Positions 1 through 36,759 of a stretch of 36,759 nt of DNA are shown piece after piece (positions within the stretch are counted from its first letter, which is position 1; every line of letters begins with the position of its first letter). A program made the translations under genes and the position numbers. The notes below the pieces were generated by a model that did not search any database, was not told the DNA's origin, and saw only the letters and a program-made list of their open reading frames with translations. This DNA comes from an uncultured bacterium (GTDB taxonomy: Bacteria > Cyanobacteriota > Vampirovibrionia > Gastranaerophilales > Gastranaerophilaceae): assembly GCA_946636615.1 (NCBI GenBank), contig CAMPBE010000010.1, positions 1 through 36,759 of the forward strand, given 5' to 3'.

Positions 1-265
1 CCTCCATCTCAAACGATACACAATCGTTCTCGCGGAGTCCTTGCCACCAGGGCTTAGTATTTAATTGTCACATGCTCCGGCGGTCTCGGTAGACGGCGTC
101 TACTCTCCCCTCCATCTCAAACGATTAACAATCGTTCTCGCGGAGTCCTTGCCACCAGGGCTTAGTATTTAATTATCACATGCTCCGGCGGTCTCGGTAG
201 ACGGCGTCTACTCTCCCCTCCATCTCAAACGATTAACAATCGTTCTCGCGGAGTCCTTGCCACCA
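1..265. repeat. 108-bp tandem repeat, 2 full copies plus a 49-bp partial copy
   Basis: Units begin at 1, 109 and 217. Copies 1 and 2 differ at three positions, and copies 2 and 3 are identical over the 49 bases that remain. After 265 the third copy decays into AT-rich sequence that still resembles the unit (a 'tcacat' remnant). By my count 56 of 108 bases in the unit are G or C, well above the neighbouring genes. Each unit carries two hairpins, in the first unit GTAGAC/GTCTAC (89-94 with 98-103) and AACGATT/AATCGTT (120-126 with 130-136). No reading frame is open through a unit. There are no unique spacers, so this is not a CRISPR. The array touches the window edge and is probably longer. The function is unknown. 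Confidence 0.9.
74..146. other. Predicted three-way-junction fold within the tandem repeat
   Basis: CTCCG at 75-79 pairs with CGGAG at 141-145, extendable by a G-T wobble at 74/146. It closes over the two inner hairpins at 89-103 and 120-136. The same arrangement recurs 108 bases later (183-187 with 249-253). The second hairpin is one pair longer in copies 2 and 3 than in the junction between earlier bases, because of the two-base change at 18-22 versus 126-130. This suggests a folded RNA or a cruciform DNA element. Which strand is transcribed is not known. Pairings were read by eye, with no energy calculation. Confidence 0.5.
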
Positions 266-312
266 AAGACTAGTGAAATAATAATCACATAGTTATATTA
301 TTATAAACCACA

Positions 313-1530
313 CTAATTGTCAATAAAAATATCTCTTTTAGCTACTTTTAAATATGAATCATATTCCTCCAATTTGGATCTAAAAATAGCTAACATTTGT
401 TCTATTTCATCTTTTAACATTTTTTCATTGTGTAAAGTTGCTCTACCGAACAAAGATGGATAATTTATATTATTCATAAAATCATCCTTAAATTTATTTA
501 TATTATTTAAATCAATCTTATCAATATATTTTGCAACCTCACACAAATCAATGTATAAATCACCTAATTGCGCTTTCGCTTTAAATATTTTTCTTGATTG
601 AATAAATTTTTCAATTTTACTAAGATGTCCTTCAAGTTTTTTATAATACTTTTGCAATTTAAGTTTCTTTTCAACAAGATTTGTCCTAAAATAACATACA
701 GTTTGTTCATAACCAGATTTTATCAAATCATTACGTTTTTCTTCGTTAATATTAAAATCAACAATAACAATATTTCCGGTATTCAAAACAATGTAATCAT
801 ATCTGTCTTTTTGTCCATAAATATCAATTACAAAAGATGTAGAAGATGCCGTCATACAGCTATACACAGCATTAGCGTAATCAATACCTGATATATCATT
901 TGTTTCATAATAGCCCTCAAGCCTAAATTCTATTATTCTGTCAGAACTATTTTTAAGCGATTGTGATAGCTTCCACATTGGCCAACTTTTTTGTAAATCG
1001 CCATCTACCAGCAGTCTATTATTATATTCAATCGGTTTCATTAACCCAGGCATACAACATGAAATTCTAACTGCAGATGCTATCTCAAAATCAGGAGTTT
1101 CATTTTTTGAAAATTCTTTACACTCAAAATTACCCAAATCAGTTGTAATAATAACCAGATCTTTTGAAATATCATTGAAAGTTACAGCTTTATTTGCACC
1201 TTTTTGATAATCCTCACCATAAAATTTCCGTTCAATTAGTTCCCTTATCCAATCAAGAAAAACCTCTCCTTTACTCAGTGCAAAAAAAGGACCAATACCA
1301 AGAGAAATATCCCTAAAGAGATTAAAATTAACTTTAGAAAATATTTGGTTAAGCTCATCTGACGTATAGCCAACAGACAACAGAGCCGCAAATATTGAGC
1401 CTACTGAAGAACCGCCCAAAACAGGTACTTCTACATTTAAATCCTCAAGAGCTTTTATAGCACCTATATAAGAAACTCCCCTTATAGCTCCACCGCCAAA
1501 TAGACAAGTATATGTTAGACTTTTATTCAT
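313..1530 (-). CDS. Patatin-like phospholipase
   Basis: A 405-aa serine lipid hydrolase of the patatin family, predicted to release fatty acids from phospholipids or other acyl lipids. The oxyanion-hole motif GGGAIRG lies at residues 12-18. The nucleophile elbow G-S-S-V-G puts the catalytic Ser at about 42. The catalytic Asp is about D176 in 'VDGD', where the family usually has DGG or DGA. The stretch from about 150 to 178 matches the patatin pattern in which a conserved Pro precedes the DG motif. There is no signal peptide, so it probably acts inside the cell. Residues 290-400 are Lys/Glu-rich and helical, beyond the core, and of unknown role. The start overlaps the end of the upstream membrane-protein gene by 8 bases, which implies translational coupling. 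The gene ends about 47 bases from the tandem repeats. Confidence 0.88.
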   Translation of the reverse strand: MNKSLTYTCLFGGGAIRGVSYIGAIKALEDLNVEVPVLGGSSVGSIFAALLSVGYTSDELNQIFSKVNFNLFRDISLGIGPFFALSKGEVFLDWIRELIERKFYGEDYQKGANKAVTFNDISKDLVIITTDLGNFECKEFSKNETPDFEIASAVRISCCMPGLMKPIEYNNRLLVDGDLQKSWPMWKLSQSLKNSSDRIIEFRLEGYYETNDISGIDYANAVYSCMTASSTSFVIDIYGQKDRYDYIVLNTGNIVIVDFNINEEKRNDLIKSGYEQTVCYFRTNLVEKKLKLQKYYKKLEGHLSKIEKFIQSRKIFKAKAQLGDLYIDLCEVAKYIDKIDLNNINKFKDDFMNNINYPSLFGRATLHNEKMLKDEIEQMLAIFRSKLEEYDSYLKVAKRDIFIDN

Positions 1531-3049
1531 GACTCTTATTATACAATAATTTAAAATTTATGTCTGTAGCAAACAGGTTATTTTTATAATAATCCATGTC
1601 ACCGGATGGTTCGGTAAATTTTCTATTAATATTTTTTATATTTTTGGATATAAAAACAGTAAAAAATTCTCCGCTATAAGCATTTATCCAATTAGTCGAC
1701 TTTAATAATTTATTATGTATAGGGTAACTTTTTTCTATTATCATAATATCAGGTTTAAAATTATTTAATAAATAATTTGGATTTGTATCAAGAAAAAATT
1801 CTTTTAACATCGGAACCATATAATCATAATAAACCTCTTCATATCTTCCATCCATATATATTTTATTTTGAGGATATAATTTATAAGCTACATAGCTTCC
1901 AAACCCGAAATTTGTTAAAATATTTCCGGATAAATTGTTTATTCTTATAAATTCAACTTCCTTAACCGGATATTTTTGAAAATTTACCGGTAAAGAATAA
2001 TCTTTTGCAAAAAAACTAATAAACACTATAGAAAAAATAGCGATATACACCGTTTTTTCTACATAATCGGGTATCTTTGCACTGTTTAAAAGTTTCATAA
2101 AATCATCATACACAAAACAACATGCACTTATTATAAATAAAGGAACAAGCTTTAAATGAATAATAGATAGATAAAGGGTAGAAAATAATAGAATAAATTT
2201 TGTTTTATCTACATTATTATATAAATATTTTATAGACAAATTTGATTTTTTAAATAATACAGTAAATTCAACTATTAATGCAAATAACATAAATGCCTTA
2301 AGCATAAGATATTTATATAAAAATAACCGTGAAAATATACCATACCACTCAACAATATAAGGTCTTGCCATAGTATTCGCCTTAAATAAGAAAATGATAT
2401 AATCAATTCCCCAAGGATTAATAAATAACATTAATGAAGAAGCTATAAATGTAAATATATATTCTTTAAACGTTTTTTTATTTAATGCTTCACCCAACGC
2501 ATACATCAATAATAAGCCGACACCGGAAGCCACACCACCATGTATATTTCCCCAAAACAAAGTAATAAACGGAATTAAAATCAATAGTTTTTTATTCCCA
2601 AGCCGAACTTTTTCCAAAATATAAATAAATATCGTAAAAAATAAAAAACTAAACAAATGGCAACGAACAGGAATGTTCAACAACGGAATAGCAGCAGCTA
2701 ATGCAAAAACATAAAATAATATATTATAAGGTTTTTCGCATTTTAATTTCACTACCTTTGAAATCATAAAGAAAATTCCAAAAATCAATAATGCCTGAAG
2801 CATTATTAGACCGTAAGGGCCAAAAAATTTTAAACACAAATAAAAAATAACACCTGCACCCCATTCATGGTCTATCCAAGTATGTACAGGAGTATAAGAA
2901 TAAAAGTCATGTGTTAAAACATGCCCACCTTCAACAACCCCCATACCTGCAATTAATCTTGCCCATAAATCAGCATCAAAATGATTTGCATTCATTGAAA
3001 ATACAAAAATTAAGCAAAACAATGCGAAATAAAAAATACACTTTTTCAT
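1523..3049 (-). CDS. Polytopic membrane protein, GT-C glycosyltransferase-like
   Basis: A 508-aa protein with an N-terminal hydrophobic segment and about ten further membrane spans up to residue 350, then a soluble C-terminal part of about 150 residues. The first loop has an acidic 'DADLW' motif (about 25-29) followed by 'DFYSYT' and 'WIDHEWG'. This arrangement is seen in large families of lipid-linked-sugar GT-C-like proteins that are mostly annotated as hypothetical. The function is inferred from fold style only; no substrate can be named. The patatin gene overlaps its 3' end by 8 bases, so the two are probably co-expressed and may both act on lipids. It has no good Shine-Dalgarno. A TATGAT box lies exactly six bases before the ATG, so its mRNA may be leaderless. 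Confidence 0.7.
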   Translation of the reverse strand: MKKCIFYFALFCLIFVFSMNANHFDADLWARLIAGMGVVEGGHVLTHDFYSYTPVHTWIDHEWGAGVIFYLCLKFFGPYGLIMLQALLIFGIFFMISKVVKLKCEKPYNILFYVFALAAAIPLLNIPVRCHLFSFLFFTIFIYILEKVRLGNKKLLILIPFITLFWGNIHGGVASGVGLLLMYALGEALNKKTFKEYIFTFIASSLMLFINPWGIDYIIFLFKANTMARPYIVEWYGIFSRLFLYKYLMLKAFMLFALIVEFTVLFKKSNLSIKYLYNNVDKTKFILLFSTLYLSIIHLKLVPLFIISACCFVYDDFMKLLNSAKIPDYVEKTVYIAIFSIVFISFFAKDYSLPVNFQKYPVKEVEFIRINNLSGNILTNFGFGSYVAYKLYPQNKIYMDGRYEEVYYDYMVPMLKEFFLDTNPNYLLNNFKPDIMIIEKSYPIHNKLLKSTNWINAYSGEFFTVFISKNIKNINRKFTEPSGDMDYYKNNLFATDINFKLLYNKSHE

Positions 3050-3055
3050 GCCTTA

Positions 3056-3085
3056 ATCATAACTTAATTGAGCAAAAAAGTACAA
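3056..3085 (-). promoter_or_regulatory. Candidate promoter of the GT-C-like gene, leaderless type
   Basis: On the minus strand a TATGAT -10 box (3056-3061) is followed by six bases and the ATG at 3049. A weak -35, TTGTAC (3080-3085), sits 18 bases upstream. Transcription would start at or next to the A of the ATG. The -35 matches TTGACA at only three positions. Confidence 0.4.
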
Positions 3086-3086
3086 T

Positions 3087-3115
3087 AAAAATCCGCCCTT
3101 TTAAGGCGGATTTTT
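3087..3115 (-). terminator. Rho-independent terminator after the HEAT-like gene
   Basis: An 11-bp perfect stem (3087-3097 with 3105-3115, core ATCCGCC/GGCGGAT) has a 7-base loop and T-rich flanks on both strands. On the minus strand it follows the small gene ending at 3132 and separates it from the membrane-protein gene. Confidence 0.85.
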
Positions 3116-3131
3116 ATTTAAACATATTTTA

Positions 3132-3413
3132 TTAAGCAGCAATGCCTTTTATTTCTCTAATAAGATATTCAGCAACCCATTCAAAATCTTTATTATTTTT
3201 AGCTGCTTTTTTCAAATATTCAACGGAAACATCACCAAGACGTATCAATGTCATAGCAACAACACCTCGTTTAATACCTCTTACTACTTGTAATTGATCA
3301 ACTAATTGAGGCACAGCTGCTGTTCCAATGCTTACTAATTCATTTTCCAATTCGTTCTTTGTTGTGTTATCTGCTGTTTCTAATTTTGTAAGTATTTCAT
3401 TGACTGTTTCCAT
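3132..3413 (-). CDS. Small HEAT-repeat-like protein
   Basis: A 93-aa soluble, helical protein. The pattern 'VSIGTAAVPQLVDQL' followed by 'RGVVAMTLIRLGD' resembles two HEAT/PBS-lyase-type repeats, which usually form protein-binding scaffolds. It has no catalytic motif, no signal peptide and no membrane segment. The start is supported by GGAG about eight bases before the ATG. A strong terminator follows it and the upstream gene is 95 bases away, so it is probably monocistronic. The partner is unknown. Confidence 0.65.
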   Translation of the reverse strand: METVNEILTKLETADNTTKNELENELVSIGTAAVPQLVDQLQVVRGIKRGVVAMTLIRLGDVSVEYLKKAAKNNKDFEWVAEYLIREIKGIAA

Positions 3414-3486
3414 AATAAAATCTCCATTTATCTAATTTATATTCTGATTATAAACTAAAAAATAGAGCTTTCTTGATTTCCTTACA

Positions 3487-3511
3487 TAATCTTTATATCT
3501 TATAAAGATTA
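3487..3511. repeat. Perfect 11-bp inverted repeat over a stop codon
   Basis: TAATCTTTATA (3487-3497), three loop bases, then TATAAAGATTA (3501-3511). The right arm includes the stop codon of the TOPRIM gene on the minus strand. There is no T-tract after it, so it is not a classical terminator. It could be an mRNA 3'-end hairpin or a protein-binding dyad. Confidence 0.6.
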
Positions 3512-4447
3512 ATAATTTAGTTCTTTTATTATTTCTTTTATTTCTTCAGATAAATCGGTACTTTCAGATATATTTTTAACAACTGCTTGTGCAAAATCAG
3601 CTTTTTTAAATTCATGCAAACCTCTATGACGGAAAAATTCTTCCAAAAATTCTACCGTCGACTTTGCCTCATCTAACCCTTCAACTGACGCTACAGAAAT
3701 ATTTTCAGTCAAATAATTTAAAGTTTTTATTATAAGAGATTTCGGTAACAAATCTTCAAATTCACCACTTTTTAAAATGTGAATTTTGTCAATCTGCCTT
3801 AATTTCGGAATTATTTGCTCCTTATTTTCCACCGCATCACGATCTAAAAGCACAAATACAGGAATTTTCAGACATTCTGCAAAACGATAAAAATATTTTA
3901 CAACCTGATTTTTTCCACCTGCTGATACAACATGTATTCCATGCTCAGAAAAATTATAATTACACATCTGCGCAAATCTTGGCAACAGGATTTCTTCAGT
4001 TATTCCTTCACATAATAAAATCTTCTTTATCGGGAACATGCCGGTATCTATATTTTCTCCGCCAATATGTTTAAGAAATTTAAGATTATCCGGTATTTCT
4101 TCAGGAAGTATTTTTATTATCCCTTCGTAATTAATAGTATTATCTAAAAGCTTGTCAGTATTCTTATCTGTTTTAAATATGGATCTTTCGTATTCTTTAA
4201 TCTTCTTATTAATCGAAAAATCAGAAGTTTTACCTGCTAGAGAGTTATTAATAATTTCTGTTGCATATTGCACTATTTTTTCATAATCCATAGAATCCAA
4301 TTCTGATTTTTTGAATTTAGGTTCTATTAAATTGGTTAATATAATTTCTTTAAAAACTCTTAAATATTTAGTTTCAGGGTCTTTAAACCTTGTTAGTCTG
4401 TCTATTGAAATAATTAATTGTTCTTTACTTAAATTTTTTATTTTCAA
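3509..4447 (-). CDS. Standalone TOPRIM-domain protein, OLD-nuclease-like
   Basis: A 312-aa protein. Residues 140-240 look like the TOPRIM metal-binding fold of OLD-family nucleases. The glutamate motif is 'LLCEG' (E147) and the aspartate pair is 'LLDRDA' (D202, D204), followed by a small helical region. OLD proteins normally carry an N-terminal ABC ATPase. Here the first 130 residues are helical and charged, with no Walker A motif. It may be a nuclease or nucleotidyl-transfer enzyme working with a separate partner, or a decayed OLD protein. The start is a TTG at 4447. A possible AAAGGA site lies rather far upstream (about 12 bases), so the start is uncertain. It diverges from the cysteine-protein gene at 4552. 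Confidence 0.65.
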   Translation of the reverse strand: MKIKNLSKEQLIISIDRLTRFKDPETKYLRVFKEIILTNLIEPKFKKSELDSMDYEKIVQYATEIINNSLAGKTSDFSINKKIKEYERSIFKTDKNTDKLLDNTINYEGIIKILPEEIPDNLKFLKHIGGENIDTGMFPIKKILLCEGITEEILLPRFAQMCNYNFSEHGIHVVSAGGKNQVVKYFYRFAECLKIPVFVLLDRDAVENKEQIIPKLRQIDKIHILKSGEFEDLLPKSLIIKTLNYLTENISVASVEGLDEAKSTVEFLEEFFRHRGLHEFKKADFAQAVVKNISESTDLSEEIKEIIKELNY

Positions 4448-4551
4448 CTTATCAAGTATTTCCTTTTGTTAAAATTGTAAAGCTAATAGTTTTAAATATA
4501 GCAAAAATTTTTGATAATCTTTTTTTATATAAATAGTAGTGGAGTTAGATC

Positions 4552-5919
4552 GTGTATTCATATAATTTAGGTAATTATCAATATAATAATTATAGCACAG
4601 CAAAATCACCTAAAGTTGTTGTGCCTAAAAACACTGATAACAAAGAATCTGTAGGGCCTTCTTTCACCTCTAATCCAATTATGTCACAGGTACCTTACAA
4701 TGCTTCATTTACTGCATCTAATCTTAGAACTCAATTATCATCTAACGATGAGGTCAATAAGTATAACGCATTAACCCAAATAGCAGATAAAGATACTCGC
4801 AAAAATTTAAATTACCTTTTAAAATCAGGTATTCTATTAAATTCTGATTCTAATGACAACTCCACAACATTAGATAATTTATACAAAATTGCCACAACAG
4901 AAAGAGCACAAGGCCTCAATAAAGAAGTTATACTGAAAGATACCGTACAAACATTAGCTCAACCTCATGTTGTTACTCAGCAATTCGGAAACATTCCAAA
5001 ACAATACGAAAAACAAGCTTTGGAACTTGCAAACGGAGACAATCCTAACGTTGAACATTCAGGAACATGCCCCGCTGCAAGTATAGAATTTAACCTCGCA
5101 CAAAAACACCCTGCAGAATTTGCAAGATTTGCACAAGGTTTAAGTTCTCCTGAAATGACTGTTAATAAAACAATTAAATTGAGTAACCTTGCAGACAATA
5201 CTCTTGATGCTATATGGTTGCTAAACGCTTTTGAAATTCCTTATGAAGCAAAAGATTTTGAAAAAGCAGAACTAAAATTCTCACCTGATAAAAATGCAAT
5301 AGTAAGAGCACATATTCAGACAATAGACAAAGATAAACAAGAAAGATCTTCAGTTGATGTTCTTATGCAATCCACATTTATGCAAGTTGGTTCTCAACAA
5401 TCATATAACTCACTTACCGACAAACGAGCAGGAAAATTTAATCAAAACGACAAAGGCTTAATAGAGTTTGAAAAAACATTTACTGAATCTGTAGTTGAAG
5501 ATAAAAATAAAGTATCAGTCACCTATCAAACAATTGACGAAAATGCAAAATTAGTAGGCTATGAAACTGATTTTAATACAATGAAAAAACAAATAACAGA
5601 TGCATTAAATATGGGTGAAAATGTTATTATCGGGTACACACAAGTCGACAACACAAATACAATTATAAACGGCCACGAAATAACAATCATTGGAGCTAAA
5701 ACTGACAAAAACGGCAAAATGACATTCATATGCCATGATACTGATGATGGAGTTTCAAAGGCTGTCGAATATTCTGAAGACTACTTATTACCCAAAATCC
5801 ATCACGCAGGCTTGCCTCAAAAGGTTGTCGAAAATGACATAAAAGTTACCGAAAATTGGGTAGAAGGATTAAAAACATACAAAGAACTAAAGAAACAAGC
5901 AATGCAAAAAGCAGCTTAA
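4552..5919 (+). CDS. Putative papain-fold (C39-like) cysteine protein
   Basis: A 455-aa protein of no firmly recognised family. The first 60 residues are Asn/Ser/Pro-rich with two 'SFT' motifs (37-39 and 52-54). A Cys motif, 'SGTCPAAS' (C173), sits at the start of a helix. About 200 residues later comes 'NGHEITIIG' (H375), then a strand and 'CHDTDDG' (D396/D398). Cys at a helix start, then Gly-His before a strand, then a downstream Asp is the order found in papain-like and C39-like peptidases. The assignment is by motif order only. It starts at GTG with GGAG nine bases upstream. It has no classical signal peptide or membrane segment. The 5'-nucleotidase gene follows 75 bases downstream on the same strand. 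Confidence 0.5.
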   Translation: MYSYNLGNYQYNNYSTAKSPKVVVPKNTDNKESVGPSFTSNPIMSQVPYNASFTASNLRTQLSSNDEVNKYNALTQIADKDTRKNLNYLLKSGILLNSDSNDNSTTLDNLYKIATTERAQGLNKEVILKDTVQTLAQPHVVTQQFGNIPKQYEKQALELANGDNPNVEHSGTCPAASIEFNLAQKHPAEFARFAQGLSSPEMTVNKTIKLSNLADNTLDAIWLLNAFEIPYEAKDFEKAELKFSPDKNAIVRAHIQTIDKDKQERSSVDVLMQSTFMQVGSQQSYNSLTDKRAGKFNQNDKGLIEFEKTFTESVVEDKNKVSVTYQTIDENAKLVGYETDFNTMKKQITDALNMGENVIIGYTQVDNTNTIINGHEITIIGAKTDKNGKMTFICHDTDDGVSKAVEYSEDYLLPKIHHAGLPQKVVENDIKVTENWVEGLKTYKELKKQAMQKAA

Positions 5920-5953
5920 TTAATCGTAATAAAAACAAATAATTAATAGCAAA

Positions 5954-5972
5954 AAACATCTTGATGATGTTT
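5954..5972 (+). other. Small hairpin between two plus-strand genes
   Basis: AAACATC (5954-5960) pairs with GATGTTT (5966-5972) around a 5-base loop. There is no T-tract. It may be a weak mRNA-processing or stability hairpin between the cysteine-protein and nucleotidase genes. Confidence 0.3.
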
Positions 5973-5994
5973 AATATAGAAAAGGTAAAAAGAT

Positions 5995-7584
5995 ATGAGT
6001 TTGTTAGTTAATGCAATTCAAAAATACGGAAGTTCGCAACCTGTTACAGCACCGCAGAAACAAACGGCAGTGAGTGCTCCAAACATTCAACAACAACCGA
6101 TAAAAGATACTTTTGAAAAATCAAAAGATGAAACCTCAGTCGGAATTTTTTATATAGCAGATTTGCACGGAAAAATGACAAATATGGAAAGAATTTGCGA
6201 AATGGCAAAGCTTTTCAATAACACAAACAATTCTGACATAAAAATTAAACTTGCTTCAGGTGATATTCTTTTGGGTTCAAGCCCAATAAAAAATAAAGTT
6301 GCAAACGAATTTTTAAATTGGGTTGGTATTGAAGCAAATGCACTCGGAAACCATGAACTTGATGCTACACCTCAGATGTTTGCAGAAACACTGAAAGATG
6401 CTAAGTATAAACTCCTTGCAATTAATGTAGAAGTAAACCCTAATAGTCCAATGGCAGGTAAAATTGAAAAATCAATGATAAAAGAAATAAACGGTGAAAA
6501 ATTTGGAATAATAGGAACAGCTCCATCTGACGCTTTAGAAAGAGTGGGAACAAGAGAATCTCTTGCAGATATAAAAGTTGATGATATTGATACAACAATT
6601 AAAAAAGTTCAAGATGAAGTGAATAACCTTAAAGCTCAGGGAATTAACAAAATCATTGTGATTTCTCACATTGGCAAAGAACCGGATAAACGCTTGGCTC
6701 AGGAAACTGAAGGAATTGACGTAATACTAGGTGCACATACTCATGCCCTTTATAAAGATATCAAAGAGGGTGAAAGCCTACTATATTCAAAAGCAGGAGA
6801 ACCGGTAATTGTCACTCAAGCAGGAAAAGACGGAGAATTTGCAGGGGTTCTTAACCTTGTGTTCAATAAAGATGGCATTGTTAAAAAAGCTCAAAATAAT
6901 ATTGGAAGAACAAGTAGTTTTATTAGAAAATTGCAATATAGAACCGCTGTAGAATCCATTATCGGCAAACCTGAAGTTGTCGGAAAAATAAAATCTGCAC
7001 CGCCAAATCCAAAAAATAGATTAATAGAAAACAACCCGCACGGAAACTTTATTGCTGACGCTATGCGCAATGAGTTAGGAACCGATGTTGCACTTTTAAA
7101 TGCTGCAAACCTCAGGGGTTACTTTATTGAAGGTGATGTTGATGTCAGAAGAATAAATGACATTACTCCATTTGAAGATAAAATGATGATTTGTGAACTT
7201 TCGGAAAAACAAATTGTAGATGCAATTAAAGTAGGTGCAAAATCATTCACAAATCCTGATAACAAACCTGGAATAATTCTTGTTTCGGGACTTGAATACA
7301 CAGTTACAGATAAAGGTCAACTACAGGAGTTATCATTTATAGATAAAAATGGTAATAAAACAAAAATAGACATTAATAACCCGAGCGAAACACATAAATT
7401 TACAGTAGCTTGTGATGATTTCTTTGCATTAGGCGGAGATAACTATTTACCTGTAAATAAAAATCCTGATTACATAAAACAAACTTTTGCCCAAGACAAA
7501 AATGTTTATACAGCAAATTATATCAAAAAACAAAAAGAACCTGTCGAAATAAAAGCAGACGACAGAATTAAAATTGTCAGTTAA
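5995..7584 (+). CDS. 5'-nucleotidase / metallophosphoesterase (UshA-type), no signal peptide
   Basis: A 529-aa two-domain enzyme predicted to hydrolyse nucleotides or related phosphate esters with two bound metals. Metallophosphoesterase motifs appear in order: D56-x-H58 in 'IADLHG', 'SGD' (88-90), 'GNHE' (118-121), H225 in 'SHIG' and 'GAHTH' (246-250). The C-terminal 5'-nucleotidase domain (about 340-510) shows 'HGNFIADAMR', 'LNAANLRG' where the family usually has a Gly-rich loop, and 'FFALGGDNY'. UshA relatives are normally exported, yet this one has no signal peptide. It begins with a 45-residue Gln/Pro/Ser-rich linker ending in 'KDTFEKS'. An AAGG site precedes the ATG. It converges on the GNAT gene with a 14-base gap. 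Confidence 0.88.
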   Translation: MSLLVNAIQKYGSSQPVTAPQKQTAVSAPNIQQQPIKDTFEKSKDETSVGIFYIADLHGKMTNMERICEMAKLFNNTNNSDIKIKLASGDILLGSSPIKNKVANEFLNWVGIEANALGNHELDATPQMFAETLKDAKYKLLAINVEVNPNSPMAGKIEKSMIKEINGEKFGIIGTAPSDALERVGTRESLADIKVDDIDTTIKKVQDEVNNLKAQGINKIIVISHIGKEPDKRLAQETEGIDVILGAHTHALYKDIKEGESLLYSKAGEPVIVTQAGKDGEFAGVLNLVFNKDGIVKKAQNNIGRTSSFIRKLQYRTAVESIIGKPEVVGKIKSAPPNPKNRLIENNPHGNFIADAMRNELGTDVALLNAANLRGYFIEGDVDVRRINDITPFEDKMMICELSEKQIVDAIKVGAKSFTNPDNKPGIILVSGLEYTVTDKGQLQELSFIDKNGNKTKIDINNPSETHKFTVACDDFFALGGDNYLPVNKNPDYIKQTFAQDKNVYTANYIKKQKEPVEIKADDRIKIVS

Positions 7585-7598
7585 ATATCTCAACATTG

Positions 7599-8723
7599 CT
7601 AACTAAAACAATTTTTAATCATTGATATAATGTTTTGTCTTTGCAGTATTGGCTGAGATCTTATTGAGCTTTGCCATTTAGCCAAATGCTCACCATATAA
7701 CTCCATTGGAACAAGCATTTCATTGCTGATAATATTACCGTTATTTTTTAAATACAACGCTTTCATCAAGTTTTCAGCAGACACAGCGCTAATATCAAAA
7801 TTTTCGCCGTTTGGCCTAATTCTGAGAGCAGCATTTACCTCTTCCGGCGTCAGACCTTGTTTCAAAAACTCATTTGTAAATTCATCTATACTTGATTTTG
7901 GCACAGTTTCTACAATATCCGGAGACCTAAAACCACATTTATAGTGAAAAGGAAAAGCATTTGGTTCGCTTTCTATTACAAGTCTCTTGTAACCTTTTTG
8001 CATCATCCGCTCTATTGTAATTTGATGTAGTCGAATCCCGATTCCAGAATACAAATCTCTTCCATTTCGACTTTCCATAAAGCCTGTATGTATTGTTTTA
8101 CTCTTATCATCAAGATGATATTTTCTTATCCCGACTCGTTCATACTCACCGGACGAATTTTTCACAAAAATCCCCCAATGCTCAACATTGCTTCCTTCTT
8201 TTAAACATTTTACATATGCATTAACAGGTTCTCTGCTTTTTTTATCAATCAAACTTGTCCTATAATAACCATCACTATTTTTGCCTTGCCTAAAGTTAAA
8301 TTTTTTAGAAAATAGCAAATCCATAGTTTTATTTTCTTCCCAAAAAGCTTCAGGCAATTTACCTGCAGATTTATAATATTGTTCAACCTCAGTTAACCTT
8401 TTATCTATACGTCGACTTATAGAATCAAGATTTATTTCCCCATCAGTGAAATTAAGTTTTGTTCCTTTAGCACTAGATGCTGCAATTTCAGTATTCATAG
8501 TTAAATTATAACTATTTCCATTAAGGTTAAGATTAAAATCCAAAATAGAAAATTCTTTTTCATGATTTGGCAATTTTAAACGCAAAGAACGAGGCCTACA
8601 TTCGCTATACTTAGCAAACAAACGCCCCAATTCATTTTTTCCGACTATCTTTTCAAGTCCTCTGCGATTTGCAATAGTAAAACCTGAATCGACTAGTCGC
8701 CTCAGCGTAAAAACATTTACCAT
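7599..8723 (-). CDS. GNAT-domain protein
   Basis: A 374-aa protein. Residues about 160-270 look like a GNAT acetyltransferase fold. The acetyl-CoA-loop-like stretch 'YSGIGIRLHQI' (225-235) is followed by a helix, 'YKRLVIESEP' as strand 5 and 'FHYKCGFR' (259-266), the usual C-terminal Tyr/Phe-Gly-Phe end of the fold. The N-terminal 150 residues and C-terminal 100 are helical and unassigned. The acceptor substrate cannot be predicted. The start is backed by a GGGGAA site nine bases upstream. Its length is well above a minimal GNAT (about 150 aa), so the flanking regions probably give specificity. Confidence 0.6.
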   Translation of the reverse strand: MVNVFTLRRLVDSGFTIANRRGLEKIVGKNELGRLFAKYSECRPRSLRLKLPNHEKEFSILDFNLNLNGNSYNLTMNTEIAASSAKGTKLNFTDGEINLDSISRRIDKRLTEVEQYYKSAGKLPEAFWEENKTMDLLFSKKFNFRQGKNSDGYYRTSLIDKKSREPVNAYVKCLKEGSNVEHWGIFVKNSSGEYERVGIRKYHLDDKSKTIHTGFMESRNGRDLYSGIGIRLHQITIERMMQKGYKRLVIESEPNAFPFHYKCGFRSPDIVETVPKSSIDEFTNEFLKQGLTPEEVNAALRIRPNGENFDISAVSAENLMKALYLKNNGNIISNEMLVPMELYGEHLAKWQSSIRSQPILQRQNIISMIKNCFS

Positions 8724-8801
8724 TTCTTAATTTCCCCTATATATTAATAAAGGAAAATTTACTTGAAAAATTGCTCTTTTTATAAATTGTGTAAACTTTT
8801 T

Positions 8802-9464
8802 CTAATATCCAAATTGCTCATGAGCATTTAGATATTCTTTTACTGTATTCAAAGAAGATTGAACAATACGTGTAACACGTGAAGGCGACAATCCAACCTG
8901 AGTTGCAATATCTTTCACTTGCATATTTCTATAAAATCTGTATTCTACAACTGTTCTTTCTTTTGCTGGCAATTTTGCAATCGCAGCTCTAATCATACGA
9001 CCCATTTCTGAAATTTCCGCACTTTCATCAGGTTGAGCATGAGGATCTTTTAGAAAATCAAAAGGTGAATCATTATCACTAGCAGCAGCAGCTAATCCGT
9101 CAATAGATAAAACTGTTTCATAAACAGCCTCTCGGACCTTAGCTTTTTGCATATCCATTCCTTCAACAGCTTCTTCCTCATCATATTCTTCATCCGGTCT
9201 ATGTTTCAGCGAATACCATTTGTACCTGATTCTCAATTCATTTCTGATCGCCCATCGGACTGCAGTAGCTATATATGCAGCATTATAACGTTCTAGCTGT
9301 TCCGGCGTTTTGTTCTTTATTAAAGCCTGAATTGCTAATATACCAATTGATACAAGTTCTTCATAATCAACCATATGCGCAGGTATTCTACGGTGTTCTA
9401 CCTTCGCAACTCTTTGTACCAAATCTATGTATTCTTGTAATTTATTTTTATTTTGCATAATCAT
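8802..9464 (-). CDS. RNA polymerase sigma factor, sigma-28/FliA type
   Basis: A 220-aa sigma-70-family factor with region 2 at about 25-85 ('DYEELVSIGILA', 'YIATAVRWAIRNELR') and region 4 at about 165-215 ('LPAKERTVVEYRFY', then the helix-turn-helix 'VKDIATQVGLSPSRVTRI'). It lacks region 1.1 and the long spacer of primary sigma factors. Placement right after flhB (27-base gap) and domain length point to the FliA/WhiG/SigD group. An ATG two codons downstream (9458) is an alternative start, as neither has a clear Shine-Dalgarno. A TATAAA box lies seven bases before the first ATG, so it may also have its own promoter. No anti-sigma FlgM is visible here. Confidence 0.85.
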   Translation of the reverse strand: MIMQNKNKLQEYIDLVQRVAKVEHRRIPAHMVDYEELVSIGILAIQALIKNKTPEQLERYNAAYIATAVRWAIRNELRIRYKWYSLKHRPDEEYDEEEAVEGMDMQKAKVREAVYETVLSIDGLAAAASDNDSPFDFLKDPHAQPDESAEISEMGRMIRAAIAKLPAKERTVVEYRFYRNMQVKDIATQVGLSPSRVTRIVQSSLNTVKEYLNAHEQFGY

Positions 9465-9491
9465 GATTACATTTATATTCTACCACAGATT

Positions 9492-10568
9492 TTAATTTGT
9501 ATGCCCTTTATTTGTAGTATTTTTTAAATTATACACGAATAAAAGAATTTCTGCGATTGCTTTGTACAATTCTGGCGGAATCTGCTGGTTTAAATCTACC
9601 ATTTTGTATAATGCCCTCGCGACCGGTGCATTTTCAATAACAGGAATACCATGTTCTCTTGCAATTCCTATTATCTTTTTTGCAATAAGTTCTGTACCTT
9701 TAGCTATAAGCATAGGAGATGCCATTTCCTCTGCCTTATACTTCAAAGCACAAGCAATATGTGTTGGATTTGTAACAACAAAATCTGCATCAGGAACTGC
9801 ATCCATCATACCTCTTTGAAGCATCTGCATACGACGCTGCCTTAATGCAGCCTTTACATTCGGATCACCTTCTGTGTTTTTGTATTCATCTTTAATTTCT
9901 TTAAAAGACATCTTTTGGTCTTTTAAAAATTTCCATTTCGTAACCCCATAATCTGCTGCAGAGATAATCAAAAAGGCAATACAAGCTTTAAAAATAAACT
10001 CCGTTATAAGTTTTCCAAACTCAATCATTACAGCAAAATTGTTGTCTATTGCAGCAAGCATCAATATACTTTCAATATGATCCATGTAAACGCTGTAGCC
10101 AATAAAGCCCAACAATGCAACTTTTACAATATTTTTAAACAATTCAAATAATGTTTTAATCGACATTATATTCTTAAAATATTTTGTAGGATTAAGCTTA
10201 TCAAGCTTTGGGACAAGCGGAGCTGTTGCAACCAACGGTCCTACCTGAATAAAATCAGCTAATATTGCCATAAACCAAGCTATAAATAGAATTGGACCAA
10301 TAATCAAAACCGTACATTTTAATGTAACCGTAACAATATAAGTATTACCGATTCCGTCAAGATGCGCATTTGGAATTTGCTCATATAAAAGAGTATAGAG
10401 CTGAATTATTTGATCCCAAATAAAGGGCGCCAAGCCAAAAATAACAGAAAACAAAACAAGCAATGAAATAGCTGTTGAAAAGTCTTTTGACTTTACAACC
10501 TGACCTTCTTTTCGAGCCTGCTCAAGTTTTCTTGGAGTGGCATCAAATTGTTTATCTTCATCACCCAT
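9492..10568 (-). CDS. flhB: FlhB / type III export switch protein
   Basis: A 358-aa inner-membrane export-gate component of the flagellar or injectisome type III system. The N-terminus 'ATPRKLEQARKEGQV' is the family signature, followed by four membrane spans (about 30-55, 80-110, 145-170, 185-210). The cytoplasmic domain carries the autocleavage site N267-P268-T269-H270, so substrate-specificity switching should be intact. Length and motifs fit FlhB (and SctU); the sigma-28-like neighbour favours the flagellar type. No other flagellar gene is in the window. It has AAGGA about nine bases before the ATG and its own candidate promoter. Confidence 0.92.
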   Translation of the reverse strand: MGDEDKQFDATPRKLEQARKEGQVVKSKDFSTAISLLVLFSVIFGLAPFIWDQIIQLYTLLYEQIPNAHLDGIGNTYIVTVTLKCTVLIIGPILFIAWFMAILADFIQVGPLVATAPLVPKLDKLNPTKYFKNIMSIKTLFELFKNIVKVALLGFIGYSVYMDHIESILMLAAIDNNFAVMIEFGKLITEFIFKACIAFLIISAADYGVTKWKFLKDQKMSFKEIKDEYKNTEGDPNVKAALRQRRMQMLQRGMMDAVPDADFVVTNPTHIACALKYKAEEMASPMLIAKGTELIAKKIIGIAREHGIPVIENAPVARALYKMVDLNQQIPPELYKAIAEILLFVYNLKNTTNKGHTN

Positions 10569-10588
10569 ATGCTATTTCCTTAATGAAT

Positions 10589-10616
10589 ATTATAGCATGG
10601 TCAAAATTTATCCCAA
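10589..10616 (-). promoter_or_regulatory. Candidate promoter of flhB
   Basis: On the minus strand, TTGGGA (10611-10616), a 16-base spacer and a perfect TATAAT (10589-10594), with a short leader holding AAGGA before the ATG at 10568. It would allow flhB and the sigma gene to be transcribed apart from the upstream deoC cluster. Confidence 0.5.
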
Positions 10617-10639
10617 AAGAAGCTTTACGCATCTTTTTT

Positions 10640-11191
10640 TTAATCTTTTTGTTCACTCTCTACTTTATTTTCTTCTATTTTCTTTTCCGAAACTTTTTCT
10701 TCGGTGTTATTTTCTTTTAATTCGGTTTTTTCTTTATTTTCTGCTTTTATTTCGACAGGTTTTTCCTCAATTTCAGACTTTTGCTTCTTTTCATTACCTG
10801 CTTCTCTTGCTTCTTTTATAATTTCTTTTGTTTTGTTATTAATTTCTTCATATTTTACTAATTTGTCATAATATTTTTCTGCAAAAGGAAGAGTATATTT
10901 ATCAGTAAAATATTTACCGATAAGAACAGAGGCAATTCCTCCCACCAAACCAAACAACAAATTATATTTTGTATGAGATTTAGCAGTTTTCTTCAAAGCT
11001 TCTTTTGTCACATCCTTTTTATTAACCAAGACAAATTTATCAACAGTTTCTAATATTCCGTATGTTGCAAGAAACCCCTCAACAAATTGTGCTCCTCTTA
11101 ATTGAGACATGTAACCCCTCTTTGTATAAAGAGTAGATTCTTTTTGTTCATAAGGCTGCGCTGAAGTAAAACTTACATTTTTAACTTGCAT
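10640..11191 (-). CDS. Small membrane-anchored protein with charged coiled-coil tail
   Basis: A 183-aa protein of unknown function. I place the start at 11191 because AAAGGAG lies seven bases before that ATG, inside the frame extension to 11209. The N-terminus 'VKNVSFTSAQP' has the same 'SFT' motif found in the cysteine protein at 4552. Residues about 72-92 form one glycine-containing membrane span ('LFGLVGGIASVLIG'). The last 70 residues are almost all Lys and Glu with heptad-like spacing, probably a cytoplasmic coiled coil. It lies 50 bases after deoC and may be read with it. Confidence 0.65.
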   Translation of the reverse strand: MQVKNVSFTSAQPYEQKESTLYTKRGYMSQLRGAQFVEGFLATYGILETVDKFVLVNKKDVTKEALKKTAKSHTKYNLLFGLVGGIASVLIGKYFTDKYTLPFAEKYYDKLVKYEEINNKTKEIIKEAREAGNEKKQKSEIEEKPVEIKAENKEKTELKENNTEEKVSEKKIEENKVESEQKD

Positions 11192-11241
11192 ATATTTCTC
11201 CTTTGGCAATATAAAAACAAAACAGGAAAATATTTGCTATA

Positions 11242-11892
11242 TTATGAAGCAATCTTTACACCGGAGCTTGTACCTAATCTTTCGGCTCCCGCTTCTAGCA
11301 TTTTTACGGCAGTTTCTTTATCTCTTATGCCACCTGATGCTTTAACTTTTAATCCGTATGGTGAAACAGTTTTGTACATAAGTTCAACATCTTCAACTTT
11401 AGCTCCGACGCCACCTTTTACAAAACCTGTTGATGTTTTTACAAAATCAGCTCCGGCTTCAATACACAATTCACAAGCTTTTTTTATTTCATCTTTTTCT
11501 AACAAATCTGTTTCCAAAATAACTTTCAAAGGCTTATCAACACAGGCTTTTTTTACATTTTTTATATCATTTACAACAAAATCATCATCTCTGTTTTTTA
11601 TTGCTGTGACATTAATAACCATATCAATTTCATCAGCGCCATCTTCAACAGCTTTTTTTGCCTCGTAAGCTTTTACATCAGTTCTGTTTGCTCCGAGTGG
11701 AAAACCTATTACCGTAACAACTTTCACATCGGATCCTTTCAAATTTTCTTTTGCAAGCTTAACATACGCAGGATTAACACAAACCCCCAAAAAATTATAT
11801 TCTTTTGCTTCATCAAAAAGTTTTATTAAATCTTCCATTTTTGCATCTTGTTTTAATAAAGTGTGTTCAATGTGTTTGTTAATATTTTCCAT
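11242..11892 (-). CDS. deoC: Deoxyribose-phosphate aldolase
   Basis: A 216-aa class I aldolase that splits 2-deoxyribose 5-phosphate into glyceraldehyde 3-phosphate and acetaldehyde. D90 ('DEIDMVIN'), the Schiff-base Lys K152 ('VKTSTGF') and K184 ('KASGGIR') are all present. Full length for the bacterial family. I choose the ATG at 11892 over the TTG at 11898 because AAGGAG sits six bases before the ATG and touches the TTG. Its ribosome-binding site is within the last codons of metF (2-base gap), so the two are probably translationally linked. It salvages deoxynucleoside carbon; thyX for dTMP is elsewhere in the window. Confidence 0.96.
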   Translation of the reverse strand: MENINKHIEHTLLKQDAKMEDLIKLFDEAKEYNFLGVCVNPAYVKLAKENLKGSDVKVVTVIGFPLGANRTDVKAYEAKKAVEDGADEIDMVINVTAIKNRDDDFVVNDIKNVKKACVDKPLKVILETDLLEKDEIKKACELCIEAGADFVKTSTGFVKGGVGAKVEDVELMYKTVSPYGLKVKASGGIRDKETAVKMLEAGAERLGTSSGVKIAS

Positions 11893-11894
11893 AA

Positions 11895-12731
11895 TCAACT
11901 CCTTATATTATCTAAAATTTTTGATACTGAATATGATTTATTTAATGTATAAAAATGAAGTTTATTCTGATTATTTTTAATTAAATCAAGACACTGCTCC
12001 GTCGCATAATCAATTCCGAATTTTACTAATTCACTACCATCATATTTCTCAACTGCGGCTTTAAATTTTTTCGGAAGTGTAATTCTTGCAAGAGCAGTCA
12101 TTTTTTTAACCTGCTTTTTGCTTATTACAGGCATTATGCCTGCAACAACAGGAACTTTTATTCCTTCTTTACCTACTCTTTCCAAAAAATTATAAAATTT
12201 TAAATTATCAAAAAACAATTGAGTAAATATAGCATCAGCACCTGTTTCTACCTTATTTTTCAAATACAAAATATCTGAATTTAAATCAGCGCTCTCTATG
12301 TGTCCCTCCGGATATCCAGCAACCCCGACAGACAATTTCGTTTTTTCATTTATAAATTTTACAAGCTCATTTGCATAATTAAAATCATATTTACGCAAAG
12401 TAATATCCTCGGGAATATCTCCTCTTAAAGCTAATATTTTATCTACACCTAAATATTCTATAGCTTTTATTCCTTCTTCTACACTTTCAAAAGAAGACGA
12501 GATACACGTAAAATGAGGCATTACATCAAACCCAATATCATTAATTTTTGAAATTAAATCAAAAGACTTATTCCCTTTTCCTCCAGCTCCACAAGTAAGT
12601 GATACAAAAGCAGGCTGATACTTTTTAATAATTTTCAATTCTTCCAAAAGTTTTTCCTCGTCTGCCTTTGGAGGAAAAACTTCAAATGATATTGTCAAAT
12701 CTTTATTATTGTATATTTGCTCAAGTTTCAT
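11895..12731 (-). CDS. metF: Methylenetetrahydrofolate reductase
   Basis: A 278-aa FAD-dependent enzyme that reduces 5,10-methylene-THF to 5-methyl-THF for methionine synthesis. The catalytic Glu is E17 in 'SFEVFPP', followed by 'LALRGD', 'AGYPEGH', 'QLFFD' and the terminal 'HFYTLN', all conserved in MetF. Length is close to bacterial MetF (about 290). It starts two bases after the phosphohexomutase stop and abuts deoC, giving a three-gene operon. No clear Shine-Dalgarno at the right distance, so it may rely on re-initiation. Confidence 0.95.
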   Translation of the reverse strand: MKLEQIYNNKDLTISFEVFPPKADEEKLLEELKIIKKYQPAFVSLTCGAGGKGNKSFDLISKINDIGFDVMPHFTCISSSFESVEEGIKAIEYLGVDKILALRGDIPEDITLRKYDFNYANELVKFINEKTKLSVGVAGYPEGHIESADLNSDILYLKNKVETGADAIFTQLFFDNLKFYNFLERVGKEGIKVPVVAGIMPVISKKQVKKMTALARITLPKKFKAAVEKYDGSELVKFGIDYATEQCLDLIKNNQNKLHFYTLNKSYSVSKILDNIRS

Positions 12732-12733
12732 GA

Positions 12734-14998
12734 TTAAAATTTATATTCCGGTATTACAAACGGTTCATTATTTGCATCTTTATCGACAAATTCAAGATAA
12801 TATCTCATTGCAACATCTTTTGCAGAATTGTAGAATTTATCATCTACATATTTTTTATGTAATTCAGTTCTTTCTCCTGAATAATTTCCAAGAATTGTTG
12901 CATATGTTTCTATAACAGATTTATCAGCTCCCCCACCATATGCCTTTGTTTTTGCATCTGTACCTGACGGACGAATTTCAATATACTTATCCGTAAATTC
13001 AAGATAAGTACCATCACCAACAAACTTTATAGATACTAAATTATTAAAATCAAGACTTGCAAATGAATCATTCAAAACTTCTCTGACATTTTCCAAAGTC
13101 ATTTTACCTTCTTTAACAGAAATTGCCATTGACAAATAGAACAAATCATTTTTGGTTCTTTTTTCTTCGCCTAATATTTTTTCTTTCTTCAACTTATTTA
13201 TATCAGGTTCAGACTCATTATAATAAGCAATATCAACCCTTGTATCAAACCTTCCGACTATATTATTCTCTTCGAATATATTAACCAAATATTCAGACAA
13301 TGATTTCTTTTCTTTTTCAAGTTTTGAAACAAGAGCAGATGCAACAATTATAGCCTCTGTTGCACTCTTTTCTCTCATTGCTATTGCAAATCTGCCGTTT
13401 TGCGACTTAATAAGTTCTTCACAACCCATAATCATACCGCCGGATTCTTCGCCTCCAAACAACAGCCTTGGGTTCGAACCTAAATTAATAGAATTCCCAA
13501 ATACATCATCGACAACAACATCCTTATCATGATGTAATTTTAGCTGCAATTCTACTTTTTTCATTATATTCGCAATTTCTTTGAATCCTACAGGCACATT
13601 AACAACTTTGACCCCCTGATTTTTTGCCCACTCATCCCAAGAAAGCGCAGATGCAGTCGTTTTAATCATAAATCGAGGGTGGTTACTCCATAAGTTTTGC
13701 GCTTTCAACTGTTTTGTTTCAAAATCCATAAGCATTAAAAAGGCTTGATTTGCTGTAAACACAGTTAAAATTGTATCTTTACCTAATTCAATATAATCAA
13801 TACCTGCTTCCTTTAATGCCTCTATTCTTTTTATATTTTCTGTTTGGCATATAGTCAATCTGTCGTGATCAGGATCCGTAATTAAAACTACCGTACCCTC
13901 AGGGAAATCTCTCAATTTTTCGTCGTAATACAAAGTTTTTATAACAGGGAAAAATTTTTCACCCGACTGAGTTTTTGCAATAACTGTCGCATCTACAGAA
14001 TAATCATAAAATGCTTTTTCTCCTTTCGGTGTATGGTCATATTTCCCGATTGAGTGAAAAAACGGATCTTCTTCCGTATTAAACCAAACGAATTTGCCAT
14101 CTATATTAAGTTTTTTCAAAACTCTGCTTAGCGTTCTGTAAGCAGATCCTCCAACATTTTCGATAACAATTTTATTTTTAAAATCTTCTATTAAATCAAG
14201 GTTAAAATCCTTTGCAACACCGGACTTGAGGTATTCTATATACAAATCAACCCCGTCATCAAAAGATTTTAAAACTTTTTCATCAATCAAAGGATTATCT
14301 TGCGCAGAAATTTTGATTTCATAACTACCATTTTTTTCGGTCAAATCAAAAATTTCTTGAATTTTGCTTACAAATTCCATTGATTCTTCAGGCAGGTACT
14401 GACTACCTTGTGAATTCAGGTCTTTTGTCGCATTTTTGACGGAAATTCCGTGGCTAGATGTAATGTATTCACCACCCAAAAGGTCTAATTTGAATGCTAA
14501 AAATGACGCAAGCCAAATGGGAATAGATTTTTTACCTTCCGGCACAAGAGTTCTTATCCCTTGAGCAGCTTGAATTCTTGTGATAGCATCCAAAAACAGG
14601 TCTGAATTGTAGCGAACTTCTCTGCCTGCGACTTTGACAATTTGTTTTCCTTTATATTTTTCATTTGCAACAAGTGCCTTGGCCAATGTTGCAAGAACAA
14701 CACCAACCAAATTTATTGGAAATCTTGTATCTTGAGGGTACAAAATATTTTGCGGTCCCCTAATTCCTGCAGTTGAAACTTTTGCCTCTTTAGCGTATCC
14801 GGCAAACCATTCTTTCAAGCCTAAGCCACAAGGATTTTCTTCAGGATCATAGTCGTCCAAATGTTCTTTGTACAATGTAAAAGTAAATTCTCCGGTATTG
14901 GAAAAATCCATCAATTCAAGATTTTTTATATAATCGGGTGTTTTGTCGTAAACACTCTTAAATAATTCATTTTCAAGTTCAACTGTTGAAACTCGCAT
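12734..14998 (-). CDS. Alpha-D-phosphohexomutase (large form)
   Basis: A 754-aa protein of the phosphoglucomutase/phosphomannomutase superfamily, which interconverts sugar 1- and 6-phosphates. Substrate loop 'STAGIRG' (75-81), metal loop 'DPDHDR' (375-380), sugar loop 'GGEESGG' (515-521) and phosphate loop 'RPSGTD' near 690 are present. The phosphoserine loop reads T-S-S-H-G-I (180-185, Ser182) instead of the usual T-A-S-H-N-P. It is longer than PGM/PMM (450-570 aa), with insertions between motifs. The start is at 14998, since AGGAG lies about six bases before that ATG, whereas the frame opens at 15016. Lead gene of a likely operon with metF and deoC. Glucose or mannose specificity cannot be decided. 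Confidence 0.85.
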   Translation of the reverse strand: MRVSTVELENELFKSVYDKTPDYIKNLELMDFSNTGEFTFTLYKEHLDDYDPEENPCGLGLKEWFAGYAKEAKVSTAGIRGPQNILYPQDTRFPINLVGVVLATLAKALVANEKYKGKQIVKVAGREVRYNSDLFLDAITRIQAAQGIRTLVPEGKKSIPIWLASFLAFKLDLLGGEYITSSHGISVKNATKDLNSQGSQYLPEESMEFVSKIQEIFDLTEKNGSYEIKISAQDNPLIDEKVLKSFDDGVDLYIEYLKSGVAKDFNLDLIEDFKNKIVIENVGGSAYRTLSRVLKKLNIDGKFVWFNTEEDPFFHSIGKYDHTPKGEKAFYDYSVDATVIAKTQSGEKFFPVIKTLYYDEKLRDFPEGTVVLITDPDHDRLTICQTENIKRIEALKEAGIDYIELGKDTILTVFTANQAFLMLMDFETKQLKAQNLWSNHPRFMIKTTASALSWDEWAKNQGVKVVNVPVGFKEIANIMKKVELQLKLHHDKDVVVDDVFGNSINLGSNPRLLFGGEESGGMIMGCEELIKSQNGRFAIAMREKSATEAIIVASALVSKLEKEKKSLSEYLVNIFEENNIVGRFDTRVDIAYYNESEPDINKLKKEKILGEEKRTKNDLFYLSMAISVKEGKMTLENVREVLNDSFASLDFNNLVSIKFVGDGTYLEFTDKYIEIRPSGTDAKTKAYGGGADKSVIETYATILGNYSGERTELHKKYVDDKFYNSAKDVAMRYYLEFVDKDANNEPFVIPEYKF

Positions 14999-15011
14999 AC
15001 AATCTCCTTTT

Positions 15012-15081
15012 GTCATTCTGAGCCGATTGAGATAAGGATTCCTCGCTTCATTCTGAATGACAATATTGGGCGAAGAATCTC
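15012..15081. repeat. Cluster of degenerate palindromic repeat copies
   Basis: Three degenerate, alternately oriented copies of the element seen intact at 31438-31465. A reverse copy begins GTCATTCTGAGC at 15012, a forward copy runs 15035-15061 ending CTGAATGAC, and a reverse copy ends GCGAAGAATCTC at 15070-15081. TTGTCATTC (15010-15018) can pair with GAATGACAA (15055-15063). They lie between the phosphohexomutase start and plsC, where promoters would be expected. Confidence 0.65.
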
Positions 15082-15167
15082 ATAAAATTACCAGCACAAT
15101 TTTATATTAAATTCTTGTATTATGCAAATTTTTAATATACAATTTTATTATATAGAAGGGATATGTT

Positions 15168-15842
15168 TTGAAAGATTATAAAAAATATACGCACAGAAAA
15201 GCTTCTTTTTATAATATTTGGAGAACTATTTTCCAATGGATTATTTGTAGAATATTTTACATGATCAGATTGAAAGTTGTTTATCAATTAAAAGTTGAAG
15301 GATTAGAAAATATTCCTAAGGACAACAATTATATAGTCTGTGCGAACCACTTATCAACCCTTGATCCACCTATGCTTGCTGGTATTTTTCCAAACAGAGT
15401 ATCTTTTATGGCTAAGCAAGAACTTTTTGATATTCCGTTTATTTGTTGGTGGATTGATTGGATGGGAACTTTTGCCGTAAACAGAGAAAGTCTCGATCCT
15501 TCTACTGTAAAAACAGTTATGGAAATAAAAAAAAGCAAGTGGAAATGGGTTTTTGGGATTTTTCCTCAAGGTACCAGAGGTGTTCCAGGAGAAATAAAAG
15601 GAGTAACTAAAGGGTTTGCGGGACTTGCAAGAATAACAAAATGTTCTGTTCTTCCCGTTGGAATTGTTGGGACTGAAAAAGCTACGCACATACCGTTTTC
15701 AGGAAAAGTAACAGTAAGAATAGGTAAGCCAATACCTTATGAAAAAGATCCGGATATTGTTGTTCAAAAATGGAAAGAACAAATTCAGGAATTAACAGGT
15801 TTTAAATGTATTGAAGAAGAATTAGGAGTAAAGAATGGCTAG
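15168..15842 (+). CDS. plsC: 1-acyl-sn-glycerol-3-phosphate acyltransferase (PlsC family), copy 1
   Basis: A 224-aa acyltransferase that adds the second fatty acid to make phosphatidic acid. The catalytic H-x4-D motif is 'NHLSTLD' (H61, D66) and the substrate motif is 'FPQGTRG' (132-138). A membrane-proximal hydrophobic stretch lies at about 20-40. Length is typical. It starts at TTG (15168), since the nearby ATG is followed at once by a stop and GAAGGG is correctly placed for the TTG. The second plsC overlaps its end by 8 bases. Confidence 0.93.
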   Translation: MKDYKKYTHRKASFYNIWRTIFQWIICRIFYMIRLKVVYQLKVEGLENIPKDNNYIVCANHLSTLDPPMLAGIFPNRVSFMAKQELFDIPFICWWIDWMGTFAVNRESLDPSTVKTVMEIKKSKWKWVFGIFPQGTRGVPGEIKGVTKGFAGLARITKCSVLPVGIVGTEKATHIPFSGKVTVRIGKPIPYEKDPDIVVQKWKEQIQELTGFKCIEEELGVKNG

Positions 15843-16521
15843 CAAAGAACCGAGAAATTACAACCGACGTTACAAAGAAGAATATAATATTTTTAGAACA
15901 ATATTTTACTTTTCTTTTATGCATACTGTAGTTATACCTTTTATGCACGTATTCTTCGATTATAAGATTGAAGGTAAAGAAAATATTCCAAAAAATGGAA
16001 AATTTATTTATACAGCAAATCATGTTTCACACTTTGATCCACCTATGGTGTCATGGGCATGCTACAAACCTATTGCATATATGGCAAAAAAAGAATTATT
16101 CCAAAAAGGTGATAAGTGGGAATTTTTAGTAAAAAGATTAGGTGCATTTGCTGTTGACAGAACAAAGCCAGAAATTGCAACTTTTAAAACAGTCCGTGAT
16201 ATTTTGTCTACAAAATGGTCTTTGGGAGTATTTCCTCAAGGTGGTATAAGAGAATACGGCTCTGATATAGCAGACTTAAAGAAAGGATTTGTCGTAATAG
16301 CTAAAAATGCGAAAGCAGACATCATTCCTGTTGCAATTGCTAATTGGGGAGGTTATCCAAAATTAAAACCTTTTAGACGCAGTACAGTAGAACTTCATAT
16401 TGGAAAGCCAATCTCACATGAGCTGCCTGAAGATGAAATTATCCGCCAATGGTGTGCACATATTACTAAGTTTGCGGATTACAAATGTTCACTATCTAAA
16501 CAAGAGGTAAATGTTAATTAG
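15835..16521 (+). CDS. 1-acyl-sn-glycerol-3-phosphate acyltransferase (PlsC family), copy 2
   Basis: A 228-aa paralogue of the preceding gene. H63/D68 form 'NHVSHFD', and 'FPQGGIRE' (133-140) replaces FPQGTRG, so the Thr of the glycerol-phosphate-binding motif is missing. It keeps the lipid-facing N-terminal hydrophobic stretch. The 8-base overlap with copy 1 implies coupled translation. The two probably differ in acyl-chain or acceptor preference; lysophospholipid or ornithine-lipid acceptors are possible. Confidence 0.88.
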   Translation: MASKEPRNYNRRYKEEYNIFRTIFYFSFMHTVVIPFMHVFFDYKIEGKENIPKNGKFIYTANHVSHFDPPMVSWACYKPIAYMAKKELFQKGDKWEFLVKRLGAFAVDRTKPEIATFKTVRDILSTKWSLGVFPQGGIREYGSDIADLKKGFVVIAKNAKADIIPVAIANWGGYPKLKPFRRSTVELHIGKPISHELPEDEIIRQWCAHITKFADYKCSLSKQEVNVN

Positions 16522-16614
16522 AATAAAGCGAATAAGTTCTTATCATAAAAATTGCATAGATAAAATTTTATCAATACTGCTTTATAAAATGACTTATTAG
16601 CCTTTTCGCTTATT
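16522..16614. repeat. Imperfect inverted repeat between convergent genes
   Basis: AATAAAGCG and AATAAGT (16522-16537) pair, with a bulge, to ACTTATT (16592-16598) and CGCTTATT (16607-16614). The loop contains the palindrome GATAAAATTTTATC (16559-16572). It lies between the converging plsC copy 2 and typA. Without a clean T-tract it is only a possible two-way terminator. Confidence 0.45.
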
Positions 16615-16627
16615 TACCTATTCACTT

Positions 16628-18427
16628 CTAATTATAAATTTTCCTTGTCAAATCAGCTTTTCTGATTCTTACATTTTCAGGTGTAATTTCAACAAGTTCA
16701 TCATCTGCAATATATTCTAAGCATTCTTCCAATGACATTTCTTTATGAGCTTGAAGCGTTACCATAACATCCGCAGTTGCAGATCGCATATTGGTTAATT
16801 TTTTCGTCTTACAAATATTAACTACAATATCCTGAGGCTTGTTACATTCACCAATAATCATTCCACGATATACTTTTGTTTTCGGGGTCACAAAGAACAC
16901 ACCTCTGTCCTCGTATTGAGCCAATGCATAAGGAATAGCTTCGCCTTGCTCATGCGCAATAATAGAGCCGTTTCTCTGTCTTGGAATATCACCCGCATAT
17001 GGTCTGTATTCAAGATATGTATGATACATTATACCTTCACCGCGAGTCATTCTGATAAATTCACTTCTAAAACCAATCAAACCTCTTGCCGGAATATGGA
17101 AAGTCATAGTTGTTCTGCCTTTTGCATTATTCATTTCTTTCATTTCAGCTTTTCTTCCGGAAAGTCTGTCGATACAAGAGCCGGCATAACCCTCCGGAAC
17201 ATCAACAATTAAATTTTCATATGGTTCACAATGTTCTCCATTTATATTTTTATATATAACTTCAGGTTTAGAAACGGCAAATTCATACCCTTCACGACGC
17301 ATTGTTTCAATTAGAATACCTAAATGTAATTCTCCTCTGCCCGAAACCCTGAAAACATCAGTTGAATCAGTATCCTCAACTCGTAAACTTACATTCTTTT
17401 CAAGTTCGTCATAAAGTCTTTTTCTTAATTGGCGTGAAGTTACAAACTTTCCTTCAGTTCCTGCAAACGGACTGTCATTAACAGAAAAATTCATCTGCAA
17501 AGTTGGTTCATCAACTTTAATAAGAGGTAGCGGCTCCGGATTATTCAAATCACAAATACTTTCACCAATTTGAATATCAGAAAAGCCTGCTATGCCAACA
17601 ATATCACCTGCTGCTGCCTCATCAATTTCTGTTCTTCCGAGATCATGAAAACCGAAAAGTTTAGTAATTTTACCTTTTTCCTGAGATCCGTCTGAATGAA
17701 TAACACAAACCTGTTCTTGAGATTTTACTTTTCCGTTTTCTATTCTACCGATTACAATTCTTCCAACATATTCGTTATAATCAAGCGTTGTAGCCCTGAA
17801 TTGGAAAGGCTTTTCGGCATCACCTTTAGGGGCTTGGATGTTTTCCAAAATACAATCCAACAAAGGAATCATATCTTTTCTTTCGTCATCTAAATCTTTT
17901 ATAGCAAAACCATTCAGACTGCTCGAAAATATAAACGGAAAATCAATCAAATCTTCTCTGTCCGTCAATTCTGTGAACAAATCAAAAACTTTATCTAATG
18001 CAGTTAAAGGTTCTGCAGCCGGCTTATCAATTTTGTTTATAACAACAATAATTCTCAACCCTAATTCCAAAGCCTTTGATAATACAAACCTCGTCTGTGG
18101 CATAGGACCTTCAGCAGCATCCACAATCAATAATGCTCCATCAACCATACCTAAAACACGTTCTACCTCTCCGCCAAAATCTGCGTGCCCGGGAGTATCA
18201 ACAACATTAATTTTTGTATTTTTATAATTAATTGAAATATTTTTGGAAAGAATAGTAATTCCTCTTTCTCTTTCCAAATCATTACTGTCAAGAACTCTTT
18301 CTTGCACCTGTTGGTTTGACCTAAATGCACCGGCTTGTTTTAACAAACAATCTACCAGCGTAGTTTTACCGTGGTCAACGTGAGCTATTATTGCAATATT
18401 TCTTATATTTTCATTCGTATTTGTCAT
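16628..18427 (-). CDS. typA: GTPase TypA/BipA
   Basis: A 599-aa ribosome-associated translational GTPase related to EF-G and LepA. G-domain motifs are 'AHVDHGKTT' (15-23), 'DTPGHADF' near 78 and 'NKID' near 131; the TypA C-terminal region ends 'NVRIRKADLTRKIYN'. Length matches TypA (about 600). TypA acts in ribosome assembly and stress or cold adaptation. AGG is about six bases before the ATG, and a promoter can be placed upstream. Confidence 0.97.
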   Translation of the reverse strand: MTNTNENIRNIAIIAHVDHGKTTLVDCLLKQAGAFRSNQQVQERVLDSNDLERERGITILSKNISINYKNTKINVVDTPGHADFGGEVERVLGMVDGALLIVDAAEGPMPQTRFVLSKALELGLRIIVVINKIDKPAAEPLTALDKVFDLFTELTDREDLIDFPFIFSSSLNGFAIKDLDDERKDMIPLLDCILENIQAPKGDAEKPFQFRATTLDYNEYVGRIVIGRIENGKVKSQEQVCVIHSDGSQEKGKITKLFGFHDLGRTEIDEAAAGDIVGIAGFSDIQIGESICDLNNPEPLPLIKVDEPTLQMNFSVNDSPFAGTEGKFVTSRQLRKRLYDELEKNVSLRVEDTDSTDVFRVSGRGELHLGILIETMRREGYEFAVSKPEVIYKNINGEHCEPYENLIVDVPEGYAGSCIDRLSGRKAEMKEMNNAKGRTTMTFHIPARGLIGFRSEFIRMTRGEGIMYHTYLEYRPYAGDIPRQRNGSIIAHEQGEAIPYALAQYEDRGVFFVTPKTKVYRGMIIGECNKPQDIVVNICKTKKLTNMRSATADVMVTLQAHKEMSLEECLEYIADDELVEITPENVRIRKADLTRKIYN

Positions 18428-18472
18428 ACATACCTGCCATTTAAATTTCTTTAGTGTATTATTTACACTTAT

Positions 18473-18501
18473 ATTTTATATTAAGCATTTAAAAATTGCA
18501 A
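18473..18501 (-). promoter_or_regulatory. Candidate promoter of typA
   Basis: On the minus strand, TTGCAA (18496-18501), a 17-base spacer and TAAAAT (18473-18478), about 45 bases before the start codon. Confidence 0.5.
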
Positions 18502-18515
18502 GTGAATAATTCATA

Positions 18516-19904
18516 TTAGTTTTCTTTGTAAGCAATATATGCAAAGCACAAACATATTAGACCAAATGCAATACCAAATCCCATCGTAATTCTATACGAA
18601 TACAAAAATGCTATCTCATAAAGTTTACCACTACCTAGCATCAAATTTCTGAATGTTTCAAACAAAGTAATAGTCACTGCAACTCCAAGAATATTGCCTA
18701 AGTTTCGAGACAAAGCCAATATTCCGGAAGCTATCCCTAATTCTGCTTTATTAACAGATGTCATAATTGCATTATTTGAAGGTGACTGAAAAAGCCCGTT
18801 CCCAATACCCATAATTCCTGACGCAAATACTATTTGCCACATTGGAGCATCTTTACCAAACACAGTAAACAACGTCAGAGCAACACAATATACAAAAGGT
18901 CCGGCAAGTGTCAAATACCGACTGCCATATTTCCCTGAAAGTCTTCCTGCAACAGGTGCCATAACAGACAGAGTTAAAGAATATGGTAAAATTAACAAAC
19001 CTGTCACCATAGGACTATATCCTTGAATATCCTGCAAAAAGAAAGGTAACAATATACTGTTAGTGAACATAGCCATATAAGAAAGCATTACGGCGAGATT
19101 TCCAAATGTAAAAGGCTTTATCTTGAACAAGGAAAAATTAATTAACGGATAATTTATTTTATGATCTCTAAAATAAAATAATCCGCCAAATATTAAGGTA
19201 ATTACACCTAATGCTATAATATTGACAGAACTCCATCCCCACTCATGTCCTTCTGATATTGCAAGCAATAGTGCAAATAGACTGATTGTAAAATATATAA
19301 ACCCTTTATAATCAAATTTAAAATTTTGAATTTCTTTATCCCTATGATGTGGGAGATATTTTCTGGCGAATATAAACCCTAAAAGACCAACTACAAAAGA
19401 CGGATAAAAAATTGCGTGCCAATCTAAATTATTAATTAAAATACCACCCAAAGCCGGTCCTGATATTCCGCCTAAAGCAACGAGACAGCCATTTAACCCC
19501 AAAGCTTTTCCCCGTCTTGGGCCTTTAAATATTGTCGCAATGATAGCTTGAGCATTTGATAACATTATTGACGCACCGACCGCCTCAATACACCTATATG
19601 TTATTAATAATCCGAAACTATTAGCAGTGGTACTTAAAAATGCACCTATTGAAAATATTATGAATCCGGTCGAATATAGTTTATTCTTTGAAAATATATC
19701 ACCGAGTTTTCCAAAAAACGGGAGTAAAACAGTAAGCACAAGCATATAAGCAACCATTACCCATTGAATTTGTCCAAGGCTTACCTGTAAATCAACAGAC
19801 ATTGGATAAAGCGCAAGTGTAACTGAAGACGAATCCAACATGGCAATAAAATTACCAATTGCAGTTATTGTAAACATTGTCCATTTTAGTCGCTTAATTG
19901 TCAT
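18516..19904 (-). CDS. MFS multidrug transporter, DHA2 (EmrB/QacA) type
   Basis: A 462-aa proton-coupled exporter with about 14 hydrophobic segments. The family antiporter motif C is visible as 'GGISGPALGG' near 145-155, and 'FFGKLGDIFSKN' (about 63-74) is motif A. The N-terminus 'AMLDSSSVTLALYP' is the DHA2 pattern, with the usual membrane Asp. The substrate is unknown. It follows the serpin-like lipoprotein by 36 bases and could belong to the BlaI-regulated operon. No Shine-Dalgarno; a TAAAAT box lies exactly six bases before the ATG. Confidence 0.9.
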   Translation of the reverse strand: MTIKRLKWTMFTITAIGNFIAMLDSSSVTLALYPMSVDLQVSLGQIQWVMVAYMLVLTVLLPFFGKLGDIFSKNKLYSTGFIIFSIGAFLSTTANSFGLLITYRCIEAVGASIMLSNAQAIIATIFKGPRRGKALGLNGCLVALGGISGPALGGILINNLDWHAIFYPSFVVGLLGFIFARKYLPHHRDKEIQNFKFDYKGFIYFTISLFALLLAISEGHEWGWSSVNIIALGVITLIFGGLFYFRDHKINYPLINFSLFKIKPFTFGNLAVMLSYMAMFTNSILLPFFLQDIQGYSPMVTGLLILPYSLTLSVMAPVAGRLSGKYGSRYLTLAGPFVYCVALTLFTVFGKDAPMWQIVFASGIMGIGNGLFQSPSNNAIMTSVNKAELGIASGILALSRNLGNILGVAVTITLFETFRNLMLGSGKLYEIAFLYSYRITMGFGIAFGLICLCFAYIAYKEN

Positions 19905-19910
19905 ATTATT

Positions 19911-19916
19911 ATTTTA
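19911..19916 (-). promoter_or_regulatory. Possible -10 box six bases before the MFS start codon
   Basis: TAAAAT on the minus strand ends six bases before the ATG at 19904. No convincing -35 is visible. It counts mainly because the same spacing recurs at four other genes in this window. Confidence 0.3.
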
Positions 19917-19940
19917 ACATAACAAAAACTTTTAAACTTT

Positions 19941-21005
19941 TTACTTTTTCCTTTTTGCAGTTTCTAATAACAAATCTACATTATCTACCCTCAAAGCAAA
20001 ATATGGTTGAGATTTATCTTTTTCTTTTAAAAATATAACAAATGTATCGTTATAATAAAAATATCTCGGTTGAATAATATGACCAGGACCAACGGACGTA
20101 AGTTTTGTTACAATGACAGCCTCCGATTTCAATTTAACGCCCTCGTTGTCCATTTTAAAATCAACTGTTTCCAAAGCTTTATCAATCATAAAATCAGTAC
20201 CTACAATTTGCTTTCCGCAAACCTCTTTAAACGATTTTTCCTGATACAGTTTTATTTCAGGAACTTTAAAATAATCATTATCACCAAACCATTTTCTTCC
20301 CTCATATTTTTCAGCTTTTGCATTCATATCAGAATATAATTTGTCAAAAGTAGTATCATCTACCGTTCTGTAAAGATATACCTCGTCATTTCCTTGAGTT
20401 TTTAACTTAACCGCAAAGTCTTCTCTATTTTCATAAAACAAAACTTCAATATTTTGAGCCAAAATATCCTTGTGCTCAGATTTTATTCCAAAATAATTAA
20501 CTTTTTGCGGAGTATACCCAAATGTTTCAGATTCAAGCTTATCAAACGCTCTTAAGAACTTGAAATCTTTCTTTAACATAGCATAAAGAACATACTTCCT
20601 CGGTGCAGGCGACCAATCAATTGCGCCGATAATATCACTTGTTTCGTTAAACTTATCTTTTATACCTTGTTTAATCTTATCTCTCAAATCATAAGATGCT
20701 TTTCCCCAAGTCTTATAATATGAATCTTCTGACAAATCTGAAGCTTTAAAATCCTGCTTGTTCAAGTTTTTAACCAACTCTGGAGTCTCATCCGTAAATT
20801 CAATTTCACCCTTTACAAGCTCATCCATTAAATCATTCCACACGAGCTGAAACGTTCCGACCCAAACTCTATTATTATATATTGATTCAGAAGACATTAA
20901 AGGCAAAATATCAAGTCCACTCTTATTCATTGGTTCATCTTCTTTTAGCTTTGCACAACCGCAAGTTATTACAAATATTAATAATAAAATAAGTATTTTT
21001 TTCAC
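19941..21005 (-). CDS. Predicted lipoprotein with serpin-like fold
   Basis: A 354-aa exported protein. A hydrophobic signal (4-14) ends in Cys (C15 or C17, 'ITCGC'), so it is probably a lipoprotein. The C-terminal 74 residues follow the serpin order: 'DNEGVKLKSEAVIVT' in place of the serpin hinge E-E-G-x-x-A-A-A, then 'FYYNDTFVIFL' like the 'RPFLFFI' strand, then 'PYFALRV' like 'ILFMGRV'. Serpins trap proteases; a degraded hinge would suggest a non-inhibitory member. This is a by-eye similarity. I place the start at GTG 21005, with AGGAG about eight bases upstream; it overlaps the preceding stop by 4 bases (GTGA). An ATG at 21035 is possible but would add a charged stretch before the signal. 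Confidence 0.55.
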   Translation of the reverse strand: MKKILILLLIFVITCGCAKLKEDEPMNKSGLDILPLMSSESIYNNRVWVGTFQLVWNDLMDELVKGEIEFTDETPELVKNLNKQDFKASDLSEDSYYKTWGKASYDLRDKIKQGIKDKFNETSDIIGAIDWSPAPRKYVLYAMLKKDFKFLRAFDKLESETFGYTPQKVNYFGIKSEHKDILAQNIEVLFYENREDFAVKLKTQGNDEVYLYRTVDDTTFDKLYSDMNAKAEKYEGRKWFGDNDYFKVPEIKLYQEKSFKEVCGKQIVGTDFMIDKALETVDFKMDNEGVKLKSEAVIVTKLTSVGPGHIIQPRYFYYNDTFVIFLKEKDKSQPYFALRVDNVDLLLETAKRKK

Positions 21006-21370
21006 TTTTTTTCTCCTATATTTAAAAATTTCCAAAAACCTTTAAAAAAGCCCTTAGTATTTTCTTCATGCAATAAATTTGCCGTAGAATAATATTGTTC
21101 ATAGTTCTTTATCAAATTTTCAGGCAAATCTTCCTCTTCATCAAGAGTCTGAGCAATCATTTCAAGATAATCATCTTGTTCTTCTTTATAAACAATATCT
21201 CTACGCCTTAAATCTTCATCAGCTTCAAAATGCACAAGCGCATGATATGCAGCATGAATACTTTTATCTTCAGTATCACGAGGAAATTGTATTATTGCTT
21301 CACGCACACAAATTTGAGAAATTAAAACCTTACGAATTAATTCTGCAACCGTTTTTCTATCAGAAACCAT
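21002..21370 (-). CDS. Conserved-looking acidic protein of unknown function
   Basis: A 122-aa soluble protein rich in Asp and Glu, probably helical. The first part ('RKTVAELIRKVLISQICVREAIIQFP') looks like an amphipathic helix pair, and the middle is 'AAYHALVHFEADEDLRRRD'. No known motif. It lies 4 bases after the BlaI-type repressor and overlaps the lipoprotein gene by 4 bases, so it is the middle gene of a tight operon. It may be an adaptor for the regulator or the lipoprotein. Confidence 0.65.
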   Translation of the reverse strand: MVSDRKTVAELIRKVLISQICVREAIIQFPRDTEDKSIHAAYHALVHFEADEDLRRRDIVYKEEQDDYLEMIAQTLDEEEDLPENLIKNYEQYYSTANLLHEENTKGFFKGFWKFLNIGEKK

Positions 21371-21374
21371 ACTA

Positions 21375-21716
21375 TTAAACTAAAATATCTTGAGCACTTT
21401 TTTCTATAAACCTGATCATTTCGGAATAACTTCCGCCAAAGAACTGTTCAGAAACAGTTCTAACAGCATCCATAGCCATTTCTTCTTTACTCATTGCAGC
21501 CTTGTAAAAGAATTTTTTACCAACCTTATAACGAACTAAAACAGATTTTACAGTCAATCTATCCATTACTGTTTTTATAGTAGTATATGCTCTTTCAACT
21601 CCGCTTGCGGACAAATCATCAACAATATCTTGAATAGATATATCTCTATCTTCATTGTTTTCAGTCATATTCCAAAAAGAGTTCAAAATATCAATTTCTA
21701 ATTTTCCGCACACCAT
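21375..21716 (-). CDS. BlaI/MecI-type transcriptional repressor
   Basis: A 113-aa winged-helix repressor of the penicillinase-repressor family. 'LEIDILNSFWNM', 'AYTTIKTVMDRL' (the recognition helix) and 'YKVGKKFFYKAAM' follow the family order, with the dimerisation region after residue 80. BlaI and MecI normally control beta-lactam resistance together with the sensor BlaR1. No BlaR1 or beta-lactamase is seen here, so the signal is unknown. The promoter contains a dyad that could be its operator. It leads the operon with the acidic protein and the serpin-like lipoprotein. Confidence 0.85.
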   Translation of the reverse strand: MVCGKLEIDILNSFWNMTENNEDRDISIQDIVDDLSASGVERAYTTIKTVMDRLTVKSVLVRYKVGKKFFYKAAMSKEEMAMDAVRTVSEQFFGGSYSEMIRFIEKSAQDILV

Positions 21717-21734
21717 ATATTCCTCTACTTTCTT

Positions 21735-21770
21735 TTACTAACATTGTAACACAAAAGCATTAAATTTCAA
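21735..21770 (-). promoter_or_regulatory. Promoter and probable operator of the BlaI-type operon
   Basis: On the minus strand, TTGAAA (21765-21770), a 16-base spacer and TACAAT (21743-21748). The -10 is inside an imperfect dyad TTAC-7-GTAA (21735-21749). BlaI operators are TACA/TGTA dyads, so autorepression is a reasonable inference. Confidence 0.55.
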
Positions 21771-21800
21771 CATTTTACTACAAAAAACGTTACATTAATA

Positions 21801-22958
21801 TTAAAAATTTAAAAATTCTAAATCTTCCTTTTTGTAACTTTTATTATTTTTTCTTTTAACTTTCAAATTCTTAGATTTTGTTCTTTTCGATACTTTTCTA
21901 TACGCATTATCAATTGAAATTTTAGATAAAGCATTACCTTTTCTTTTATCATAGAAAGTTAACCAGAAATTTCTGTCAACGTTATCAACCGCAAAAGAAA
22001 CTCGGCCTGCAAACCTATCCCCAGGACGAATTTGCCTAAACATTAACTTTGTATCCCCAAAGACTGATGGTCTGAACACTGAATTATAATCGTTAACTAA
22101 CGCCATATCCAATCCTGAAAAAGTTTTATCGGACATATTAGAAATCATAACAGTAAGAGTAATAGTATTAACCTCTCCAAAAGGATCCTTTTCATATTCT
22201 ATATTACTAATACTTATATCTAAACCGGGATATTTAAGTTCGTGTTGCATTAAAGCTTCTTCTTTATAAACAGGCAAAGGGACTGTCGTATTTATTTTAA
22301 CTTTTATTTGATCTCCCGGAGCAATTAGTACATCGTGTCCTTTTCTAATTAACGCCATACCGAGTCCTATAACTCCGCCTGCTGCGGCACCGCCTGCAAC
22401 AGTATATCCCTGAGATGCAATCGCAGCCTCAATACCCAACCAATTCAAAGCCAAAAAACCACCAACAGCGCCACCGGCAACAGTGTAACCAACATCTTGT
22501 GCAACGATTTTTGCGGTTTCCGCAACAGGGTGTAATTTTGTTGACATCTTTCCCTCAATAGGAATTTCTCTGCCATCAGGTGTAATTAAATAATCGAAAT
22601 CTAATTCTAAAAAACCGGTTCTGCCAAGGCGCTTTGGATCAGTTTTCTGCGTAATCTTACCATGAGCAATTGTACCTTTTGGAATTATTACACCCTTATC
22701 CCCATACACCTCATCGGTTACTTCAGCAAAAAATTCGTCACCCTCAATATTTATGGAACTGTCCAAAACCTGCGAAACAGTCATATTAATAACGTCTTTT
22801 CTCTCTAAATATTCGACATTGCCTGTAAATAGTTCATCTTGTATTTGTTGTTCAATCTTATCATTAACTTCGGCATGACCTTGCAGAACATCATCCGCAA
22901 ATGACATATTCATAGTAAGGAACATAGATAACAAGATAAATACTACTAATTTTTTCAT
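21801..22958 (-). CDS. Exported protein with VirB10/TrbI-like region and glycine zipper
   Basis: A 385-aa protein with a clear signal peptide (1-21, cleavage after 'SFA'). Residues about 90-140 ('IIPKGTIAHGKIT', 'YLITPDGREI') resemble the VirB10/TrbI motif order 'LPKGT' and 'ITPDG'. Residues 155-205 are a Gly/Ala-rich zipper ('GGAVGGFLALNWLG', 'GGAAAGGVIGLGMALI') that may insert into a membrane. The C-terminal 40 residues are strongly Lys/Arg-rich. VirB10 spans the envelope in type IV secretion; no other type IV gene is here, so this is more likely an envelope protein sharing the fold. No Shine-Dalgarno; TATAAT is six bases before the ATG. Confidence 0.55.
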   Translation of the reverse strand: MKKLVVFILLSMFLTMNMSFADDVLQGHAEVNDKIEQQIQDELFTGNVEYLERKDVINMTVSQVLDSSINIEGDEFFAEVTDEVYGDKGVIIPKGTIAHGKITQKTDPKRLGRTGFLELDFDYLITPDGREIPIEGKMSTKLHPVAETAKIVAQDVGYTVAGGAVGGFLALNWLGIEAAIASQGYTVAGGAAAGGVIGLGMALIRKGHDVLIAPGDQIKVKINTTVPLPVYKEEALMQHELKYPGLDISISNIEYEKDPFGEVNTITLTVMISNMSDKTFSGLDMALVNDYNSVFRPSVFGDTKLMFRQIRPGDRFAGRVSFAVDNVDRNFWLTFYDKRKGNALSKISIDNAYRKVSKRTKSKNLKVKRKNNKSYKKEDLEFLNF

Positions 22959-22964
22959 ATCAAT

Positions 22965-22994
22965 ATTATAACATCAGGTAATTTTAAAGTCCAA
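22965..22994 (-). promoter_or_regulatory. Candidate leaderless promoter of the exported protein
   Basis: On the minus strand, TTGGAC (22989-22994), an 18-base spacer and a perfect TATAAT (22965-22970), then six bases to the ATG at 22958. The predicted first transcribed base is the A of the ATG. It abuts the opposite leaderless promoter at 22998. Confidence 0.5.
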
Positions 22995-22997
22995 AAG

Positions 22998-23026
22998 TTG
23001 ACATTCTGCAAAAAAATTTGTATTAT
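22998..23026 (+). promoter_or_regulatory. Strong leaderless promoter of the 104-aa gene
   Basis: A perfect TTGACA (22998-23003), an ideal 17-base spacer and TATTAT (23021-23026), followed by six bases and the ATG at 23033. Seven bases from the end of the -10 is the normal start point, so the transcript should begin at the start codon. There is no Shine-Dalgarno. Confidence 0.75.
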
Positions 23027-23032
23027 TTATTT

Positions 23033-23347
23033 ATGAATAAAAAGCGTTGGTATGATATAGACCCTACAGTTAGCAGGGCAATAGCTAAACTTGAACAAGC
23101 AGAAGAATACATCCAAATTCGCTGCGCTGATTTTATTATTGATAGGCTTAAAGATATTGATTTCAATATAGAATTGTCATTAGATGATCAGTATAATTAC
23201 ATTCTCAGACGTTGGTACGATAAAAATATCAAAGTTTCACATGCAATGGAATACCTAAAAAACGCTCCTGATGATATAAGAAAAGAATTAGCTTTAGAAA
23301 TAATTGATTTTATAAAAGAATATACTGACTACGCAAAAAAGCATTAA
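23033..23347 (+). CDS. Small helical protein with an internal duplication
   Basis: A 104-aa protein of unknown function made of two related halves. Residues 5-41 and 60-96 align without gaps: both begin R-W-Y-D, then V-S-x-A, L-x-x-A and I-I-D, with 15 of 37 positions identical by my count. Probably two helical units joined by a short linker. I start at the ATG at 23033; a TTG at 23018 would fall inside the promoter. Its stop codon touches the stop codon of the convergent cyclase gene with no base between, and I see no terminator there. Confidence 0.75.
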   Translation: MNKKRWYDIDPTVSRAIAKLEQAEEYIQIRCADFIIDRLKDIDFNIELSLDDQYNYILRRWYDKNIKVSHAMEYLKNAPDDIRKELALEIIDFIKEYTDYAKKH

Positions 23348-25114
23348 TTATTTAACTTGGTTTCTTCCACTGTTTTTTGCATCATAAAGTCTTTTGTCAG
23401 CAGCTTCAATCAATTCAGTTGCACTATTTCCGTCTTCAGGGAATGTAGAAACCCCCAGACTTATTGTCACATTAGCTTCTTTATTATTTGCAAGCCTAAA
23501 TTTATGATTTGCAACACGCTCACATATTTTGTTTGCAGTTGAATAAGCAACAGAATTATTAGTATTTGGAAGAATTATACTCATTTCTTCACCACCATAC
23601 CTGCAAACGATATCAGTGGCACGGACATTTTTCTTTAAAGTTTGAGCAACCTGTCTTAATACAGCATCACCCGATTGATGACCAAAATTATCATTAAACT
23701 TCTTAAAGAAATCAATATCTATAATAATGAGAGAGAAGCTGTTTTCATAGCGCTTAGAATGCTCTATCTGCATTCTAAGCTGCTCTTGAAAATATCTGTG
23801 ATTATAAAGTTCCGTCAACCCATCGGTAGTTGCCAATTTATACTGCAATTCAAAATCACGTGATTTAACAAGATATTTTATTATAAAAGCAAACGTAAAC
23901 GCAAAAATCGAAAATATCAGAGGATAAATAACCTCAAGCCAAATATTTCCAAATCGCATCATATAATATGCGACGAGCAAATATGCAAAATAAACTGAAA
24001 GAGAAATAATAGTCGCAGCAAACGGCAGGCTAATTTTTGCAACTATACCGGCTATCAGCAAAGCTAAAACTAAACTTATAACAACCGTAAAAGTTCTATC
24101 AACCTTTCTTATAAAATTATTATCAATAATGTTATTTACATATGTTGCCTGAACTTCAACCCCCGGATAAACCTTTCCTGAAGGAACTGTTTTAATATCA
24201 AACAAGCTTGATGCCGTCGCTCCAAAATATACCACTTTATTTGAAAAGTCATATGATAAATCAGTTTTTTGACCGTTAGAAGCTTTTATAAGCTGATAAA
24301 GCGGAATGTAATCATAAGAGCCAACAGGCCCATACCAATTCAATATTGCACTACCATCCTTATCCAAATATATCAATCTACTGCCAACTTTGAGTAACGA
24401 TTTTTTATTTATAGAAATATCATTTGGATTTTCGTCTACATAATCCAAACCAACCTTAAGCGCCAATTGAGGATAAAAATCATCTTTATATTTTACTACA
24501 ACCGGCATTTTTCTAAGTACTCCGTCATCAGAACGAGAAACATTTATTATTCCGATATTCGAGGTAGCATTAATTATTCCGTCCAAAATTGTTCGGCAGT
24601 TAATAAATGTCAAATCTTCAAAATTAATTTTCGAATCATTTTTGACTTTTACAGTCAACTTTTTGGGTAAAATCGGAGAAACCCTCAAATCTTCAGATTG
24701 ATTATCAAAATTCATAGACGTATAGATATTATTATACTTTTTAAAAGAATTTATTAACAATTCATCTGCAGAATTTTGACTTTTGAGTGATTTTACAAAC
24801 ATCAAATCAAAAGCTATAGATTTTGGATTCTGTTTTTCAAGATAATTAACTATATTCGCATAAACATCTCTGGGTAAAGGCCATTCACCGTATGTATCCA
24901 AAATGTATTCGTAAGAAGCATCATCTATTGCTACAATTACTATATCTTTATTTGGTTTCCTTACACCCTCATTTATAATTAAATTCTGCCTTAAATCGAA
25001 AGTTCTGCTTTCAATAGAATCTATAAATTGATTTAAATTTGCACTTTTAATAACTAAAAAAGCAAAAATCACAAAAATTACTAACCCTAAAATAAATGAT
25101 AACTTTTTAAACAT
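23348..25114 (-). CDS. CHASE2-GGDEF diguanylate cyclase
   Basis: A 588-aa membrane protein predicted to make cyclic di-GMP from two GTP. An N-terminal membrane span (5-22) is followed by an extracytoplasmic CHASE2 sensor (about 35-320, with 'FDLMF' and 'KVVYFGATASSLFD' typical of CHASE2), three membrane spans (about 335-415) and a GGDEF domain from about 425. The active site is G-G-E-E at about 507-510. The product-binding I-site R-x-x-D ('RATD') sits at its normal spacing upstream, so feedback inhibition is expected. I start at 25114, where AAGG precedes the ATG; an open frame extends ten codons further. No PilZ or EAL protein is in the window. Confidence 0.93.
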   Translation of the reverse strand: MFKKLSFILGLVIFVIFAFLVIKSANLNQFIDSIESRTFDLRQNLIINEGVRKPNKDIVIVAIDDASYEYILDTYGEWPLPRDVYANIVNYLEKQNPKSIAFDLMFVKSLKSQNSADELLINSFKKYNNIYTSMNFDNQSEDLRVSPILPKKLTVKVKNDSKINFEDLTFINCRTILDGIINATSNIGIINVSRSDDGVLRKMPVVVKYKDDFYPQLALKVGLDYVDENPNDISINKKSLLKVGSRLIYLDKDGSAILNWYGPVGSYDYIPLYQLIKASNGQKTDLSYDFSNKVVYFGATASSLFDIKTVPSGKVYPGVEVQATYVNNIIDNNFIRKVDRTFTVVISLVLALLIAGIVAKISLPFAATIISLSVYFAYLLVAYYMMRFGNIWLEVIYPLIFSIFAFTFAFIIKYLVKSRDFELQYKLATTDGLTELYNHRYFQEQLRMQIEHSKRYENSFSLIIIDIDFFKKFNDNFGHQSGDAVLRQVAQTLKKNVRATDIVCRYGGEEMSIILPNTNNSVAYSTANKICERVANHKFRLANNKEANVTISLGVSTFPEDGNSATELIEAADKRLYDAKNSGRNQVK

Positions 25115-25162
25115 AACAACCTTAGTATAATTAAATACACACACTTTTGCAAGCTTGTAACA

Positions 25163-25324
25163 CTATACCTCGGCATACTCAAAAATATCAGCGTCTAAAG
25201 AAATATTTTTTAAGATGAATTGCTTCTCTAAAATCAAATTATTCAATTTCAAAACTTCTGTTGAATAGTCAAGTTCATCAGGATTTTGTAGATATCTGAG
25301 CAAACATTTTTCGTGCAAATTCAT
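25163..25324 (-). CDS. 53-aa protein of unknown function
   Basis: A short frame starting at ATG 25324 and ending at TAG 25163, with AAGGTG four bases before the ATG. It begins MNLHEKCLLRYLQNPDELDY and has a Leu/Ile-rich centre ('LKLNNLILEKQFIL'), probably two amphipathic helices, and ends in acidic residues. No family is recognised. It lies just upstream of the cyclase on the same strand and could be read with it. The rest of 25115-25484 holds only promoter-like sequence. Confidence 0.55.
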   Translation of the reverse strand: MNLHEKCLLRYLQNPDELDYSTEVLKLNNLILEKQFILKNISLDADIFEYAEV

Positions 25325-25402
25325 TTTTCACCTTAATAAAAACTGATAACTTTGTAATTATGTCAAATATTTACATTTAAAACATCAAACAAATGCATGA
25401 AC

Positions 25403-25430
25403 TTGCACTTTTTTATTTACGTGTTATCAT
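25403..25430 (+). promoter_or_regulatory. Candidate promoter of rpmE
   Basis: TTGCAC (25403-25408), a 16-base spacer and TATCAT (25425-25430), about 55 bases before the rpmE start codon. Moderate match. Confidence 0.4.
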
Positions 25431-25484
25431 ATATTTAGTCGAAATTAATCAAGTTTGGAATCTTGAAAAGAAAGAGGTAAAGAA

Positions 25485-25688
25485 ATGAAAGAAGGAATAC
25501 ATCCGGATTATAAGAAAACCGTAATCAAATGTGTATGCGGTAACGAAATTGAAACAGGATCTGTAAACGACAATATTACAGTTGAAATTTGTAACAACTG
25601 CCACCCATTCTATACAGGTCAACAAAAAATCCTTGACTCAGAAGGTAGAGTTGAAAGATTTAACAAAAGATACGGAAAGAAAGCATAA
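25485..25688 (+). CDS. rpmE: 50S ribosomal protein L31, zinc-binding form
   Basis: A 67-aa protein that matches bacterial L31 throughout, with '[10 protein letters not shown]', 'CVCGN' (C16 and C18), '[10 protein letters not shown]' (C37, C40) and the C-terminal '[11 protein letters not shown]'. The four cysteines mark the zinc-containing form, so zinc supply may influence its use. AGAGG precedes the start. A terminator hairpin follows 30 bases after the stop. Confidence 0.97.
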
Positions 25689-25718
25689 GTTTTCTTTTGT
25701 TACAAAAATATTAAATAG

Positions 25719-25755
25719 TAGCCTGTTATATTTTAAACAGGCTATTATTTTTATA
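25719..25755 (+). terminator. Rho-independent terminator after rpmE
   Basis: TAGCCTGTT (25719-25727) pairs perfectly with AACAGGCTA (25736-25744) around an 8-base loop and is followed by a T-rich tract. The thyX ribosome-binding site begins only about 13 bases after it, so it acts either as a full terminator or as a partial read-through point for thyX. Confidence 0.85.
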
Positions 25756-25771
25756 TAAGGAGAGAGAACAC

Positions 25772-26467
25772 ATGGAAGGAAATAATAAACCTGTTGTCAA
25801 TTTAATTTCAAGACCGGAACATATGCTAAAGACTGTATACACAGCCTGCAGAACTTGTTATAGTGCGGATTACCCGATAAACATATATAACAGCACAGAT
25901 GATGAAGAAAAAATGTTAAAGCTAATTGAAAGAGTTGTTTCTTCCGGACACTATTCAACAATTGAGCATATACAAATAAGCTTTGCGATTTCCAATGTAT
26001 CAAGAGCTTGCACTCACCAATTGGTAAGACACAGGCATATGTCATTCTCTCAAAAATCTCAAAGATACGTAAAGGAAAAGGGGCAGTTTGATTATATCAT
26101 TCCGCCGACTATTGACAAAAACCCCGATATGAAAAAAAAGTTTGAAAAATTTATGGAACAAATATCAAATCAATATCAGGAATTTGTTGAAGCAGGTATT
26201 CCGGCAGAAGATGCCAGATTTGTTCTTCCGAATGCTGCGGCAAGTTCAATGGTTGTTAGTATGAACTTAAGAGAATTAATCCACGTTGCAAACTTGAGAT
26301 TGTGTTCTCGTGCACAATATGAAATCAGAACATTAGTAAAAATGATGTGTGAAGAATTGGCAAAAGTTGAGCCCTGGTTAAAACCATATCTTGTACCAAA
26401 ATGTGAAAGATTAGGTTTTTGCGATGAAGACAAATCTTGCGGCAGAATGCCAAAGTTAGGTGAGTAA
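25772..26467 (+). CDS. thyX: Flavin-dependent thymidylate synthase
   Basis: A 231-aa enzyme that makes dTMP from dUMP with FAD and methylene-THF. The signature R-H-R-x-x-S-x-x-x-x-S-x-R is present as 'RHRHMSFSQKSQRY'. Length matches ThyX (about 220-250). It is unrelated to ThyA and typical of organisms that lack ThyA. A strong AAGGAGAG site precedes the ATG. The antiporter gene starts at the very next base after its stop. Confidence 0.97.
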   Translation: MEGNNKPVVNLISRPEHMLKTVYTACRTCYSADYPINIYNSTDDEEKMLKLIERVVSSGHYSTIEHIQISFAISNVSRACTHQLVRHRHMSFSQKSQRYVKEKGQFDYIIPPTIDKNPDMKKKFEKFMEQISNQYQEFVEAGIPAEDARFVLPNAAASSMVVSMNLRELIHVANLRLCSRAQYEIRTLVKMMCEELAKVEPWLKPYLVPKCERLGFCDEDKSCGRMPKLGE

Positions 26468-27769
26468 TTGGAAATTCTGTTTAATCCTATAATTATATCA
26501 GTAATATTACTTTGTACTTTGTGCTTATTTAGAGTAAACGTTTTACTTGCGTTAATTATTTCAGCAATAGTTGCAGGAAAAATTGCAGGTATGCATGCAA
26601 ACCAAATAATGGACGTTTTTATAGGTGGGATGGGACAAAATAGTGAGACTGCACTTAGTTATATTTTGCTCGGGACTTTTGCTGCTGCCATGGCACACAC
26701 AGGTTTAGCCGATGTTTTAGCAAAAAGAATCGCACTATTAGTTAAAAGCAACAAATTTATTTTACTTTTAATTTTAACATTGCTTGCTTGTGCTTCACAA
26801 AACCTCATTCCTGTTCACATTGCATTTATCCCCGTAATCATTCCACCGTTGCTATCTGTAATTAATAAGCTAAAACTTGACCGCAGAGCTGTGGCATGCG
26901 CTCTGTGCTTTGGCTTAGTTACTCCTTATATTATATTTCCTGCAGGATTTGGGTTAATTTTTCAAAGATTGCTTGCTGATAATATGACAATCAACGGGAT
27001 GAATGTTTCAGTTGATGATGTTTGGAAAAGCGTTTGGATATTGGGGATAGGCTTGTTTTTAGGTCTATTATGGGCAATATTTGTATCCTATAGGAAACCC
27101 AGAGAATATGAAGACATTAAATTTAGAGAGGTAAAAAGGCGTTCTTTAAGATTAACAGGAAGTCATTATATAACTCTTTTGGCGGCAATGGCGACTCTTG
27201 GCGTTCAACTTTGGACAAAATCTTTACCTTTGGGTGCTATGATTGGTTTGGCAATTATATTCGGGACACGAACTATTGATACAGAAAAAATGGATACGCT
27301 AATCAATGAAGGCATTGGTTTAATGGGATATGTTGCTTTTGTAATGCTCGTCGCTGCAGGATTTGCTGGCGTATTAAAATCAACAGGCAGCATTGATGTC
27401 CTCGTCAATGGACTAATTCCTTTTATGATGGGATCAAAAATTATTGCAACTGTTTTAATGCTTATTGTAGGCTTGTTTATAACAATAGGAATTGGTACGT
27501 CGTTTGGAACAATTCCTATTTTAGCTGTTTTATTTGTCCCAATATTTATAAACCTTCAATTTAATCCTATGGAAGCAATTGTTGTATTTGCCGCAGCTGC
27601 GGCTTTAGGAGATGCAGGTTCACCTGCATCGGGAACAACATTGGGACCAACTCAAGGGCTTAATATAGACGGACAACATGAACACGTAAAAGATACCTGT
27701 ATTCCAACATTTTTACATTACAATATTCCTTTGATTTTGTTTGCAATTTTGGCTGTGATAATATTCTAA
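26468..27769 (+). CDS. Na+/H+ antiporter family transporter
   Basis: A 433-aa integral membrane protein with about 11 spans. The central 'TLLACASQNLIPVHIAFIPVIIPPLL' and the C-terminal 'GDAGSPASGTTLGPTQGL' match the NhaC-related antiporter group (YuiF-like), which has a short N-terminal domain of its own. Exchange of Na+ for H+ is inferred from family; some relatives carry organic acids. It starts at a TTG directly after the thyX stop with AGGTGAG upstream, so its translation is linked to thyX. A terminator follows. Confidence 0.85.
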   Translation: MEILFNPIIISVILLCTLCLFRVNVLLALIISAIVAGKIAGMHANQIMDVFIGGMGQNSETALSYILLGTFAAAMAHTGLADVLAKRIALLVKSNKFILLLILTLLACASQNLIPVHIAFIPVIIPPLLSVINKLKLDRRAVACALCFGLVTPYIIFPAGFGLIFQRLLADNMTINGMNVSVDDVWKSVWILGIGLFLGLLWAIFVSYRKPREYEDIKFREVKRRSLRLTGSHYITLLAAMATLGVQLWTKSLPLGAMIGLAIIFGTRTIDTEKMDTLINEGIGLMGYVAFVMLVAAGFAGVLKSTGSIDVLVNGLIPFMMGSKIIATVLMLIVGLFITIGIGTSFGTIPILAVLFVPIFINLQFNPMEAIVVFAAAAALGDAGSPASGTTLGPTQGLNIDGQHEHVKDTCIPTFLHYNIPLILFAILAVIIF

Positions 27770-27786
27770 ATAGTTTACCATAATAA

Positions 27787-27820
27787 AATTAAAAGGAGAC
27801 CATATAGCCTCCTTTTAATT
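27787..27820. terminator. Bidirectional terminator between antiporter and tRNA genes
   Basis: A perfect 12-bp stem (AATTAAAAGGAG at 27787-27798 with CTCCTTTTAATT at 27809-27820), loop of 10 bases, A/T-rich flanks on both strands. It can end the plus-strand antiporter transcript and the minus-strand tRNA transcript. Confidence 0.8.
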
Positions 27821-27896
27821 TGGCCCCGGCGCGATTCGAACGCGCGACAGACAAGGTTTAGGAAACCTCCGCTCTATCCTGCTGAGCTACGAAGCC
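27821..27896 (-). tRNA. tRNA-Arg (anticodon CCT)
   Basis: A 76-base cloverleaf on the minus strand. The acceptor GGCTTCG pairs with CGGGGCC (two G-T pairs), the D arm is GCTC/GAGC, the anticodon arm GAGGT/ACCTT encloses TTCCTAA (anticodon CCT, codon AGG), and the T arm GCGCG/CGCGC encloses TTCGAAT. Discriminator A. No encoded CCA. Confidence 0.95.
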
Positions 27897-27926
27897 GTAT
27901 TTTAATTATAACACAAAATATAAATT

Positions 27927-28000
27927 TATGCCCGATGGGATTCAAACCCATGACCTTTTCCTTCGGAGGGAAACACTCTATTCAGCTGAGCTACGGGCAC
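27927..28000 (-). tRNA. tRNA-Arg (anticodon CCG)
   Basis: A 74-base cloverleaf on the minus strand. The acceptor GTGCCCG pairs with CGGGCAT (G1-U72 wobble), the anticodon stem TTTCC/GGAAA encloses CTCCGAA (anticodon CCG, codon CGG), and the T arm ATGGG/CCCAT encloses TTTGAAT. Discriminator A, no encoded CCA. Its 5' end lies four bases from the stop codon of the LCP gene, so it is probably cut from the same transcript. Confidence 0.95.
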
Positions 28001-28004
28001 AAAA

Positions 28005-29324
28005 CTAATTATCGGAAATTATTATTGTAAAATCAGTTTCTCCGCAATAATAATTTACAGGATCATATACAAACTGTAGTCCACCAATATTTTCGACTTT
28101 TTTGGAAAGCCAATTGTAGTAATCATTTGTAACCTTGTTACTATGAGCTACAAACTGTGAATGGGTTTTGCTAAGTATTCCTGTACATTTTACATTTATA
28201 TTAGCAGTTTTTAATGCATTTTCAACAATTTTTATAGAATTATTGTTAGAACCCATTATTCCTGCATTAAACACCATAGTTTCATCTAAATGTTCTTTAT
28301 CCCTATAAATTATCCTATTAACAACTTCTTGAGTCTTTTCAGGATCAAGAATCCAATAACTAATATAACCCTTTTGATTTGGAGAACCGGGTAAAGTTGC
28401 TATTTCAATTTTATCCATATCAACATGTTTTAATAAAGCTGCATATTGTGACATTTCATAAAAAGACATGTCCGTTTTAACATATTTTTTAGCAACTGAA
28501 ATTATATCCGGTATTTTTGTAATAGTAGAAGGTTGCTTAATTTTTGATAAAAGACTTCTTAATAACCACTGCTGGCGATGAGTTCGACCAATATCACCTA
28601 ATGCATCATGTCTAAATCTCAGATACTCAACAGCTTGTTGTCCATCTAAATGATGCTCGCCTTTTGTGAAATTAATATGCAAATGACCGGAATAATCATT
28701 ATAATGCATAGGCTTTTCGACATATATGTCAATACCATCCATAGCATCAACAATTTCTTTTACAGCTTTGTCATGTACCATAACATACCTGTCAACATGA
28801 ACCCCTAAAGTATCTTCAATAGTCCTTTTAGCCATTTCAATTCCGCCTATAGCATGAGCCGCATTAATTTTATTTACGCCATTGTTACTCGGCAAATAAA
28901 CTTTACTGTCACGAGGAATAGAAAGCGCATTGACGGATTTATTTCTTGGATCAATATTTATAAGAATTATTGTATCAGTTCTCGTACCTGACCACAGATC
29001 ATCAGGATTTTCACTTGCATCTACTCCTAAAAACAATATATTTTGTCGTCTTAAACCAAACGGAAGAACAAAATCTGCATGTTCTTTATTAGGATTATTT
29101 TGAGTTAATTTATTTACAACTTTTGTAATAAATGCATCTTTCCCAAAAGTTTCGACAAAAAAGCTATTATTATTAGATAACACAAGCGCTGCAAAAATTA
29201 ATCCAAAAAATACAATTAACACACCAATAAAAACTTTTGCAAAAGAACTTGATTCTTCTCTTGTCTCTTGCATATGTCTAACAAATGCTGCAGATCTTTC
29301 TCTTCTTGTTGTTTTATTTGTCAT
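28005..29324 (-). CDS. LytR-CpsA-Psr (LCP) family protein
   Basis: A 439-aa membrane-anchored enzyme of the LCP family, which transfers undecaprenyl-linked glycopolymers to the cell wall. Cytoplasmic start (1-28), one membrane span (about 30-50), then the LCP domain (about 90-275) with 'LGVDASE', '[12 protein letters not shown]', 'SIPRDS', '[10 protein letters not shown]' and '[16 protein letters not shown]', the conserved Arg and Asp of the pyrophosphate-lipid site. A LytR C-terminal-type domain follows (about 345-435). AAAGGA precedes the start. It follows mgtE by 11 bases and precedes the tRNA-Arg(CCG). Confidence 0.95.
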
Positions 29325-29335
29325 AATTTAATCCT

Positions 29336-30700
29336 TTAAATAACTTTTACCAAATAGGTTGAAACAAGCGTAAAATATATTGCCAAACCTAAAACGTCAA
29401 TTGTTGTAGCAATTACAGGTCCTGATGCTACAGCAGGATCTACTTTCATTGCTTTTAAAGCAAACGGTGTAAATGTACCAATTATTGTTGCCATTGTCAT
29501 ATTAATAGCCATCGCTAAGCCTACAATAGCTCCAAGTTCAATATTATGTTGCCATCCCCAGGTCACGCCGGTAACCAGCAGGCCAAAGAAAGAACCTATA
29601 GCTAAACCTATAAATGTTTCTCTCATAATGTAATGAAACGCCGAGCTAAGTGTCACCTGACCCGTAGACAAACCTCTAACCATAAGCGTTATACTTTGAG
29701 TTCCGATATTACCGCCAAGGCCGGCCAATAACGGCATAAATATAGCAACAACCGGTAATATATCAATTGTGTGATTAAAGTGATTACTTACATTTACAGC
29801 AATAAACTCTCCGATCAATGTTATAAATAACCACGGCGTTCTTGCTCTTATTGCATTAAATATATTACCTGACAAAATTTCATCTTCATCAACAACTTCG
29901 GTTGAAATACCTGATGATTGGTAGATTTCTTCTGTAGTTTCTTCTTCAAACAAATCATGCACATCATCCCAAGTAATCATTCCCTTTAATCTATTATAAA
30001 GGTCTACAACAGGAAGGGCATTATACTGGTATTTCATAAATTCATCAATGATATAATCGCTGTAATCATCAACATGCAATTTTACTATATCCGAAATCAT
30101 TATATCTTCAACTTTTTGAGTAATTGGAGAAGTCAAAAGTTTTCTGAGCGACACAACACCCAACAGATGATTTTGTTTATCAGTAACATATACGTAATAA
30201 AGCTCCATATTATCCTGTTCAGCCTTAATTCTTATATGATTTAAAACATCTTGTACACTCATATCAGAATTAACAGTCAAAACAACAGGGTTCATAATAC
30301 CACCTGCAGTATTTTCGTTATATGTTAATAGTTCTCTGACTTCTTCGGAAAACTTGTGAGGCAACTTATCTAAATATGTTTCACTTTCATCTTCTTCCAT
30401 ATCGCCCAAAACGTCTGCAGCGGCGTCGTGCGGCAATTGAGTAAGAATTTGAGATGCATGATTTTCATCAATATCGCTTAACAACTCAACCTGCATAGGT
30501 GCAGGCAAATATTCCATTAAATCAGCAGCTTTTTCTAAATCAAGAAGTTTAAAGCATTGGAGTCTTTCTTCAGGCTTTAATTCTTGAAAAATATCAGCCA
30601 AATCAGCAACGTGATAACTGTTCAACTCGTCTTTTAGTTGATTCAGTGTTTCATCATCCATCTTTTCTCTAATTCTGTCGATTATATTTTCGATATTCAT
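29336..30700 (-). CDS. mgtE: Magnesium transporter MgtE
   Basis: A 454-aa Mg2+ channel. N-domain of helical repeats (about 1-130), CBS pair (about 135-255) that senses cytoplasmic Mg2+, a connecting helix, and five membrane spans (about 275-454) containing 'GGNIGTQSITLMVRGL', the conserved pore stretch. Full length. It has no Shine-Dalgarno. A TATAAT box is exactly six bases before the ATG, so the message may be leaderless, leaving no room for an M-box riboswitch. Confidence 0.95.
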   Translation of the reverse strand: MNIENIIDRIREKMDDETLNQLKDELNSYHVADLADIFQELKPEERLQCFKLLDLEKAADLMEYLPAPMQVELLSDIDENHASQILTQLPHDAAADVLGDMEEDESETYLDKLPHKFSEEVRELLTYNENTAGGIMNPVVLTVNSDMSVQDVLNHIRIKAEQDNMELYYVYVTDKQNHLLGVVSLRKLLTSPITQKVEDIMISDIVKLHVDDYSDYIIDEFMKYQYNALPVVDLYNRLKGMITWDDVHDLFEEETTEEIYQSSGISTEVVDEDEILSGNIFNAIRARTPWLFITLIGEFIAVNVSNHFNHTIDILPVVAIFMPLLAGLGGNIGTQSITLMVRGLSTGQVTLSSAFHYIMRETFIGLAIGSFFGLLVTGVTWGWQHNIELGAIVGLAMAINMTMATIIGTFTPFALKAMKVDPAVASGPVIATTIDVLGLAIYFTLVSTYLVKVI

Positions 30701-30706
30701 AAATAT

Positions 30707-30712
30707 ATTATA
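30707..30712 (-). promoter_or_regulatory. Candidate leaderless -10 box of mgtE
   Basis: TATAAT on the minus strand, then six bases and the mgtE ATG. The -35 region (ATGTGA at an 18-base spacing) is weak. Confidence 0.4.
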
Positions 30713-30774
30713 TTACAAACATTATATTTCTCACATAATATGTTTGTAGTAGAATAACAATACAGGAGAGAATT

Positions 30775-32517
30775 ATGATAAAAGATTATTTTATAAACAG
30801 TATTGAAAAAGCAATTGATTTAGCAATTAAAAATAGTAAATTGGGACAAATGACAGAATACACTAAAGGAACTCTCGTTGCAGAAAGACCGAAAAACGCA
30901 GATTTTGGTGATTTTGCCGTTAATGTATCATCACTTGCCAGATTGGCAAAGATTGCACCACCACAAATTGCAAATAATATTATAGAATTTGTTGAAAAAG
31001 AAGATAATGAGTACAGTTGTGTTGGCGGTTTTATTAATTTTAAAGCAGGGAAAAAGCTTTTATCCTCTTTGGTTGAGGAAATTTTCAATAAAAATAATGA
31101 GTTTGGAAAACCTGAAAATGTTCAAACAGAAAAAATAATTTTGGAATATATTTCTGCCAATCCGACAGGACCATTTCACATAGGACACGGAAGATGGGCT
31201 GCAATGGGTTCTGTTTTGGCAAACTTATTAAAATTTTACGGACACGAGGTGTATCAAGAATTCTATATTAATGATGCCGGCTCTCAAATCCAAAAACTCG
31301 GTCGTTCTTTAGCCATAAGAATAAGACAAGAATTAGGTGAAAATGTAGATTTCCCGACAGATGAAGAAGAAAGAAAGAACTATTATCCGGGAGATTATTT
31401 AATTCCTGTTGCAAAAGATTTTATTAAAAAGAATAATGAGATTCTTCGCTCCGCTCAGAATGACGTAAGCAAAATAGAACTTTCAACCTTCTGTGATTTT
31501 GCAAAAGAATATGAAGAAAAAGTTCAAAGAGAATTATTGGACAAATTGAGAGTAAAATTTGATAATTTTTATTCTGAATTGACTTTGCACAATTCAGGAA
31601 AAGTAGCTCATTACATTCAAAAACTTGTTGATTCAGGCAAGATTTATGAAAAAGATGGGGCAACTTGGTTTAAATCATCTGAATATGGTGACGATCAAGA
31701 CAGAGTAATCAAAAAAGTCGATGGTTCAAACACATACTTAACAGCAGATATTGCTTACCACGCAGATAAGCTTGAACGTGGATTTGACAGAATGATTGAT
31801 ATATGGGGTGCTGATCATCACGGTTATGTAGCAAGAGTAAAGGCTTCTTTAGAGGCTTTGGGGTACAATCCTGATAAGTTGGAAGTATTGCTCGGTCAAT
31901 TAGTAAATCTTGTAATTAACGGGAACGAAGTCAGAATGGGCAAACGTAAAAATATGGTTACTCTGGAAGATTTAGTTGATGAAGTCGGTGTTGATGCTAC
32001 AAGATTCTGGATGTCAATGAGAAATATTGATACGACACTTGATTTTGATATTGAACTTGCAAAAACTAACAGTGACGAAAATCCCGTATTTTACGTTCAA
32101 TATGCTCACGCAAGAGCTTGTTCAATATTGAGAAATGCAGTTAATGAAAAACTTAATACAGAAACAGGCGAAAAATTTCCTGCACCTATGAGCGAAGAAG
32201 AATTAAATGCTTTATTCAGCAATTTTAATTCAACTTTAGTCCTTCCGACAATCGATACGGCAAGAAAACTAATATTAAAACTTGAAGAATACAAATCTGT
32301 GATAAAGAATTCGGCAGAACAAAGACAAGTTTATACAATTTGCAGATATGTTCAGGAATTGGCAAGCGAATTTCATTCATTCTACAACGCAAACCGTGTA
32401 ATTTCTGATGATAAAGAAATGATGAGAGCAAGACTTTCACTTGTTTGGGCTGTAAAAACTGTTCTTAGAAACGCATTAGAAGATATATTATCAGTTAGTG
32501 CACCTGAAAGAATGTAG
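30775..32517 (+). CDS. argS: Arginyl-tRNA synthetase
   Basis: A 580-aa class I synthetase that charges tRNA-Arg. 'ANPTGPFHIGHGRWAAMG' holds the HIGH motif, 'MGKRKNMVTLEDL' replaces KMSKS as usual in ArgS, and the C-terminal anticodon-binding domain ends 'SAPERM'. Full length. Codons at 31438-31465 come from a palindromic repeat read in frame as 'EILRSAQND', in the loop between 'IPVAKDFIKK' and the next helix, a variable part of ArgS. GGAG is well placed before the ATG. The 3' end overlaps the convergent dus gene by 23 bases. Confidence 0.97.
   Translation: MIKDYFINSIEKAIDLAIKNSKLGQMTEYTKGTLVAERPKNADFGDFAVNVSSLARLAKIAPPQIANNIIEFVEKEDNEYSCVGGFINFKAGKKLLSSLVEEIFNKNNEFGKPENVQTEKIILEYISANPTGPFHIGHGRWAAMGSVLANLLKFYGHEVYQEFYINDAGSQIQKLGRSLAIRIRQELGENVDFPTDEEERKNYYPGDYLIPVAKDFIKKNNEILRSAQNDVSKIELSTFCDFAKEYEEKVQRELLDKLRVKFDNFYSELTLHNSGKVAHYIQKLVDSGKIYEKDGATWFKSSEYGDDQDRVIKKVDGSNTYLTADIAYHADKLERGFDRMIDIWGADHHGYVARVKASLEALGYNPDKLEVLLGQLVNLVINGNEVRMGKRKNMVTLEDLVDEVGVDATRFWMSMRNIDTTLDFDIELAKTNSDENPVFYVQYAHARACSILRNAVNEKLNTETGEKFPAPMSEEELNALFSNFNSTLVLPTIDTARKLILKLEEYKSVIKNSAEQRQVYTICRYVQELASEFHSFYNANRVISDDKEMMRARLSLVWAVKTVLRNALEDILSVSAPERM
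31438..31465 (+). repeat. Palindromic repeat element inside argS
   Basis: GAGATTCTTCG, then CTCC, then GCTCAGAATGAC: the widespread element whose translation gives 'ILRSAQND' one way and 'SERSEES' the other. Its presence in frame within an essential gene resembles the in-frame palindromic elements described in Rickettsia. Related degenerate copies lie at 15012-15081. Confidence 0.75.
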
Positions 32518-33478
32518 TTTGAGAGAGAATATTATTTATCTGTTCAAGATTTTCCTCTAAAACAAGTTTTGAACGCAATTGTTTTGCATGCTCAAAACCG
32601 GATAAATAATAAGGATAAAATTTTCGCATAAATTTTATGCCAACATTTTCTCCTCGTAATTTAATTTCTTCATACAAGTGAGTTTTTAACATTTCAATCC
32701 TATCTTCCAACGGCGGAATTGGAATTCTTTCTCCTGTTTTTATAAAATGTACAATTCTTCCAATCAATGTCGGATCACCTAAAGCACCCCTGCCAATTGC
32801 AACACCGTCCGCACCTGAAAGTTCAAGGCATTTTATAGCATCTTCAATTGACGTAATATCACCGTTTGCAAAAACAGGAATATCAACATTTTCTTTCAAA
32901 ACTTTTATTTTTGACCAATCTGCTTGTCCGGAATACATTTGAGCACGAGTTCTTGCGTGTATCGTTATAAAATTCGCCCCTGCATCTTGCATAGCTTGCC
33001 CAAACTCAACATAATTCATTTCATCTGCAGTATAACCTAATCTAAATTTTACACTAACGGGTTTATCAGTTCCGTCTTTTACTGCCCTAACTAAATCGGC
33101 AGCAAGCTCAGGAGTACGCATTAATGCAGCCCCGTCTTGTCCTCCTACGACTTTTTTTACAGGACAGCCCATATTAATGTCAATCATATCCGCATATTGA
33201 GTTAAAAATTCTGCAGCTTGTTTCATCATATAAGGTTTGTGACCACTGATTTGATATGAAATTGGTGAGTGATTTTCATCACGCTTTAAAATTTCAACAC
33301 CACTTCTCCCGTTCAAAGTTTGTGCAAGATATTCTGAGCTAATCATCTCGGTTGTCAAAAGGCAATTTGGAGAATATTTCCTGACTAAACTCCTCAAAAC
33401 AAAATCAGTTATACCTGCCATTGGGGCAAGCGAAACTTTGCTTTGGATAAGAGTTTTTACAACATCATTATTTGACAT
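32495..33478 (-). CDS. dusB: tRNA-dihydrouridine synthase
   Basis: A 327-aa FMN enzyme that reduces uridines in the tRNA D-loop. 'LAPMAGITD', 'NMGCPVKKVVGGQDGAALM' with the catalytic Cys, 'ARTRAQMYSG' and 'GVAIGRGALGDP' are the family motifs, and the length fits DusB; DusB is chosen over other Dus by pattern only. The start is placed at 33478, shortening the overlap with the TPR gene to 11 bases; an ATG at 33493 is also open, and neither has a strong ribosome-binding site. The 3' end overlaps argS by 23 bases. Confidence 0.88.
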   Translation of the reverse strand: MSNNDVVKTLIQSKVSLAPMAGITDFVLRSLVRKYSPNCLLTTEMISSEYLAQTLNGRSGVEILKRDENHSPISYQISGHKPYMMKQAAEFLTQYADMIDINMGCPVKKVVGGQDGAALMRTPELAADLVRAVKDGTDKPVSVKFRLGYTADEMNYVEFGQAMQDAGANFITIHARTRAQMYSGQADWSKIKVLKENVDIPVFANGDITSIEDAIKCLELSGADGVAIGRGALGDPTLIGRIVHFIKTGERIPIPPLEDRIEMLKTHLYEEIKLRGENVGIKFMRKFYPYYLSGFEHAKQLRSKLVLEENLEQINNILSQTTFFQVH

Positions 33479-35573
33479 ACGGTGCCAACTCATCTATTCT
33501 GTTTTTTGCATATTTCAAGAAATCATCATCTTCAGAATAAGTTGCAGTAAATGACTTATAATAATTCATAGCTTCTTTATATTTTTCAAGCATATCATAA
33601 TCAACACCTATAAGGTAATTGATAACAGCAAGATCTGGATTCAAAGATATAGCTTTTTTGTAATCCGTAATTGAATCCCAATATTTCTTCTTAGTATCGT
33701 ATATCATTCCTCTGTAATACAATGCATATGAATTTTTTGAATCTGCAGAAATAAGTTTATTCAATATTTCAAGACTTTCATCATACTTTTCTTCATCAAA
33801 CAATGATATAGCTTTTTCCAAATTTTGAGACGATATTTGTGTATTTATATTATCCAAAAGTTCTTTTGCCGGTTTATTTGTTCTATTTAAAGCCAAAGAT
33901 TTTTCAGCATAAGTTTTTGCATTTTGAATATCTTCTTTTTCTGCATAAAGAGCAGCTATATAATATGCAATGTCTGAATTTGTCGGAGCTAATTCAAAAG
34001 CTTTTATATAATACTCAATAGCTTTACCATTATCACCCATATTTTGATACGACGAAGCTACACCAAGCATAGTATCAGATGTCGCAGGTTTTATTGCAAG
34101 ATATTCCGCAATTGCACTTTCATAATTTTTATCGTTATAGTATTTGGCAGCAGTATCAAGCTTTATATTAGTTGCTTCTGCCGTCAAATTTTTAAGTGCA
34201 TCTTCTATTTGCGAATTATTTGCAAATTTCGTTTTTGCACTTTCCAATATTTTTATTGCATCATCATATTTTTGATTTTGTCCTTGTGCAATAGCTAAGT
34301 TTACATATACTTCAGGATTATCAGTTTTTATCTTTAAAACCTCACTGTACATAGTAATTGCATCATTAATTTTGCTTTGTTTATGTAAATCTAATGCATA
34401 ATTATACAATATATCAGCAGAATTATTTGGACTGTTTTTCTTTACGTATTCTACAAACTCCTGCATAGACATAGTATCCCTCACTGAAGCAATCATCTCG
34501 TTCTGAATGATTTCATTATTAGGATCTTTAGTTAATAATTTTTTATATAAATCTGAAGCTTCTTTTGATTTTCCTAACTTTGTAAGACATTGTGCCTTGT
34601 ACAAATTTGCTTCAGTATTATCAGGAAACAATATTAATACAGAATCATAGGCTGTAATAGCTGTCCTGTAATCTCCTTTTTGCTGGTATAAAGTTCCAAC
34701 ATTTATTCTTGTTGTTACGTTTGATGGATCTAGGTATTCTGCTTTAGAATAATATTTTAACGCTTCATCATAATTGCCTTGTTTTTGCATTATTGCTCCC
34801 AAATTTGACGCTATGTTGGCATCATTTGGAGATTCTTCAAGCTTTCTTTTATATATTCTTTCCAAAGAATATAACAGATCTTTGTTGTCTGTAGTTTTTG
34901 ATAAAACATAATTATATTCTGTTACAGCATCCTCCTCTTGTCCTTGCTTATCTAGAATTTTTGCATATGACATTCTTAGTTGCACATCATTTGGAGAAAC
35001 AGCTACCGCCTTCTTATAATATTCAACGGCTTTTCCTTCGTTGCCGAGAAGTTTCATAATGTCACCTATTTGTTGAAAACTATCTTTGATATATGCAGTA
35101 TCTCCTAACGCTTGATTAAATTCATATCCTGCAGCAGCAAACTCGCCTTCAGCTCTGAGCTGTTTTGCTTTTTCATAACGGTTTTTTGCGGAAGTGTCAA
35201 AATCCATTGCACTAAGGCACTTGTTTAAATTTGAAGTAACCTGCACTATTGCCTGAGTAGAATTTTTTGCCTGATTGGCTGTCGGGTAATAAATTAAATA
35301 AAAAAGAGCAGCTCTATAATCATCTGCGGCTTTTGAATAATCGTTCTCTTTTGTTGCATAGTACAAACCTCTTGAACAATATGCATTAATCAAATTTATG
35401 CGAGCAGAATTATCCAAATAATTAATACGTAATGCACTCTTAAATTCTGTTATTGCACCCGAATATTGAAAATTAGTAAGGTATTTTTGTCCTAATTCAT
35501 AATGTTCTTGAAAACCTGCAAATACCGGTAATGACAATGATATAATACACATTAATGCTGCAAATTTTTTCAT
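33468..35573 (-). CDS. Exported TPR-repeat protein
   Basis: A 701-aa protein with a signal peptide (1-19, 'MKKFAALMCIISLSLPVFA') and at least a dozen tetratricopeptide repeats filling the rest. Typical repeats read 'GNYDEALKYYSKAEYLDPSNV' and 'GKAIEYYIKAFELAPTNSD'. TPR arrays hold protein partners, here probably in the periplasm or on the cell surface. A break at about 460-490 separates two blocks. GAGGG precedes the start. It is preceded by the 46-aa gene and its terminator, and overlaps dus at the 3' end. Confidence 0.92.
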   Translation of the reverse strand: MKKFAALMCIISLSLPVFAGFQEHYELGQKYLTNFQYSGAITEFKSALRINYLDNSARINLINAYCSRGLYYATKENDYSKAADDYRAALFYLIYYPTANQAKNSTQAIVQVTSNLNKCLSAMDFDTSAKNRYEKAKQLRAEGEFAAAGYEFNQALGDTAYIKDSFQQIGDIMKLLGNEGKAVEYYKKAVAVSPNDVQLRMSYAKILDKQGQEEDAVTEYNYVLSKTTDNKDLLYSLERIYKRKLEESPNDANIASNLGAIMQKQGNYDEALKYYSKAEYLDPSNVTTRINVGTLYQQKGDYRTAITAYDSVLILFPDNTEANLYKAQCLTKLGKSKEASDLYKKLLTKDPNNEIIQNEMIASVRDTMSMQEFVEYVKKNSPNNSADILYNYALDLHKQSKINDAITMYSEVLKIKTDNPEVYVNLAIAQGQNQKYDDAIKILESAKTKFANNSQIEDALKNLTAEATNIKLDTAAKYYNDKNYESAIAEYLAIKPATSDTMLGVASSYQNMGDNGKAIEYYIKAFELAPTNSDIAYYIAALYAEKEDIQNAKTYAEKSLALNRTNKPAKELLDNINTQISSQNLEKAISLFDEEKYDESLEILNKLISADSKNSYALYYRGMIYDTKKKYWDSITDYKKAISLNPDLAVINYLIGVDYDMLEKYKEAMNYYKSFTATYSEDDDFLKYAKNRIDELAPYVK

Positions 35574-35648
35574 ATAAAGTTCCCTCTTTGCTACATTTTA
35601 ATGTTTTTATTGTTACACGAACATAGACATTTTACTATAAATTGTAAC

Positions 35649-35676
35649 AAAAAAGAACCGCCTTATAAAGCGGTCC
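35649..35676 (-). terminator. Rho-independent terminator of the 46-aa gene
   Basis: On the minus strand, GGACCGC (35670-35676) pairs with GCGGTTC (35655-35661, one G-T pair) around an 8-base loop, followed by a run of T (35649-35654 as A on the plus strand). It isolates the small gene from the TPR gene. Confidence 0.8.
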
Positions 35677-35701
35677 TTTAAATTGAAGTTTGATAAGAGT
35701 T

Positions 35702-35842
35702 TTAGATTTCTGTGACGGATACAAATGACATTACATCATCAAATAACATTTGTAGCGGTAATGTCATATCAACATTCATAAACTCTCCTTTGTCTAATTC
35801 AAAAAATACTTTTTGAACATCGGCTAATTTTTCTTCAATCAT
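35702..35842 (-). CDS. 46-aa protein of unknown function
   Basis: A short minus-strand frame with AAGGAG six bases before the ATG and a terminator 25 bases after its stop. It begins MIEEKLADVQKVFFELDKGE, is acidic, and has a hydrophobic centre ('NVDMTLPLQMLFDDVMSFVSV'). A clean gene unit of unknown family. The remainder of 35843-36064 is AT-rich and holds only the probable infC promoter region. Confidence 0.7.
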   Translation of the reverse strand: MIEEKLADVQKVFFELDKGEFMNVDMTLPLQMLFDDVMSFVSVTEI

Positions 35843-36064
35843 AAATAACTCCTTATACTTATGTATTTATATTCGGTAAAATTTAATAAAAACTTTAATA
35901 AAAGAATTTATATAGTTTCGGGAAAATGATTGGTATTAAAGGATTTAAAGCCTAAAAAATTCTTTTTACATTTTGTTACATATCGAAATTTGTAAATATA
36001 TGTGAAAATTTAAAGTTTTTGTGCTAATATAAATGCTGTAAATATAAATATAGGAGATACAAAA

Positions 36065-36601
36065 ATAGCAGCTAACGACAACAAAAACGCAAATAAAGCG
36101 ATAATGAATGACCGTATTAGAGCAAAAGAAGTTAGATTAATTGATCAAGACGGTAACAATCATGGAATTGTTTCTACAAACAGAGCATTACAAATGGCAT
36201 ATGATGCCGACTTAGATTTAGTATTAATTAATCCTAATCAAGAACCGCCCGTTGCGAAAATCCTTGATTACGGTAAATATAAATATGAGCTTGAAAAAAG
36301 AGCAAAAGAAGCTAAGAAAAAACAACATACCGTTGATATTAAAGAAATAAAAATCAGATACAAGATTGATACCCATGATTATCAAGTAAGAATTAAAAGT
36401 ATTGAAAAATTCATATCACAAGGTAATAAAGTAAAAATTGTTGTCATGCTAAGGGGTAGAGAAATGCAACATTCAAACCTTGCATTTGAATTAGCTAATA
36501 AATTTGTACAAGACATGGAAAACATGCCTGTAGTTATAGAGAAAAAGCCTCAACTTGAAGGTCGTAATGTTACTCTGTACGTAGCTCCGCAAAATTCTTA
36601 G
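36065..36601 (+). CDS. infC: Translation initiation factor IF-3 (ATA start)
   Basis: A 178-aa IF-3, which binds the 30S subunit and rejects wrong start codons. 'NDRIRAKEVRLIDQDG' opens the N-domain and 'HTVDIKEIKIRYKIDTHDYQVR' starts the C-domain after the Lys-rich linker. I place the start at ATA 36065: AGGAG lies eight bases upstream, the frame is open, and the 13 added residues match the usual N-terminal tail. The ATG at 36104 has no Shine-Dalgarno and would cut off that tail. Rare starts are known for infC (ATT in E. coli) and support autoregulation by IF-3 itself. rpmI and rplT, the usual partners, would lie beyond the window. Confidence 0.9.
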   Translation: MAANDNKNANKAIMNDRIRAKEVRLIDQDGNNHGIVSTNRALQMAYDADLDLVLINPNQEPPVAKILDYGKYKYELEKRAKEAKKKQHTVDIKEIKIRYKIDTHDYQVRIKSIEKFISQGNKVKIVVMLRGREMQHSNLAFELANKFVQDMENMPVVIEKKPQLEGRNVTLYVAPQNS

Positions 36602-36652
36602 TAAACACTTGATTAAAAATTTTTAGCAGATATAATAAACATATGCACTATG

Positions 36653-36759
36653 TGCCGCGTTAGCTCCCACAGTGGAAGCGACAGTCAAAACGGAGTTCAA
36701 ATTACAGTAGAGCTTGCTTTACCAACTCCAATAAAAATTTAATATAAAGTTTGCCGCGT
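36653..36759. repeat. Edge tandem repeat with about 99-bp unit
   Basis: TGCCGCGT recurs at 36653-36660 and 36752-36759, a 99-base period cut by the window end. The unit folds: GCT-C-CCA with TGG-A-AGC (36663-36669 with 3673-79 of the same line, i.e. 36673-36679) and GGAGTT with AACTCC (36692-36697 with 36724-36729) enclosing GTAGAG/CTTTAC. A 30-codon frame (ATG 36650) is open, but I see no ribosome-binding site. A single unit is visible, so the tandem call rests on an 8-base match. Confidence 0.45.

Follow-up and report, generated by a model that had tools for sequence, protein, structure and literature searches.

When mobile DNA makes use of tRNA genes, it usually takes the whole gene as its integration site. 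Tandem repeats are also borne beside such genes: in the E. coli tyrT tRNA operon, the rtT repeats (Rfam RF00391) form downstream units of 100–200 bp, each with a copy of the tRNA 3′ end. In the T-box and other strand-exchange riboswitches, which also occur in tandem copies, a strand can pair within the helix of the leader or, alternatively, with a downstream element, namely a terminator or an mRNA. MITEs are characterized by terminal inverted repeats held in common with an autonomous element and by a target-site duplication. Short palindromes dispersed in many copies typify the REP elements, which have been reviewed and catalogued together with the RAYT transposases (PMC3733652): these are imperfect hairpins of about 40 nt with an unpaired GTAG or CGTC tag at the foot, which are dispersed or clustered in tandem with flanking DNA, sometimes inside other palindromes, with RAYT (PF01797) genes near or within copies. 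Comparable mobile hairpin elements of mitochondrial DNA (RHE or double-hairpin elements) are short, scattered, species-specific repeats with no known function (PMC2800124).

We describe here a repeat array from an uncultured bacterium of the Gastranaerophilales, probably a gut inhabitant to judge by its gene content, located at one end of the 36,759-nucleotide stretch that was analyzed (the window, 1–36,759 of contig C10 in the focal genome G000). Its units are probably amplified partial copies of a tRNA in which a dispersed, palindromic, REP/MITE-like element has lodged. The repeat type is broadly familiar; its tRNA-linked form is absent from Rfam and may influence how the adjoining tRNAs are made. 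TRF detects a single array, at 1–265, with a period of 108, 2.5 copies, 98% matches, no indels and a score of 509, in keeping with the near-identical 108-bp units that a sequence-only reading had noticed. The same holds for its observation that the units are GC-rich (50–54% versus 19–37% in most of the adjoining kilobase) and devoid of a reading frame (nothing notable begins inside the array, the longest frame being 35 codons). That reading's plus-strand view was dropped, since the conserved unit, the promoter and the tRNA all run on the minus strand, which is thus the informative one; the array itself is real but truncated at the contig end. Its parts, in the predicted order of transcription, are listed below, where R1 and R2 denote covariance models built from 14 units and from 112 matched units, respectively.

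318..323, minus strand: −35 box (TTGACA) of the putative promoter of a transcript through the array, from a consensus scan
295..300, minus strand: −10 box (TAATAT) of the same promoter, from a consensus scan
180..271, minus strand: unit 1, transcribed first (97.1 bits with R1, in whose seed it sits; 78.3 bits with R2; alignment A2), with S1 at 259–271 (diverged, AGTCTTTGGTGGC), core hairpin at 217–258, P3 at 197–211 and P1′ at 182–190
164..179, minus strand: AT-rich boxA-like linker between units 1 and 2, from the sequence, with a second copy at 56–71
72..163, minus strand: unit 2 (100.2 bits with R1, in whose seed it sits; 80.3 bits with R2), with S1 (AAGCCCTGGTGGC) at 151–163, core at 109–150, P3 at 89–103 and P1′ at 74–82
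1..55, minus strand: unit 3, clipped by the contig end to S1 (43–55) and core (1–42), from the TRF array, an R2 match at 2–37 (25.6 bits) and the sequence

Each unit opens with S1, a copy of the 5′ end of tRNA-Leu(UAA) (GCCCTGGTGGC-like), followed by the core, a 42-nt hairpin consisting of AAGGACUCCG, a stem with the apex GAUU..AUC, and GGAGG. The core is not derived from the tRNA; its invariant feet are AAGGACTCC/GGAGG or ACTCTGCC/GAGAGG. Next comes P3, a D-arm-like hairpin with the outline GTAGACG CC GTCTAC, and then the closing strand P1′ (CGCCGGAGC), which is antisense to the tRNA and leads into the AT-rich linker. S1 and P1′ form the closing helix of a three-way junction whose other arms are P2 (the core) and P3. 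We take the linker to resemble boxA; a sequence of this type also stands ahead of the tRNA itself in relatives. The promoter (TTGACA-17-TAATAT) matches the consensus at 10 of 12 positions, and an equivalent one occupies the corresponding position before the first units of three related loci (L004, L006 and L011), as well as before unit-free tRNA-Leu(TAA) genes of the genus. The 3′ end of a patatin-like phospholipase gene (PF01734; 313–1530) overlaps its −35 region.

Since position 1 is the contig end, the array is cut off, and the 2.5 copies in the window would be a lower bound. In the focal genome, tRNA-Leu(TAA) begins two bases from the end of another contig, C53, and carries the same AAGCCCTGGTGGC; on the strength of this common sequence and of the position of the tRNA at a contig end, the array most likely continues into this gene in the genome, the assembly having broken between them. 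Units also lie within about 400 bp of an end on the focal-genome contigs C5, C10, C33, C42, C75 and C76, which suggests that the unit arrays caused the assembly breaks. Arrays that coincide with contig ends in draft genomes are under-assembled and hence under-counted.

The predicted fold of both strands contains the CTCC/GGAG pairing around hairpins that had been proposed from the plus strand, with the minus strand folding better (−32 to −34 kcal/mol, z −2.0 to −2.5). Between copies 1 and 2, one linker base and two neighboring bases of a hairpin apex (AC/TA) have changed. As had been noticed, the apex change alters the pairing: a 3-bp closing stem with a 5-nt loop becomes a 4-bp stem with a 3-nt loop. 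The apex of the unit 3 hairpin is unlike that of the other two. With 14 units in an untrained MAFFT alignment, the share of paired cells is 93.3% (86.0 when shuffled, 37.6–52.6 when slid), compensatory double changes occur at 11 of 30 pairs (6.3 when shuffled) and the covariation score is 0.281 (0.153 when shuffled). Across 102 distinct units, double changes are seen at 28 of 30 pairs and the score is 0.417 versus 0.135, these values coming from a model-fitted alignment, which favors structure. Even within a single genome, one core-stem pair has changed from C-G to T-A between two tandem units (L004), the pairing being compensated. Thus, the pairing is backed by compensatory changes and the three-way junction of the sequence-only reading is maintained; its refutation by copies that freely break the pairings was looked into and did not materialize, the pairing being kept. 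Nevertheless, paired changes in quasi-palindromes can also come from DNA-level template-switch correction, and covariation within palindromic repeats does not by itself prove an RNA function.

In relatives, one to three such units lie directly upstream of tRNA genes, on the same strand and 14–46 nt away. The first case found was tRNA-Leu(TAA), and units were then seen at tRNA-Leu, -Pro, -Thr, -Val, -Met, -Lys and -Ile, in each case copied from the neighboring tRNA. S1 corresponds to the opening 11–12 bases of the adjoining tRNA, P3 repeats the D-arm of that tRNA, and the strand after P3 is antisense to it. Sixty loci drawn from the R1 matches were examined for neighboring tRNAs, and the isotypes with units upstream in this set are Leu (TAA, CAA, TAG, GAG, CAG), Pro (TGG, GGG, CGG), Thr (GGT), Val (GAC) and Met (CAT); Ile and Lys come from beyond it. 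The covariance search over relatives that had been suggested recovered R1 matches in 129 of 288 family genomes. Of the 286 genomes sampled from the order, 231 (in 36 of 50 genera) gave R2 matches, up to 61 in one genome (G077), and in a 386-genome sample of the phylum R2 found no match beyond the order. The core is shown to be a hairpin element dispersed through a single bacterial order. Copies of many tRNA ends harbor it, at D-loop, T-loop or anticodon-region positions and either upstream of the intact gene or, mirrored, downstream; it is found in unrelated palindromes as well.

The sequence-only reading had left the choice between a structured RNA array and a mobile structured DNA element, and had missed that the units are partial tRNA copies. 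The evidence leans to an element acting at the DNA level, which is favored by several observations. First, the 5′ ends of the units match their own tRNA: S1 scores 19.9 against it and 9.4 against other isotypes (80 of 81 units). Second, there are mirror-image downstream arrays, partly beyond the terminator, made of tRNA 3′-end copies with the core on the opposite strand: in genome G206, those of tRNA-Leu(CAA) consist of its 3′ acceptor end, terminator and antisense T-arm, while those of tRNA-Met repeat the 3′ two-thirds of that tRNA and have the core at the anticodon. Third, core copies lie away from tRNAs inside other palindromes, as on contigs C52 and C20 of the focal genome, at three near-identical sites in G206 and, as eight near-identical copies, in G075; cores within unrelated palindromes are also found in G046, in other families of the order and, close to a tRNA, on contig C5 of the focal genome. 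Fourth, 21 of the 28 complete orthologous tRNA-Leu(TAA) loci of the genus are empty and seven have one or two units, with an upstream sequence common to all; here the core is present or absent among species, and the tRNA is intact throughout. Fifth, the core stems group by genome (0.698 versus 0.579 overall; 18 of 5000 permutations as high) and not by tRNA (0.577; 2558 of 5000 as high). Finally, a Y1/RAYT transposase module is nested exactly within the apical loop of a core in G141 (L244:1210–2110), beside an uninterrupted copy of the unit, and a core lies within 1.5 kb of a RAYT at seven of about 30 loci, about one being expected.

Hence, we propose that the core would spread at the DNA level as a REP/MITE-like hairpin that is non-autonomous and inserts into the loops of hairpins. 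Whenever it inserts, a copy of a tRNA end and of the leader may be left behind, frequently together with a second copy of the segment in inverted (antisense) orientation, and unequal recombination could then enlarge the array. At the locus studied here, 5′-end partial copies of tRNA-Leu(UAA) would have been amplified in tandem with the 42-nt core where the D-loop would be. Upstream arrays, being located between the promoter and the tRNA, would be transcribed, might adopt the three-way-junction fold and could delay or modulate the maturation of the downstream tRNA.

Some findings count against the DNA-level element. The three-way junction has many compensatory changes, beyond what neutral decay would keep, and RAYT genes are present in just 85 of the 231 core-bearing genomes, with none found in a search of the focal genome. 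Their genome-wide association with the core is weak (core in 85 of 98 RAYT-positive versus 146 of 188 RAYT-negative genomes, p = 0.08). Moreover, RAYT modules come with their own REP, distinct from the core and of the GTAGGTTGGG type; given this and the limited set of genomes with a RAYT, these enzymes may merely use core hairpins as landing sites. We accordingly do not claim the RAYT as the mobilizing enzyme, although the nesting and the proximity are real. Neither an autonomous element ending in the core nor a recent transposition event between strains was found.

The arrangement of the units could also be interpreted as a cis-acting RNA switch, in which the antisense 3′ strand would pair either with the tRNA-like 5′ strand of the unit, leaving the tRNA free, or with the real tRNA, thereby blocking it; the tRNA would be the expression platform, and the core would bind the deciding ligand or protein. 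We regard such a tRNA-sequestering switch as possible but rather unlikely, and less likely than the dispersed palindromic element. It derives support from the antisense match of the unit tail to its own tRNA, with a mean score of 20.8, whereas other isotypes give 11.1 and shuffled tails 10.1 (75 of 81 units); in genome G009 the match extends to 17 of 17 bases. Even so, the antisense part is absent from Thr units (10.0 versus 10.2 shuffled) and weak in Pro-CGG and Leu-CAG units. The antisense positions that pair solely with the tRNA vary, being 59–100% conserved in Leu units, a range that neither proves nor rules against a switch. In a minimum-energy calculation that leaves aside kinetics and tRNA modification, the tRNA loses its acceptor stem in 55 of 60 loci when folded with the last unit, and for most Leu(TAA) units the joint fold lies 10–22 kcal/mol below the separate folds; this result is, however, expected from any inverted copy of a tRNA end. 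A test of which partner P1 prefers, its own strand or the tRNA, was discarded as circular, the fold itself picking the partner. The compensatory pairing, the promoter upstream and the tRNA downstream would all suit a switch, but units are missing from most orthologous tRNA-Leu(TAA) loci, downstream arrays have the core on the wrong strand, and the core occurs in palindromes with no tRNA at all. The broader proposal that tRNA leaders throughout the order form a class whose hairpin receptor would control the antisense strand and so set the levels of Leu, Pro, Thr, Val, Met, Lys and Ile tRNAs, likewise appears unlikely to us.

Still less probable is a reading of the unit as a small RNA, stable and structured, which would be processed out of the pre-tRNA and act in trans in a manner comparable to the rtT RNA of the tyrT operon. 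The conserved 90-nt fold, arranged in tandem inside a tRNA transcript, would accord with it, as would the acceptor strand of a tRNA at the start of each unit and the matching 3′ strand that closes it, but its presence among tRNA-Leu(TAA) loci is patchy, its sequence fits the neighboring tRNA rather than any common target, and copies exist outside transcribed leaders. That a tRNA leader was duplicated in tandem by chance or by a purely mechanical process, with no specific element involved, would explain near-identical units whose number varies among genomes, but is very improbable as it is contradicted by a common core, not derived from the tRNA, that recurs at unrelated loci across the order and is restricted to it within the phylum sample.

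Returning to the dispersed palindromic element, it shares the hairpin size, dispersal, tandem clustering, nesting in palindromes and RAYT proximity of the REP/RAYT systems (PMC3733652). Unlike them, the core has no unpaired GTAG or CGTC tag, GTAG being confined to the tRNA-derived P3 stem of the unit, and instead has the conserved feet AAGGACUCC/GGAGG or ACUCUGCC/GAGAGG; in tRNA-rich genomes its copies lie mostly within partial tRNA copies, the local RAYT has a separate REP, and most core-bearing genomes lack a detectable RAYT. It also departs from MITEs, as its outer inverted repeats are host-derived (from the tRNA or a local palindrome) and differ per site, and the repeated leader and tRNA end are far longer than the usual target duplication. 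Like the rtT repeats, the units stand in tandem by a tRNA, each holding a tRNA-end copy, but they are mostly upstream with 5′-end copies, span many isotypes and have a common hairpin core and an antisense strand. The mitochondrial hairpin elements (PMC2800124) are similarly short and scattered, whereas the core is borne on a bacterial chromosome and placed specifically in tRNA-end copies. In comparison with T-boxes and other riboswitches, the downstream element here is a tRNA, the unit has no known ligand, and it is dispensable in most relatives.

Database searches concur with the view of the sequence-only reading that this is no known family: Rfam yields nothing besides tRNA over the window at the gathering score, and cmscan of six loci up to E = 5 returns only tRNA and weak chance matches, with no rtT, riboswitch or T-box. 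A known Rfam family was therefore set aside as its identity. A phage or plasmid origin was likewise dropped, as no similar DNA was found among 50,697 phage and 72,556 plasmid records. A short-pattern scan of genome contigs gave 24 matches in unrelated taxa, which were taken as chance.

In the present case, a tiny hairpin repeat goes together with partial copies of tRNAs, which are often inverted and stand in tandem by many different tRNAs across a whole bacterial order, and the tRNAs survive. If the element moves, it would show how a palindrome spreads through the loops of tRNAs. Should the transcribed arrays influence tRNA maturation, a possibility raised by the folding competition, individual tRNAs would be tuned by copy number.

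Some further observations were made in the course of this analysis. At 9492–10568, the window codes for an FlhB/YscU-like export protein, as judged by reading its translation, with no obvious flagellar neighbor in the window. In G075, repeats of about 98 bp, six of which were aligned (L177, L184, L190, L195, L200 and L205), are near-identical, with several at contig ends, and have the core inside a TTAGTTTTCTTAAAATCGG palindrome; G075 belongs to another family of the order, in which these repeats have expanded recently. A different tandem repeat (184 bp, 2.5 copies, 98%) lies immediately downstream of a tRNA-Leu(TAA) at L010:1775–2239 and, much like the rtT repeats, contains the tRNA 3′ end and the terminator. 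Finally, at L236:860–1060, a core unit precedes tRNA-Pro and has a second long hairpin (GAATTTTGC...GCAAAATTC) nested in the internal bulge of its core.
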